Source of the DNA: Streptomyces celluloflavus
Lineage (GTDB): Bacteria; Actinomycetota; Actinomycetes; Streptomycetales; Streptomycetaceae
NCBI GenBank assembly: GCA_000720995.1
Contig: JOEL01000043.1
Location: 1-55,016, forward strand
Direction of reading: 5' to 3'
Length of the DNA stretch: 55,016 nt
The notes under the pieces were generated by a model. The model saw nothing but the letters and a program-made list of their open reading frames with translations, had not been told where the DNA came from and searched no databases. This document shows, one piece after another, positions 1 to 55,016 of this stretch. Position 1 is the stretch's first letter, and the number at the start of each line of letters is the position of its first letter. A program made the position numbers and the translations under genes.

Positions 1-85
1 AGCGAACGCGGGAGACCAGCGCATCCAACACCGTTCGGGACGCGCGCAGTTCCGGGAGCTGGCAGCAAATGCCACTCCTGAACAC
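1..85 (-). other. possible 5' end of an unidentified gene, cut by the left edge
   Basis: On the minus strand a GTG at 85 opens a frame that runs off the left edge. It includes a protein-like stretch (ELRASRTVLDALVSRVR). No ribosome binding site is evident and the fragment is too short to name. It abuts the truncated PhzF remnant, so it may belong to whatever replaced the front of that gene. A mobile element is possible but not shown. Confidence 0.15.
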
Positions 86-92
86 TGTTTAG

Positions 93-338
93 GAACGGTG
101 GCTCTATGCCTGGGCCTGGCAGGACGAGGCCGCCGGAGTGGTCCGCGCACGGGCCTTCCCGCGCCGGGGCGACGCCATCGTGGAGGACGAGGCGACCGGC
201 GCCGCCGCACTCCTGCTGACCCATGAACTGGGCCGCCCCCTGGACATCCGCCAGGGAACGGGCTCGCAGATCCTCACCCGCCCCCACCCGGACGGCACCA
301 TCGAGGTCGGCGGCCGGGTACGCGCCGATACGCCGTAA
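93..338 (+). pseudogene. C-terminal remnant of a PhzF-family isomerase
   Basis: The frame reads LYAWQDEAAG, then an EDEATGAAA motif, and ends in a stop at 336-338. This matches the C-terminal part of PhzF-like epimerases/isomerases, where the E-D-x-A-T-G-x-A-A segment lies in the second half of a protein of about 280 residues. Only about 80 codons remain, and an in-frame stop at 90-92 closes the reading frame just before similarity begins. The front of the gene was therefore lost by a deletion or insertion near position 90, not by the window edge alone. An internal GTG at 138 could start a 66-residue peptide, but that would lack the substrate pocket. Most likely a decaying pseudogene. Confidence 0.55.
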
Positions 339-369
339 CGGCTCGTAGGCCCGGAGCGAGGCGCCCCGC

Positions 370-410
370 GCCCGTACGCCGCAGCCCATATCCGGCTACG
401 GCGTACGGGC
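370..410. terminator. 12-bp stem-loop between convergent genes
   Basis: GCCCGTACGCCG (370-381) is perfectly repeated in inverse at 399-410 with a 17-nt loop. It lies between the end of the PhzF remnant on the plus strand and the end of the heme oxygenase gene on the minus strand. It has no T-run, as is common for Streptomyces terminators. It could serve both strands. Confidence 0.5.
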
Positions 411-552
411 TCCGGCGTACGAACCGTGCGGGGGGCGTCGGTGCGGCGAGCGCCTGCGCAGGGAGCGCCGACCCCGGACGGCGGCCCCGGACTGCGGGCC
501 CCGACCCACGGCCGCCGGCCCGCTCGGCCTGTAGGCTCCGCGCCCCACCCGC

Positions 553-1242
553 CTACGCGCTCAGCGGGAACTGCTCGCCGAGCTCCTGGAAGACCGCGCT
601 GTTCAGTGCGAACGCGCGCTTGCACTCGTCGACCACCCGCTGCTTCTCCAGGTCGTCCACCGGCAGTGCGTCCAGCAGCTCGCGGTACTCGCGCTTGAAG
701 GCGGAGGGATTGCCGATGCCTTCGAAGACGTAGAACCGCACGCCGTCGCCCTTGCGGGCGAAGCCCCAGGTCTTCTCCGCCGTGCCGCGGATGATCTGGC
801 CGCCGGAGAGGTCGCCCAGATAGCGGGTGTAGTGGTGGGCGACATAGCCGGCCGGCCAGTCCCGGGCGCAGGTGGTGATCCGGTCGGCGTACGCGGCGGT
901 GGCCGCCAGCGGCTCCAGGCCGTTTCGCCAGGACGAGCCGCCCAGGTGGGTGAGGTCGCGCTCCAGTTCGGCGGTGCGGGCCAGCTCGGGGCGGATGAAG
1001 GGGCCCGCGACCGGGTCCTGGGCGAGCGCCGCGGAGGCCCCCTCCAGTGCGCGGTAGACGAACCACAGCTGCTCCGTGTAGCGCCGGTAGGCCGGGACGC
1101 CGAGCCTGCCGCCGAGGAGATCGCTCATGAAGGAGGAGTTCTCGGCCTCGGTGTGCTGCTGGTGTGACGCGGTGCGGATGACCGTCGAGAACGGTGTGGA
1201 CGGCGCCGACGGCGCGGACGGGGTCGGGCTGGGCGCTTCCAA
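553..1242 (-). CDS. hmuO: heme oxygenase (biliverdin-producing)
   Basis: Oxidative cleavage of heme to biliverdin, CO and iron; a cytosolic iron-acquisition enzyme. The 229-residue product has the family hallmarks: the proximal heme ligand region TASHQQHTEAE (His30 is the likely axial ligand) and the distal helix YLGDLSGGQIIRG (about 141-153). An Ala/Ser/Pro-rich 20-residue N-terminal tail precedes the domain. The start is a TTG at 1242, chosen because GGAGGT lies 7 nt upstream and no better start is nearby. The gene stands alone. Two DmdR/IdeR-type iron boxes lie about 60-90 nt upstream, so it should be repressed when iron is plentiful. Family assignment is firm; use of the TTG start is inferred. 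Confidence 0.9.
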   Translation of the reverse strand: MEAPSPTPSAPSAPSTPFSTVIRTASHQQHTEAENSSFMSDLLGGRLGVPAYRRYTEQLWFVYRALEGASAALAQDPVAGPFIRPELARTAELERDLTHLGGSSWRNGLEPLAATAAYADRITTCARDWPAGYVAHHYTRYLGDLSGGQIIRGTAEKTWGFARKGDGVRFYVFEGIGNPSAFKREYRELLDALPVDDLEKQRVVDECKRAFALNSAVFQELGEQFPLSA

Positions 1243-1294
1243 GGCGGACCTCCGGGGACCGAGGGGGAGCGGACGGGAACAGGTCGATTCCGCT

Positions 1295-1331
1295 AGAACT
1301 TAGGCTTACCTAACTACTTAGGCTTACCTAA
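1295..1331 (-). promoter_or_regulatory. tandem DmdR/IdeR-type iron boxes upstream of heme oxygenase
   Basis: TTAGGCTTACCTAA occurs at 1300-1313 and again at 1318-1331, 18 bp apart. The first copy with its left flank matches the 19-bp DtxR-family consensus TTAGGTTAGGCTAACCTAA at about 15 positions. Two boxes on one helical face suggest two bound dimer pairs and tight iron-dependent repression of the gene ending at 553. Confidence 0.8.
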
Positions 1332-1381
1332 GTCAACCTGTTCCCGACGCCCTGTCGGTAAAAAGCCTACCCCTGGACAGA

Positions 1382-2239
1382 TCAGGGAAGCGTGAGGATT
1401 TCGGCGCCCGTCTCCGTCACGACGAGGGTGTGCTCGAACTGCGCGGTGCGCTTGCGGTCCTTGGTCACGACCGTCCAGCCGTCGTCCCACATGTCGTAGT
1501 CGTGGCTGCCCAGCGTCAGCATCGGCTCGATCGTGAAGGTCATACCGGGCTTGATGTCGGTGGTGTGGTGCGGGCTGTCGTAGTGCGGCACGATCAGGCC
1601 GGAGTGGAAGGACGAGTTGATGCCGTGGCCGGTGAAGTCCCGGACCACGCCGTAGCCGAACCGCTTGGCGTAGGACTCGATGACCCGGCCGATGATGTTG
1701 ATCTGTCGGCCCGGCTTGACCGCCTTGATCGCGCGGTTGAGCGCCTCGCGGGTGCGCTCCACCAGCAGTGCCGACTCCTCGTCCGCCTCGCCGCACAGGT
1801 AGGTGGCGTTGTTGTCGCCGTGCACACCGTTGATGTAGGCGGTGACGTCCAGGTTCACGATGTCGCCGTCCTTGAGGACGGTCGAGTCCGGGATGCCGTG
1901 GCAGATGACCTCGTTGAGCGAGGAGCACAGCGACTTGGGGAAGCCGCGGTAGCCGAGCGTGGAGGGGTAGGCGCCGTGGTCGCACATGAACTCGTGGGCG
2001 ACCCGGTCCAGTTCATCGGTGGTCACGCCCGGCGCGATGAGCTTCGCGGCCTCCGCCATCGCCTGTGCGGCGATCCGGCCGGCGATCCGCATCCGCTCGA
2101 TCGTTTCGGCGTCCTGCACCTCGGGCCCCGTATAAGGGGTGGGCGCGTCCTTCCCGACGTACTCGGGGCGCGGGATGGAGGCGGGGACGGGGCGGGCGGG
2201 GGAGATGCTCCCCGGGACAAGAAGCGACTGGCCAGACAT
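1382..2239 (-). CDS. map: methionine aminopeptidase, type I
   Basis: Removes the initiator methionine from nascent proteins; cytosolic, two divalent metals. The 285-residue protein has all five metal ligands in order: Asp131 (VNLDVTAY), Asp142 (VHGDNN), His205 (FTGHGI), Glu238 (FTIEPM) and Glu269 (QFEHTL), plus the substrate-binding CHG around His114. A 40-residue Pro-rich N-terminal extension with PxxPxPxY-like segments precedes the catalytic fold, as in the longer of the actinobacterial MetAPs. Start ATG at 2239. It is divergent from the small gene at 2307, separated by a 67-bp shared promoter region. Confidence 0.95.
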
Positions 2240-2306
2240 GCCAGCGAGTGTATCCGCGGGCCATCGGGCAGGATGGCGGCACAGGAGTCACCCACAGGAG
2301 GCGGCA

Positions 2307-2591
2307 ATGGCGCTGTTCAAGAGGCGTACGGTCGGCAAACCCGGCGAATGGTTCTACTGCCTCCGCCACCAGAAGGTCGAGGAGGGCCCCGAGTGCCGGG
2401 CCGCCGACCGCTTCGGCCCGTACGCCACCCGCGAGGAGGCGGCGCACGCCATGGACACGGCGCGCGAGCGCAACCTGGAGTGGGAGACCGACCCCCGCTG
2501 GCACGACAAGGGCAAGGGGCCGGACGAGAGCACGGACACGGGTTCGGGCTCGGGTGAGGGCAAGGGCTCGGGCGAGGGCGAAGACCGGTAG
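2307..2591 (+). CDS. small conserved hypothetical protein
   Basis: A 94-residue hydrophilic protein. The ATG at 2307 is preceded by AGGAGG at ideal spacing, which fixes the start over the longer open frame. The N-terminal 60 residues are compact (FYCLRHQKVEEGPECRAADRFGPY, shown here only as features: two Cys, many aromatics, and a following EEAAHAMDTA helix that resembles SPOR-like or short regulatory folds). The last 25 residues are a Gly/Ser/Glu low-complexity tail (repeated GSGEGK-like units) and may be variable between strains. No enzyme motif is visible. Function unknown. Confidence 0.75.
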   Translation: MALFKRRTVGKPGEWFYCLRHQKVEEGPECRAADRFGPYATREEAAHAMDTARERNLEWETDPRWHDKGKGPDESTDTGSGSGEGKGSGEGEDR

Positions 2592-2737
2592 CGGGGGCGG
2601 ATGCGGGGGAGCGGTGCGAGCTCCCGTCAGTCGGCCATGGGCCCGCCGTCCGCCTGCCCTGGGCTCAGGCCGGGCTCGGCCGCCGGACCCCGGCACCGCA
2701 CCGGGCGGGGCCCGTCCGGGCCGGTGGCGGCCGGGGA

Positions 2738-3463
2738 TCACCAGCGTGGGGGCGGCGGTGCGGTCAGTTCGTCGGCGAGCCGGGCCAGTCGGTCGCGGAA
2801 GCGGCGGCGCCCGGGGGCGGCCCGGCCCGGCGGCTGCCCAGGGAGCGATGCGGGTCCGCCGTGCTCCCCGGCGGCCGTGCTGACCAGGTGCTGAAGCGTG
2901 TCATGGTCGGGGCCGGGCATGGATCCGGGACCGATGTCAGGACCGATGTCCATGCCCATGCCGATGTCGATACCGGTGCCGGGACCTGCCGGTCCGGCGG
3001 TTCCGGGGGCGGTCGGCGGGGCGGCGAGCGCGTCATGGGCCAGTGCGTGCAGCTCGCGGTCGCCGCCGTCCAGCGCGAGCACCGTCGCGCCGTTGCGCCG
3101 TGCGTCGTGCACCCGCTCCAGCAGCCCGGCCCCCGGCTGCTCCGGCGTCACGACCAGCAGCGTCGTGCCGCGCCCGGCCGCCGCCAGCCGGCCGAGCCCC
3201 ACCGACAGATGGGCCGGCACCCCGGCGCGTACGTGGTGCCGCACCAGCGTCGGCGACAGCTCCGGCAGCCCCGACCAGGCGGCCTCGTCGTCGAGATGCG
3301 CGGCCAGGTGCCAGGGCTCGTACGTGGCGCTGCCGACCAGCAGCAGCCCGCCGCCGTGCCGGGTGACACCGGCGCGTAGCGCCCCGGCGAAGCGGCGGCT
3401 GGCCTGCACCCATTCGGTGCCGGCGAGGACCTCGCGCAGCAGCGCGACCCGTGACGCATCCAT
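2738..3463 (-). CDS. conserved hypothetical protein, SIS/Rossmann-like N-terminal part
   Basis: A 241-residue cytosolic protein. Residues 1-130 look like an alpha/beta fold with alternating hydrophobic strands (GGLLLVGSATYEPW, GTTLLVVTPEQPGAG, ATVLALDGGD), reminiscent of sugar-isomerase (SIS) domains but without a diagnostic motif. Residues about 140-175 are a low-complexity segment of Gly, Ile, Met, Pro and Asp repeats (for example GIDIGMGMDIGPDIGPG). The end is basic (RRRFRDRLARLADEL). ATG 3463 is chosen because GGATGCGGGG lies just upstream; an in-frame ATG 51 nt earlier is less likely. It is divergent from npdG. Function unknown. Confidence 0.65.
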   Translation of the reverse strand: MDASRVALLREVLAGTEWVQASRRFAGALRAGVTRHGGGLLLVGSATYEPWHLAAHLDDEAAWSGLPELSPTLVRHHVRAGVPAHLSVGLGRLAAAGRGTTLLVVTPEQPGAGLLERVHDARRNGATVLALDGGDRELHALAHDALAAPPTAPGTAGPAGPGTGIDIGMGMDIGPDIGPGSMPGPDHDTLQHLVSTAAGEHGGPASLPGQPPGRAAPGRRRFRDRLARLADELTAPPPPRW

Positions 3464-3785
3464 GGCCCCGCATCCTGCCGCGGCACCACCCCGCCCGGTG
3501 ATCGCTCCCATTGGCGTCACCCGTACGGGAGCTGGTGCGGTATCTCGTACGGGCCGGTGGCGGGTTGTGGCCCCGCCGCGGCCGGCCGCCAACTGGTGCT
3601 CCACCCCTGCCCGGTGGGTGGCGCCGCCCATGTCCGCGGTGCCGCCGACGCTGTTTCAGCGGTACCGGCGGGCGGGTCCCGCCGAGGGCGGTGCGCAGAC
3701 GTGACCGCGGGGCCGGAGTGCCGGTGGCGCGGGTGGGCCGACGGCGCCAGGATGCCGCCGGTGAAGGCGTGACAGTATCGCTGTC
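3464..3785. promoter_or_regulatory. divergent intergenic region with a palindrome at the npdG start
   Basis: This 322-nt gap separates the divergent genes at 2738-3463 and 3786-4517. I see no convincing gene in it. TGACAG-N5-CTGTCA (3770-3786) overlaps the first base of the npdG start codon and could be an operator. Little space remains for a ribosome binding site there, and a leaderless transcript is possible. Confidence 0.35.
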
Positions 3786-4517
3786 ATGACTACTCCTGAC
3801 GCTGCTCAGCCCGTGAACATCGCGACCGTCGCCAAGGCCGCCCTCAAGCGCGATCCCTGGGACCTGCCGGATGTCTCCGGCCTCGTTGTCGGCGTCCTCG
3901 GCGGCACCGGTGACCAGGGGCGCGGCCTGGCCTACCGGTTCGCCAAGGCCGGCCAGAAGGTGATCATCGGCTCCCGGGCCGCCGAGCGTGCGCAGACCGC
4001 GGCCGGGGAACTCGGCCTGGGCATCGAGGGCGCGGCCAACGCCGACTGCGCCCGGCGCAGCGATGTCGTGATCGTCGCCGTGCCCTGGGAGGGCCACGCC
4101 GAGACCCTGGAATCCCTCCGCGCGGAGCTGGCCGGCAAGATCGTCATCGACTGCGTCAATCCGCTCGGCTTCGACAAGAAGGGCGCCTTCGCGCTCAAGC
4201 CGGCCGAGGGCAGCGCCGCCGAGCAGGCCGCGGCCCTGCTCCCCGACTCCAGGGTCACCGCCGCCTTCCACCACCTGTCCGCGGTGCTGCTCCAGGACCC
4301 GGAGACCGCGGAGATCAACACCGATGTGATGGTGCTCGGCGAGGCCCGCGCGGACACCGACGTGGTGCAGGCGCTGGCCGCCCGCATCCCCGGTATGCGC
4401 GGCGTCTTCGCGGGCCGGTTGCGCAACGCCCACCAGGTCGAATCGCTGGTCGCGAACCTGGTCTCGGTCAACCGCCGCTACAAGGCACACGCCGGCCTCC
4501 GGGTCACGGACGTCTGA
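3786..4517 (+). CDS. npdG: NADPH-dependent F420 reductase
   Basis: Transfers hydride between NADPH and coenzyme F420, supplying reduced F420 to F420-dependent oxidoreductases in actinomycetes. The 243-residue protein has an N-terminal Rossmann fold with the family form of the dinucleotide loop (VLGGTGDQGRGLAYRFA, about 36-52) followed by a basic patch (IGSRAAERA) that binds the NADPH 2'-phosphate. It continues with DVVIVAVPWEGH and CVNPLGF, which are typical of NpdG/Fno. Start ATG 3786. A single gene with no linked F420 genes in the window. Confidence 0.93.
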   Translation: MTTPDAAQPVNIATVAKAALKRDPWDLPDVSGLVVGVLGGTGDQGRGLAYRFAKAGQKVIIGSRAAERAQTAAGELGLGIEGAANADCARRSDVVIVAVPWEGHAETLESLRAELAGKIVIDCVNPLGFDKKGAFALKPAEGSAAEQAAALLPDSRVTAAFHHLSAVLLQDPETAEINTDVMVLGEARADTDVVQALAARIPGMRGVFAGRLRNAHQVESLVANLVSVNRRYKAHAGLRVTDV

Positions 4518-4577
4518 GCCGAACACGGACTTCTGAGCCGGTCACGCATGTCCGGGCCGGTCACGCACGTCCGGGCC
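4501..4577. repeat. four tandem copies of a 19-20 bp unit at the npdG 3' end
   Basis: Units lie at 4501-4520, 4521-4539, 4540-4558 and 4559-4577, built around GGTCACGCANGTCCGGGCC. The first copy encodes the npdG C-terminus and stop. The last two differ by one base. This looks like a recent duplication of the gene end into the intergenic space. Confidence 0.7.
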
Positions 4578-4704
4578 CGGCGCGCCGGAGGCCGGTCGCG
4601 GACGGCGGGCCGGGCCGTGGCGCCGCACGGGCCCGCGTGGGGCACGAACGGGGCATGGGGGACACTGGGGAGGACCGCGCCACCCCCGACAGGAGCCGAC
4701 CCCC

Positions 4705-4947
4705 ATGCCCTCCGTGCCCTCGTCCCGCCCGGCCCCGCGACTCGCCGTCTGGGCCGCCGTCGTGTGCGTCCTCGCCGTCGCCGCGGCCGTTGTCTCCTTC
4801 GCACGGGGCAGCTGGCTCGGCGTCGTATGGATCCTGATGGCCGGTATCTCCAGCAACATGGCGTGGTTCTACGTACGCAAGGCGAAGCTGGACCGGGCGG
4901 CACAGGCGGACCGGGCGGCGCAGCCCGGCGCGGCGGCGTCCGGCTGA
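4705..4947 (+). CDS. small two-helix membrane protein
   Basis: An 80-residue protein with two predicted transmembrane segments, about 11-32 (LAVWAAVVCVLAVAAAVV) and 36-56 (GVVWILMAGISSNMAWFYV), and a charged Ala-rich tail (KAKLDRAAQADRAAQ). ATG 4705 is preceded by AGGAG 8 nt away. It stands alone between npdG and the convergent peptidase gene. Function unknown. Confidence 0.65.
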   Translation: MPSVPSSRPAPRLAVWAAVVCVLAVAAAVVSFARGSWLGVVWILMAGISSNMAWFYVRKAKLDRAAQADRAAQPGAAASG

Positions 4948-5009
4948 CGCCGCCGGGTGCGCCGCGACACCGCCCGCCGGGTGCGCCGCGACACCCGCCC
5001 GCCGGTGCG

Positions 5010-5828
5010 CTACGTCAGTGCCTGGCCGATGCCGGTGACCGGCGGGATCTGCGGTTCGCCCTGCCAGAAGCGGAACAGCTCCCGGCCCCAGTAGCTGTCC
5101 CAGTTGGAGACGCCCAGGGCGCGCAGGATCGCGTCCACCAGGTCGAAGAACACGTGGTTGATCTCCGGCACCCAGAGCAGCCCGAAGACCGCCAGCAGCC
5201 CGAACGGCGCGAACGGCTCCACCTGGCGCCGCAGCCGGTGCGACAGCCACGGCTCGATCACGCCGTAGCCGTCCAGCCCCGGGACCGGCAGGAAGTTCAA
5301 GATCGCCGCCGTCACCTGCAACAGCGCCAGGAACGCCAGCGCGTAGCGGAACGCGGCGGGCACTCCGGCCAGCTGGTGGAGCCAGAACGGCGCGGTCACC
5401 ACCGCGGCGAACAGGATGTTCGTCAGCGGTCCGGCCGCCGAGATCAGGCTGTGCCGCCAGCGCCCCCGGATGCGGCTCCGCTCGATGAATACCGCGCCGC
5501 CCGGCAGCCCGAACCCGCCCAGGATCACGAAGAGCACCGGCAGCACGATGCTCAGCAGCGCATGCGTGTACTTCAGGGGGTTCAGCGTCAGATAGCCCTT
5601 GGCCTCCACCGAGATGTCGCCGCTGTGCAGCGCGGTGCGGGCGTGCGCGTACTCGTGCAGACAGAGCGACACCACCCAGCCGGACACCACGAACACGAAC
5701 ACCGCGAAGCCGGTGCCCGCCGCGAGCGCCCCGCTCCACACGGCCCATCCCGACACCGCCAGGACGGCGACGAGCGCGAGGAAGACCGGGCTGATGCGTC
5801 GGTCGGCGCGCCGGATTGCTGTGGTCAT
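5010..5828 (-). CDS. site-2 protease family (M50) membrane metallopeptidase
   Basis: A 272-residue polytopic protein. The zinc site HEYAH (58-62) lies in a transmembrane helix, and the third ligand is probably Asp186 in PVPGLDGYG, the equivalent of the family NPDG motif. At least five further hydrophobic segments are present. Family members cut substrates inside the membrane, often anti-sigma factors, but no PDZ domain is present and no partner is adjacent. ATG 5828 is preferred over upstream in-frame codons because GGGAG lies 8-9 nt upstream. Substrate unknown. Confidence 0.85.
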   Translation of the reverse strand: MTTAIRRADRRISPVFLALVAVLAVSGWAVWSGALAAGTGFAVFVFVVSGWVVSLCLHEYAHARTALHSGDISVEAKGYLTLNPLKYTHALLSIVLPVLFVILGGFGLPGGAVFIERSRIRGRWRHSLISAAGPLTNILFAAVVTAPFWLHQLAGVPAAFRYALAFLALLQVTAAILNFLPVPGLDGYGVIEPWLSHRLRRQVEPFAPFGLLAVFGLLWVPEINHVFFDLVDAILRALGVSNWDSYWGRELFRFWQGEPQIPPVTGIGQALT

Positions 5829-5999
5829 CGTCTGCGGCTCCCGGAGGTCTGGTGGTGGGCAGCCCGACCGTATCCACGGAACGGCGCCCGGTGCACGGAA
5901 AAGGCCCGTGTGCGGAAAACGAGGCGCGGTGCTCCCGGGGTTCCGGGCAGGCTGGACCCAGGGGCGGATTTCCGGGTACGGCCGGGGCCTCGGCGGAGC

Positions 6000-6021
6000 C
6001 ATTTCAGGGACATTTCAGGGA
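6000..6021 (+). promoter_or_regulatory. perfect 11-bp tandem repeat, candidate SARP binding site
   Basis: CATTTCAGGGA occurs twice without a gap (6000-6010, 6011-6021), about 37-58 nt before the SARP start. Known SARP sites are direct heptamers repeated at 11-bp spacing next to the -10 region, and TTCAGGG repeats here at exactly that spacing. The identity of the binding protein is inferred. Confidence 0.45.
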
Positions 6022-6057
6022 CACGGGAAGGGTGACCGGACAGTGGGCGGCACAGCC

Positions 6058-9000
6058 GTGAACGACAATGGGCCGGTGCGCTACGGAATCCTCGGCACCA
6101 CCCAGGCCGGCCGGGCCGACGGAACCCCCGTCGCCCTCGGCGGTGCACGACTGCGCGCCCTGCTCACCGCCCTCGCGCTGCGGCCCGGCCGGGCGCTGTC
6201 CCCGGACGTACTGATCGCCGACATCTGGGGCATGGACCCGCCCGCCGATGCGGCCGGTGCGCTGCAGGCCCTGGTCGGCCGGCTGCGCCGGGCCCTGGGC
6301 CGCACCGCGGTCGCCTCCGTCGACGGCGGCTACCGCCTGTGCGCCGAGCCCGACGCCGTCGACCTGCACCGCTTCGAACGGCTCGCGGCGGAGGGCGGCC
6401 GGGCACTCGCCGCCGCGGACCCGGCCCGCGCCGCCGTCCTCCTCGACGAGGCGCTGGCGCTCTGGCGCGGTCCGGCCCTCGCCGACCTGCCCGACGACCG
6501 TGTCGAGGCGGCCCGCGCCGAGACCCGCCGGCTGGACGCGCAGCGCACCCGGCTCGCCGCCGATCTCGCCCTCGGCCGGGCGGGCCAGGCGTTGCCCACG
6601 CTGGCCGCGCTCTGCCAGGACCATCCGCTGGACGAGCCGCTCCAGGCCCTGCGGCTGCGCGCGCTGCGCGATGCGGGCCGCACCGCCGAGGCGCTCGCCG
6701 CCTACGAGGAGATACGCACCGTCATCGCCGACCGCCTCGGCGCCGACCCCGGTCCCGAGCTCCGCGCCCTGCACGCGGAACTGCTCCGACCCGCGCCGGT
6801 CCGGGACGCGGCGCCGGCCCGGCGCGCGGCCACACCGCCGGGACCGGCTACCGGCCCGGGGCCGGCGGCACCGGCCGGGCCAGCCTCTGGAACCCCCGCC
6901 GCGCCCCACCAGGCCACCCCGCCCCCTTCCGGCACCCCGGCCACCACCGGCACCCCCACCGCGTACCCCGCCCCCGCCACGGACACCACCACCGGCACCC
7001 CCACCCCGGGAACGTCCGGCACTCCCACGGCTGGCCCCCGCACCCCCCTGGTCCCCGCCCGCCCCGGCAATCTCCGGGCCCGCCTCACCTCCTTCGTCGG
7101 CCGGGACACCGACCTGGCCGCGCTCCGCGCCGACCTGGCCGCGCACCGGCTGGTGACCCTGCTGGGGCCCGGCGGGGCCGGGAAGACGCGGCTGTCGCAG
7201 GAGGGCGCGGAGAGCGCGGTGGCCGCCGCGCCGGACGCCTGGCCGCACGGCGTCTGGCTGGCCGAACTCGCACCGCTCGACGATCCGCAGACCGTCCCCG
7301 AGGCGGTGCTCACCGCGCTCGGCGCCCGGGAGACCGTCGTCCGCAGCAGCGCCGTCGAGGGCCTGCGAGCCGCCGCCGACCCGACCGCACTGGACCCGCT
7401 CGCCCGGCTCGCCGAGCTCTGCGCCGACCGCCGGATGCTGCTGGTCCTCGACAACTGCGAGCATCTGATCGGCGCCGCCGCCGCGCTCGCCGAGCGGCTG
7501 CTCGCCGACTGCCCCGGGGTGACGGTGCTGGCGACCAGCCGCGAACCGCTGGCCGTACCGGGCGAGGTGCTGCGCCCCGTCGAACCGCTGCCCGACCCCG
7601 TCGCGCTGCGGCTGCTCGCCGACCGCGGCGCCGCCGCCCGCCCCGGCTTCCGTGTCGAGGACGACCGGGCCGCCTGCGCCGAGATCTGCCGTCGGCTGGA
7701 CGGACTCCCGCTGGCCATCGAACTCGCCGCCGCCCGGCTGCGGCTGCTCTCACCGCGGCAGATCGCCGACCGGCTCGACGACCGCTTCCGGCTGCTGACC
7801 AGCGGCAGCCGGACCCTGCTGCCCCGGCAGCAGACGCTGCGCGCGGTCGTGGACTGGTCCTGGGACCTGACCGACGAGCCCGAGCGCGCCGTGCTCCGCC
7901 GGCTGTCCGTCTTCGCCGGCGGCTGCGATCTGACCGCCGCCGAGGAGGTCTGCGCGGGCGGTGGCGTCGACGGGCGCGAGGTGGCCGGGCTGCTCGGCTC
8001 GCTGATCGACAAATCGCTGGTGGTGGCGGCGCCCGCACCGGACGGACAGATGCGCTACCGGCTGCTGGAGACCGTGGGGGAGTACGCGGGCGAGCGGCTG
8101 GACGAGGCCGGGGAGCGGGCCGGCGCCGAGCGCCGCCACCTCGTCGCCTACCGTGAACTGGCCCGCACCGCCGACCCGTTGCTGCGCGGCCACGGCCAGC
8201 GCGGCTGGCTGGAGCGGCTGGGGCTGGAACACGACAACCTGCGTACCGCGCTGCGCCGCGCCATCGCCGCCCGCGACGAACACGAGGCGCTCTGCCTGGT
8301 GCTGTCGATGCAGTGGTTCTGGTCGCTGCTCGATCTGCGCAGCGAGGCCCGCCAGTGGTCGGAGGCGGTCGGCGCGCTCGGCCCCGACCCCTTCGAACCG
8401 CCCGTCGGGCCCGCCCCCGACCTGTACGAATCGCCCATCGACCGGCCGCCGCCGCTGGCCCCCGAGCAGCTCCAGGAGGCCCGCCGGGAGGTCCGGCTGG
8501 TCGCCCTGTCCAGCCTGGAGACCGACGTCGAGGCGCTGCGGTCGCCGCGGATGGAGCGGCAGGTGGCGGGCATTCTCGCCGCCTACCGCGGCGGTATGCC
8601 GCAGACCTGCAAGCTGCCGGGCGTCCTGTGGTTCTACGCGGTGATGCTCAGCGGCTCGTTCGACGGCGTGCTGGACGAGGTCGAGAAGGCGGTGCGCGCC
8701 TGCCGCGAGTTCGGTTACGAATGGGAGCTCGCCTTCGTCCTGCAACTGCGCTCCAAGCTGCTCAACGACCAGCCCGGCGGACTGGAGCAGGCGGCCCGGG
8801 ACGCCGACGAATCGCTGCGGATCTTCATCCGGCTCGGCGACACCTGGGGCGCGGCCGAGGCGCTGGCGGGGCGCGGCGAAACCCGGGAGAAGCGCGGCGA
8901 GTACGGACTGGCGAAGCAGGACTACCGGGCGGCGATGGTCCACGCCGAGGACCTGGGCGCCCATGGCCAGACCCTGCTGCTGCGCACCCGGCTGGCCGGC

Positions 9001-9597
9001 GTGCTGATCGAGGAGGGCCAGGGGGAGACCGGTGAGCGGCTGCTGCGCGAGGTGCTGGCGGCGGCCAGGGACCAGCCCAGCGGCCGCGAAGCGACGCCCT
9101 TCGCGCATCTGTCGCTCACGACGTGGCTGTCGGTCTCGGGGCGTACGGCGGAGGCCCGCGACGAACTGCTCGCGGTGCGGGAGGCGTTCGGTGAGCGCGC
9201 TCCGGAGCTGTTCCGGGGGGTCCTGGAGTCCTTGCTGATCTCGCTGGACCTGGACGAGGGGCGCGGCGACGAGCTGCCGGCGAGGTTCCGCTCGGCGGCG
9301 GTTCTGGTGCGGGGCACGATGGCGCGGGTGGTGGCGCCGGACCTGCCGGTCGTCCATCTCCTCACCGGAGCCCGGGTGCTGACGGCCGTCCACGGCGAGC
9401 GTGGCGGATGGGACGCGGCGCGGCTGGTGGGCGCGTACGACGCGCTGGTGAGCATGCAGGTACCGACACTGATCGTCCGTCGCGACCGGGCGCGCGCCGA
9501 GGCGGCGGCGCGGGCGGCGCTCGACGACGCCGCGTACGCCCGCGCGTACGCCGAAGGCGGCGGCCTCTCCTTGGAGGAGGCCACCGCCCTCGTCTGA
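6058..9597 (+). CDS. large AfsR-like SARP transcriptional regulator with NB-ARC ATPase domain
   Basis: About 1179 residues. Order of parts: an OmpR-like DNA-binding domain (about 7-95, from RYGILG to GGYRLCAE), a bacterial transcriptional activation domain (about 100-245), a Thr/Pro/Ala linker (about 250-335), an NB-ARC ATPase with P-loop LGPGGAGKT (about 367-376) and Walker B LLVLDNCEH (about 461), then a winged-helix and TPR-like C-terminal half. This is the AfsR/large-SARP layout, an ATP-sensing activator of secondary metabolism or export genes. GTG 6058 is chosen; GTG 6043 is an alternative. It converges on an ABC exporter pair, a plausible but unproved target. The 11-bp repeat upstream suggests autoregulation. 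Confidence 0.88.
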   Translation: MNDNGPVRYGILGTTQAGRADGTPVALGGARLRALLTALALRPGRALSPDVLIADIWGMDPPADAAGALQALVGRLRRALGRTAVASVDGGYRLCAEPDAVDLHRFERLAAEGGRALAAADPARAAVLLDEALALWRGPALADLPDDRVEAARAETRRLDAQRTRLAADLALGRAGQALPTLAALCQDHPLDEPLQALRLRALRDAGRTAEALAAYEEIRTVIADRLGADPGPELRALHAELLRPAPVRDAAPARRAATPPGPATGPGPAAPAGPASGTPAAPHQATPPPSGTPATTGTPTAYPAPATDTTTGTPTPGTSGTPTAGPRTPLVPARPGNLRARLTSFVGRDTDLAALRADLAAHRLVTLLGPGGAGKTRLSQEGAESAVAAAPDAWPHGVWLAELAPLDDPQTVPEAVLTALGARETVVRSSAVEGLRAAADPTALDPLARLAELCADRRMLLVLDNCEHLIGAAAALAERLLADCPGVTVLATSREPLAVPGEVLRPVEPLPDPVALRLLADRGAAARPGFRVEDDRAACAEICRRLDGLPLAIELAAARLRLLSPRQIADRLDDRFRLLTSGSRTLLPRQQTLRAVVDWSWDLTDEPERAVLRRLSVFAGGCDLTAAEEVCAGGGVDGREVAGLLGSLIDKSLVVAAPAPDGQMRYRLLETVGEYAGERLDEAGERAGAERRHLVAYRELARTADPLLRGHGQRGWLERLGLEHDNLRTALRRAIAARDEHEALCLVLSMQWFWSLLDLRSEARQWSEAVGALGPDPFEPPVGPAPDLYESPIDRPPPLAPEQLQEARREVRLVALSSLETDVEALRSPRMERQVAGILAAYRGGMPQTCKLPGVLWFYAVMLSGSFDGVLDEVEKAVRACREFGYEWELAFVLQLRSKLLNDQPGGLEQAARDADESLRIFIRLGDTWGAAEALAGRGETREKRGEYGLAKQDYRAAMVHAEDLGAHGQTLLLRTRLAGVLIEEGQGETGERLLREVLAAARDQPSGREATPFAHLSLTTWLSVSGRTAEARDELLAVREAFGERAPELFRGVLESLLISLDLDEGRGDELPARFRSAAVLVRGTMARVVAPDLPVVHLLTGARVLTAVHGERGGWDAARLVGAYDALVSMQVPTLIVRRDRARAEAAARAALDDAAYARAYAEGGGLSLEEATALV

Positions 9598-9627
9598 CGC
9601 GAGCCGGGCGAATGGGATACGCGTCAG
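9594..9627. terminator. 8-bp stem-loop between convergent genes
   Basis: CTGACGCG (9594-9601) pairs with CGCGTCAG (9620-9627), with an 18-nt loop. It overlaps the SARP stop codon and precedes the convergent ABC permease end. Moderate stability and no T-run. Confidence 0.35.
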
Positions 9628-9678
9628 GTCTGTGGCGCGCGGAGGCGCGTCAGGCCGGTGCCGTCCGGTCGCCGGACC

Positions 9679-10505
9679 TCAGGTCTTCTTGCGGAACTTG
9701 GCGACCGCCAACGGCATCGTCACGGCCGTGATGGCGACCGCCCAGCCCAGCGTGACGAGCGTGGGCTGCGCGATGGCACCCTGTCCGTTCATCAGCGCGC
9801 GGGCCGCGTCGGCCAGGTTGGAGAGCGGGTTGACCTTGGTGAACCCCTCCAGCCAGCCGGGCATCGACTGCGTCGGCGCGAAGATCGAGGAGCCGAACTG
9901 GAGCGGCATCAGCACCAGCATCGCCACCCCCTGCACCGACTGCGGGCTCTTCATGGCGAGCCCCAGCAGGACGAAGATCCACATCAGGGCGGCGCCGAAC
10001 ACCGTGGACAGCACGATCGCGCCGAGGAATTCGAGGAAGCTGCCCCGGATCTCCAGGCCGAGCAGGAAGCCCATGCCGAGCAGGATCGCGGTGGCGATCA
10101 GCATCCGGCCGATCTCGACGACGATCTTGGCTATCAGGACCGAGGACCGGGCGATGGGCATCGTCCGGAAGCGGTCCATGACGCCCTTGCGGAAGTCGTC
10201 GTTGACGCCGCTGCCCACCGCCATGGCGATGTTCATGCCCATCATCGCCATCATGCCGGGCACCAGGTACTGGACGTACTCCTGCTGATTGCCCTTGCCC
10301 GCGATGGCGCCGCCGAAGACGTACACGAAGAGCAGGATGAAGATGACCGGCATGAGCAGGGCGTCGAACATCGACTCCGGGTCCTGCTTGATCTGGAGGG
10401 CGTTGCGGCGCACCAGCGCGCCGATGTGCCGCAGATTGGCGCGTACGCCGATCCGGCCCTCGTCGCCGCGGGCCTTCACCGGCGGCGCCGTCACTGTCGC
10501 GGCAC

Positions 10506-10509
<4 letters not shown>
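9679..10509 (-). CDS. ABC-2 type exporter permease, DrrB family
   Basis: A 276-residue membrane protein with six hydrophobic helices, beginning with a cytoplasmic N-terminus (ALVRRNALQIKQDPE) and ending in the basic KFRKKT. The loop GVNDDFRKGVMDRFRTMPI between helices 2 and 3 is the coupling segment conserved in DrrB/daunorubicin-resistance permeases. ATG 10509 overlaps the ATPase stop by 4 nt (ATGA), so the two are co-translated and form one exporter. The substrate is unknown; relatives export antibiotics or lipids. The convergent SARP is conserved next to such exporters in streptomycetes and may govern it. Confidence 0.88.
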
Positions 10510-11543
<1,034 letters not shown>

Positions 11544-11698
11544 GCCCTCAAAGGTGCCAGCCGCCACCGACAACGCACCGACAGGCCGCCGACACCGCGC
11601 CCGGCCCACCGACAGACGGGCCGGGCGCGGTCCCCTACGGGAGCCCGGGGTCGGACCCTACGGGACCGCCCCGGCCCGGCGGAACCTCCGGGAGGCCC

Positions 11699-12673
11699 CT
11701 AGTGGAAGCTGTGCTCCTCGGCCGGGAAGGCGCCGCCGACGACCTCCTCGGCGAACTCCCGCGCCGCCCCGCCGAGCAGATCGCGCAGCTGGAGGTACTT
11801 CTTGACGAAGCGGGGTACCCGGCCGCCGGTCAGGCCCGCCATATCGGTCCACACCAGCACCTGGGCGTCACACCCCGGGCCCGCGCCGATGCCGACGGTC
11901 GGGATGTGCAGCGCGCGGGTGACCTCGGCGGCCAGCGCGGCCGGCACCGCCTCCAGGACGACCGCGAACGCCCCCGCGTGCTGGACCGCCTTGGCGTCCC
12001 GCAGCAGCTGCTGGGCCGCTTCCTCGCCGCGGCCCTGGACGGGGTAGCCGCCGAAGGCGTTGACGGACTGCGGGGTCAGGCCGATGTGCGCCATCACCGG
12101 GATACCGGCCGAGACCAGCAGCTCCACCTGGTGCGCGGAGCGCTCGCCGCCCTCCAGTTTGACGGCGCCCACCCCCGCTTCCTTGACCAGCCGGGTGGCG
12201 TTGCGCAGCGCCTGCGCCGGCCCTTCCTGATAGCTGCCGAACGGCAGGTCGGCGACGACGAGGGTGCGCTTGGTGCCGCGGACGACCGCGGCGGACAGCA
12301 TCGTGATCTCGTCCATCGTGACCGGCACGGTGGACTCGTAGCCGAGGTGGCAGTTGCCCATCGAGTCGCCGACGAGCAGGACGGGGATGCCGGCCTCGTC
12401 GAAGACACCGGCGGTCATCGCGTCGTAGGCGGTGAGCATCGGCCACTTCTCGCCGCGCCGCTTGGCGGCGGCGATATCGCGGACCGTGATGCGGCGCGAA
12501 CCCTTGCCCCCGTACAGCGTCTTGCTGCTGTCGGCCACGGGCGGTGCGGCGGGCTCGGCGGCGGTCTGCGCGGCAGGTGCCGAAGCGGGTTCCGCGGCGG
12601 GCGGTGCGGCGGACTGTTCGGCGGGCGGTACGGGCCCCTCGGCCGGTTTCCGGGCAGGCGAAAGCTGCGTCAT
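11699..12673 (-). CDS. panB: 3-methyl-2-oxobutanoate hydroxymethyltransferase (pantothenate synthesis)
   Basis: Makes ketopantoate from alpha-ketoisovalerate and methylene-tetrahydrofolate, the first committed step to pantothenate and CoA. The 324-residue protein has a 60-residue Ala/Pro/Glu-rich N-terminal extension, then a TIM barrel with the KPHMT landmarks LTAYDAMTAGVFDEAG, VGDSMGNCHLGYEST, VKLEGG, MAHIGLTPQ and VGIGAGPGCDAQVLVW. Start ATG 12673. No other pan gene is adjacent. The extension is much longer than in E. coli PanB. Confidence 0.95.
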   Translation of the reverse strand: MTQLSPARKPAEGPVPPAEQSAAPPAAEPASAPAAQTAAEPAAPPVADSSKTLYGGKGSRRITVRDIAAAKRRGEKWPMLTAYDAMTAGVFDEAGIPVLLVGDSMGNCHLGYESTVPVTMDEITMLSAAVVRGTKRTLVVADLPFGSYQEGPAQALRNATRLVKEAGVGAVKLEGGERSAHQVELLVSAGIPVMAHIGLTPQSVNAFGGYPVQGRGEEAAQQLLRDAKAVQHAGAFAVVLEAVPAALAAEVTRALHIPTVGIGAGPGCDAQVLVWTDMAGLTGGRVPRFVKKYLQLRDLLGGAAREFAEEVVGGAFPAEEHSFH

Positions 12674-12785
12674 GGTGACGGCTCCTGTTCCTGATCTCGA
12701 AGCGCCCTTACGGCGTCTCCGGACTCGGTCCCATGCTGGCACGGCGCGCGGGCCGAGCGGAAGGGGCGGCCGTCCACGCCGTCGG

Positions 12786-12808
12786 CGATACGGAACGGGT
12801 CCGTATCG
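12786..12808. promoter_or_regulatory. 23-bp palindromic operator of the DHA2/TetR operon
   Basis: CGATACGGA-N5-TCCGTATCG is perfect over 9-bp arms and ends 20 nt before the efflux gene ATG. Size and symmetry fit a TetR-family dimer, and the TetR gene is the second gene of the same operon, so autoregulated repression is likely. Confidence 0.75.
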
Positions 12809-12828
12809 GAAAGGCGTAAGGTGCCTCC

Positions 12829-14448
12829 ATGGCCTCCTCCCCCTCCGCTCCGGGCATACCCGCCGCCCGTCAGGTCCCCGACCACATCCACCGCCGCCGC
12901 TGGGCGATCCTGTCCGTCCTGATGCTCAGCCTGCTGATAGTGGTGCTGGACAACTCCATCCTCAACGTCGCGATGAAGACGATCGCGACCCCGGCCCCCG
13001 TCGGCCTCGGCGCCACCCAGAGCGAGCTGGAGTGGGGGATCAACTCCTACACCCTCGTTTTCGCCGGGCTGCTGTTCACCTCGGGGCTGCTCGGCGACCG
13101 GCTCGGCCGCAAGAAGGTGCTCCTCTTCGGCCTGGTGGTCTTCGGCGCCGGTTCGGTGCTCGCCGCGTTCTCCGGATCGCCCGGCGAACTCATCACCTTC
13201 CGCGCGGTGATGGGCCTGGGCGGCGCCTTCGTGATGCCCTCCACCCTGGCCATCCTGATGAACGTCTTCGAGCGGGACGAGCAGCCCAAGGCGATCGGCA
13301 TCTGGGCCGGCGGCGTGGGCCTGGCCATCGCGATCGGCCCGATCGCCGGCGGTCTGCTGCTCGACCACTTCTGGTGGGGCTCGGTCTTCCTCGTCAACGT
13401 CCCGATAGTGCTGATCGCGCTGACCGCGATGATCCTGCTGGTGCCCGACTCCAAGGACCCCAGCCCCGGCCGGCTGGACCCGTTCGGCGTGCTGCTCTCC
13501 GTCGTCGGCCTCGTCCTGCTGGTCTACGGGATCATCAAGGGCGGCCAGCTCGCCGACTTCACCGATCCGCAGGTCCTCGGCACGGTCCTCGGCGGCCTCG
13601 TCGTACTGGGCGGCTTCGTCCTCCACCAGAAGCGCAGCGACCACCCGTCCATCGACATCGGCTACTTCCGCAAGCCCGCCTTCTCGGCCGCCGTGGCCGC
13701 CATCGCGCTGGTCTTCTTCGCGCTGATGGGCGTCACGTTCTTCACCGTCTTCTACATCCAGAGCGTGCGCGGCTACACCCCGCTCCAGGCCGGTCTGCTG
13801 ATCCTGCCGCTGGCCGCCGCCCAGATGATCTTCGCGCCGCGGGCCCGGCTGGTCGTCGCCCGGTTCGGCTCCCGCGTGGTGTGCACCGTCGGGATGCTGC
13901 TGGTCGCCGTCACCATGTCCGGCATGCTGCTGCTGGACACCGACACCCCGATCTGGGTCCTGGAGGTGCTGTTCTTCGTGCAGGGCACCGGTATGGCGCA
14001 CATCATGCCGCCGGTCACCGTCTCGATCATGCAGTCGCTGCCGCGCGAGAAGGCCGGTTCCGGCTCCGCCCTCAACAACACCTTCCGGCAGGTCGGCGGC
14101 ACCCTCGGCGTCGCCGTCCTCGGCTCGCTGCTGTCCACGACCTACCGCGACGGCATCCAGGGCAAGCTCGACGCGCTGCCCGGTGTGCCGGCCGACATCC
14201 GGCACGCGGCCGGCGAGTCCATCGAGGCGACCCTCGGCCTCGCCGGGAAGCTCGGCCCGGCCGGGCGTACGCTGGCCGACTCCGCGGAGGCCGCCTTCAT
14301 CCACGCCATGCACGTCACCGCGCTCGGCTCGGCGGCCGTCGCGGTGGTCGGCGCCGTGGTGGTCGCGGTGTTCCTGCCGGGCCGCACGGCACCGGCACCC
14401 CGTGTGGCGGTGCCGCACGAACCGCGAAAGGCGGACGCACAGCGATGA
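12829..14448 (+). CDS. DHA2-type multidrug efflux MFS transporter (14 TMS)
   Basis: A 539-residue protein of the EmrB/QacA family: motif D1 [10 protein letters not shown] in TMS1, motif [11 protein letters not shown] after TMS2, motif C-like [15 protein letters not shown] in TMS5, and about 14 hydrophobic helices. A proton-driven drug exporter; the substrate cannot be read from sequence. AAGGTG lies 5-6 nt before ATG 12829. The stop overlaps the TetR start (ATGA). The operator directly upstream predicts induction by a pump substrate. Confidence 0.93.
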
Positions 14449-15080
14449 ACCGGACGGCGGGAGACCCCGAGGCGGCCTGCGAACGCCGCGGCCGGCCGCG
14501 CAGCGCCGCGGCCGACACCGCCATCATCGAGGCCGTACTGCGCATGATCGAGGACGGTGCCTCCATCGCCGAGCTGTCGATGGAGCGCATCGCCCGCGAG
14601 GCGGGCGTCGGCAAGGCCACGGTCTACCGCCGTTGGCCGGGCAAAAGCGCCCTGATGCTCGATGTGATGCGGTCCCTGGAGGCCCGGTGCCCGAAGCTCG
14701 ACGGTGACTCGGTGCGCGACGACCTCGTCGCACTGCTCGAATTCCTGCGCCTGGGCGGGCTGGCCAAGCGCAATTCCGCCGTGCTGCGCACCGTTGTCAG
14801 CCACGTCAAGGCGCAGCCCGCGCTGTGGGCGGAGTACCACGACACGGTCATCCGGGACCGCCACGAGGCACTGCTCGCCGTGCTCCGCCGCGGCCGGGAG
14901 TCCGGCGAGATCCGCACCGACCACGACATCGAGGCGATCGCCGACCTCTTCGTCGGCCCGATGCTGGCCCGCGCCATACTCCACGAATGGAAGGAACTCC
15001 CCGAGGGGCTCGCGGAGGACATCGTCGACATGGTCCTGGACGGCGTCCGCCCGACGGCCCGAGCGGAGGTTGCGGGCTGA
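14445..15080 (+). CDS. TetR-family repressor of the adjacent efflux gene
   Basis: A 211-residue protein with an N-terminal TetR helix-turn-helix ([25 protein letters not shown] shown in part: [10 protein letters not shown] is the recognition helix) and an alpha-helical ligand-binding C-terminal domain. Its start overlaps the exporter stop by 4 nt, so both proteins are made together. It probably binds the 12786-12808 palindrome and is released by a pump substrate. Assignment to the family is certain; the ligand is unknown. Confidence 0.92.
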
Positions 15081-15365
15081 CGGGGCCGACGGGGCTGACG
15101 GGCCGGGGCCGCCCCGCTCCGGCAGCACCCCTCGCCAGCCTGTCCCATTCCTTCCCGCCCATCCCTTTCCGTCCGCCCGGATGCCCGTCCGATGACGGGA
15201 CCATGCCCGTTCTGTGACAGCTGCCTCCGACGGGCGCCGGGCCGGAACCCCGGGATGTCAGCGCGCCGTCCTCACTTTTAAGAAGGCGCTTTACGGACCA
15301 TCGCCTAGGGTCGGTGATCACAGGCGAGGCGCGGCGCAGCGGAGCACGGCAGTGAGGACAGCGGT

Positions 15366-16385
15366 ATGGCGCAGGCATTCATGACGGAACCGGGGCAGGG
15401 CCAGGACCCTGGCCGGGCCGGGTCCCGGGCCGGACGCCTGCTGAACTGGTGGCGCCCCGAGGGGATGTGGCGGCGCGGCATCGTACTGGCCGTACTCGCC
15501 GTGCTGCTCGGCCTGCTGATGATCCTGCACGCACAGCTCCCCAACGCGGTGGGAAACCTGGGCAGTCTGCTGGAGACGTTCCTGCCGTGGCTGGCGCTCG
15601 GCATCCCGCTGCTGCTGGTCTTCGCGGTACTGCGCCGCTCGGCGACCGCGCTCGTCGCGCTGCTGCTGCCGGCCGTCGTCTGGGTCAGCCTCTTCGGCGG
15701 GCTGGTCACCGACAAGAAGGGCACCGGCGGCAACCTCACCGTCGCCACGCACAACGTCGACGCCGACAACCCCGACCCGACGGGCACCGCCAAGGACATC
15801 GTGGCGTCCGGCGCCGACGTGGTGGCGCTGGAGGAACTGAGCGGCACCGCGCTGCCCAAGTACAAGGAGGCGCTGGCGAAGGCGTACCCGTACAGCACCG
15901 TGCAGGGCACCGTCGGCCTCTGGAGCAAGCGCCCGCTGTCCGACGCGGCGCCGGTGGACATCCGGATGGGCTGGACCCGGGCGCTGCGCGCCACCGTCAC
16001 CGCCGCCGACGGCCAGAAGTTCGCCGTCTACGTCGCGCATCTGCCGTCCGTACGGGTCAAGCTCAAGGCGGGCTTCACCGCCAACCAGCGCGACGGCAGC
16101 GCCGCGCTGCTGGGCGAGGCGATCAAGGCCGAGCCGCTGAAGAAGGTGGTGCTGCTCGGCGACCTCAACGGCACCATGAACGACCGGTCGCTGGCCCCGG
16201 TCACCGCGCAGATGCGCTCCGCCCAGGGCGCGGCGGGCGACGGTTTCGGCTTCACCTGGCCGGCGGCCTTCCCGATGGCCCGTATCGACCAGATCATGAT
16301 GAAGGGCATCGACCCGGTCTCGGCCTGGACCCTGCCGGCCACCGGCAGCGACCACCTGCCCGTCGCCGCCTCGATCAAAATCTGA
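15366..16385 (+). CDS. membrane-anchored endonuclease/exonuclease/phosphatase-family protein
   Basis: A 339-residue protein. Three hydrophobic helices fill residues about 35-115, and the catalytic EEP domain follows outside or on the membrane face. EEP landmarks are visible: THNVDADN, VALEEL, YVAHLPS, LLGDLNGTMND and the terminal GSDHLPVAA. This family covers phosphodiesterases, phospholipases C and nucleases acting on phosphate esters; the substrate here is unknown. ATG 15366 follows GAGGA by 7 nt. A single gene; a hairpin-free 285-nt region upstream contains only an A/T-rich patch (CTTTTAAGAAGG). Confidence 0.85.
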   Translation: MAQAFMTEPGQGQDPGRAGSRAGRLLNWWRPEGMWRRGIVLAVLAVLLGLLMILHAQLPNAVGNLGSLLETFLPWLALGIPLLLVFAVLRRSATALVALLLPAVVWVSLFGGLVTDKKGTGGNLTVATHNVDADNPDPTGTAKDIVASGADVVALEELSGTALPKYKEALAKAYPYSTVQGTVGLWSKRPLSDAAPVDIRMGWTRALRATVTAADGQKFAVYVAHLPSVRVKLKAGFTANQRDGSAALLGEAIKAEPLKKVVLLGDLNGTMNDRSLAPVTAQMRSAQGAAGDGFGFTWPAAFPMARIDQIMMKGIDPVSAWTLPATGSDHLPVAASIKI

Positions 16386-16801
16386 CACGGGATGCCGGCT
16401 GGGATGCCGGGTCACCGGGGGCGGCCACGGGGCCGGACGGAGCGGACGTCCGGCCCCGTGGCCGTCCCCGCATGACGTCCACCCGCGGCATACCGTCCTG
16501 TAACACCCCGTTCTCGGGCCGGAACGCCACGGCTGAGAGTCTTGGTTCCGTATCGGAATCAGAACGTGTCGACTCGGAACGTGTCGACTCGGAACTCATC
16601 GACGTGTAACGGAACGTTCGGAACGCCCGGGACGGCGCCACGGACAACGCCCGGGACCGTGCCCTGGACAACGCCCGGACGTCGTCCCGGACAACGCCCA
16701 GGACGACGTCCGGGGCAAGAAAAACGGCGTTCCCGACACGAAGACGTACGGACTCCCTGCCCGCGTGCGCCGCCGCACGCACCGTCCCCGAAAGGTTTTT
16801 C
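16386..16801 (+). promoter_or_regulatory. long structured leader of the DHA1 exporter gene
   Basis: This 416-nt gap holds an upstream ORF (16472-16609) and two perfect 15-bp tandem repeats (16562-16576, 16577-16591). Three copies of GGACAACGCCC start at 16642, 16666 and 16689. A perfect 14-bp stem pairs 16674-16687 with 16701-16714. A second hairpin lies at 16763-16780 (7 bp, 4-nt loop), 21 nt before the start codon. CCGGGAC (16651-16657) can pair with GTCCCGG (16684-16690), which excludes the 14-bp stem. Such competing stems behind an upstream ORF fit an attenuation leader. Confidence 0.5.
16472..16609 (+). CDS. candidate 45-residue leader peptide
   Basis: ATG 16472 opens a frame ending at TAA 16607-16609, about 18 nt before the first hairpin arms. 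The C-terminal part repeats ERVDS twice because of the 15-bp DNA repeat. No clear ribosome binding site precedes the ATG. If translated, ribosome stalling here could decide which downstream stem forms. Coding status is unproved. Confidence 0.25.
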   Translation: MTSTRGIPSCNTPFSGRNATAESLGSVSESERVDSERVDSELIDV

Positions 16802-18025
16802 ATGCCCTTGGCTCTGCTCGCGCTCGCGATCTCGGCCTTCGGTATCGGCACCACGGAGTTCGTGATGATGGGCCTGCTGCCCCATGTCGCGGACGATCTG
16901 GGCACCTCGGTGCCCACCGCCGGCTACCTCGTCTCCGCCTACGCCCTCGGCGTCGTCATCGGCGCCCCGCTGCTGACCGTCCTGGGCTCCCGCATCCCGC
17001 GCAGGCGGATGCTCGTCCTGCTGATGGGGGTCTTCACGGTCGGCAACCTCGCCTCCGCCCTGGCACCCGATTTCGGGCTGCTGATTGTCGGCCGGCTGCT
17101 GGCCGGGCTCCCGCACGGCGCGTTCTTCGGCGTCGGCGCGGTGGTCGCCGCCCGGCTGGTACGGGAGGGCCGGCAGGCCCGCGCGGTCGCCACGATGTTC
17201 CTCGGCCTGACCATCGCCAACATCGTCGGGGTGCCCGCCGCGACGCTGCTCGGCCAGCACCTCGGCTGGCGCGCGACCTTCCTCGTCGTGGCCGCCATCG
17301 GCCTCGTCGCGATGGCCGCCCTCGCCCGGCTGATCCCGCCGCTGCCGGCCGGGACGCGCACCGGTCCGGGCCGCGAACTGCGCGCACTGGGCAACCGCCA
17401 GGTGCTGCTCGGCCTGCTCACCACCGTCTTCGGCTTCGCCGGGGTCTTCGCCCTCTACAGCTACCTCGCCTCGATGATGACGGAGGTCACCGGCTTCGCC
17501 GAGACCTCCGTCCCCCTCGTCCTGGCCCTCTTCGGCATCGGGATGACCCTCGGCGCGCTCGCCGCGGGACCGCTCACCGACCGAGCGCTGCGCCCCACCC
17601 TGTACGGGGCCCTGGCGGCGCTCGCCGCCGTCCTCGCCGTCTTCCCCCTCGCTGCCCAGGTGAAATGGGCGGCCCTGGCCACCGTCGTCGTGATCGGCGC
17701 CGTCGGCTTCCTGACCACCACCCCGCTGCAGATGCTCGTCATGAACAAGGCCCCGCAGGCCCCCACCCTGGCCGCCGCCGCCAACCAGTCCGCCTTCAAC
17801 CTCGCCAACGCGGGCGGCGCCTGGACCGGCGGCCTGGCCCTGTCGGCCGGCTGGGGCTGGACCTCTCCCGCCGTGGTGGGCGCGACCCTGGCCGCCCTCG
17901 GCCTAGCCGTCGCGGTCACGGCGGGTCTGCTGGACCGGGACACGGGCGAGACGTCCCGCATCGTGGCCCGGGGTGGGGACGGGGAACCGGCCCTGGGGGC
18001 GGCGTCGGCCGAACGCGTCGGCTGA
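16802..18025 (+). CDS. DHA1-type MFS exporter, Cmx/CmlR-like
   Basis: A 407-residue, 12-helix transporter. It begins directly in TMS1 (MPLALLALAISAFGIGTTEF), which carries the GTTEF motif of the AraJ/chloramphenicol-exporter group, followed by AYALGVVIGAP and GRLLAGLPHGAFFG typical of Cmx/CmlR proteins. It probably exports chloramphenicol-like or other small compounds. ATG 16802 follows GAAAGG by 6 nt. The long structured leader upstream suggests induction by attenuation, as described for chloramphenicol exporters of this group. Substrate inferred, not proved. Confidence 0.85.
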   Translation: MPLALLALAISAFGIGTTEFVMMGLLPHVADDLGTSVPTAGYLVSAYALGVVIGAPLLTVLGSRIPRRRMLVLLMGVFTVGNLASALAPDFGLLIVGRLLAGLPHGAFFGVGAVVAARLVREGRQARAVATMFLGLTIANIVGVPAATLLGQHLGWRATFLVVAAIGLVAMAALARLIPPLPAGTRTGPGRELRALGNRQVLLGLLTTVFGFAGVFALYSYLASMMTEVTGFAETSVPLVLALFGIGMTLGALAAGPLTDRALRPTLYGALAALAAVLAVFPLAAQVKWAALATVVVIGAVGFLTTTPLQMLVMNKAPQAPTLAAAANQSAFNLANAGGAWTGGLALSAGWGWTSPAVVGATLAALGLAVAVTAGLLDRDTGETSRIVARGGDGEPALGAASAERVG

Positions 18026-18053
18026 GCCTTCGGCGGGGGAATCGCGCACGGGG

Positions 18054-18079
18054 CCGGCCCGTGTCAGGACACGGGCCGG
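18054..18079. terminator. strong 12-bp hairpin between convergent genes
   Basis: 18054-18065 pairs perfectly with 18068-18079 around GGCCCGTGTC/GACACGGGCC. It lies between the exporter end (18025) and overlaps the stop of the convergent HATPase gene (18064). Probably a bidirectional terminator. Confidence 0.6.
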
Positions 18080-18534
18080 GGGCCGGGCAAGTTCACCTGC
18101 GGTCGGACTTCCCCGATCAGAAACGAGACCATCGTTCCCCCATGGGGACTCGGTTCCACGGCCCATGCCGTCGCAAGGTGGTCCAGAAGCAGCAGTCCGC
18201 GGCCGTCCGTCGCCTCCGGCTCAGGCGCTCGCATGCGGACCCGCTCCGGGCTGCCGGGACTGCGCACGTCGGTCCGGAGCCCGTGGCCGATTCGCCACCA
18301 CTCCAGCCGGATCAGCCAAGGGCCGTCCGCCGCGGCGTGCCTGACGGCATTGCCCACCAGCTCGGATACCAGCAGTACGCCGTCATCGACCGGCCACCCG
18401 AGGCCGTACCCGTCGGCGAGCCGGCGAAAATGCCGCCGGGCCAGCGCTGCGGACTCCGGAACCGGATGCAGACTCAGCACGCTCAACGGCTCGGGCTGTA
18501 CGCCGATACCGCCGACTCCGGCGATCCGTGTCAT
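18064..18534 (-). CDS. RsbW-like HATPase (anti-sigma-type) protein
   Basis: A 156-residue single-domain GHKL ATPase: N-box LLVSELVGNAVRHA and G1-type DGRGLLLLDHLATAW are clear. Such proteins in Streptomyces act as anti-sigma kinases or as partners of a DNA-binding regulator. ATG 18534 follows GGGGAG by 7 nt; a longer frame exists but has no ribosome binding site. It is divergent from a GntR regulator and shares with it a region of repeated TCTAGAGATG motifs, so both are probably controlled by that GntR protein. Partner protein unknown. Confidence 0.85.
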   Translation of the reverse strand: MTRIAGVGGIGVQPEPLSVLSLHPVPESAALARRHFRRLADGYGLGWPVDDGVLLVSELVGNAVRHAAADGPWLIRLEWWRIGHGLRTDVRSPGSPERVRMRAPEPEATDGRGLLLLDHLATAWAVEPSPHGGTMVSFLIGEVRPQVNLPGPRPVS

Positions 18535-18573
18535 CACGATTCTCCCCACCACTGCGGACAGCACCAGGACGGA

Positions 18574-18679
18574 ACATCTCTAGACATCTCCAGCGAAGCG
18601 GAATTTCTCTAGAGATGTCAATGCGGCCCCCTGCGCCCCGGGTTGCGTGGGAGTGCCGCTTAGGGTGTCTCTGGAGATG
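18574..18679. promoter_or_regulatory. cluster of four GntR operator-like half sites
   Basis: TCTAGAGATGT occurs inverted at 18574-18584 and direct at 18608-18618. A CTGGAGATG variant occurs inverted at 18585-18593 and direct at 18671-18679. The sites lie in the 160-nt space between the divergent HATPase and GntR genes. The arrangement fits autoregulation plus control of the HATPase gene. Confidence 0.6.
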
Positions 18680-18694
18680 ACCGGAGGAGGCGTA

Positions 18695-19435
18695 GTGACC
18701 GAACCCAAGTACCAACGGATCGCCGCCACGCTCAAAGCGGCCATTGCAGAGGGCGAATACGGCCCCGGCGACCGGCTGCCGGGCGAGAACGACCTCATGG
18801 CCGCTCACGGCGTGGCGCGGATGACCGCGCGTCAGGCCCTCGGCGTGTTGCAGAGCGAGGGGATCGCGGAGGCCCGTAAGGGCGCGGGAGTGTTCGTGCG
18901 GACGTTCCACCCGTTGCGACGGCGCGGCATTCAGCGCTTGACCCGCGAGGCATGGGGATCAGGGCGTTCGGTTTGGTCCGTCGACGCGACGGACCGGGAT
19001 GTGGTCGTCGATCAGATCAGGGTCGGCGAGGAACCGGCTGCCGAACACATCGCCCGGGTGCTCGGCCTCGTGGCGGACGAACCGGTGTGCGTGCGCGACC
19101 GGCGCTTCGTGCTCGACGGCAAACCGGTGCTGCTCTCGACGTCCAGCCTTCCGGCCGGACTCGTCGCCGGATCTCCGATCACCCGGCCGGACACCGGCCC
19201 CGGCGGGATCTACGCCCGTCTGGCGGAGCTCGGACACGAGCCGGTTCACTTCCGTGAGGAGGTCCGTTCCCGTATGCCGACGTCCGATGAGACCGCCCGG
19301 CTCGCCCTGCCCGGCGGGACTCCGGTCCTTCTCGTCTGCCGCACCGCCTTCACGCAGGACGGCAGCGCCGTCGAGGTCAACGAGATGGTTCTGGACGCGA
19401 ATTCCTACATCCTGGAGTACGACTTCGACGCCTGA
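18695..19435 (+). CDS. GntR-family regulator (HutC subfamily)
   Basis: A 246-residue protein. The winged helix covers about 1-70 (YQRIAATLKAAIAEG, then LPGENDLMAAHGVARMTAR and the wing RKGAGVFV), and a UTRA-type ligand domain follows (about 95-240, with YARLAELG and TAFTQDGSAVEVNEM). GTG 18695 is chosen because AGGAGG precedes it; an ATG at 18677 is in frame but poorly placed. The ligand is unknown. The operator-like repeats just upstream suggest it controls itself and the divergent HATPase. Confidence 0.9.
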   Translation: MTEPKYQRIAATLKAAIAEGEYGPGDRLPGENDLMAAHGVARMTARQALGVLQSEGIAEARKGAGVFVRTFHPLRRRGIQRLTREAWGSGRSVWSVDATDRDVVVDQIRVGEEPAAEHIARVLGLVADEPVCVRDRRFVLDGKPVLLSTSSLPAGLVAGSPITRPDTGPGGIYARLAELGHEPVHFREEVRSRMPTSDETARLALPGGTPVLLVCRTAFTQDGSAVEVNEMVLDANSYILEYDFDA

Positions 19436-19479
19436 CCGGCACCGCGGGAATGCGGTCTGCGGCCTCGGGAGTCCGCTCC

Positions 19480-21312
19480 TCAGTCCCCCTCCCGCCAGTG
19501 ATTGGTGATCGGCAGCCGGCGGTCCTTGCCGAAGCCCTTGGCGGAGATCTTGGTGCCGGGCGGGTACTGGCGGCGTTTGTACTCGGCGCGGTCGACCATG
19601 CGCAGGACCCGGGTGACGAGTTCCTCGGGGAAGCCCTCGGCGACGATCTGCTCGCGGCCCCGGTCGCGGTCGACGTACAGCTCCAGGATGCGGTCCAGGA
19701 CGTCGTAGTCGGGCAGGGAGTCGGTGTCCACCTGGCCGGGGCGCAGTTCCGCGCTCGGGGGTTTGGCGATCGTGTGCTCCGGGATGGGCGGGGTGTGGCC
19801 GCGGTCGGCCGCCGACTGGTTGCGCCAGCGGGCGAGCTGGTAGACGACGGTCTTGTAGACGTCCTTGATCGGGCCGTAGCCGCCCACCGAATCGCCGTAG
19901 AGGGTCGAATAGCCGCACGCCAGCTCGGACTTGTTGCCGGGGGCGAGGACGAGGTGCCCCTCCTGGTTGGAGATCGCCATCAGGGTCGTGCCGCGCAGCC
20001 GCGACTGGAGGTTCTCCTCGGCGAGGCCGGTCAGCTCCAGCGCCGCCATGTACGCGTCGAACATCGGCGCGATCGGCACCGTACGGAAGGCGAGGCCCGT
20101 ACGGCGGGCCAGTTCGGCGGCGTCGGTCAGGGAGTGCTCCGACGAGTAGCGGGAGGGCATGGCCACCGCGTGCACCCGCTCGGGGCCCAGCGCATCGCAG
20201 GCGAGGGCGGCGACCAGCGCGGAGTCGATCCCGCCGGACAGTCCGAGCACCACGCTGCGGAAGCCGTTCTTGGCGACATAGGCGTGCAGCCCGGTGACCA
20301 GCGCGGTGTAGATCTCCTCGGTGTCCGGCAGCCTCGCCCCGGTGTCCGCCGGCTGCCCCGCCTCGTTGCGGGGTGGCTGCGGTGGGTAGGCGGGGCGGTC
20401 GGGCGGGGGATCGGGGGAGAGCGTGACGGGAGGCCGCGGCGGGCAGTCGGGCAGCGGGTCGGGGGAGAGCGTGACGTGGTCGACGCGGAGGCCGTCGTCG
20501 AGGACGCCGGAGGGCGGTTCGGGCGCGGCGGCCGGGAGTTCGAGGTCGAGCAGCAGGGCGACCTCGGTGAACTGCGGTGCCCGCGCGATCACCCCGCCGT
20601 CCCGGTCGACGACGATGGAGTCGCCGTCGAAGACCAGCTCGTCCTGCCCGCCGGTCATCGCCAGATAGGCGGTGGTGCAGCCGGCCTGCCGGGCCCGTTT
20701 GCGGACCAGCTCCAGCCGGGTGTCGTCCTTGTCCCGTTCGTACGGTGAGGCGTTGACCGACAGCAGCAGCCCGGCCCCCGCGCTGCGCGCCGCGGGCACC
20801 CGGCCGCCCTCCTGCCACAGGTCCTCGCAGATGGCGAGCGCCACGTCCACGCCGTGGACCCGTACGACGGGCAGCGTGTCGCCGGGGACGAAGTACCGGA
20901 ACTCGTCGAAGACGCCGTAGTTGGGGAGGTGGTGCTTGGCGAAGCTGAGCGCGATCCGGCCCCGGTGCAGTACCGCGGCGGCGTTCTGCGGGGCGCCGGC
21001 CGGCCGGCCGTAGCGCGGCAGGTCCTGCGGACAGCGGTCCAGATAGCCGACGAGCACCGGGAGTTCGCCCAGCCCCTCCGCCGCCAGCCGGCCGGCCAGC
21101 GCCCGCAGCGCGGCCCGGCTCGCCTCGACGAAGGAGGGGCGCAGCGCGAGATCCTCGACCGGATAGCCGGTCAGCGCCATCTCCGGGAACGCGACGAGGT
21201 GCGCCCCCTGCTCGGCGGCGTACCGGGTCCAGCGGACGATCGTCCCGGCGTTCCGGCCGATATCGCCGACGCAGGAGTCGATCTGATGCAGGGCGAGACG
21301 AAGTGAGGGCAC
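19480..21312 (-). CDS. nadE: glutamine-dependent NAD+ synthetase
   Basis: Final step of NAD+ synthesis, amidating nicotinic acid adenine dinucleotide with ammonia from glutamine. The 610-residue protein has an N-terminal nitrilase-type glutaminase (Glu44 in FPEMALTGYP, Lys126 in FAKHHLP, Cys162 in AICEDLW) and a C-terminal synthetase with P-loop SGGIDS (about 357-362). GTG 21312 starts VPSLRLALHQID, the family's usual N-terminus. The linker between domains (about 285-335) is Pro-rich and contains a short duplication, VTLSPDP(L/P)PD twice, also visible in the DNA. Confidence 0.95.
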   Translation of the reverse strand: MPSLRLALHQIDSCVGDIGRNAGTIVRWTRYAAEQGAHLVAFPEMALTGYPVEDLALRPSFVEASRAALRALAGRLAAEGLGELPVLVGYLDRCPQDLPRYGRPAGAPQNAAAVLHRGRIALSFAKHHLPNYGVFDEFRYFVPGDTLPVVRVHGVDVALAICEDLWQEGGRVPAARSAGAGLLLSVNASPYERDKDDTRLELVRKRARQAGCTTAYLAMTGGQDELVFDGDSIVVDRDGGVIARAPQFTEVALLLDLELPAAAPEPPSGVLDDGLRVDHVTLSPDPLPDCPPRPPVTLSPDPPPDRPAYPPQPPRNEAGQPADTGARLPDTEEIYTALVTGLHAYVAKNGFRSVVLGLSGGIDSALVAALACDALGPERVHAVAMPSRYSSEHSLTDAAELARRTGLAFRTVPIAPMFDAYMAALELTGLAEENLQSRLRGTTLMAISNQEGHLVLAPGNKSELACGYSTLYGDSVGGYGPIKDVYKTVVYQLARWRNQSAADRGHTPPIPEHTIAKPPSAELRPGQVDTDSLPDYDVLDRILELYVDRDRGREQIVAEGFPEELVTRVLRMVDRAEYKRRQYPPGTKISAKGFGKDRRLPITNHWREGD

Positions 21313-21485
21313 CCTGTCAGTGTAATCGTCTTTCTGACGCAATGGGGGTCCGGCGCCCCGGTCCGGCCCTCCGGACCCGGCCCCCCGGACCCGGCTGGCT
21401 CCCGTCCGTGCGGGGACCGGTCGGGGGCCGGGTCCGGAGGCGGTCGCGTGCGGTCCGGCCGCACGCGTGGGCACGCCTGCGGAGG

Positions 21486-23120
21486 CTACCTCCGGTAGCC
21501 GAGGACCGTCATCATTCCCGACTCCGAGTGGTAGACGTTATGGCAGTGGATCATCCACAGACCGGGGTTGTCGGCGTCGAAGTCGACACTGACGGTGCGG
21601 CCCGGCAGCACGATGGTGGTGTCCTTGCGGGGGCCGCCGCCGGGCAGCGCGAAGGTGTGGCCGTGCAGATGCATCGGATGCCACATCGTGGTGCGGTTGC
21701 GGAAGGAGAGCCGGACCCGCTCACCGGCCTTGACCGGGTGCCGCTGGGACGGTGTGTACGGCTTCTTGTCGATCGCCCAGTCGTACGCCGCCATGGACCC
21801 GGTGAGGTCGAGTGCGAGGGTGCGGTCGGGGCGGCGGGCACTGGTCCGTACGGCCTCGGCGGCCTTCAGGCGGTCCGCGGTGAGCAGCCGGCCGTCCAGT
21901 TCCTTCGGGCGCGTGGCCGGGCCGGGTGCCGCGCCGCCGCCGGTGCGCAGTACGGCCAGTCCGGACCGCTTCTTGCCCTCGGCGACCGCGGTGAGCGGGA
22001 AGACGCCGTCCCCGGCCGTGACCAGGACGTCGTACCGCTCGCCCATGCCCAGCAGCAGCGCGTCGGTCCCGGCGTGCTCGACGGGAAAGCCGTCGGTGTG
22101 GGTGACGGTCATGGTGTGGCCGCCGAGCGCGACACGGTAGGCGGTGTCGCCGCCCGCGTTGACGAACCGGATCCGGATCCGGTCGCCCGGTGCGGCGCGG
22201 AACGTCTGCGGATCGTCGGCGGCGCGGCCGTTGACGAGGTGGTACGGGTAGTCCACGTCCCCGGCGTCGCCGCCCAGCCACTTGCTGGTGGCGCCCATCA
22301 GCATCCGCGGTGGGCCGCCGGGACGGGACGTACCGCCGGACGAGGGCATGCGGCCGCCCATGCCGTGCGCCCCGTGGTCCATACCGCCCATGCCCTTCCC
22401 GTCGTCCCCCTCACCCATGTCCATACCGCCGTGGCCGCCGCCCATGCCCTTGCGGAGCTCGGCCAGCACCGCGTCCGGGGTGCTGCCGTCCACCCCGTCG
22501 AGCCAGTCGTCCAGTACGACGACCCACTCCTTGTCGTACGCGAGCGGCTCCTTGGGGTCCTCGACGATCAGCGGGGCGTACAGCCCGCGGTCCTGCTGCA
22601 CGCCGGAGTGCGGATGGAACCAGTACGTGCCGGGGTGCGCGACCGCGAACCGGTAGGTGAAGGAGGCGCCGGCCGGGACGGGACGCTGGGTCAGATCCGG
22701 GACGCCGTCCATGTCGTTGCGGAGCGCCAGTCCGTGCCAGTGCAGGGACGTGGCCTGCGGGAGATGGTTGGCGAGGGTCAGCGCGAGGGTGTCGCCCGCC
22801 GTGACGCGGACCTCCTTGCCGGGCAGTTCACCGCCGTACGACCAGGAGTTGACGGTACGGCCGCCGAGATCCAGCCGGTCCGGGGTGGCGGTGAGCGCGA
22901 CCTTCCGTACGGGGCCCGCGCCCCGCTTCCGCTCGGCCGCGGCGACCTCCGGGCCGTCCGGGGAGACATATCCGGCCGGGGTGGCGCCGGGGCCGGGGGA
23001 GGGGTTCTTGCCGTCGTGCGGGCCGGATCCGGCGTCTCCGGTGGAGCAGGCGGCCAGCAGACCGCTGCCGGCGACGACGAGACCCGCGCCGAGCAGGGCG
23101 CGGCGGGAGTGGGTACGCAT
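21486..23120 (-). CDS. multicopper oxidase, exported, with Met/His-rich insert
   Basis: A 544-residue periplasm-side (cell-surface) oxidase, probably Cu(I) detoxifying or a laccase. The N-terminus MRTHSRRALLG and LLAAC point to Tat-like export and a lipobox Cys at about 25. All four copper motifs are present in order: HWHG, HPHS, HPMHLHGH and HCHNVYHSESGMM. Between the first two and last two lies an insert of about 35 residues very rich in Met, Gly and His (for example GGMDHGAHGMGGRMP), like the copper-binding insert of CueO. Likely co-transcribed with the upstream DUF6153 gene, behind a CsoR-like box. Confidence 0.92.
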   Translation of the reverse strand: MRTHSRRALLGAGLVVAGSGLLAACSTGDAGSGPHDGKNPSPGPGATPAGYVSPDGPEVAAAERKRGAGPVRKVALTATPDRLDLGGRTVNSWSYGGELPGKEVRVTAGDTLALTLANHLPQATSLHWHGLALRNDMDGVPDLTQRPVPAGASFTYRFAVAHPGTYWFHPHSGVQQDRGLYAPLIVEDPKEPLAYDKEWVVVLDDWLDGVDGSTPDAVLAELRKGMGGGHGGMDMGEGDDGKGMGGMDHGAHGMGGRMPSSGGTSRPGGPPRMLMGATSKWLGGDAGDVDYPYHLVNGRAADDPQTFRAAPGDRIRIRFVNAGGDTAYRVALGGHTMTVTHTDGFPVEHAGTDALLLGMGERYDVLVTAGDGVFPLTAVAEGKKRSGLAVLRTGGGAAPGPATRPKELDGRLLTADRLKAAEAVRTSARRPDRTLALDLTGSMAAYDWAIDKKPYTPSQRHPVKAGERVRLSFRNRTTMWHPMHLHGHTFALPGGGPRKDTTIVLPGRTVSVDFDADNPGLWMIHCHNVYHSESGMMTVLGYRR

Positions 23121-23211
23121 GGTGAAGCACCTCATGAGGGTGTCGGTGGTGATGTGGCGGAAGGGGCACGGGGTCGCGGACGCGCGCAGGCGTCGGCGGC
23201 CGGGTGCGCTC

Positions 23212-23772
23212 CTACACGCGCAGCACCGACAGCCGGGCGAGGAGCTTGTGGCGGGGTGGCGGCGGCAGCGGCCGCAGACCGCGCAGCAGACGGGCCCGGA
23301 GGGCGGCCGACACGCCCGTCCGCGCCTGCCCGAGCAGCAGGCCGACGCCGAGCAGGACCAGCAGCGCCGTCGCCCAGACGGAGAGCACGGCCCGGCAGAC
23401 GGTGCCGGGGTCCATCGCACCGCCGCCGCTGGCACTGTCGGAGACGGTGAGCGCGGTCGGGTGTGTCGGGGGGTGTGCTGCTGTGGTCGTCGCCTTCGAC
23501 GAGGCGATCGGCCTCGCCGGTAGGGGCGCCGCCGGACGGTCCGCCCGGTGCGTCGCCATCGGCACGGTCATCGGCGCCGCCACGGGCACTGCCATCGGCC
23601 CGGTCATCGCCATCGGCTCCGGCGCCGGGTGGCCCGCCGCGGTGAGGGTCTCGTGTCCGCCGTGCCCGTCCGTCGGATGCCCGAAGGTGTGCATCGCGAC
23701 GATCCCGGCGATCAGCGCCGCGAACAGCAGCAGCCGACCGCACCACGCGGCGGCCTTCCCCTGTTCACGCAT
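23212..23772 (-). CDS. DUF6153-like copper-associated membrane protein
   Basis: A 186-residue protein with a hydrophobic N-terminal helix (LLLFAALIAGIVAMHTFGH), a Met/His/Pro-rich central loop (PEPMAMTGPMAVPVAAPM) and a second helix near the end (ATALLVLLGVGLLLGQ), then a basic tail. Met and His enrichment suggests copper binding outside the membrane. ATG 23772 follows GAAAGG by 6 nt. It sits 91 nt upstream of the multicopper oxidase on the same strand and shares its promoter. Biochemical role unknown; family name is from resemblance only. Confidence 0.7.
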   Translation of the reverse strand: MREQGKAAAWCGRLLLFAALIAGIVAMHTFGHPTDGHGGHETLTAAGHPAPEPMAMTGPMAVPVAAPMTVPMATHRADRPAAPLPARPIASSKATTTAAHPPTHPTALTVSDSASGGGAMDPGTVCRAVLSVWATALLVLLGVGLLLGQARTGVSAALRARLLRGLRPLPPPPRHKLLARLSVLRV

Positions 23773-24095
23773 TGCGGACCTTTCGGCGGGACGCACGGAC
23801 CGGCGGGCTTCACGGGCCCACGGCCGCACGGACTCGCGGGCGTACGGACGGCATACGGACGCACGGGGCCGCGGACTTCGGTGCGCCCCGCGATTCCGGC
23901 GACTCCGGCGCACCCTACCCCCGCGGGGTATCGGCCTCCGAGGGCGGGCCCCCGACGGCCGCGCCGCGCGGCGATGTGGCGCTCTTTGTGCCGCTATCAC
24001 CGCATTGGCGTCGGCAGTCTGCCTATCCTGGGCCTCTCGCGCCACCGGCGTCCCCGGCGTTCCGCGTGCTCCGCCGGGTCCACCCGACCACCAGG
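23773..24095. promoter_or_regulatory. divergent region with a CsoR-like copper box (23916-23930)
   Basis: TACCCCCGCGGGGTA at 23916-23930 has 6-bp inverted arms around CGC and lies 144 nt upstream of the copper operon. Actinobacterial CsoR binds TACCC-centre-GGGTA palindromes, so copper-inducible control is likely. The rest of this 323-nt gap is GC-rich with loose ACGGAC repeats (about 23790-23870) and no gene. Confidence 0.6.
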
Positions 24096-24917
24096 ATGTC
24101 CGTGACCCCGACCAGCCCCCTCCCCACCCGCCGCCGGGCGGCCGCCGTACCGCTGCTGCTCGGCGCCCTCGCCTACACCGCCTGGGTCCTGGAGGTGGTG
24201 GTCTCCACCGGCCTCAACCCGGTGGAGGCGTACGTCAGCGAGCTGGCCGCCGCCGATCAGCCGCTCGGCGGGCTGTTCCGCGCCACCGACCTGGTCGCCG
24301 GGCTGCTGGTCCTGGCCGGTGCGGTGACCGCGCTGTTCACCCTGGAACGCCGGCCGTGGGCGACGGCGGGCTGGGCCGCGCTCGCGCTCTTCGGCGCGGC
24401 CACCGCCCTCGACTCCCGGCTGCCGCTGAGCTGCGCGCCGACCAGCGACCCGGTGTGCGCGGCCCGGGAGACCGCGGGCCTGGTGCCGGCCACCCACACC
24501 GCGCACGCCATCAGCAGTTCGCTCGCCATGACCGGCGCGCTCGGCGCCATAGTCCTGCTGACCGTCGCCGCCCGCCGCTACGACTGGTGGCCGGCGCTCG
24601 CCCGCTACGGGCCGCCGCTGGTACTGGCCGAATTCGCCGCCACCTGCTGGACGCTGGTCTCGGTCGCGGCCTTCACCGCGGGCCAGGGCACCTGGGCCCT
24701 CGGCGTCGGCCAGCGCCTCCAGGTCCTGCTGGTCGCCCTCTACATCGCGATACTCGCCGGGTGCGTGGCACGCAACGGGCGCGCGGCCGGGGAGCGTACG
24801 GCGGGGGCAGCGGCACCGGGCCGGGCGGGCCGTACGGAACCCGGGCAGCCCCCGGCACCAACCTCCGGCGACACCCCCGCGCCACCTCCCGGCCGCGACC
24901 CGGGAGCGGACCGGTGA
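24096..24917 (+). CDS. DUF998-family membrane protein
   Basis: A 273-residue protein with about seven hydrophobic helices beginning at residue 17 (VPLLLGALAYTAWVLEVVV) and the family pattern YVSELAA after the first helix. A central CAPTSDPVC loop and an HTAHAISSSLAM helix are typical of DUF998. The last 45 residues are a Pro/Gly/Arg-rich tail. ATG 24096 is likely but weakly supported; GTG 24102 is possible. The stop overlaps the next gene's start (GTGA), so the pair is co-translated. Function unknown. Confidence 0.75.
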   Translation: MSVTPTSPLPTRRRAAAVPLLLGALAYTAWVLEVVVSTGLNPVEAYVSELAAADQPLGGLFRATDLVAGLLVLAGAVTALFTLERRPWATAGWAALALFGAATALDSRLPLSCAPTSDPVCAARETAGLVPATHTAHAISSSLAMTGALGAIVLLTVAARRYDWWPALARYGPPLVLAEFAATCWTLVSVAAFTAGQGTWALGVGQRLQVLLVALYIAILAGCVARNGRAAGERTAGAAAPGRAGRTEPGQPPAPTSGDTPAPPPGRDPGADR

Positions 24918-25786
24918 ACCGCGCCGGCCGCACCCGTCACGCCGGCCGCGCGCCCGGCCGGATGCTGCGCGTGGGCGGTGTGCCGCTGCACGTGCTGAGC
25001 GAGGGCGCCGGCCCGGTGTGCGTGCTCACCGGCGGGCTCGGCCTGGCCTGGTACGACTGGGACGCGGTCGCGGCGCTGCTCGCCCCGCACCGCACCGTCG
25101 TCCGCTTCGACCGGCCCGGTCTGGGCCTGAGCGCCCCCGCGCCGGAGCCGCCCACGGTCGCCGCCGAGGCGGACCGGATCGCCCAACTCCTCGACGTGCT
25201 CGGCCATTTCGGTCCCGCCACCGTCGTCGGCCACTCGCTCGGCGGGTTCCACGCCGAGGCGTTCGCCCGCCGGTATCCGGACCGCTGCGCCGGTCTCGTC
25301 CTGGTCGACACCAGCGTCGAGGAGGACCCGCGGCCGCTGCTGCCGCGCGCGGTCCGCACCGCCTGGGCGGGTGGTGTGGCGGGGGCGCTCTCCGCCGTCG
25401 GTGTGCCGCGCGCCCTCGGCCCGGCCGCCCGCCGCCTGGTCACCCGCGCCGCGACCGTCGCCGGCCATCCGCCGCACCCCTGGGAGCGCGCCGGATACCG
25501 CACCAGCCGGGTGCTGCGCGCCTGCGCCCTGGAGCACGCGACGTACGGCTACCAGGCCGCCGAACTCGCCGCGCTCCGTCCGGGCCACCCGCTGCCCGCC
25601 GTACCGGTGACGGTCCTGGCGGCCTATGACGGCAGCGAGACGGCGCGCGAACTGCGCTGGCTGGAGCGGCAGCGGGCACTCGCCGCGGAACTGGGCGGCC
25701 GGTTCACGGTCGCCGCCCCCGCCGGACATCTGGTGATGGCCGACGCACCGGAAACGGTCGCCCGCGCCGTCCTGACGCGAGGCTGA
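24914..25786 (+). CDS. alpha/beta-hydrolase
   Basis: A 290-residue hydrolase with the classic order: oxyanion loop LTGGLGLAWYDW, nucleophile elbow GHSLGGFHA (Ser), an acid in LAAYDGSE, and the catalytic His in PAGHLVMADA. Substrate unknown; likely an ester or amide. GTG 24914 overlaps the DUF998 stop by 4 nt; ATG 24961 would remove a basic 16-residue leader and is an alternative. Coupling to DUF998 suggests a shared role, perhaps lipid-related, but this is inference. Confidence 0.85.
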   Translation: MNRAGRTRHAGRAPGRMLRVGGVPLHVLSEGAGPVCVLTGGLGLAWYDWDAVAALLAPHRTVVRFDRPGLGLSAPAPEPPTVAAEADRIAQLLDVLGHFGPATVVGHSLGGFHAEAFARRYPDRCAGLVLVDTSVEEDPRPLLPRAVRTAWAGGVAGALSAVGVPRALGPAARRLVTRAATVAGHPPHPWERAGYRTSRVLRACALEHATYGYQAAELAALRPGHPLPAVPVTVLAAYDGSETARELRWLERQRALAAELGGRFTVAAPAGHLVMADAPETVARAVLTRG

Positions 25787-25898
25787 GCGCGCCCGCACCG
25801 GAAACGGCCGGGCCGCGATCCGGCGGGGCCCTCACTGGGACGGCGGGGCCACGGTCCGGCGGCGCCCCCACCGCCCGCTCCCGCCCGGCCGCGCCGAC

Positions 25899-25936
25899 GC
25901 CGCCCCGACCCGCCGCCCCGACCCGCCGCGCCGACC
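25899..25936. repeat. three tandem copies of a 12-13 bp unit
   Basis: GCCGCCCCGACCC at 25899-25911 and 25912-25924, then a 12-nt variant at 25925-25936. It lies in the short convergent gap before the end of the next gene. No function is apparent. Confidence 0.5.
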
Positions 25937-25946
25937 AGGGCCGCCG

Positions 25947-26612
25947 CTACCGCACCGGCTGCACCGGCTGTTCCGGCGCGAGCAGACCGGCCAGCAACGC
26001 CCCCTCCCGCCGGTCGTCCGACGCCAGGGCCAGCCAGGAGCCGTCGGTGAAGGCGATGTCCGCCCGGCCCTTGTGGCGCGGCGGCGGCGGTTCACGCCGC
26101 CGGGTGAACTGCCCGCGCGGCACCTCACCGAAGAGCTCGGCCGCCCGTCGGTCCGGCTCGGCGGGGTTGCTCAGCAGCAGCAGCCGCTGATCGGTGAAGG
26201 CCAGTGCGAGCTGCTCGTTGTAGTAGTTCGCGATGTCACTCGTGCCCGTCCGGGTGGCGACGACGAACCAGCCCGCCGCGCTGTCCCAGCCGCCCTCCCA
26301 GACGGGCCCCCGGAAGATCCGGCGCAGCCCGCGCCAGGTCTGCCGCGCCCCCGCCTCCAGCAGACCGGCGGGTACGGAGCACACCCACATGACGGCGGCG
26401 ACCGGGAGGAAGATCCGTCCCCACCCCGTGAACCGCGCCTTCCCCTCCGCCGCCGGCTTGGGCCGGCGGCACCGCTTCGGGATGGTGTCGGGCACCAGCT
26501 GGTCGAGCCGCACGGAGAGCGCGCCGAGCAGCGTCTCACCCGGCCGCAGCAGACCGGCGGTGTGTGTGAGGAGCCAGGCGTCCCGCTGGGGGACGGCGGG
26601 GGTGGGGTGCAT
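25947..26612 (-). CDS. hypothetical protein with one membrane segment, WXG operon
   Basis: A 221-residue protein. A hydrophobic segment at about 68-85 (IFLPVAAVMWVCSVPAGLL) could span the membrane. The N-terminal half has AWLLTHTAGLLRPGETLLGA, and the C-terminal half predicts beta strands (LALAFTDQRLLLLSNP, ADIAFTDGSWLALAS) resembling PH-like or bPH domains. It ends the three-gene WXG-like operon, 26 nt after its neighbour. It might handle or protect against the upstream product, but no known immunity family is recognised. Confidence 0.6.
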   Translation of the reverse strand: MHPTPAVPQRDAWLLTHTAGLLRPGETLLGALSVRLDQLVPDTIPKRCRRPKPAAEGKARFTGWGRIFLPVAAVMWVCSVPAGLLEAGARQTWRGLRRIFRGPVWEGGWDSAAGWFVVATRTGTSDIANYYNEQLALAFTDQRLLLLSNPAEPDRRAAELFGEVPRGQFTRRREPPPPRHKGRADIAFTDGSWLALASDDRREGALLAGLLAPEQPVQPVR

Positions 26613-26638
26613 ATCCGTCTCTCTGTCGGCCCCGGCGG

Positions 26639-27577
26639 TCAGCCGAAGGTGTCCTCGATACTGCCCTTGGGCACGCGGTACGGCGCGGGCTGCGCCGGCC
26701 GGTCGTCGTCCAGCGCCTCCTTGCCGAAGTGCTTGACCGCCTCCTCGGCCTTGCCCTTGTAGTCACCGGTGAGACCGGTGGCGGCGTTGATCAGGGGATT
26801 CGAGCCGTGGCCGTGGATCTGGCCGGTCACGATGTGGTGGGCCATCCAGTCCTTGAAGCTCTGCCCGCGCAGGCCCGTGGGCCCGCCCAGCTTGCGCAGC
26901 GTGGCCGCGACCTTGCGCGCCTCGTTGAACGATTTCGCACCGCTCTTGAACTCCTTGACGGCCTTCATCAGGTCCCGCAGCGTCTTGGCCAGTGCCGCGG
27001 AGACCTTCTCCACCCGGGCGAGGAAGACCGTCACCTCCGCCTCGGCGACCAGCCCGTCCACCACCGTGGCCAGGCCGAGCGTCAGGATGTCGGTGATCAC
27101 CATCGCGGCCAGCGTCATCGCCGCCCACTCGATCGCCTCACGGATGATCGCGACGATCGCGTCCTCGGCGAACTTGCACTCCGCGGCGGCCTGGCTCAGG
27201 ATCTGCGCCGTCGTGCCCATGTCCTTGCCGGTGTCGTCGAGCGCGTCGACGATCTTGCCCAGCCCCTGGCCGAACCCGTCCGACGCGTCGCCCTCCCAGT
27301 GCTCGGGCAGGACCCGCGCCGCCGACCGCAGCTCCCCGGCCACCCGGTGCAGCGCCTCGCCCTGGGCCCGCCACTCCTGGGCCGCGGCGGTCAGCTGCGT
27401 CGGCATACCGGTGACCTTTTCGAGCTCGTCCATCAGCCCGATCTTGTCCAGGAACCACCGGATCGCGTCGTCGAGCCCGGCGTCGATGCCGTGCTCCTCG
27501 CTGGTGTGGACCTCCTGGATGTCGGGGAGTTTCTCGATCTCCTTGTCGACCCAGGCGTACGCGGCGCTCACGCTCAT
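26639..27577 (-). CDS. WXG100-like protein with C-terminal extension (candidate type VII effector)
   Basis: A 312-residue protein. The N-terminal 150 residues form a helical WXG-type hairpin region (EHWEGDASDGFGQGLGKI contains the W-x-G turn). A hydrophobic stretch follows (AAMTLAAMVITDILTLGLATVV). The C-terminal 110 residues (from about 205: FKSGAKSFNEARKVAATLRKLGG to DTFG) form a separate domain with HHIVTGQIHGHG, a His-rich patch of a kind seen in some toxin domains. ATG 27577 overlaps the upstream gene's stop (ATGA). Secretion by an ESX-like system and toxicity are hypotheses. Confidence 0.6.
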   Translation of the reverse strand: MSVSAAYAWVDKEIEKLPDIQEVHTSEEHGIDAGLDDAIRWFLDKIGLMDELEKVTGMPTQLTAAAQEWRAQGEALHRVAGELRSAARVLPEHWEGDASDGFGQGLGKIVDALDDTGKDMGTTAQILSQAAAECKFAEDAIVAIIREAIEWAAMTLAAMVITDILTLGLATVVDGLVAEAEVTVFLARVEKVSAALAKTLRDLMKAVKEFKSGAKSFNEARKVAATLRKLGGPTGLRGQSFKDWMAHHIVTGQIHGHGSNPLINAATGLTGDYKGKAEEAVKHFGKEALDDDRPAQPAPYRVPKGSIEDTFG

Positions 27578-27909
27578 ACCGGCACGCTCCCGCCGCCCGC
27601 GCCGCTCCCGCCGAAGCCTTCCTGGAGGGCGTACTCGTTGGCGACGTAGGCACCGGCCATGGCGCGCAGGCTCTCCGCCGCGCTCTGGAGGATGTCCGTC
27701 AGATCGTGGATGTTCTGCTGTGCCGCCGTGGCGTGCTCGTTGTACGAGGTGTGCAGTTCGTCGGATTCCGGCAGCTTGCCGAAGGCGCCCGACGGTATCT
27801 CCACATGCGCCAGCGCCAGCGCGATCCGCGGGATCGCCTCCTGCTGGTGTTCGGTGGCGCTCGCACAGCTGAAAAGCGCGTCCGGATTGGTCTGGAAGCC
27901 CTGTCCCAT
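27574..27909 (-). CDS. small WXG100/ESX-associated protein
   Basis: A 111-residue helical protein that starts MGQGFQTNPDAL and has AHVEIPSGAFGKLPES in its middle and a Gly/Ser tail (GGSGAGGGSVPV). Its length, helical hairpin pattern and coupling to a WXG protein fit a DUF2580/ESX-type partner that forms a heterodimer for secretion. ATG 27909 is the first start of the operon; no strong ribosome binding site is visible. It is co-translated with the next gene. Confidence 0.6.
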   Translation of the reverse strand: MGQGFQTNPDALFSCASATEHQQEAIPRIALALAHVEIPSGAFGKLPESDELHTSYNEHATAAQQNIHDLTDILQSAAESLRAMAGAYVANEYALQEGFGGSGAGGGSVPV

Positions 27910-28239
27910 GCCCCGTTGTCCCCCTCGGCCGGGTCCGTCCGGGCCGCGCAGCGCGTGGCCCGGCCCCAGGCTAGGGATCTCGTGACACGGACCCGTCAAT
28001 GACCGGTCAACGGAGCCTCAGGTACCCCCCAAGTCTGGCCCAAGCCTCCGTCTGCGGCCATCCGAGGGCGCTGAGAGTGTCCGGCGGGGGAAGGATTGCC
28101 GTGGGGGTAACGGGCCGACGGTTCTGATTCCGGCCAAGGGTGCGTAATGTGACGGTAACCCCCTCACGTGATACTGGTGTGCCACACGTGTTTTTCCTGC
28201 GCGTGGACGGGCCGAATGACCTGCAAGGATTGGTGACCC
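27910..28239. promoter_or_regulatory. divergent region upstream of glnA2
   Basis: This 330-nt gap holds the promoters of the WXG operon and glnA2. TCACGTGA (28164-28171) and GTGTGCCACAC (28177-28187) are perfect short palindromes about 53-75 nt before the glnA2 start. I see no full GlnR box, and no gene. Confidence 0.3.
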
Positions 28240-29601
28240 ATGGACAAGCAGCAGGAGTTTGTGCTCCGAACGCTGGAGGAGCGCGATATCCGCTTCGTAC
28301 GGCTGTGGTTCACCGATGTTCTCGGGTTCCTCAAGTCCGTGGCGGTCGCCCCGGCGGAGCTTGAACAGGCGTTTGACGAGGGCATCGGCTTCGACGGCTC
28401 GGCGATCGAGGGATTCGCCCGAGTGTACGAATCCGACATGATCGCCAAGCCGGACCCCGGCACCTTCCAGATCCTGCCGTGGCGCGCCGAGGCCCCCGGC
28501 ACCGCCCGGATGTTCTGCGACATCCTGATGCCGGACGGCTCCCCCTCCTACGCCGACCCGCGCTATGTCCTCAAGCGCATCCTGGCCAAGACCTCCGACC
28601 TCGGGTTCACCTTCTACACCCACCCCGAGATCGAGTTCTTCCTGCTCAAGGACAAGCCCGTGGACGGCCAGCGGCCGACCCCCGGCGACTCCTCGGGCTA
28701 CTTCGACCACACCCCGCAGAACGTCGGGATGGACTTCCGCCGGCAGGCCATCACGATGCTGGAGTCGATGGGCATCTCGGTGGAGTTCAGCCACCACGAG
28801 GGCGCCCCCGGCCAGCAGGAGATCGACCTGCGGTACGCCGACGCGCTGTCCACCGCCGACAACATCATGACCTTCCGGCTCGTGATGAAGCAGGTCGCGC
28901 TGGAACAGGGCGTCCAGGCCACGTTCATGCCCAAGCCGTTCTCCGAGTACCCCGGCTCCGGGATGCACACCCACCTCTCGCTCTTCGAGGGCGACCGCAA
29001 CGCCTTCCACGAGTCCGGCGCCGAGTACCAACTCTCCAAGGTGGGACGGTCGTTCATCGCCGGACTGCTGCGGCACGCCGGCGAGATCTCCGCCGTCACC
29101 AACCAGTGGGTCAACTCCTACAAGCGCATCTGGGGCGGCGCCAACCGCACCGCGGGCGCCGGCGGCGAGGCCCCCTCGTACATCTGCTGGGGCCACAACA
29201 ACCGCTCCGCGCTCATCCGCGTCCCGATGTACAAGCCCGGCAAGATGGGCTCCACCCGCGTCGAGGTCCGCTCCATCGACTCGGGCGCCAACCCGTATCT
29301 GACGTACGCGGTGCTGCTCGCCGCCGGCCTCAAGGGCATCGAGGCGGGCTACGAACTCCCGCCCGGCGCCGACGACGACGTCTGGGCGCTCTCCGACGCC
29401 GAGCGCCGTGCCATGGGCATCGAACCGTTGCCGCAGAACCTCGGCGAGGCCATCGACCTCATGGAGCGCAGCGAACTGGTCGCCGAAACCCTCGGCGAGC
29501 ACGTCTTCGACTTCTTCCTGCGCAACAAGAAGCAGGAGTGGGAGGAGTACCGCTCCGAGGTCACCGCGTTCGAGCTGCGCAAGATGCTGCCGGTTCTCTG
29601 A
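28240..29601 (+). CDS. glnA2: glutamine synthetase-like ligase (GlnA2, probable gamma-glutamylpolyamine synthetase)
   Basis: A 453-residue type I GS fold. Metal and ATP sites are present (FDGSAIEGFARV, PEIEFF, SHHEGAPGQQEIDLRY, HTHLS, NNRSALIRVP, RVEVRSIDSGANPYL). In true adenylylated GS enzymes the segment before the adenylylation Tyr reads NLYDLPPEE; here the region is GYELPPGADDD, so the usual Tyr target is absent. The order glnA2-glnE matches S. coelicolor SCO2241 to SCO2234 neighbourhood, where GlnA2 was shown to glutamylate polyamines. Function is by orthology. It lies 23 nt upstream of glnE. Confidence 0.85.
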   Translation: MDKQQEFVLRTLEERDIRFVRLWFTDVLGFLKSVAVAPAELEQAFDEGIGFDGSAIEGFARVYESDMIAKPDPGTFQILPWRAEAPGTARMFCDILMPDGSPSYADPRYVLKRILAKTSDLGFTFYTHPEIEFFLLKDKPVDGQRPTPGDSSGYFDHTPQNVGMDFRRQAITMLESMGISVEFSHHEGAPGQQEIDLRYADALSTADNIMTFRLVMKQVALEQGVQATFMPKPFSEYPGSGMHTHLSLFEGDRNAFHESGAEYQLSKVGRSFIAGLLRHAGEISAVTNQWVNSYKRIWGGANRTAGAGGEAPSYICWGHNNRSALIRVPMYKPGKMGSTRVEVRSIDSGANPYLTYAVLLAAGLKGIEAGYELPPGADDDVWALSDAERRAMGIEPLPQNLGEAIDLMERSELVAETLGEHVFDFFLRNKKQEWEEYRSEVTAFELRKMLPVL

Positions 29602-29624
29602 GCCCCCCCGAGAGGCGGCCCGCC

Positions 29625-32600
29625 ATGGCACTACCCGCTCCGCAGGGACGGCGGAGCAGCGCCTTCATCCGGCTGCTGAGGCACGGTTTCACCCAGCCCT
29701 CGGCGGCCGGACTGCTGCTCGACGCCCCCGAACTCGCCCCCGTACGCGATGACTCGGTGCTGCTCGAAGCGCTCGGTGCCACCGCGGACCCCGATCTGGC
29801 GCTGCTCGGCCTGGTCCGCCTGGTGGAGGCCCAGGACCCGGACGACCAGCAGGAGCTGCTGAGCACCGTCGTCGCGGCGAAACCGCTGCGCGACCGGCTG
29901 CTGGGGGTGCTGGGCGCCTCCGAGGCGCTCGGCGACCACCTCGCCCGGCATCCGCACGACTGGCGGTCGCTGGTCACCTACGAGTCGGCCGATCTGCACC
30001 CCGGCACCCCGGAGTTCGAGGAGTCGCTCGCCGAGGGCATCTGGGGCGAACGGGGCGCGGACCGCCCCCGCGCGGATGCGCTGCGGGCCGCCTACCGCAG
30101 GTGTCTGCTGGGCATCGCGGCCCGCGATGTGTGCGGCACCACCGATGTCGCGGAGACCGCGGCGGAACTGGCGGACCTGGCCACCGCCACGGTGCGCGCC
30201 GCCCTGGAGATCTCCCGCGAGGAGCAGCCGGGCGACGCGGCCGTCTGCCGGCTCTCCGTCATCGGCATGGGCAAATGCGGCGGCCGCGAGCTGAACTACG
30301 TCTCGGACGTCGACGTCATCTTCGTCGCCGAACCGAAGGAGGGGGTGGAGGAGGCCGCCGCGCTCCGGTCCGCCACCCGGATAGCCGCCCGGATGATGCG
30401 GGTCTGCTCGGACATCACCGCCGAGGGCACCATCTGGCCGGTGGACGCCAACCTGCGCCCCGAGGGCCGCAACGGCCCGCTCGTCCGCACCCTGAGCAGC
30501 CATCTCGCCTACTACCAGCGCTGGGCCAAGACCTGGGAGTTCCAGGCGCTGCTCAAGGCCCGCCCGATGGCCGGCGATCCGGAGCTGGGGCGCGCCTACG
30601 TCGAGGGGCTCTCCCCGATGGTCTGGCAGGCCGCCGAGCGGGACAACTTCGTCGCCGACGTCCGGCAGATGCGCCGCCGGGTCGTCGAGAACATCCCCGC
30701 CGACCGGGTCGACCGGGAACTCAAACTCGGCCCCGGCGGGCTGCGCGACGTCGAATTCGCCGTCCAGCTCCTCCAGTTGGTGCACGGCCGCAGCGATGCG
30801 ACGCTGCGCAGCGCCACCACCCTGGAGGCGCTCGGCGCGCTCGCGGCCGGCGGTTACGTCGGGCGCCAGGACGCCGCCGCGCTGGACGCCGCCTACCGCT
30901 TCCTGCGCACCCTGGAGCACCGCATCCAGCTCTACCGGATGCGCCGTACGCATCTGATGCCCGAGAGCGACGCCGATCTGCGCCGGCTGGCCCGCTCGCT
31001 GGGCATGCGCACCGAGGCGGTGGACACCCTCCGCAGGGAGTGGAAGTGGCACGCCCGCGAGGTGCGCCGCATCCACGAAAAACTGTTCTACCGGCCGCTG
31101 TTGGACGCCGTCGCCCATCTCGAACCCGGCGAGACCCGGCTGTCCGCCAAGGCCGCGGGCCACCGCCTCGAAGCGCTGGGCTACGCGGACCCGGTGGCCG
31201 CGCTGCGTCATCTGGAGGCACTGGCCTCAGGCGTCACCCGCAAGGCCGCGATTCAGCGTACGCTGCTGCCCGTGCTGCTCTCCTGGTTCGCGGACTCCGC
31301 CGACCCGGACGCCGGACTGCTCAACTTCCGCAAGGTTTCCGACGCGCTCGGCAAGACCCCCTGGTACCTGCGCCTGCTGCGCGACGAGGGCGCCGCCGCC
31401 GAGAACCTCGCCCGGGTGCTCTCCGCCGGACGGCTCGCCCCCGATCTGCTGCTGCGCGCGCCCGAGGCGGTCGCCCTGCTCGGCGCCCCCGACGGCCTGC
31501 GGCCGCGCGGCCGGGCTGCCCTGGAGCAGGAGGTGCTGGCCGCGGTCGGCCGCGCGGACGGCGCCGAAGCGGCGGTCGCGGCGGCCCGCGGGGTGCGCCG
31601 CCGGGAGCTGTTCCGCACCGCCGCCGCCGACCTGATCGGCGCGTACGGCACGGAGGGCAGCCCGGCGGAGAAGGACCACGGGAGCGCCATCGACGTCGTC
31701 GGCTCCGCCGTCTCCGACCTCACCGCCGCCACCCTCGCCGGTGCGCTGCGGGCCGCCGTCCGCGAGCAGTGGGGCGACACCCTGCCCACCCGCTTCACGG
31801 TGATCGGCGTGGGCCGCTTCGGCGGCCACGAGCTGAGCTACGGCTCGGACGCCGATGTGCTGTTCGTGCACGAACCCCGGGAGGGAGCCGACGAGCAGGA
31901 GGCCGCCAAGGCCGCCCGCGCCGTCGCCGACGAGATGCGCCGGCTGCTCCAACTGCCGTCCGCCGACCCGCCGTTGCCGATCGACGCGGACCTGCGCCCG
32001 GAGGGCAGGTCCGGTCCGCTGGTGCGCACCCTCGCCTCGTACGCGGCCTACTACCGCCGCTGGTCGCTGGTGTGGGAGGCGCAGGCACTGCTGCGCGCCG
32101 AACCGGTCGCGGGCGACGCCGGGCTGGGCCAGCGCTTCCTCGACCTGATCGATCCGCTGCGCTATCCGGTCGAGGGCCTCGGCGAGGACGCGATCCGCGA
32201 GATCCGCCGGCTCAAGGCCCGGATGGAGTCCGAGCGGCTGCCGCGCGGCGCCGACCCGACCACCCACACCAAGCTGGGGCGCGGCGGTCTGAGCGATGTC
32301 GAGTGGACCGTCCAGCTGCTCCAGATGCGGCACGGCTGGTGCGTCCCCGGGCTGCGCACCACCCGCACCCGCGAGGCGCTGGCCGCCGCCCACGCCGCCG
32401 GGCTGGTCGGCACCGAGGAGGCGCAGACCCTGGACGAGGCGTGGGTGCTGGCGGCCCGGGTGCGCAACGCCGTGATGCTGGTCCGCGGCCGCCCCGGCGA
32501 CACCTTCCCGGTGGACGGCCGGGAGCTGGCGGCGGTCGGCCGCTACCTCGGCTACGAGGAGGGCCACGTCGGGGAGATGCTCGACGACTACCGCCGCATC

Positions 32601-32648
32601 ACCCGGCGGGCGCGGGGCGTGGTGGAGGAACTCTTCTACGAGGGGTGA
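29625..32648 (+). CDS. glnE: bifunctional glutamine synthetase adenylyltransferase/deadenylase
   Basis: A 1007-residue two-domain nucleotidyltransferase that adenylylates and deadenylylates glutamine synthetase in response to nitrogen state. Both catalytic domains are intact: GMGKCGGRELNYVSDVDVIF (about 215-235) in the N-terminal half and GVGRFGGHELSYGSDADVLF (about 730-750) in the C-terminal half. ATG 29625 follows AGAGG by 9 nt. It probably shares a transcript with glnA2, yet GlnA2 lacks the target Tyr motif, so its real substrate must be another GS elsewhere in the genome. Confidence 0.95.
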   Translation: MALPAPQGRRSSAFIRLLRHGFTQPSAAGLLLDAPELAPVRDDSVLLEALGATADPDLALLGLVRLVEAQDPDDQQELLSTVVAAKPLRDRLLGVLGASEALGDHLARHPHDWRSLVTYESADLHPGTPEFEESLAEGIWGERGADRPRADALRAAYRRCLLGIAARDVCGTTDVAETAAELADLATATVRAALEISREEQPGDAAVCRLSVIGMGKCGGRELNYVSDVDVIFVAEPKEGVEEAAALRSATRIAARMMRVCSDITAEGTIWPVDANLRPEGRNGPLVRTLSSHLAYYQRWAKTWEFQALLKARPMAGDPELGRAYVEGLSPMVWQAAERDNFVADVRQMRRRVVENIPADRVDRELKLGPGGLRDVEFAVQLLQLVHGRSDATLRSATTLEALGALAAGGYVGRQDAAALDAAYRFLRTLEHRIQLYRMRRTHLMPESDADLRRLARSLGMRTEAVDTLRREWKWHAREVRRIHEKLFYRPLLDAVAHLEPGETRLSAKAAGHRLEALGYADPVAALRHLEALASGVTRKAAIQRTLLPVLLSWFADSADPDAGLLNFRKVSDALGKTPWYLRLLRDEGAAAENLARVLSAGRLAPDLLLRAPEAVALLGAPDGLRPRGRAALEQEVLAAVGRADGAEAAVAAARGVRRRELFRTAAADLIGAYGTEGSPAEKDHGSAIDVVGSAVSDLTAATLAGALRAAVREQWGDTLPTRFTVIGVGRFGGHELSYGSDADVLFVHEPREGADEQEAAKAARAVADEMRRLLQLPSADPPLPIDADLRPEGRSGPLVRTLASYAAYYRRWSLVWEAQALLRAEPVAGDAGLGQRFLDLIDPLRYPVEGLGEDAIREIRRLKARMESERLPRGADPTTHTKLGRGGLSDVEWTVQLLQMRHGWCVPGLRTTRTREALAAAHAAGLVGTEEAQTLDEAWVLAARVRNAVMLVRGRPGDTFPVDGRELAAVGRYLGYEEGHVGEMLDDYRRITRRARGVVEELFYEG

Positions 32649-32673
32649 GCGGCCCGCCGGCCGGCCGCCCGCG

Positions 32674-33285
32674 CTACGGCAGCCCGGCCGCCATCGCGCG
32701 GACCCGCTCCAGGACGCCCGCCAGCGACAGCTCGAAGGCGGTGTCGGCGCGCGCGGGGCCGGTGGCGGCGAGCGCCCGCGCCAGCCGCGGGGCGGCCCGC
32801 TCGTCGGCGACCTCCCACATCGTCTCCGGGGCGGCCAGGTCCAGCGCCGAGCCCAGCACCACGTTCTCCAGCGCCGCGATGACCGGAATGACGGTGGGCG
32901 GTGCGAAGCCGGCGTCCAGCAGTAGCCCGGCGGCCCGCTCGTACTGGGCCAGGACCTTCGGCGCCCGCACCGGCGACGCGGTGAGCAGCGGGATCGCGCG
33001 CGGATGGGCGGCGAAGGCGGCGCGGTAGGAGCGCGCCCAGGACTCCAGGGCCGCGTCCCACGGGCCGCCGTCGAGCGCCGAGGAGTCGATGGCCTCGGCC
33101 ACCCGCTCCCGCAGCAGCTCGATCACCCCGGCCCGGCCGTCCACGTGGTGATACACCGAAGCGGTCTGCACACCGAGCGACCGGGCTATCTGCGGAACGC
33201 TGAACTCGCCCTGCGCGTCGACGAGTCGCAGCGCCGTCGTGGCGATCCGCGCCCGGTCCAGCAGCGGTTTGCGCGGTCTCGCCAT
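32674..33285 (-). CDS. TetR-family regulator
   Basis: A 203-residue protein: TetR HTH at about 10-55 (IARSLGVQTASVYHHVDGRAG, with TASVYHHV as recognition helix) and a C-terminal ligand domain of the TetR_C type (AALESWARSYRAAFAAHPRA). ATG 33285 follows GGGAG. It is divergent from the permease-amidohydrolase operon, and a 19-bp palindrome lies between them, so it probably represses that operon and itself. Ligand unknown, perhaps the permease substrate. Confidence 0.9.
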   Translation of the reverse strand: MARPRKPLLDRARIATTALRLVDAQGEFSVPQIARSLGVQTASVYHHVDGRAGVIELLRERVAEAIDSSALDGGPWDAALESWARSYRAAFAAHPRAIPLLTASPVRAPKVLAQYERAAGLLLDAGFAPPTVIPVIAALENVVLGSALDLAAPETMWEVADERAAPRLARALAATGPARADTAFELSLAGVLERVRAMAAGLP

Positions 33286-33343
33286 GTTGTCACTCCCACC
33301 CGTGAGGTCTTCCCGAATCGTACGGGCGGGGCTACATTGCAGA

Positions 33344-33362
33344 AACCGAAAGTCTTTAGGTT
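33344..33362. promoter_or_regulatory. 19-bp palindromic operator between TetR and the permease operon
   Basis: AACCGAAAGTCTTTAGGTT is a palindrome of the form AACCnAAAGnCTTTnGGTT. It lies 59 nt from the TetR start and 160 nt from the permease start. Length and symmetry fit TetR binding. Confidence 0.6.
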
Positions 33363-33521
33363 CCGGCTCCGGTCCACGGTTCCTATGTCCTGCTCGCGGT
33401 CCGGTGGGCGTCGTCAACGACGAGGCCCCCGGCGGCTGCCGCCTCGCGCCGTGCCACCCGTACACGCGCCCGGCGCTCCGCCGTCCGCGCTCCGCCTCCC
33501 CCGCAGAAGGGCACCAGCGCC

Positions 33522-35159
33522 ATGGCCGTAGCGCCCGAGACCCGAGACGGGCCGCCGACGCGGCCGTCCGGCCCACCCGGACCCGCCACCGTCCCCGGAC
33601 CCGGCCCCTCCGACGCCTCGACACCGACCGCCGGCACACTGCGCCGCGGCACCCTGGGCGTCGCGGACATCGCCTTCTTCGTCATCTCCGCCGCCGCCCC
33701 GCTCACCGTCATGGCCGGTGTCGCCCCGCTCGCCATCGGCGCCGGCGGCGTCGGCGCGCCCGTCGGCTACCTCCTCGCCGGCGCCACCCTCGCGCTCTTC
33801 GCGGTCGGCTTCACGACCATGGCCCGCCACGTCCGCAGCGGCGGCGGCTTCTACGCCTTCATCACCCGGGGCCTGGGCCGCCCGGCCGGCTTCGGCGCCG
33901 CCACCGTGGCGCTGCTCGCGTACAACGGCATGCAGATCGGCGTCTACGGGCTGCTCGCCACCGGCACCCAGGACGCCCTCGAAGCGCTCTGGGGCATCCA
34001 CGTCCCCTGGCCGCCGATCGCCGTCGCGGGCGTCTTCGTGATCTGGTTCCTCGGCTACCGCAGTATCGACTTCGGCGCCAAGGTCCTCGGCGTCCTGCTG
34101 CTCGCCGAGACCGGCATCCTCGTCCTGCTCGCCGGGGGAGTGCTGCTGCGCGGCGGCGCGCACGGCCTCACCCTGGACTCCCTGGCCCCCGGCAACGTCC
34201 TGGTGCCCGGCACCGGTGCGGTCCTCGCCTTCGCCTTCGCCGCCTTCACCGGCTTCGAGTCGACCGCCATCTACCGCCGCGAGGCCCGCGATCCGGCCCG
34301 CACGATCCCGCGCGCCACCTATATCGCGGTCGCCTTCCTCGGGCTCTTCTACGCCTTCACCGTCTGGATCGTCATCCAGGCGGTCGGCAGCGACGAGATC
34401 GTCGGGGCCGCCGTCCAGGACCCGGCCGGCCTCTTCTTCACCGCGACCACCCACTACGTCGGCACCTGGGCCGCCGACCTGATGCACGTCTTCATCGTCA
34501 CCAGCATCCTCGCCTCCCAACTGGCCTTCCACAACGCGATCAACCGCTACGGCCTCGCGCTCTCCCGGGAGGGCGTGCTGCCCGCCGCGCTCGGCCGCGT
34601 CCACCGCCGGCACGGCTCGCCGTACACCGCCGGTGTGGTGCAGAGCGCCCTCGCGCTCGTCGTCGTCCTCGGCTTCGCCGTCGCCGGCGCGGACCCCTAC
34701 CAGCAGCTGCTGCTGTGGATGAACACTCCGGGAATGCTGGGCCTGCTGGCGCTCCAGGCGGTCACCGCCGCCGTGCCGCTGTACTTCCGGCGTTTCACCC
34801 ACCGGGAGGGCGCGCTGCGCACCCGTATCGTGCCGATCGCCGCCACCGTCCTGATGGCGGGCGCCCTCTGCCTGGTCATCACCAAGATCGACCTGATGAC
34901 GGGCGCACCGCTCGCCACCAACGCCGCCCTGGTCCTCACCGTCCCCGCCGCCTTCGTCCTCGGCCTGCTCCTCGCCCGCCGCCTGCGCCGCACCCGCCCC
35001 GCGGTCTACGCGGGCTTCGCGGCGGAGCCGCCCGGGGAGGCGGAACCGGCGGACGGGGAACGGGCGGCGCCGGCACCGGCCGCGGCGGAACGGGCGGCGC
35101 ACACCGGGCCGCACACCGGGCCGCCCACCGCCTCCGCCGCCACCCCGCCCACCCGCTGA
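33522..35159 (+). CDS. APC-superfamily amino acid/amine permease
   Basis: A 545-residue permease with 12 predicted helices starting at about 45 (LGVADIAFFVISAAAPLTVM), the family G-x-G-x-x loop region GGFYAFITRGLG, and a conserved FESTAIYRREARDPARTIPRA segment after helix 6. The N-terminal 40 and C-terminal 60 residues are Pro/Ala/Thr-rich cytoplasmic tails. It imports an amino acid or amine. 35 nt separate it from the amidohydrolase, so a catabolic pair is likely: uptake, then hydrolysis of the same compound. Substrate not identified. Confidence 0.88.
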   Translation: MAVAPETRDGPPTRPSGPPGPATVPGPGPSDASTPTAGTLRRGTLGVADIAFFVISAAAPLTVMAGVAPLAIGAGGVGAPVGYLLAGATLALFAVGFTTMARHVRSGGGFYAFITRGLGRPAGFGAATVALLAYNGMQIGVYGLLATGTQDALEALWGIHVPWPPIAVAGVFVIWFLGYRSIDFGAKVLGVLLLAETGILVLLAGGVLLRGGAHGLTLDSLAPGNVLVPGTGAVLAFAFAAFTGFESTAIYRREARDPARTIPRATYIAVAFLGLFYAFTVWIVIQAVGSDEIVGAAVQDPAGLFFTATTHYVGTWAADLMHVFIVTSILASQLAFHNAINRYGLALSREGVLPAALGRVHRRHGSPYTAGVVQSALALVVVLGFAVAGADPYQQLLLWMNTPGMLGLLALQAVTAAVPLYFRRFTHREGALRTRIVPIAATVLMAGALCLVITKIDLMTGAPLATNAALVLTVPAAFVLGLLLARRLRRTRPAVYAGFAAEPPGEAEPADGERAAPAPAAAERAAHTGPHTGPPTASAATPPTR

Positions 35160-35194
35160 CCCCCCGATCCGCCCGACCCGCCCAAGGAGCCCCC

Positions 35195-36847
35195 GTGCCG
35201 ACCGTGCCCGCCGCGTCCTCCCCGCTCACCATCGCCGACACCGTGCTGACCGGTGCGCGGATCCGCACCCTCGACCCCCGGCGGCCCTGGGCCGAGGCCG
35301 TCGCCGTCAAGGACGGCACGATCGTCGCGGTCGGCGACGCGCGGGACGTACGGGACTGGCGGGGCGCGGCGACCGAGGTCGTCGACCTGGCGGGGGCCAC
35401 CCTCACCCCCGGCCTCGTCGACGGACACAGCCACCCGGTCTGGGGCGTCGAGATGTCCACCGGCCTCGACCTCTCCGGCTGCCGCGACCTCGACGGGCTG
35501 CGCACCGCCCTCGCCGCCGCCGCCCGCGCACTGCCCCCGGGCGGCTGGGTGACCGGCTGGGGGCTGGACCACAACGTCTTCGGCGACCGGCCCATCCACC
35601 GCGACCTGATCGAGGACGTGCTCGGCGGCGCGCCCGCCTTCCTCCGGCTCTACGACGGCCATTCGGCGCTGGCCGACGGCCGCGCCCTGGCGGCCGCCGG
35701 GATCGACGGGCCACGGGAGTTCGCCCAGCGCGCCAGCGTGGTCTGCGACGACTCCGGCCGGCCCACCGGGCATCTCGTGGAGCACGCCGCCACGGACCTG
35801 CTGCGGCCCGTCCTGCCGCGCCCCTCGGCCGCCGACCGGCGGGCGCGGCTGCTCGCGCTGCTCGGCGAGATGGCCGCGGCCGGGCTGACCGGCGCACATG
35901 TCATGGACCTCCAGGACCCGGACGCCCTCCACCTGCTGGCCGGTATCGAGGCGGACGCCGACCTCCCGCTGCGGCTGCGGCTCGCGCCCTGGTGCATGCC
36001 CGGTGTGGACGCCGACGGCCTCGACCACCTCGTCGCGCTCCAGCGGCTCACCGGCCGGCGCTGGCGGGTGGGCGGGGTGAAGTTCTTCATGGACGGCACC
36101 GTCGAGGGCGGTACGGCCTGGCTGGAGCGGGCCGACTGCCACGGCCAGGGCACGGAGGCGTTCTGGCCGGACCCCGCGGCGTACACCCGCGCCGTGCACC
36201 ACCTGGACCGCGCCGGGGTCCGCACCGCCACGCACGCCATCGGCGACGCCGCCGTCCGGCACGTCCTGGACACCGTCGAGGCGCTCGGCGCCGACCGGGC
36301 GCCCGGCCGCTACCGGCACCGCGTCGAGCACATCGAGACCGTGCCGGACGAGCAGCTGCCACGGTTCGCCGCCCTGGGCGTCGCCGCCTCCATGCAGCCC
36401 ACCCACACCGCGTACACCCGCGCCGACCACACCGACGCCTGGTCGCAGCGGATCGGCACGGAGCGGGCGGAGCGGGCCTGGCGGTGCCGCGATCTGCGGG
36501 ACGCGGGCGCGGTGCTGGTCCTCGGCTCCGACTGGCCGATCGCGCACCACGATCCGCGCCAGGTCATGGCCACCGCCCGGCTGCGGCGCCCCGCGGGCGA
36601 GCCCGGCACCGCGCCGGTCACCCCCGGCCAGGCGCTGACCGGTCTGATGGCGCTGGAGGGCTGTACGTCGCACACCGCGCTGGCGGCCGGCGAGGAGGCG
36701 GTGGCGGGCCGGATCGCCCCCGGCTACCGGGCCGATCTCACGGCCCTGGGCGTCGATCCGGTGACCGCCCCGGCCGACGAGCTGGGCACCGCCCCCGTCC
36801 GGCTGACGATGACCGGCGGCCGGATCACCCACCGGGCGGTGGGATAG
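35195..36847 (+). CDS. YtcJ-like metal-dependent amidohydrolase
   Basis: A 550-residue amidohydrolase_3 family enzyme: metal motif DGHSHP, carboxylated-Lys or bridging region GGVKFFMDGTVEGGT, His motifs THAIGD and RVEHIET, and the terminal Asp in GSDWPIAHHDP. GTG 35195 follows AAGGAG by 5 nt. It is downstream of, and probably cotranscribed with, the APC permease under the TetR palindrome. Relatives act on N-formyl or N-acyl compounds and other amides; the substrate is not known here. Confidence 0.9.
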   Translation: MPTVPAASSPLTIADTVLTGARIRTLDPRRPWAEAVAVKDGTIVAVGDARDVRDWRGAATEVVDLAGATLTPGLVDGHSHPVWGVEMSTGLDLSGCRDLDGLRTALAAAARALPPGGWVTGWGLDHNVFGDRPIHRDLIEDVLGGAPAFLRLYDGHSALADGRALAAAGIDGPREFAQRASVVCDDSGRPTGHLVEHAATDLLRPVLPRPSAADRRARLLALLGEMAAAGLTGAHVMDLQDPDALHLLAGIEADADLPLRLRLAPWCMPGVDADGLDHLVALQRLTGRRWRVGGVKFFMDGTVEGGTAWLERADCHGQGTEAFWPDPAAYTRAVHHLDRAGVRTATHAIGDAAVRHVLDTVEALGADRAPGRYRHRVEHIETVPDEQLPRFAALGVAASMQPTHTAYTRADHTDAWSQRIGTERAERAWRCRDLRDAGAVLVLGSDWPIAHHDPRQVMATARLRRPAGEPGTAPVTPGQALTGLMALEGCTSHTALAAGEEAVAGRIAPGYRADLTALGVDPVTAPADELGTAPVRLTMTGGRITHRAVG

Positions 36848-36929
36848 CCCCCGGCCCCTCGCTCCGTTCGCGTGCGGCGGACGGGCACCGGCCGGCTCGC
36901 GCCCGCGCCCCGTCCGCCCCGTCCCGCCG

Positions 36930-37778
36930 TCAGGTGAGCGGGCTCCGGGCGTCGGGATACCGGGCCAGCCCGTGCGGCAGGGCGCCGTACCAGGTGCGGG
37001 CCAGGGCGAAACCGAAGGTCAGGCAGAGGATGCCGCCGAGGGCGTCCAGCCAGAAGTGATTGGCCGTACAGACGATGACCAGCAGTGTCGTGGTGGGGTA
37101 GAGCAGACCCAGCGTCTTGGCCCACCAGGGCTTGGTCAGCAGCGCGATGGTGATACCGCACCACAGCGACCAGCCGATGTGCATCGACGGCATCGCGGCG
37201 TACTGGTTGGACATCGAGGCGAGGTTGCCGGACGCCAGCGAACCCCAGGTGTCGTGCACGATCACGGTGTCGATGAAACCGCCGCCGGTCATCAGCCGGG
37301 GCGGCGCCAGCGGGTAGAAGTAGAAGCCGACCAGGGCGACCCCGGTGGTGGCGAACAGGGCCAGCCGCGCCGCGGCGTAACGGCCCGGATGCCAGCGGTA
37401 GAGCCAGATCAGCACCCCGATCGTCATGATGAAGTGCAACGTCGCGTAGTAGTAGTTCATCGAGACGATCAGCCACGTCAGCGAGTTCACCGCATGGTTG
37501 ATGGAGTGCTCCACGGCGATGCCCAGGGTGTGCTCCGCCCGCCAGATCCAGTCGGCGTTCTCCAGCGCCTTGGCCTTCTGCTCGGGTACGGCGTTGCGGA
37601 TCAGCGAGTACGTCCAGTAGCTGACCGCGATCAGCAGGACCTCGAACCAGAGGCGGGGCGCCCGCGGCGCCCGCAGCCTGGCCATCAGGCCCCCGCCCGA
37701 CGGACGGTCCGCGCTCTCCCCGTTGGGTGGCGGGGTGTCTGGCCGGCCTTCCAAAGTCCTCACATGCGCTTCACCCAT
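36930..37778 (-). CDS. PAP2-family membrane phosphatase/phosphotransferase
   Basis: A 282-residue integral membrane protein with six helices. The PAP2 catalytic motifs are AAMPSMHIGWSLW (His nucleophile region) and CTANHFWLDALGG (second His and Asp). The first motif (KXXXXXXRP) appears as PPRLMTGGG, which fits the PAP2_3/inositolphosphotransferase-like branch more than classical phosphatidic acid phosphatases. ATG 37778 lies at the edge of a 15-bp palindrome and lacks a clear ribosome binding site; a GTG at 37763 is an alternative. Lipid phosphate substrate unknown. Confidence 0.8.
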   Translation of the reverse strand: MGEAHVRTLEGRPDTPPPNGESADRPSGGGLMARLRAPRAPRLWFEVLLIAVSYWTYSLIRNAVPEQKAKALENADWIWRAEHTLGIAVEHSINHAVNSLTWLIVSMNYYYATLHFIMTIGVLIWLYRWHPGRYAAARLALFATTGVALVGFYFYPLAPPRLMTGGGFIDTVIVHDTWGSLASGNLASMSNQYAAMPSMHIGWSLWCGITIALLTKPWWAKTLGLLYPTTTLLVIVCTANHFWLDALGGILCLTFGFALARTWYGALPHGLARYPDARSPLT

Positions 37779-37779
37779 A

Positions 37780-37794
37780 GGCAGACAGTCTGCC
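37780..37794. promoter_or_regulatory. 15-bp palindrome abutting the PAP2 start
   Basis: GGCAGACAGTCTGCC has perfect 7-bp arms around A and ends 2 nt from the start codon, where the ribosome binding site should be. It could be a repressor operator or a translational hairpin. Confidence 0.4.
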
Positions 37795-37905
37795 AGAAAG
37801 CGGTGTACCGCCGATCATCCTTCGGTCGGGTATTCGACGTCCGGCCTCAGGCGTACGGGGAGCGGCGGGCGTAGATCTCGCGGGGGAGACGGTCCCGGCC
37901 ACCCC

Positions 37906-38955
37906 TTAGGGGGCCTGGGGCGGTACGGGGCTCGCGGCGGTGTCCGGGGCCGAGGCGGTGGAGCCGCGCACCACCAGCTCGGGGAGGAAGACGAACTCGC
38001 TGTGCGGGGCGGGGGTGCCGCCGATCTCCTCCAGGAGCGCGCGCACCGCCGCCTGCCCCATCGCCGGCACCGGCTGGCGGACGGTGGTCAGCGGCGGGTC
38101 GGTGAAGGCGATGAGCGGCGAGTCGTCGAAGCCGACGACGGACACCTGGCGCGGTACGTCCAGACCGCGCTGCCGCGCCGCGCGGACCGCCCCGAGCGCC
38201 ATCATGTCGCTGGCGCAGACGACCGCCGTGGCACCCCGGTCGATCAGCGCGCCGGCCGCGGCCTGGCCGCCCTCCAGGGTGTACAGCGAGTGCTCGACGA
38301 ACCGCGTGGCCTCGGCCGGCCCGAGGCCCAGCTGCTCGTGCACGCTGCGCAGAAAGCCCTCGATCTTGCGCTGGACGGGCACGAACCGCTGCGGGCCGAG
38401 CGCCAGCCCGATGCGCCGGTGGCCGAGCGCCACCAGATGCGTCACGGCCAGCTGCGCCGCGGCCCGGTCGTCGGGCGAGACGAACGGCGCCCGCACCCGG
38501 TCGGAGAAACCGTTGATGAGGACGAACGGCACGCCCCGGGCGCGCAGCCGCTCATAGCGCTGCATATCGGCGGAGGTATCGGCGTGCAGCCCCGAGACGA
38601 AGATGATGCCGGCGACCCCGCGGTCCACCAGCATCTCCGTCAGCTCGTCCTCGGTGGAGCCGCCCGGCGTCTGCGTCGCCAGCACCGGGGTGTAGCCCTG
38701 GCGGGTCAGGGCCTGCCCGATGACCTGGGCGAAGGCCGGGAAGATCGGGTTCTCCAGCTCCGGCGTGATCAGTCCGACCAGCCCCGCGCTGCGCTGCCGC
38801 AGCCGCACCGGCCGTTCGTAGCCCAGTACGTCGAGGGCGGCCAGCACCGACTGGCGGGTGGTGGCGGAGACGCCGGGCTTCCCGTTGAGGACCCGGCTGA
38901 CGGTGGCTTCGCTGACACCCGCCTGCGCTGCGATATCGGCCAGCCGGGCGGTCAT
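37906..38955 (-). CDS. malR: LacI-family maltose regulator, copy 1
   Basis: A 349-residue LacI protein: HTH LADIAAQAGVSEATVSRVLNG at the N-terminus (recognition helix SEATVSRVL), hinge, and a periplasmic-binding-like sensor domain with VGFDDSPLIAFTDPPLTTVRQP near the end. It is downstream of alpha-glucosidase copy 1 on the same strand (53 nt gap). In S. coelicolor MalR represses malEFG and is antagonised by maltose or maltotriose. A close paralogue at 45807 has the same recognition helix, so the two may share operators. Confidence 0.88.
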   Translation of the reverse strand: MTARLADIAAQAGVSEATVSRVLNGKPGVSATTRQSVLAALDVLGYERPVRLRQRSAGLVGLITPELENPIFPAFAQVIGQALTRQGYTPVLATQTPGGSTEDELTEMLVDRGVAGIIFVSGLHADTSADMQRYERLRARGVPFVLINGFSDRVRAPFVSPDDRAAAQLAVTHLVALGHRRIGLALGPQRFVPVQRKIEGFLRSVHEQLGLGPAEATRFVEHSLYTLEGGQAAAGALIDRGATAVVCASDMMALGAVRAARQRGLDVPRQVSVVGFDDSPLIAFTDPPLTTVRQPVPAMGQAAVRALLEEIGGTPAPHSEFVFLPELVVRGSTASAPDTAASPVPPQAP

Positions 38956-39008
38956 GGGTGGGACCTTACCGTTCACCAGTCGGAATGCCCACCGGATGTT
39001 TCCGCCCG

Positions 39009-40688
39009 TCAGAGCGCCCACCAGACGCAGCTGTCGCCCGGCAGGACGGCCGCTCCGTCCCGCACCGTCACCGGTGCGCTGGCCAGCAGCGGGCGGCCGG
39101 GCAGCGGGAGTTCGACGGGCCGGCCGAGGGTGTTGACGGTGCACAGCACACCGGGCCGGGCGAACGTGAGCACCCCCTCGGGCGCCGGCCGCCAGCTCAG
39201 TTCCCCGTCGCCCAGGCCCGGCAGCTGCCGCCGCAGGCCGAGGGCGGCGCGGTAGAACTCCAGGGTGGAGGACGGGTCGCCGTGCTGCGCCGCGACGGAG
39301 AGTCCGCCCCAGTCGGCGGGCTGCGGGAGCCAGCTGCCGCCGGGCCCGAAGCCGTACGACGGTTCGTCCCCGGTCCAGGGGATCGGCACCCGGCAGCCGT
39401 CGCGGAAACCGTCCTGGCCGCCGGCGCCGGACGCGCCGTCGGAAGCACCGTCGGGGGCACCGCCGGCGGCCGGCCGGCCGCGGAAGAACGCCGGGTCCTG
39501 GCGGACCTCGTCGGGCAGGTCGGTCACCTCGGGCAGGCCCAGTTCCTCACCCTGGTAGAGGTAGGCGGAGCCGGGCAGTGCGAGCATCAGCAGGGTGGCG
39601 GCGCGGGCCCGCGGCAGGCCGCCGCCCAGGCGGGTGCGGTGCCGTACGACGTCGTGGTTGGAGAGCACCCAGGTGGTGGGGGCGCCGACCGAGGCGGTGG
39701 CGGCGAGCGAGGCGTCGATGACCGTACGCAGCGCACCGGCCTGCCAGTCGGCCGTCAGGAACTGGAAGTTGAACGCCTGGTGCAGCTCGTCGGGGCGGAC
39801 GTACAGGGCCAGCCGCTCGGGGGAGGGGGCCCACGCCTCGGCGACGCCGATCCGCTCGGCCGGGGGTGTCCCCTGCCCGGGGACGGCGGAGTAGCTGTCG
39901 AGCAGCCGGCGCCAGGTGCGGTGGATGGCGTGCACCCCGTCCTGGTCGAAGAACGGCAGCACCTGGTTGCCGATCAGCTTGGCCTGTTCGCCGTGGCCGA
40001 TGTCCGGCAGACCGGCCGCCTTGACCATGCCGTGCGCGACATCCACGCGGAAGCCGTCCACGCCGAGGTCCAGCCAGAAGCGCAGGATCGCGGCGAACTC
40101 CTCGTGCACGTCCGGGTTGTCCCAGTCGAGATCGGGCTGCTCGGGGGCGAAGAGATGGAGGTACCAGTCGCCCCGGTCGGTGCGGGTCCAGGCCGGTCCG
40201 CCGAAGACCGACTCCCAGTCGTTGGGCGGGAGTTCGCCGTGCGCGCCCTTGCCGGGCCGGAAGACGTAGCGCTGCCGGGCCAGTTCGGGGTCCTGGAACC
40301 ACGGGTGCCGGTCGGAGGTGTGGTTGGGGACGATGTCCACGATGACGCGCAGCCCCAGGCCGTGGGCCGCGCGGATCAGCTCCTCGGCGTCCCGCAGCTC
40401 GCCGAAGAGCGGGTCGACGGTGCGGTAGTCGGCGACGTCGTAGCCGCCGTCGGCCTGCGGCGAGGCGTAGAACGGCGTGAGCCAGACGGCGTCCACGCCC
40501 AGCTCCGCGAGGTACGGCAACCGTTCGCGCGCACCGCGCAGATCGCCGATGCCGTCGCCGTCGCTGTCGGCGAACGAGCGGACGTACACCTGGTAGATGA
40601 CGGCGTCGCGCCACCACCCCGCGGCTCGGCCCGGTTCGGGCGCCCGGCGGGCGGTGGTGGGGGTGGGGGAAGTGAGCTCCTGGGTCAT
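39009..40688 (-). CDS. aglA: GH13 alpha-glucosidase, copy 1
   Basis: A 559-residue cytosolic GH13 enzyme that splits imported malto-oligosaccharides. Catalytic residues: nucleophile Asp in GFRVDVAHG, acid/base Glu in GVAEAWAP, stabiliser Asp in LSNHDVVRHR. Domain order is A (TIM barrel, from WWRDAVIYQVY), a B insertion, and a C-terminal beta domain. A Gly/Ala/Ser-rich 20-residue insert at about 408-430 is absent from copy 2. ATG 40688. It faces malE across a 372-nt divergent promoter. About three quarters of residues match copy 2 by eye. Confidence 0.92.
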   Translation of the reverse strand: MTQELTSPTPTTARRAPEPGRAAGWWRDAVIYQVYVRSFADSDGDGIGDLRGARERLPYLAELGVDAVWLTPFYASPQADGGYDVADYRTVDPLFGELRDAEELIRAAHGLGLRVIVDIVPNHTSDRHPWFQDPELARQRYVFRPGKGAHGELPPNDWESVFGGPAWTRTDRGDWYLHLFAPEQPDLDWDNPDVHEEFAAILRFWLDLGVDGFRVDVAHGMVKAAGLPDIGHGEQAKLIGNQVLPFFDQDGVHAIHRTWRRLLDSYSAVPGQGTPPAERIGVAEAWAPSPERLALYVRPDELHQAFNFQFLTADWQAGALRTVIDASLAATASVGAPTTWVLSNHDVVRHRTRLGGGLPRARAATLLMLALPGSAYLYQGEELGLPEVTDLPDEVRQDPAFFRGRPAAGGAPDGASDGASGAGGQDGFRDGCRVPIPWTGDEPSYGFGPGGSWLPQPADWGGLSVAAQHGDPSSTLEFYRAALGLRRQLPGLGDGELSWRPAPEGVLTFARPGVLCTVNTLGRPVELPLPGRPLLASAPVTVRDGAAVLPGDSCVWWAL

Positions 40689-41060
40689 CTGCCGTCCCTG
40701 TCGAGGTCGAGAGTGGTGGCCGAGGGGTCGTGGCCGGGGATCGCTGAGCGGTGACCGCTGAGCGGAGATCGCCGGGTGGCGATCGAGGGGTGGAGATCGC
40801 GGGGTGGTGATCGAAGGACGGGGACCGCGCGGCCGGCGGCCGGGGGACGATCCCTCGTCACGCAATCAACGCTCGGGCGGGCACGGGGTGACGGTGCGGG
40901 GGCACGGGCGGGGCGCCCGCCGCGCGGGCGCACTTCCGGCCGGGCCCACTGCAACGGATTCCTGGTTTCTTGCAGCAATTTTCCGCAAGGTCTTTCGGTT
41001 TACCTGGCCGCGCTGTTACGTTCCTGACCGCCATCTCAGGCGATTCCCCTAGGAGTTCAC
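40689..41060. promoter_or_regulatory. divergent mal promoter region
   Basis: It holds six tandem 14-bp repeats (40741-40824), then, nearer malE, CTGCAA (40949-40954) facing TTGCAG (40970-40975), and CTTGC (40969-40973) facing GCAAG (40985-40989), forming a 21-bp inverted element. TTGCA-type inverted sites fit LacI/MalR operators. The gap of 372 nt contains no gene. Confidence 0.55.
40741..40824. repeat. six tandem 14-bp repeats upstream of alpha-glucosidase copy 1
   Basis: Units of the form TCGCGGGGTGGTGA begin at 40741, 40755, 40769, 40783, 40797 and 40811, without gaps. Most end in GA and start with TCG, so a GATCG motif recurs every 14 bp. Sequence identity is partial but the phase is perfect. 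Confidence 0.7.
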
Positions 41061-42386
41061 ATGCGGCGTGGCATACCTGGCATATTTGGCAGACATGGCA
41101 GAAACGGCACATACGGCATACGTGGTGTGACGGCCGCGGCGCTGGCGGCGGGTCTGGCCCTGACGGCGACGGGATGCGGCGGCGGGAGTGACGGCGAGGC
41201 CGCCGCCGGGGGCGAACTGTCCGGCACCGTCACCTTCTGGGACACCTCCAACGACGCCGAGAAGGCGACGTACCGGAAGCTCGCCGAGGGGTTCCAGAAG
41301 GAGCATCCCAAGGTCCAGGTCAAATATGTGAGCGTGCCGTTCGGGGACGCCAACGCCAAGTTCAAGAACGCGGCGGGCGGCGGTTCCGGCGCCCCCGACG
41401 TGATGCGCACCGAGGTCGCCTGGGTCGCCGACTTCGCGAACCTCGGCTACCTCGCCCCGCTGGACGGCACCCCCGCCCTCGACAAGACCGAGGACTACCT
41501 CCCGCAGGCCCTCGGCAGCACCAAGTTCAAGGGAAAGACCTACGCCGCTCCGCAGGTCATCGACACCCTCGGGCTCTTCTACAACAAGAAGCTCCTCAAG
41601 GACGCGGGCGTCACGGTGCCCAAGACCTTCCCCGAACTGACCGCCGCCGCGAAGCAGATCAAGGAGAAGACCGGCGCCACCGCCCTCTACCTGCGCGGTG
41701 ACGACCCCTACTGGTTCCTCCCCTACCTCTACGGCCAGGGCGGCAACATGGTCGACGCCCGCGACAAGATCGTGCTGATCGACGACGACGCCGGCGTCAA
41801 GGCGTTCAAGACCATCAAGGACCTGGTCGACTCCAAGGCCGCCGTCACCGACGCCACCGACGGCCAGGAGAACCAGCTCAAGGCCCTCAAGGACGGCAGC
41901 GTCGCGATGGCCGTGGACGGCCCCTGGGACATCGAGGGCGCCCGCGCGGGCAAGGTGTTCAAGGGCCCCGGGAACAAGGACAACCTCGGCGTCGCCCCCG
42001 TCCCCGGCGGCTCCGCCCAGGGCTCCCCGCAGGGCGGCTGGAACCTCTCCGTCTACGCCGGTTCCAAGAACCTCCAGGCGTCCTACGCCTTCGTCAAGTA
42101 CATGAGCTCCGCCCAGGTCCAGCAGCAGACCACCGAGCAGCTCAGCCTGCTGCCCACCCGCAAGTCCGTCTACGACGCGCCGGCCGTCAAGAACAACGAG
42201 ATGGTGAAGTTCTTCAAGCCCGCCGTGGACAGCGCCGTCCAGCGCCCCTGGATCGCCGAGGGCAACTCCCTCTTCGAGCCGATCAAGGTCCAGATGAACA
42301 AGGTCCTCACCGGCTCCGCCACACCCGAGCAGGCCGCCAAGGCCACCGGTGACGCCTACCGGAAGCTGCTCAAGGACTACAAGTGA
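41061..42386 (+). CDS. malE: maltose/maltodextrin ABC transporter, substrate-binding lipoprotein
   Basis: A 441-residue exported binding protein. The signal region has basic residues then a hydrophobic core and the lipobox LTATGC (Cys about 39). The mature part is an extracellular-solute-binding fold (GTVTFWDTSNDAEKATYRKL, then DTLGLFYNKKLLKDAG and VAMAVDGPWDIEGA). ATG 41061 follows TAGGAG by 6 nt. First gene of malEFG, coupled to malF by GTGA overlap. Binds maltose or maltotriose, by orthology to S. coelicolor MalE. Confidence 0.93.
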   Translation: MRRGIPGIFGRHGRNGTYGIRGVTAAALAAGLALTATGCGGGSDGEAAAGGELSGTVTFWDTSNDAEKATYRKLAEGFQKEHPKVQVKYVSVPFGDANAKFKNAAGGGSGAPDVMRTEVAWVADFANLGYLAPLDGTPALDKTEDYLPQALGSTKFKGKTYAAPQVIDTLGLFYNKKLLKDAGVTVPKTFPELTAAAKQIKEKTGATALYLRGDDPYWFLPYLYGQGGNMVDARDKIVLIDDDAGVKAFKTIKDLVDSKAAVTDATDGQENQLKALKDGSVAMAVDGPWDIEGARAGKVFKGPGNKDNLGVAPVPGGSAQGSPQGGWNLSVYAGSKNLQASYAFVKYMSSAQVQQQTTEQLSLLPTRKSVYDAPAVKNNEMVKFFKPAVDSAVQRPWIAEGNSLFEPIKVQMNKVLTGSATPEQAAKATGDAYRKLLKDYK

Positions 42387-43318
42387 CCCTCGCCCAAAGG
42401 GTGCGCAGAACGTTCGGCACCCACTGGTACGCCTGGACGATGGTCGCCCCGGTGGTACTCGTCATCGGCGTGATCATCGGCTACCCGCTGGTGCGCGGCC
42501 TCTTCCTGTCGTTCACCGACGCCAACGAGGCCAACGTCGAGCGCACCATCGGCGTCAACCACATCCCCGCCACCTACGAGTTCACCGGCCTCGACAACTA
42601 CCGCGCGGTCCTCTCCGACGGCCTCTTCTGGGACCGGCTCGGCTGGACCGTGCTGTGGACGGTCTCCTGCGTCGCGGCCACCTTCCTCATCGGCCTCGCG
42701 CTGGCCAACCTGCTCAACCGCACACTCCGGGGCCGCACCTTCTACCGGCTGGCGCTGATCCTGCCCTGGGCCATCCCCGCCTTCATCTCCGTCTTCACCT
42801 GGCGGATGCTCTACAACGAGAAGAACGGCATCCTCAACAAGCTGCTCTCCGGCGGCGGTATCGACGCCGTCCCCTGGCTCAACGACCCCACCTGGGCCAA
42901 GCTCTCGGTCATCGCCGTCAACGTCTGGCTGGGCGTCCCCTTCATGCTCGTCGCGCTGCTCGGCGGCCTCCAGTCCATACCGGGCGAGCTGTACGAGGCC
43001 GCCGAGATGGACGGCGCCGGGCCCTGGCAGCGGTTCCGCAACATCACCGTGCCCGGTCTGCGGGCGGTGAGCGGCACCGTGATCCTGCTCTCCACCATCT
43101 GGACCTTCAACATGTTCCCGGTGATCTTCCTGCTCACCAGGGGCGGGCCGGGCGACGCCACCGAGATCCTGGTGACCTACGCCTACCGGCTCTCCTTCGT
43201 CGACAGCCCCCGCGACTTCTCCCGCTCCGCGGCCTGGGGCGTGCTGATCCTGGTGCTGCTCTCACTCGTCGCGGCGGGCTACCGCCGTTCGCTGCGCAAG
43301 CAGGGAGAGGTGTGGTGA
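42383..43318 (+). CDS. malF: maltose ABC transporter permease MalF
   Basis: A 311-residue inner-membrane permease with six helices. The cytoplasmic EAA loop is YEAAEMDGAGPWQRFRNIT, which docks the ATPase. GTG 42383 overlaps the malE stop by 4 nt. It forms a heterodimer with MalG. No ATPase gene is present in the window; streptomycete mal systems use the shared MsiK ATPase encoded elsewhere. Confidence 0.93.
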   Translation: MTLAQRVRRTFGTHWYAWTMVAPVVLVIGVIIGYPLVRGLFLSFTDANEANVERTIGVNHIPATYEFTGLDNYRAVLSDGLFWDRLGWTVLWTVSCVAATFLIGLALANLLNRTLRGRTFYRLALILPWAIPAFISVFTWRMLYNEKNGILNKLLSGGGIDAVPWLNDPTWAKLSVIAVNVWLGVPFMLVALLGGLQSIPGELYEAAEMDGAGPWQRFRNITVPGLRAVSGTVILLSTIWTFNMFPVIFLLTRGGPGDATEILVTYAYRLSFVDSPRDFSRSAAWGVLILVLLSLVAAGYRRSLRKQGEVW

Positions 43319-44175
43319 CCGTGGTGACCATGTACCGCGCACCCCACCGGCGCAACCGGCGCACCCCGCTGGCCTCCGCCGGGCTCCATCTGGCCCTCCT
43401 GACCGCCGCCGCCGTCGCGGTCTTCCCGCCGCTGTGGCTGCTGGTGACCTCCTTCAAACCGCGCGACGACGCCTTCTCCACCGAACTGGTCACCCACTTC
43501 ACCCTCGCCAACTACACCCATGTACTGGCCGATACGGAGTTCCTGACCTGGTTCAAGAACTCCGTCCTGATCGTCGGGGTGACCACCGTCCTCGGCGTCT
43601 TCATCGCGGCCACCACCGGCTACGCCGTCAGCCGCTTCCGCTTCCCCGGGATGCGCCCGCTGATGTGGCTGCTGCTGATCACTCAGATGTTCCCGGTCGC
43701 GGTGCTGATCGTGCCGCTCTACAACCTGATGGCGAGCCTGGGCCTGCTCAACCAGCCCGCGGGCCTGATCGTCACCTACCTGACCATCGCGGTCCCGTTC
43801 TGCGCCTGGATGATGAAGGGTTTCTTCGACACCATCCCGGTGGAGATCGACGAATCCGGCCGGGTCGACGGCCTCAACCCCTTCGGCACGTTCTGGCGGC
43901 TGGTGCTGCCGCTGGCCCGCCCCGGGCTCGCCGTCACCGGCTTCTACACCTTCGTCACCGCCTGGGCCGAGGTCGCCTACGCCTCCGCCTTCATGACCGG
44001 CGAGGAGAACCTGACGCTCGCCGGCGGCCTCCAGACCTTCGTCAACCAGTACACCAACGACTGGGGATCGATGACCGCCGCGGCCGTGATCATCGCCGTG
44101 CCCGCCGCCCTGGTCTTCTCCTTCGCCCAGCGCCACCTCGTATCCGGACTGACCGCCGGCACCACCAAGGGATGA
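43315..44175 (+). CDS. malG: maltose ABC transporter permease MalG
   Basis: A 286-residue permease with six helices; the EAA-type loop is EIDESGRVDGLNPFGTFWRL. GTG 43315 overlaps the malF stop (GTGA) and follows GGGAGAGG; ATG 43330 is possible. It partners MalF in maltodextrin uptake. One nt after its stop the next gene, alpha-glucosidase copy 2, begins, so the operon continues. Confidence 0.92.
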   Translation: MTVVTMYRAPHRRNRRTPLASAGLHLALLTAAAVAVFPPLWLLVTSFKPRDDAFSTELVTHFTLANYTHVLADTEFLTWFKNSVLIVGVTTVLGVFIAATTGYAVSRFRFPGMRPLMWLLLITQMFPVAVLIVPLYNLMASLGLLNQPAGLIVTYLTIAVPFCAWMMKGFFDTIPVEIDESGRVDGLNPFGTFWRLVLPLARPGLAVTGFYTFVTAWAEVAYASAFMTGEENLTLAGGLQTFVNQYTNDWGSMTAAAVIIAVPAALVFSFAQRHLVSGLTAGTTKG

Positions 44176-44176
44176 C

Positions 44177-45805
44177 ATGACGCGATACGACACCGCCCCC
44201 GCCGACCCGACCGCCCCCGCCGCCACCACGACCGACTGGTGGCGTGACGCGGTGATCTACCAGGTCTACCCGCGCAGCTTCGCCGACGGCAACGGCGACG
44301 GCATGGGCGACCTGCCCGGCATCCGCAGCCGGCTGCCCTACCTGCGGGACCTGGGCGTGGACGCCGTCTGGCTCAGCCCCTTCTACGCCTCCCCGCAGGC
44401 CGACGCCGGCTACGACGTCGCCGACTACCGCGCCATCGACCCGATGTTCGGCACCCTGCACGACGCCGACGCGGTCATCCGCGAGGCGCACGCCCTGGGC
44501 CTGCGCATCATCGTCGACGTCGTCCCCAACCACTGCTCCGACCAGCACGAATGGTTCCAGCGGGCACTGCGCGAGGGCCCCGGCTCACCGCTCCGGCAGC
44601 GTTTCCACTTCCGCCCCGGCCGGGGCGCCGACGGCGAACTGCCGCCCAACGACTGGGAGTCCATCTTCGGCGGCCCCGCCTGGACCCGCCTCCCCGAACC
44701 CGACGGACAGTGGTACCTCCACCTCTTCGCCCCCGAACAGCCCGACTTCAACTGGGACCACCCCGCCGTCCAGGACGAGTTCCGCTCCATCCTGCGCTTC
44801 TGGCTGGACCTGGGCGTGGACGGCTTCCGGGTGGACGTGGCCCACGGACTCGTCAAGGCCCCCGGACTGCCGGACATGGGCCGCGCCGGACAGCTGAAAC
44901 TCCTCGGCAACCAGGTGCTGCCCTTCTTCGACCAGGACGGGGTGCACACCGTCTACCGCTCCTGGCGCACCGTCCTGGACGAGTACTCCGGCGACCGGAT
45001 CGCGGTCGCCGAAGCCTGGACCCCCAGCCCCGACCGCACCGCCCGCTACCTGCGCCCCGACGAACTCCACCAGGCGTTCAACTTCCACTACCTCAACACC
45101 GGCTGGGACGCCACCGCGCTGCGCGCCGCCATCGACTCCTCCCTGGACGCGATGCGGCCGGTGGGCGCCCCGACCACCTGGGTGCTCTCCAACCACGACG
45201 TCGTCCGCCACCGCACCCGCTTCGGCGGCGGCCTCGACCGCGCCCGCGCCGCCACCCTGCTGATGCTCGCGCTGCCCGGCTCCGCCTACGTCTACCAGGG
45301 CGAGGAACTGGGCCTGCCCGAGGTGACCGACCTGCCCGACGAGGTCCGCCAGGACCCCTCCTTCTTCCGGGCCAGCGGCCAGGACGGGCTGCGCGACGGC
45401 TGCCGGGTGCCGATCCCCTGGACCGGGGACGAACCGTCGTACGGCTTCGGGACCGGCGGCAGCTGGCTCCCGCAGCCCGCCGGGTGGGCCGCGCTCAGCG
45501 TCGCCGCGCAGACCGGCGACCCGGACTCCACCCTGGAGCTGTACCGCACCGCCCTCGCCCTGCGCCGCGCCCACCCCGGCCTCGGCGCGGGCGACGCGGT
45601 GGAGTGGCTGGCCGCCCCGGCCGGCGTCCTGGCCTTCCGCCGCCCCGGCGGCCTGGTCTGCACCGTCAACACCACCGACGCCCCCGTCCGCCTTCCGGCC
45701 CCCGGCCGCCCGCTGCTCACCTCCCTGCCCGCCGACCGCCAACCGGCCGCCACGGACGGTGTGTTCGAGCTCCCCGCCGACACCGCCATCTGGTGGGAGG
45801 CATGA
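44177..45805 (+). CDS. aglA: GH13 alpha-glucosidase, copy 2
   Basis: A 542-residue GH13 enzyme with the same catalytic residues as copy 1 (GFRVDVAHG, AVAEAWTP, LSNHDVVRHR). It starts 1 nt after the malG stop and ends 1 nt before the LacI copy 2 start, so malEFG-aglA-lacI form one operon of five. It hydrolyses incoming maltose and maltotriose to glucose. The S. coelicolor locus has one such gene; here two are kept. Confidence 0.92.
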   Translation: MTRYDTAPADPTAPAATTTDWWRDAVIYQVYPRSFADGNGDGMGDLPGIRSRLPYLRDLGVDAVWLSPFYASPQADAGYDVADYRAIDPMFGTLHDADAVIREAHALGLRIIVDVVPNHCSDQHEWFQRALREGPGSPLRQRFHFRPGRGADGELPPNDWESIFGGPAWTRLPEPDGQWYLHLFAPEQPDFNWDHPAVQDEFRSILRFWLDLGVDGFRVDVAHGLVKAPGLPDMGRAGQLKLLGNQVLPFFDQDGVHTVYRSWRTVLDEYSGDRIAVAEAWTPSPDRTARYLRPDELHQAFNFHYLNTGWDATALRAAIDSSLDAMRPVGAPTTWVLSNHDVVRHRTRFGGGLDRARAATLLMLALPGSAYVYQGEELGLPEVTDLPDEVRQDPSFFRASGQDGLRDGCRVPIPWTGDEPSYGFGTGGSWLPQPAGWAALSVAAQTGDPDSTLELYRTALALRRAHPGLGAGDAVEWLAAPAGVLAFRRPGGLVCTVNTTDAPVRLPAPGRPLLTSLPADRQPAATDGVFELPADTAIWWEA

Positions 45806-45806
45806 G

Positions 45807-46850
45807 GTGATACCGCCCGCTGACCGCGCCACCCCGCGGCTGGCCGAGATCGCCGGCCGGGCGCGGGTCAGCGAGGCGACCGTCAGCCGGGTCCTCAACG
45901 GCAGGCCGGGGGTGGCGGACACCACCCGGCAGCGGGTCCTCGCCGCGCTGGACGTCCTCGGCCACGAACGCCCGGTACGTCCGCCGCGGCATCCCGCGGG
46001 TCTGGTCGGCCTGGTCATCCCGGAGCTGACCAACCCCATCTTCCCGGCGTTCGCCCAGGTCATCGAGGAGTCGCTGACCGGCCACGGCTACACCTCGGTG
46101 CTCTGCACCGGCGGCGCGCACGAGGACGAACGCGTGGCGCAACTGGTGCGGCGCGGCGTCACCGGCATCGTGTTCCTGTCCGGGCTGCACGCCGACACCG
46201 CCGCCGACCCGGCCCGCTACGCCCGGCTGACCGCCCGCGGCGTCCCGCTGGTCCTCATCAACGGCCATCGCGCCGGTATCGACGCCCCCTTCGTCTCCCT
46301 CGACGACGCCGCGGCGGCCCGGACGGCCGTGTGCCACCTGGCCGAGCTGGGCCACGAACGCATCGGCCTCGCCGTCGGCCCGGCCCGTTACGTCCCCTCG
46401 CGCCGCAAGGCCGAGGGGTTCGTGGCGGCCCTGGGTGAGTCGTTCGGCCTGACGGGGGAGCGGGCCGAACGGCGCGTCCGGCACACCCTGTTCAGCGTCG
46501 AGGGCGGCCACGCCGCCGCCACCGCCCTGCTCGACGCGGGCTGCACCGGCATCGTCTGCGGCAGCGACCTGATGGCCCTCGGCGCGGTCCGCGCCGCCCG
46601 GCAGCGCGGCCTCGCCGTCCCCGCCCAGGTCTCGGTGGTCGGCTTCGACGACTCCCCGCTGATCGCCTTCACCGACCCGCCCCTGACCACGGTGCGCCAG
46701 CCGGTCCGGGCGATGGCCACCGCCGCCGTGGGCGCCCTGGTCGAGGAGATCCGCCGCAACCCCGTCCAGCGCACCGAATTCGTCTTCCGACCCGAACTCG
46801 TCGTCCGCGGCTCCACGGCCCCCGCGCCCCGGAGCCCGCTCCGCGAATGA
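45807..46850 (+). CDS. LacI-family regulator, copy 2
   Basis: A 347-residue paralogue of the regulator at 37906. The HTH reads LAEIAGRARVSEATVSRVLNG, with the same recognition helix, and the sensor domain shares VVGFDDSPLIAFTDPPLTTVRQP-like sequence. GTG 45807 follows GGGAGG by 6 nt. Last gene of the malEFG operon. It either co-represses the mal operators or answers a related sugar. Confidence 0.88.
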   Translation: MIPPADRATPRLAEIAGRARVSEATVSRVLNGRPGVADTTRQRVLAALDVLGHERPVRPPRHPAGLVGLVIPELTNPIFPAFAQVIEESLTGHGYTSVLCTGGAHEDERVAQLVRRGVTGIVFLSGLHADTAADPARYARLTARGVPLVLINGHRAGIDAPFVSLDDAAAARTAVCHLAELGHERIGLAVGPARYVPSRRKAEGFVAALGESFGLTGERAERRVRHTLFSVEGGHAAATALLDAGCTGIVCGSDLMALGAVRAARQRGLAVPAQVSVVGFDDSPLIAFTDPPLTTVRQPVRAMATAAVGALVEEIRRNPVQRTEFVFRPELVVRGSTAPAPRSPLRE

Positions 46851-46924
46851 CGACCGGCCACCCGCCGCACCTGACACACTGGGTTCCCAGCAATGAACAC
46901 ACAGTGACCAGGAGTTGGTGTCAG

Positions 46925-47374
46925 ATGAGCGATGACGACGACGCGCGGCCGTACACCAAGGACGAAGTGCTGCACGGCGTGGCGCTCCTCCAGGCGCACC
47001 TCGCCGGGGACCAGGACGCGGTGGCGGCCCTGCACGGCGACGACGACGCCGACTCGGCGGTGGAGGCCGCGCGCGCCATGTACGCGATGGGCCACATCAT
47101 CGTCTACGGCCTGATCGTCCCCGAGATGTGGGTCATCAAGAAGGGCTTCAGCTACGGCGAGACCCGCCATGTGCCGGAACTCCAGCTGGCGATCCTCGTG
47201 GTCGAACGCCTGGCGGACCGGGTGGAGATGGCGCGTGACGTGCCCGCGGTGTGCGCCCTGTCGGCGGGCGATGTGATGGGCCTGATCGTGCAGTGCACCG
47301 GGACGACGAGGGAGGAAGTGCCCGCCTTCCTCAACACGGTGCGCGAACGGACCCTGCAATCGATGACGGCGTAG
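46925..47374 (+). CDS. hypothetical acidic helical protein
   Basis: A 149-residue acidic, mostly helical cytosolic protein (starts MSDDDDARPYTKDEVLHGV). Conserved-looking features are GHIIVYGLIVPEMWVIKKG and CALSAGDVMGLIVQC. ATG 46925 is chosen because AGGAG lies 9 nt upstream; a longer frame from 46847 has no ribosome binding site. Its stop lies at the edge of a decayed DUF397 copy on the other strand. No known family is recognised. Confidence 0.65.
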   Translation: MSDDDDARPYTKDEVLHGVALLQAHLAGDQDAVAALHGDDDADSAVEAARAMYAMGHIIVYGLIVPEMWVIKKGFSYGETRHVPELQLAILVVERLADRVEMARDVPAVCALSAGDVMGLIVQCTGTTREEVPAFLNTVRERTLQSMTA

Positions 47375-47475
47375 ACCGGTCGGTCCCCCTGGGCGGCGTA
47401 CGCCACGAACGCCGCCCAGGCGTCGGCGGGTTACGGCGAGCCGGGGGCCCGCCGTGTTCCCGGAGCCGCGGTTCC
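47374..47475 (-). pseudogene. decayed 3' part of a DUF397 gene
   Basis: This stretch aligns with 48278-48370 (the end of the intact DUF397 gene), for example GGGCGGCGTACG and ACGAACGC in both. The minus strand encodes NTAGPRLAV then, after a 1-nt insertion (GGGTTACGG instead of GGGTACGG), continues in another frame as AWAAFVAYAAQGD-like sequence. The front of the gene is gone. It is a broken duplicate. Confidence 0.65.
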
Positions 47476-47492
47476 GCCCGAACCGACCCGGA

Positions 47493-48110
47493 TCAGGCGG
47501 TGAGCAGGAACCAGCCCCCGAGCCCGCCGCACATGCTCGCGTTGAAGGCGCCGGTGCGGTAGCCGGCCGGTACGGGCACACCGGGGCAGATGTACACGCC
47601 GGCGCGGGCCAGTTGCTGGTACCACACGCCGATGTTGCCACAGCCGGTGCTGATGTGGCCGGTGAGCACGTAGCCGGTGGGGATCGGCGAACCCGCACAG
47701 ACCCACTGGCCGTCGCGGGCCAGCTGGAGGAACCAGGTGTCGATGTTGCTGTTGCAGCCGTTGGCGTTGTGGAGGGTGATCACGTAGCCGGGCGGGATCG
47801 GTGAGGTGGCGCAGACCCAGATCCCGTCCTGCACGGGCTGCATGTACCAGGCGCCGGCGCCGTTGCACCCGTTCGCCGCGCGGCTGGTGATCACGTAACC
47901 CGGCGGTATGGGCGTGCCGGGGCAGACCCACCCGGGGCCCGCCTGAGCGGCGGCGACCGGCGCCGCCTGGGACGCCGCACTGGCCGTCCCGGCGGCCGGT
48001 CCGGTGAGGACGGCCATCAGCAGCGCGACCACCCCCACCACCGCGGCGAGCCGGCTCCCGACCGCCGCCACCGAAGAACGACCGAGCAGATGGCGATACT
48101 TGACGTTCAC
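47493..48110 (-). CDS. secreted protein of four Cys-containing repeats
   Basis: About 205 residues. A signal peptide (hydrophobic core LAAVVGVVALLMAVLTG, cleavage probably after ASA) is followed by four repeats of about 37 residues from residue 61. Each repeat has the pattern (W/Y)(V/I)C, P(I/V)P.GY, then a second Cys and a W(Y/F) pair, so eight Cys probably form four disulfides. GTG 48110 is chosen; a TTG at 48125 is possible. No known domain is recognised. It lies between a DUF397 gene and its decayed copy. Function unknown; perhaps a surface-binding protein. Confidence 0.7.
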   Translation of the reverse strand: MNVKYRHLLGRSSVAAVGSRLAAVVGVVALLMAVLTGPAAGTASAASQAAPVAAAQAGPGWVCPGTPIPPGYVITSRAANGCNGAGAWYMQPVQDGIWVCATSPIPPGYVITLHNANGCNSNIDTWFLQLARDGQWVCAGSPIPTGYVLTGHISTGCGNIGVWYQQLARAGVYICPGVPVPAGYRTGAFNASMCGGLGGWFLLTA

Positions 48111-48277
48111 TTCACACCGGTCCAATCGTCGGATCCACGAAGCGCCGCACGATGACCGTGCGGCGCCGGGCTGTGGAGCTGGAGTGACCTTAGTGGGAAC
48201 CGATGCGGCCGATCATTACCGAACGGACACGTCCGCAACGTGGCTGGAAATCGGCGGGGGGAGGGAGCCTGGACCGG

Positions 48278-48526
48278 TCAGTCTTCTTGGGCGGCGTACG
48301 TGACGAACGCTGTCCAGGCGTTGGCGGGTACGGCGAGCTGGGGGCCGGCGGTGTTCTTGGAGTCGCGGATGTGGACGGTGGTGGGGGAGGTGGCGATCTC
48401 TACGCAGGAGTCGCCGGAGTCGCCGCTGTGGCTGCTCTTGTACCAGGTGAGGGCAACTTCGATGCAGTCATCGCCCGAGCTGCCGCTGTGGCTGCTCTTG
48501 TACCAGGCCAGTTCGCTGTTGTTCAT
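48278..48526 (-). CDS. DUF397 protein with a duplicated N-terminal half
   Basis: An 82-residue DUF397 protein, the small partner of WhiJ-like regulators in Streptomyces. The WYKSSHSG..GD.C.E motif occurs twice in a row, and the C-terminal half has the usual VHIRDSKNTAGPQLAV. The duplication is visible in the DNA too (two GTGGCTGCTCTTGTACCAGG-like blocks). ATG 48526 overlaps the stop of the WhiJ-like gene (ATGA), so both are co-translated. Confidence 0.85.
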   Translation of the reverse strand: MNNSELAWYKSSHSGSSGDDCIEVALTWYKSSHSGDSGDSCVEIATSPTTVHIRDSKNTAGPQLAVPANAWTAFVTYAAQED

Positions 48527-49353
48527 TGCGCTCCTCGCATCCGCTTCAGCAGGCTCCGGGAGTCCTCGGGAGTAAGGGCCTGCGAGCGCAGTTTGGCATA
48601 GCGCATGTGGAGGATGCTGATCGTCTTCGGGTCGGAGATGAACTGGCCATTCTCCTGGCCCTCGCAGTATCCGAACCACTGGTTGTCCGGAGTCTCCAGC
48701 AGCTGCATCGGTCCGTTCAGTCCCGCGTGCACTCCCCGCTCCTGCGGCATGACCTGGAACTCGATGTTCCGGAGTTTCGTGGACTCCAGTAGATGGTCGA
48801 GGAGTTCCCTGGCGGCAACCGGCCCGCCTGTCTCACGTCGCACGATGTGTTCGTCGACGATGAAGCTGTACGCCGTGTTCTGCCTCTCTGTCAGCAGATT
48901 TTGCCGCTCCAAGCGGGCGGCGACCTGGGTCTCGACCTCCTCATCGGCCAGCAGCGGGATGCGGTTCTCGAACAGCGTCCGCGCGTACGCCTCAGTCTGC
49001 AACAGGCCCGGAATCAGGCGGCATTCGTACGTGTACAGGCTGATCGCCTGCTCCTCCAAGCCCGCCCACTGACGGAACCACGCCGCCAAACCCGGCTGCC
49101 GCGCCAGATGCTTGGCCGCTGCCCGAAGTACTCCGAACGCATCCAGCACCTTCTCCGCCCGGTCGATGAACTCCGGCGGGGGGAGCCTGCGCCCCTGCTC
49201 GATCGAGGCGACGGTCCCCGGGGAGAACTGTACGAACGCGGCCAGTTGCTTCTGGGTGAGCTTCGCGCGTTCGCGGAAGACCTTGACGACGGCCCCGAAC
49301 GACTTGAGGCTGTCAGTGGACTCCGGCTCGTCGTTACACGTACCTGCTGCCAT
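48523..49353 (-). CDS. WhiJ-like XRE-family regulator (DUF5753)
   Basis: A 276-residue protein: XRE helix-turn-helix at about 18-72 (LTQKQLAAFVQFSPGTVASIEQG), then the DUF5753 domain (LYTYECRLIPGLLQTEAYAR through the C-terminus). Such regulators form gene triads with DUF397 and HATPase proteins, as in the S. coelicolor abaA locus, and affect development and antibiotic production. The HATPase partner is divergent at 49512. ATG 49353. Confidence 0.92.
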   Translation of the reverse strand: MAAGTCNDEPESTDSLKSFGAVVKVFRERAKLTQKQLAAFVQFSPGTVASIEQGRRLPPPEFIDRAEKVLDAFGVLRAAAKHLARQPGLAAWFRQWAGLEEQAISLYTYECRLIPGLLQTEAYARTLFENRIPLLADEEVETQVAARLERQNLLTERQNTAYSFIVDEHIVRRETGGPVAARELLDHLLESTKLRNIEFQVMPQERGVHAGLNGPMQLLETPDNQWFGYCEGQENGQFISDPKTISILHMRYAKLRSQALTPEDSRSLLKRMRGAQ

Positions 49354-49511
49354 GCCCGGCCACCTCCAGTGTGCCTGTCAGGCCCCTTCGCCCAACCTGA
49401 CCATGCTCACTGCCTGTTACCCGTACTGTCCACCCTCGGTACTCGTACGCTGACTCTCCGTACTACCGAAAAGCCTGGTCATCCACGGTCCGGACCCGTC
49501 ACCTTGGGGTC

Positions 49512-49982
49512 ATGCCAGCTCACGCCACCCTCCGGGCCACCCAATCCCCGGTTACCGTACGTGTGTTCACGCAGCGCTTCAGCGCCACCCGGCGCGGGGC
49601 CCGTCTCGCGCGCCTCCTGGCCGTCGACCAACTCGACACCTGGGGCCTCCCTTACGGCAGCGACCTCTCCGACTCCGTCGCCGCGATCGTCGCCGAACTC
49701 GCCGCGAACGCCGCGATCCACGGCCGCGTACCGGGCCGGGACTTCGAACTGCGCCTCGCGCTCCTGCACGGCGCCGCCGGTCCCGGCACCCTGCGCATCG
49801 AGGTCGCCGATACCCGTACGGAGCGGCGTCCGCCCGGTCCGGAGGGGCTCACGCTCCCGCCGCCCGACTCCGAGTCGGGGCGCGGCCTCCTCCTGGTGGC
49901 GGCGTTCGCCACCCGCTGGTCGGTCCTCGACCGCGACCCGGTCGGTAAGATCGTCCGCGCCGAACTCGACCTGCTGCCGTGA
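49512..49982 (+). CDS. RsbW-like HATPase of the WhiJ/DUF397 triad
   Basis: A 156-residue GHKL ATPase with N-box IVAELAANAAIHG and G1 motif ESGRGLLLVAAFATRW. It completes the abaA-type triad with the two divergent genes. The 158-nt intergenic region has GTACT/GTACG-rich repeats (about 49419-49478) that could be shared operators. ATG 49512 is the only good start. Confidence 0.88.
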   Translation: MPAHATLRATQSPVTVRVFTQRFSATRRGARLARLLAVDQLDTWGLPYGSDLSDSVAAIVAELAANAAIHGRVPGRDFELRLALLHGAAGPGTLRIEVADTRTERRPPGPEGLTLPPPDSESGRGLLLVAAFATRWSVLDRDPVGKIVRAELDLLP

Positions 49983-50020
49983 AGGGGCTCTCCCATGAGC
50001 CGCGACGAGGGGACGGGCTG

Positions 50021-50130
50021 TCAGGACGCCGGTTCGCGGTCGGCGTACGCGTGCATCGGTTCGACCTTCGACGGCTCCGGCCGCAGGCGGTGGTCGTGGA
50101 GTCGCGGAAGTCTCGTTCGCGATAGAGACG
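50021..50130 (-). pseudogene. possible C-terminal remnant of an unidentified gene
   Basis: One minus-strand frame ends PSKVEPMHAYADREPAS and then a stop at 50021-50023, and looks coding. No start or upstream body is present, and the chimeric gene next door also shows a deletion, so this may be debris from the same rearrangement. Weak. Confidence 0.2.
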
Positions 50131-50181
50131 GAACTGCCTGTGGAGGGGGTCCCGCGCGGGGGTCGGACGGTCGGTCGCCCG

Positions 50182-50643
50182 TCAGATGTCCTCCGCTTGC
50201 CGTGCGAGTTGAGTGTCCAGGGTGGAACGCAGTTGGGCCAGGACGGCTTCGAGCTGATGAAGCAGCTCGGGCGGGTGCTGGGACAGGACGGCGTCCTGGC
50301 GCGCGTTGACGGGGCCGAAGAACGCGTCAGCGCGTTCCTTGACCTGGGGGGTGCTGCGCAGGGTGACGATCCGCCGGTCGGTGTGTTCGCGGGTGCGGAT
50401 GACGTACCCGGCCCGTTCGAGGCGGTTGAGCAGTGCGGTCATGGCCCCCGATGACAGTGAGATGCGACCGCTGAGCAGAGCTGGGGGCAGCGGGACGAGG
50501 GCTGCACGCCGCCCGAGTTGGCCTGTGCGCTCGACCGGGATGTCCCGTCCGCGCAGCTCCATCTCAATGCGGCGCATCAGCAGGCTCTTACCGGTGGAGT
50601 GGGCCCCCATCACGCCTATGCGGATGAGGTTCGATGGTGTCAC
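50182..50643 (-). CDS. chimera of P-loop nucleotide kinase front and MarR-family back
   Basis: 153 residues. Residues 1-50 are the start of an AAA_28-type P-loop NTPase (IGVMGAHSTGKSLLMRRIEM with Walker A GAHSTGKS, then RTGQLGRRAA). From about 52 the sequence changes to the back of a MarR regulator (SLSSGAMTALLNRLERAGYV, then EHTDRRIVTL). The kinase catalytic body and the MarR first helices are both missing. The frame is kept across the junction. GTG 50643 overlaps the exonuclease stop (GTGA), so it is the operon's original last gene, truncated by a deletion fused to MarR. Function doubtful. Confidence 0.75.
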   Translation of the reverse strand: MTPSNLIRIGVMGAHSTGKSLLMRRIEMELRGRDIPVERTGQLGRRAALVPLPPALLSGRISLSSGAMTALLNRLERAGYVIRTREHTDRRIVTLRSTPQVKERADAFFGPVNARQDAVLSQHPPELLHQLEAVLAQLRSTLDTQLARQAEDI

Positions 50644-51242
50644 CACAGGGTGGGCTCCTGTTCTGGTTCGGGGGATCCGGGCAGGCCGGGCGGGACAGCG
50701 GCGGCCACGAGCTGTTCCCAGCTCTCGTAGTGGCTGGCCATGGCGATGAGGAGCTGGGCGGTCGCGTACGCGTCGAACGTCGCGCGGTGACGGTGCGCCG
50801 GAGCTTGGCTCAGATCCGGCGTCTCATGCTCGATCAGGGCGTCGAGGCTGTACTTGTGCAGATCCCGGTAGGTGGCCTTGGCCAGCCGTAGCGTGTCGAT
50901 GACTCCGGCCGGCTGCCACTGCGGAAGGTGCGCGGACAGGACGCGGTAGTCCACATGCGCGTTGTGGGCGGCGATCCATGCGGTGCCCAGGCACGCGTGG
51001 ACCGCGTCCTTGATCTCCTCCCACCCCGGCTTGTCGTCGAGCATCTGGTTGGTCAGGCCGTGCACCCGAGCCGCGAAGGGCGTGACGGGGCGGTTCGGCT
51101 TGGTCAGCCAGGCGCCGGCGGTGCTCTTGTCGGGCTGCCCGTCGAGTAGGGGGAGCGCAGCCACCTCGACCAGGTCGGGCGGGTTGCATCCGTTGCCCTC
51201 GACATCGACAACCAGGAGCGTGGGCCAGGAGGAGAAGTTCAT
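50640..51242 (-). CDS. DEDDh 3'-5' exonuclease (RNase T/DnaQ type)
   Basis: A 200-residue exonuclease domain. Metal and catalytic residues: Asp13 and Glu15 (VVDVEGNG), Asp98 (AHNAHVDYRVL), His152 and Asp157 (HRATFDAYAT). It has no polymerase or other domain attached. ATG 51242 overlaps the radical SAM stop by 4 nt. In this operon it may degrade oligonucleotides containing, or lacking, the modified nucleotide; it could also be housekeeping-type repair. Substrate unknown. Confidence 0.88.
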   Translation of the reverse strand: MNFSSWPTLLVVDVEGNGCNPPDLVEVAALPLLDGQPDKSTAGAWLTKPNRPVTPFAARVHGLTNQMLDDKPGWEEIKDAVHACLGTAWIAAHNAHVDYRVLSAHLPQWQPAGVIDTLRLAKATYRDLHKYSLDALIEHETPDLSQAPAHRHRATFDAYATAQLLIAMASHYESWEQLVAAAVPPGLPGSPEPEQEPTLW

Positions 51243-52417
51243 GCGGCCGGTGTTCCGTCCTCCGCCTCCCAGCCGATGGCGGCTCGGCCGTGCTGGCGGT
51301 AGTGGTGAGGCTTGGCTCGGTCGTGGCACTGGTAGCCGAAGCCGTGCTGGAGGTAGTAGCGCGGCGGTTCGTCCAGTCCCTCCACGACGATGGCACGCTC
51401 GTTGACCTCGACCGAGCCGGTCGCCCCGAGTCCGCGCGCCTCTTGTGTGACGGCCGTCAACTCCGGCTTGACCCAGGCGGCCTGGCACTTCGCGATCTGC
51501 TCGGGCGGGCAAATATCGCACAGCTCGCGGATGCCGTAGTGACCGTTGTAATCAGCCTCTCCATGCGCGTACGCGACACCGCAGGAGGTCTTGCGGAACA
51601 GCGCCCCCCATGATGAGTCGTGCTCGAAGGCGTCGAGTATGCGTTGCTCTGCGGCCTCGGGCATGATCTTCCGCCGGGCCGTGTCCTCATAGGGCATCTC
51701 CAGGCCGTGCGCCTCGTAGTACTCGGCGATCTCCTTGCGGAAGAACAGACCGGTGAAGACCGTGGCGTGCGCGTGCTGGGACAGCTCGTGGGCGCGAGCG
51801 ATGTCGGTGTCGGAGTCGTTGAGGCCGGGAACAATGGGCCGCCAGTACAGGACGGTGCGGTACCGCTCGGCGTGCTCGTACAGGGTGCGCAGGCTCGCGG
51901 CAGCGATGTAGCTGTCCACAGGCTCGATCCGCTCGTCCTGGATGTTGGAGTGCGTCACCAGCACGGTCAGGCGCAGGTTCGTGAAGCTGTTGAGGACGGC
52001 GCAGTCCTCCGGATCGACGCGCCACCTGGTGATGATCAGGACATGGTTCGTCAGGCCCTGATCATCGAGTTGCCGCAGGACGTTGAACAGGTGCGGCTTG
52101 ACGACGGGCAGCATCGGGTCGGTGGCCCGGTTCAGGAGCTGGATCGGTGTCTTGTGCGGGCGGAAGTAGCTGTGACCCACGAGGCGGCGCACGGCTTCCT
52201 CGTCGCTCATCAGGCGCCGCGGGACCTTCATCTCGAAGTTCTCGAAGGTGTGACGGATGCAGTACCCGCACTCCAGCGGGCAGCCGATGATCCAGTTCAG
52301 CGAGAGTCCCGACTTGCGGTACTCGATCACCTCGGCAAGTTCCTGCTTCAGGCCACTGATCTTGTCCGGGGAGAGGATCGGCAGGGCCCGGCCAGCGCCA
52401 GGCATGGGGATGCTCAT
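51239..52417 (-). CDS. radical SAM enzyme, SPL-like, with extra C-terminal Cys cluster
   Basis: A 392-residue radical SAM protein. The [4Fe-4S]-SAM motif CX3CX2C is Cys46-Cys50-Cys53 (WIIGCPLECGYC). The barrel continues with LNRATDPMLPVV and LIITRWRVDPEDC. After the barrel comes C-X20-C-X2-C-X7-C (SCGVAYAHG to IAKC), suggesting an auxiliary Fe-S cluster. Overall it resembles spore photoproduct lyase-like/SplB proteins but is not a certain member. ATG 52417 follows GGAG by 8 nt; 19 nt separate it from the NDK stop. In this operon it could alter the nucleobase or sugar of the modified nucleotide. Confidence 0.85.
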   Translation of the reverse strand: MSIPMPGAGRALPILSPDKISGLKQELAEVIEYRKSGLSLNWIIGCPLECGYCIRHTFENFEMKVPRRLMSDEEAVRRLVGHSYFRPHKTPIQLLNRATDPMLPVVKPHLFNVLRQLDDQGLTNHVLIITRWRVDPEDCAVLNSFTNLRLTVLVTHSNIQDERIEPVDSYIAAASLRTLYEHAERYRTVLYWRPIVPGLNDSDTDIARAHELSQHAHATVFTGLFFRKEIAEYYEAHGLEMPYEDTARRKIMPEAAEQRILDAFEHDSSWGALFRKTSCGVAYAHGEADYNGHYGIRELCDICPPEQIAKCQAAWVKPELTAVTQEARGLGATGSVEVNERAIVVEGLDEPPRYYLQHGFGYQCHDRAKPHHYRQHGRAAIGWEAEDGTPAA

Positions 52418-52436
52418 AAGGGGCTCCAGGGGTAGG

Positions 52437-53474
52437 TCAGGCGTCAGCGGGCGTGCTCGGTGCCGGGAGATCCGGGGCGAGGAGGTTACGACGGCCGGCC
52501 CCGTACCAGGTGCCGAAGTCGCGTCGGGCCGCGTCGGGGTCGTCGCTGGTGTGGACGAGGTTGTGCACGAGCCGCTTCTCGGCGAGCGCGGCGCTCAGGC
52601 TGTCGTCACCGAGATCGCCGCGGATCGTGCCGGCGGCAGCCTTGGTGGGGTCGTAGTGCCCGAGCAGGTCGCGCAGTCTGGTGTGCACACCCGGCTCGCC
52701 GTGGGCGAGCGCGACGGTGACCGAGCGTCCCGCGTATGCCTCGTCCAGGCACGCCGGAATGTTCCGGTCGGGGAACCAATCACGGTCCACCAGAAGGTCC
52801 CAGTAGTGCACGTGGACCTGCCACGGCTGCACGGTGACCTCACGCCGATTCGTGATCGTGGCGCCTTCGGCGGCGATCCGTTCGAGGACGGCATCGACCA
52901 GGCCGCGCTCCACCGCGTCGGGTTTGCACAGGATGACCGAGCAGCGGTTGAAGTCGGAGACCTTCAGGGCCCGTCCGGGGCCGTACCAGGTGCCGAACTC
53001 CCGGCGGGCCGCGTCGGGGTCGTCGGAGGTGTGCACGAGGTTCCTCACGAGCCTGCCGCCTCTGTCGGCAGCCGGCACACTGTCCTGGCCGAGGTCGCCG
53101 CGGATCGTGCCGGGCACGGCCTTGGTGGGGTCGGTGTGCCCAATCAGGCGCCGCAGCCGGGTGTGGATGTCGGGCCCACCGTGCGCGAGGGCCACCGTGA
53201 TGGGCTGTCCCACGTACGCGTCCTCGATGCGCGCGGGCAGATCCGCGGGGAAGTGGCCCGGGTCGGCGAGCGTGTCCCGGTAGGCGACGTGGGCCTGCCA
53301 CGGTTCGGCGACCAGGTCCGTACGTGCATGGACAGAGACGCCGGCGCTCTCAATCCGTTCGAGGACGGCATCGACCAAGCCGCGCTCCACCGCATCGGGC
53401 TTGCACAGGACGACGGCCCAGCGATCGAAGTCGATGCCCTCGACAACGGCGCCGGACGGCGGTTTGCGGCTCAT
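52437..53474 (-). CDS. tandem nucleoside diphosphate kinase (two domains)
   Basis: 345 residues containing two NDK domains (about 15-170 and 178-335). Each has KPDAVERGLVDAVLERI, GTIRGDL and NLVHTSDDPDAARREFG, that is the ATP Lys, the phosphate Arg and the catalytic phospho-His (equivalent of His118). Each has a 9-residue insertion between GTIRGD and the catalytic motif compared with ordinary NDKs. The loop Thr (GHTDP) is Tyr in domain 2 (GHYDP). A two-domain fused NDK is unusual. ATG 53474 overlaps the stop of the TS-like gene. Makes nucleoside triphosphates. Confidence 0.9.
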   Translation of the reverse strand: MSRKPPSGAVVEGIDFDRWAVVLCKPDAVERGLVDAVLERIESAGVSVHARTDLVAEPWQAHVAYRDTLADPGHFPADLPARIEDAYVGQPITVALAHGGPDIHTRLRRLIGHTDPTKAVPGTIRGDLGQDSVPAADRGGRLVRNLVHTSDDPDAARREFGTWYGPGRALKVSDFNRCSVILCKPDAVERGLVDAVLERIAAEGATITNRREVTVQPWQVHVHYWDLLVDRDWFPDRNIPACLDEAYAGRSVTVALAHGEPGVHTRLRDLLGHYDPTKAAAGTIRGDLGDDSLSAALAEKRLVHNLVHTSDDPDAARRDFGTWYGAGRRNLLAPDLPAPSTPADA

Positions 53475-54493
53475 CGGGAACCCTCCGTGGTCGCGCAGGC
53501 CGCCCACTTGTGCCCGAGGAGCCACCGCAGGCCGGGGTGCAGCGCATCGAGCACGTCGCGGCTGACCTTGTCGGTCTCGTCATGCTGGAGCTGGCGATAT
53601 ACCTCGAACAGCAGCACCACCTGCTGCCAGTAGGTGTCTACGTCCAGACGGGCGATCTCGTCGGCGGAGTACTTCACCGCGTTGGTACGCAGCAGCTCTT
53701 CGTGCTCCAGAAGCCGCTTGATGGTGTCGGGGCCCGTCTCCACGGACATCGAGGGAAAGGGGAACACGGGCGGTGTGCGGCGCAGGTCCGCCTCGTTGAG
53801 AACCCGTTTGACTCGTTCGACGTTGCGCTCGTTGACGTGCGCCGAACCGATCGTGTGGGTGTAGTGGCCCAGTTCGAGACCGAGTCGGATCGCGGCGTAC
53901 TCCTGAATCATCGTGAACGAGAACACGTCGGACAGGAGCCCGCAGTCGAGGTCGTTGGCCCGCATGTTGCACACCATGTGCAGGCGTCCGCCGCGGGCGA
54001 GGAGGTGGAGGCCGGCCAGGCACGCCATATCGGGGTTGTGGTCGATGGCCAGTTCGGCGGCCGAGAACACCGGGAGGTACCCGCGCTTGCTGTCGGGCTC
54101 GGTGCGCAGCAGTTCCAGCACCCGGGCGAAGGGGGACTCGGTGTCCCCATCGGCCGGATTGAAGAGGGTGTGGCCGTAGGCAGACCCGCCGAGCGTGATG
54201 CCGTCGGCGGAGCTGGCGCGCATCGACGGCGCGTAGTAGCCGATCATCTCCAGGTCTCGGCGGCCGGCCAGGTACCAGAGCGCTTCAGCGAACTGGAAGA
54301 CCGGGTTGGCCTTCCGCACCGCGATGTAGGGCAGCCGCTGGCGCGGGTCCGGCAGCCGGAAGCTGACTCCGACTACCTCGCGGGCATCGTTGCCTCGGGC
54401 CGTGATGCGGTACTCAGGCCCTTCGCAGGCCAGTCGCAGCAGGTCGAGATAGGCGCCTTCGACGGTGCGATATGTGGGTGCGGTGAGCATCAT
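53471..54493 (-). CDS. thymidylate synthase-fold enzyme, predicted (d)CMP hydroxymethylase
   Basis: A 340-residue TS-family protein (numbered from ATG 54493; ATG 54490 has better ribosome-site spacing). Aligned ungapped from the catalytic Cys, Cys158 (E. coli Cys146), Arg178 (Arg166), Asp181 (Asp169) and His219 (His207) are conserved, Asp189 replaces Asn177, and Asn221 replaces Tyr209. Glu70 (Glu58) lies in FAEALWYLAG. Asn177 to Asp is the change that makes TS-fold enzymes accept cytidylates, as in T4 dCMP hydroxymethylase and MilA. Promoter-proximal gene of the operon visible here. Confidence 0.9.
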   Translation of the reverse strand: MMLTAPTYRTVEGAYLDLLRLACEGPEYRITARGNDAREVVGVSFRLPDPRQRLPYIAVRKANPVFQFAEALWYLAGRRDLEMIGYYAPSMRASSADGITLGGSAYGHTLFNPADGDTESPFARVLELLRTEPDSKRGYLPVFSAAELAIDHNPDMACLAGLHLLARGGRLHMVCNMRANDLDCGLLSDVFSFTMIQEYAAIRLGLELGHYTHTIGSAHVNERNVERVKRVLNEADLRRTPPVFPFPSMSVETGPDTIKRLLEHEELLRTNAVKYSADEIARLDVDTYWQQVVLLFEVYRQLQHDETDKVSRDVLDALHPGLRWLLGHKWAACATTEGSR

Positions 54494-54776
54494 CTCTCCA
54501 GGTCAGCGGACAGTCGGAGGACGGCTGATGGACTAGGGGTCGTGCTCTGCGCTGGAACCACCCGACGACCTGGGCTCGCAACTCCAGGCCGCCGAGCGGC
54601 GGTCCAGGCAGCCGGTACGAGATCGTGCAGGTCGACGACCTGATAGCCCTTCAGCTTCCGAACAAGCCGGGAAGCGAAGAACCAGCCGATCTGGGGGTGG
54701 CTGCAAGGGAGGGGTGAATCAACGCCCGAGAGGGCTTGGACGCCGTCGAGACGGCTCCGCTGGTAGGCGGTGCCGA
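54494..54776. promoter_or_regulatory. intergenic leader of the TS-NDK-rSAM operon, with a palindrome
   Basis: A 283-nt gap between a broken small ORF and the TS-like gene. CAGGTCGACGACCTG (54628-54642) is a perfect 15-bp palindrome about 135 nt upstream of the TS start. A GGCGG/CCGCC hairpin lies near 54590-54605. One minus-strand frame is open but shows no family, so it is treated as non-coding. It probably holds the operon promoter. Confidence 0.4.
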
Positions 54777-54907
54777 TCACTCCGCAGAGGGGGCTTCGGC
54801 GATTTCGCCACTCGGGGCCTTGGCGCCCACGGGATCGCCGAATTCGGAGTAGGTGATGACTGGGAGGTCGGGGGCGGTCGAGGCGGCTTTGCGTGGGCAC
54901 CGCTCAC
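54777..54907 (-). pseudogene. small ORF with a 1-nt frameshift
   Basis: GTG 54907 overlaps the stop of the partial upstream gene (GTGA), which suggests translation coupling. It starts MSGAHAK, but the protein-like continuation (PDLPVITYSEFGDPVGAKAP then EIAEAPSAE and stop at 54777) is in another frame. Restoring one A in the AAA run near 54889 would give one 43-residue frame. It is a broken gene or an error in a homopolymer. A small effector or precursor peptide is possible but unsupported. Confidence 0.35.
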
Positions 54908-55016
54908 TCTTTCGCCACCTCGATCGCTTCGGGGTCCGTCGTCCACTCCACGCCGCCGGTCACGGGCGCAAGCCACGCCACGGGGGGCGTGTCGGGAACC
55001 TTGATCACGAGGCCGG
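54904..55016 (-). CDS. partial C-terminus of an unidentified protein, cut by the right edge
   Basis: The last 36 residues of a minus-strand gene (VIKVPDTPPVAWLAPVTGG, then EWTTDPEAIEVAKE and stop). It looks coding, but no family can be named from the end alone. Its stop overlaps the next start, so the operon may extend beyond this window. Confidence 0.5.
   Translation of the reverse strand, partial: GLVIKVPDTPPVAWLAPVTGGVEWTTDPEAIEVAKE

Follow-up and report, generated by a model that had tools for sequence, protein, structure and literature searches.

Gene content and organization of the locus

The window analyzed here, a stretch of 55,016 nucleotides from Streptomyces celluloflavus, is an entire contig (JOEL01000043.1) whose right end is a repeat also present in two other contigs. 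Sequence inspection and an ORF check confirmed all five minus-strand ORFs reported in a preliminary description of this DNA. The features are as follows.

53471..54493, minus strand: predicted MilA-type CMP 5-hydroxymethylase with a TS fold (PF00303, 1e-16)
52437..53474, minus strand: double nucleoside diphosphate kinase (NDK)
51239..52417, minus strand: radical SAM protein with CxxxCxxC and a weak PF04055 match (0.0092)
50640..51242, minus strand: stand-alone DEDDh 3'-5' exonuclease
50182..50646, minus strand: chimera of a P-loop stub and MarR, whole ORF (MarR match, 4.9e-8)
50485..50646, minus strand: kinase part of the chimera, the first 54 residues of a P-loop (thymidylate-kinase/NadR-fold) kinase
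50182..50484, minus strand: MarR part of the chimera, the C-terminal half of the regulator, in frame with the kinase stub (PF01047, 4.9e-8)
54607..54801, minus strand: broken C-terminal end of the regulator-cassette protein c13 (61% over 65 amino acids to the protein of locus L041)
54868..55016, no strand: terminal repeat at the contig end, common to contigs C67 (99%) and, in part, C25 (91%)

The junctions along the operon, read from the sequence, are a 4-nt overlap, a 19-nt gap, a 4-nt overlap and finally 4 or 7 nt, according to the GTG taken as start codon of the last gene, in agreement with the tight spacing described earlier (4-nt overlaps or a 19-nt gap). Four of the five genes are intact. 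The exception is the last one, which had been described as a truncated P-loop gene; the truncation stands, and intact relatives showed the full form to be of the thymidylate-kinase/NadR fold with a Walker A motif, but the ORF has to be corrected to a chimera, in which the kinase stub is fused to the C-terminal half of a MarR regulator. The window copy lacks the rest of the kinase as well as the aldo/keto reductase found in relatives, for which no match was obtained within the window, and no other kinase-family match was found in its own genome. This copy of the operon has probably decayed. On the other hand, the earlier suggestion that the operon front lies beyond the right edge did not hold. 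There is no sign of a missing front, because the TS gene is complete and the genes before it in relatives are mostly regulators and small proteins; c13, whose broken end lies upstream of the TS gene here, is often found upstream of the operon in relatives.

A MilA-type enzyme with an altered sugar site

A profile search of the TS-fold protein against PDB sequences gave MilA (5jnh) at 2.4e-112, with the next family at 2.4e-20, and on sequence grounds the enzyme is a member of the CMP 5-hydroxymethylase family typified by MilA. The window protein keeps C158, K136, A179, D189, H219 and E70, and has Asn221 at the site of MilA Tyr218. The same pattern was seen in an alignment of 45 operon-linked rows, among which are two incomplete copies of the window locus and probably other duplicates. 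Among the readable linked rows, the equivalents of the MilA nucleophile Cys155 and of Lys133 were Cys and Lys in 43/43 each, that of Ala176 was Ala in 42 and Gly in 2 of 44, the cytosine-type Asp186 was Asp in all 44, His216 was His in all 44 and Glu68 was Glu in 43/43. The cytidine-nucleotide hydroxymethylase proposed previously therefore appears correct, with a predicted MilA-type enzyme as its form. In contrast, Tyr218, which contacts the sugar 2'-OH according to the residue roles given for MilA (PMC5175136), was lost in all 44 readable linked rows (Asn 31, Gly 9, Arg 2, Cys 2), whereas Tyr occupied this site in 16 of 18 rows that were not operon-linked. We therefore place the enzyme in the same family as MilA and do not claim MilA's exact substrate for it. 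Compared with MilA of mildiomycin biosynthesis (PDB 5jnh, 5b6d), it is of the same TS subfamily with equivalents of the catalytic Cys, Lys133, Ala176 and Asp186, but differs at the Tyr218 site and in the operon that carries it.

The residue types also bear on the parallel with the T4 route to hydroxymethyl-dCTP drawn in the preliminary description. Both routes would have a TS-fold enzyme with Asp for cytosine followed by kinase steps. However, the T4-type deoxyribose residues are Ser169 and Arg123, and Lys for Arg together with Ala for Ser is tied to CMP over dCMP (PMC5175136); the linked rows carry these ribo-type residues (Ala or Gly, and Lys). The match to T4 deoxycytidylate hydroxymethylase (1b49, 2.5e-11) was far more distant than that to MilA, and the core of the present gene set is older and exists without TS and NDK genes. 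The T4 parallel was thus rejected on the residue types of the linked rows.

NDK, radical SAM enzyme, exonuclease and kinase

The earlier reading of a double NDK was supported by two PF00334 stretches (1.6e-39 overall) with both active sites kept: the catalytic N-L-V-H-T-S-D is present in both halves of the window protein, and N-L-[VIM]-H-[TSA]-S-D was found throughout an alignment of 17 loci plus the window. The stand-alone DEDDh exonuclease was likewise recovered (RNase_T, 2.7e-15). For the radical SAM protein, C46, C50 and C53 (CxxxCxxC) and the C-terminal C279, C300, C303 and C311 were invariant in all 25 aligned rows, so the extra cysteines noted before are four in number, and the C-terminal four-Cys motif probably binds a second iron-sulphur cluster. 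The structure model is weak around the cluster loop (pLDDT below 50 at residues 47-57).

In the comparison with known families, PFL-activase and LipA tied with spore photoproduct lyase (SPL). No sequence relative was found among solved structures, the sole match being to an 85-residue protein at E 0.8. Membership in the viperins was rejected, as neither the NCBIfam viperin model nor any PADLOC model matched at 0.1. Nor did any of 50,697 phage records match at E 0.01, and descent of the Streptomyces operon from a phage was rejected on this basis, yet IMG/VR contigs carry the protein.

Thymidylate-kinase-fold kinases of the relatives mostly have the Walker A lysine pattern, which is absent from 3 of 34 (L047, L060 and L065), and in some loci the kinase slot is filled instead by true thymidylate-kinase-family proteins.

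Conservation, spread and neighbourhood

The gene order in relatives is MilA, NDK, radical SAM, DEDDh exonuclease, thymidylate-kinase-fold kinase and aldo/keto reductase. Forty-five loci were found with the radical SAM protein, and the counts below are given over those with enough DNA. The exonuclease gene followed the radical SAM gene in 44/44 loci, alphaproteobacteria among them; the kinase was present in 36/44, the reductase in 31/44, NDK in 32/45 and TS in 29/43. Because of these linkage counts, the gene order is far beyond chance. That the five families occur together elsewhere was thus borne out, and the opposite case, homologues that never co-occur, fails because the linkage recurs in relatives. 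The core (radical SAM, exonuclease and kinase) is rare and mobile. It was found in unrelated bacteria, on plasmids and phages, and the radical SAM profile matched none of 397 in a sample of other Pseudomonadota. TS and NDK were added in actinobacteria to an older core having neither. Rhizobial loci carry an HD protein in place of the reductase, and kinase-reductase pairs also occur without a radical SAM gene (L099, L100). The conserved set holds no polymerase, glycosylase or DNA-modification partner.

Defence genes, recognized by model match or annotation, lay within 10 kb of the core in 7/7 alphaproteobacterial plasmid groups, and comprised CBASS, Shedu, an anti-phage dGTPase, a Hachiman-type helicase, a type IIG RM and PDC-S37. 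On these plasmids only, 155 PADLOC models were matched in 93 test genes versus 55 in 120 control genes, the families being those among the 25 listed per set and the matches given per set rather than per gene. Since the control regions also match PADLOC models, it is the enrichment, not the presence, that carries the defence argument; cargo of all kinds gathers in mobile regions. In one phage, the core sits 21 nt behind SIR2–HerA. No named defence system was seen by annotation in 11 Streptomyces plasmid regions (L088-L090, L097-L103 and L119), where toxin-antitoxin genes were found.

Discussion

Prokaryotic viperins are radical SAM enzymes that produce an antiviral nucleotide intracellularly and are often encoded next to a nucleotide kinase. 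The logic proposed here, a radical SAM enzyme making an antiviral nucleotide with a kinase, would be similar, but the present protein differs in its lack of a viperin-model match, its C-terminal four-Cys motif and its exonuclease, MilA and NDK partners. The cluster, whose enzymes seem to yield a modified RNA or DNA precursor, is mobile across unrelated bacteria and often lies beside anti-virus genes, and so probably represents an antiviral system not described before. That the operon is the actinobacterial form of a mobile, undescribed anti-phage system acting like viperin through a modified nucleotide is the reading we favour, with chances that we see as evenly balanced.

In Streptomyces, the MilA-type enzyme of the operon, assigned by family and residues, would convert CMP or sugar-altered CMP to 5-hydroxymethyl-CMP. 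The SPL-like radical SAM enzyme might then alter the nucleotide by radical chemistry, perhaps at the sugar, and the thymidylate-kinase-fold kinase, together with NDK in actinobacteria, would raise the product to the di- and triphosphate, as fold, motif and slot replacement suggest. By analogy with viperin, phage polymerases might take up the triphosphate and stall. The exonuclease could clear the analogue from host nucleic acid or recycle it, and the aldo/keto reductase, or the rhizobial HD protein, could finish or limit the product. More specifically, and more tentatively, we propose a second, independently evolved viperin-like immunity, in which an SPL-like radical SAM enzyme with a second iron-sulphur cluster, the kinase and the proofreading-type exonuclease would make and tolerate an antiviral nucleotide. 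The Streptomyces branch would have taken on NDK and a CMP hydroxymethylase whose sugar pocket is altered, so that the nucleotide becomes a 5-hydroxymethylcytidine analogue.

Defence and a nucleoside antibiotic, both named as alternatives in the preliminary description, are now the two leading explanations. An antibiotic cluster is possible, if rather doubtful; the product of the radical SAM enzyme and the kinase would then be a (hydroxymethyl)cytidine altered in its sugar and secreted to poison competitors, and the exonuclease would confer self-resistance. MilA itself takes part in making mildiomycin, a nucleoside antibiotic (PMC5175136). The closest worked example is thmA-C of Photorhabdus, a small mobile set whose radical SAM gene adjoins a nucleoside kinase gene and whose expression in E. 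coli yielded 4'-thiothymidine; compared by description rather than sequence, it shares a pyrimidine nucleoside substrate, but thmC is an NTPase, and the set has no exonuclease, NDK or TS (PMC12691670). Three loci have an ABC transporter gene just downstream, which would suit a secreted product, although most loci have no obvious exporter. On Streptomyces plasmids, the same regulatory and exonuclease-kinase-reductase genes flank MurA-like, aldolase, glycosyltransferase and distant radical SAM genes or, in another version, a nucleotide-sugar dehydrogenase and a dioxygenase. However, a leftover 3' piece of the radical SAM gene precedes the exonuclease in the MurA loci, so that the new chemistry looks like payload replacement, not proof that the parts cooperate. 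That the operon includes an NDK suggests a triphosphate with a role inside the cell, and the proteobacterial forms lie in a defence-island context. In the latter respect they resemble the diDNases, stand-alone DEDD nuclease genes on mobile islands near phage-defence genes; this comparison is by description. The diDNases are NrnC-like, the present enzyme being DEDDh, and the text available on them does not mention a radical SAM partner (PMC11706625).

Modification or repair of DNA or RNA, with the SPL-like enzyme acting on nucleic acid, the exonuclease trimming and hydroxymethylcytosine entering RNA or DNA, seems unlikely: PFL-activase and LipA are as near as SPL, the residues of the MilA-type enzyme fit CMP better than dCMP, the core is also found in loci lacking MilA, and the partners that such a pathway might include are missing from the conserved set. 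Ordinary pyrimidine metabolism, that is, a second thymidylate synthase and an NDK adjoining other genes by chance, would fit the TS fold and the kept NDK active site, but is highly improbable given the conserved linkage, the rarity of the core, the MilA family with Asp for Asn, and the loss of Tyr218 in all 44 readable linked rows against Tyr in 16 of 18 others; ordinary thymidylate synthesis was rejected on the MilA profile match and residue types.

The gene set appears undescribed in the open-licence literature searched, as far as the texts available there go. Should it prove to be a defence system, it would add a nucleotide-based antiviral chemistry built on a radical SAM family without assigned function in the libraries searched, and its enzymes would offer a natural toolkit for producing new nucleotide analogues. 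One could then test whether bacteria evolved viperin-like immunity more than once, and what purpose CMP hydroxymethylation would serve in a defence operon. On the antibiotic reading, the operon would be a widespread, unmined nucleoside antibiotic cluster.

Organization and probable decay of the window locus

The window is one entire contig (C43) of an 8.68-Mb genome, and the five consecutive ORFs that the preliminary description had placed at its right end were indeed present:

minus strand, TS-fold protein (PF00303, 1e-16)
minus strand, nucleoside diphosphate kinase (NDK), domain twice (1.6e-39)
minus strand, divergent radical SAM protein (0.0092)
minus strand, DEDDh 3'-5' exonuclease (RNase_T, 2.7e-15)
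minus strand, chimera joining part of a P-loop protein (54 residues) to a MarR C-terminal half

All four enzyme genes, TS through exonuclease, were whole. The locus was cut at both flanks, because the P-loop/MarR end was chimeric, the kinase family had no further match anywhere in the organism's own genome, an operon-type aldo/keto reductase had no match within the window, and the tail of a broken c13 gene (a cluster often upstream of the operon in relatives) lay upstream, followed by a repeat at the contig end. The window copy has probably decayed.

The intact operon in relatives

The window radical SAM protein, searched against 84,980 species genomes, matched 45 loci, whose neighborhoods were analyzed using our own gene caller and blastp clusters. 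The usual actinobacterial order was TS, NDK, radical SAM, exonuclease, P-loop kinase (c4), aldo/keto reductase (c5) and c8, a protein without known family. Among loci with enough DNA, and conditional on the radical SAM gene as the query that found them all, the exonuclease was present in 44/44, the kinase in 36/44, the reductase in 31/44, NDK in 32/45, TS in 29/43 and c8 in 18/43. NDK was double in 21 and single in 22 of 43 rows. In Myceligenerans (L070:5965-7728), a thymidylate-kinase-family domain was naturally fused to the reductase. On a Nocardia plasmid (L085:8944-10140), the radical SAM gene was split across two ORFs and may be another broken copy. At L118:10121-11083 and L087:9121-10083, the annotated radical SAM start omits ~40 codons holding CxxxCxxC, and homology starts at the match start.

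Mobility and evolution

The core (radical SAM, exonuclease and kinase) is conserved, rare and mobile. Matches were found in 40 of 72,556 plasmid records (Streptomyces, Nocardia, Rhizobiales, Gluconobacter and Nostoc) and seven IMG/VR contigs, two of which (L113 and L111) bear head, packaging or tail genes; INPHARED phage records gave no match. None of 345 other Actinomycetota or 397 other Pseudomonadota sampled matched, and a TS match of at least 56% occurred in 14 of 295 Streptomyces genomes (own included, two of the 14 partial).

TS and NDK were absent from alphaproteobacterial (L074-L078) and basal actinobacterial loci (e.g., L069, L070 and L073). The MilA-type family had no match genome-wide in Thalassospira or S. 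lushanensis, and the Myceligenerans genome yielded nothing closer than a distant TS match (2.2e-16). When 51 radical SAM proteins were placed on a tree, the presence or absence of TS required 3 changes versus 12.6 with shuffled labels (0/500 as low), so TS-NDK was probably gained once and lost occasionally. Part-to-part distances correlated in all 10 pairs tested (r 0.62-0.93; 0/500 permutations), to which host kinship contributes.

The TS-fold enzyme

A profile built from 14 operon-linked proteins matched MilA, a CMP 5-hydroxymethylase, at 2.4e-112 and 2.8e-111 (next solved family, 2.4e-20), which places the TS-fold enzyme by homology in the MilA-type family. The MilA study (PMC5175136) ties CMP preference to Lys133 and Ala176, and cytosine to Asp186. 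Tyr218 holds the sugar 2'-OH in MilA, whereas in TS and the T4 enzyme its contact is with the 3'-OH. Among readable rows of the 45 operon-linked proteins (which include the window, two partial copies of its locus and probable duplicates between two genome sets), Lys was kept in 43/43 and Asp in 44/44, and position 176 was Ala in 42/44 and Gly in 2/44. The Tyr218 position held Asn (31), Gly (9), Arg (2) or Cys (2). Of 18 rows not seen linked, 16 had Tyr; the exceptions were Asn in the contig-edge row L019, which may be linked, and Ser in a row that was partial. We infer that the enzyme acts on a cytidine ribonucleotide, whose sugar may be altered.

Fifteen Streptomyces loci (L023-L037) encode a further TS-like family, which carries the cytosine-type Asp but has Arg/Gly. 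Its gene is flanked on one side by a NodU/TobZ-type carbamoyltransferase (PF02543, 1.3e-41) and on the other by a protein without known family; the product of these loci is perhaps a carbamoylated hydroxymethyl nucleotide.

Genomic neighborhoods

In proteobacteria, the neighbors include defense genes. Sixteen alphaproteobacterial plasmid records formed seven groups by organism and identity, all covered by the eight regions examined. Annotation placed CBASS genes (patatin-like phospholipase, DncV-like nucleotidyltransferase and ThiF) directly upstream in S. meliloti, Shedu and ABC-three-component genes nearby in S. chiapasense and Rhizobium, and an anti-phage dGTPase, an ATPase-helicase pair and a TIR protein nearby in A. 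vitis. PADLOC models detected a Hachiman-type HamB helicase in Mesorhizobium (7.5e-45; opposite strand, 25 nt from the kinase), a type IIG enzyme in Labrenzia (6.8e-28) and the candidate system PDC-S37 in Gluconobacter (4.8e-238; ~6 kb off). Across seven regions (140 kb), 93 complete non-core neighbors matched 155 PADLOC models at 1e-15, versus 55 for 120 control genes (147 kb) taken from the same seven plasmids at a distance of half a record, these being model totals per set, not assigned to genes. Gabija A and B, CBASS, IetA, dGTPase, Shedu, Lamassu and Thoeris were among the 25 test matches listed; the 25 control matches listed were mostly PDC-M02A/B paralogues, AbiEi, SoFic and mad3. In phage contig L113, the core comes 21 nt behind SIR2 (7.9e-94) and HerA (5.2e-177), all sharing a strand opposite to that of the phage structural genes, and at locus L112 the upstream genes encode a protein resembling DpdJ (4e-38) and one resembling a DNA methylase. 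The S. chiapasense island carries, at L114:15619-17001, a 7-cyano-7-deazaguanine synthase accompanied by XRE and PIN genes.

The 11 annotated Streptomyces plasmid regions contained toxin-antitoxin genes and regulators; no named defense system was seen in their annotation, PADLOC having covered other hosts. Their operon flanks also surround other chemistry: on S. anthocyanicus and SYP-A7193 plasmids (L101:2616-10373, L102 and L089), MilA-NDK-radical SAM is replaced by a glycosyltransferase, a left-handed-helix transferase, a class II aldolase, an enzyme resembling MurA and a distantly related radical SAM protein, and a leftover 3' end of the operon's radical SAM gene precedes the exonuclease. 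The shared flanks and this remnant fit payload exchange in biosynthetic cassettes. On plasmid pFRL3 (L099:12406-18582), preQ0-type genes, two thymidylate kinases, and radical SAM and aminotransferase genes near a kinase-reductase pair look like a deazapurine nucleoside cluster.

Possible functions

That the operon belongs to a nucleoside-antibiotic cluster is a tentative proposal, which stays alive because of this putative exchange in Streptomyces cassettes and the precedent of thmA-C, a Photorhabdus radical SAM nucleoside cluster (PMC12691670). Nucleic-acid modification or repair appears improbable as the role of the operon. The defense neighbors of proteobacteria are set against the window's own kin, the 11 Streptomyces regions, which weaken a defensive role. 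We nevertheless favor, at about even odds, phage defense by a modified nucleotide, in which a presumed substrate would be converted to a putative product with predicted antiviral action.
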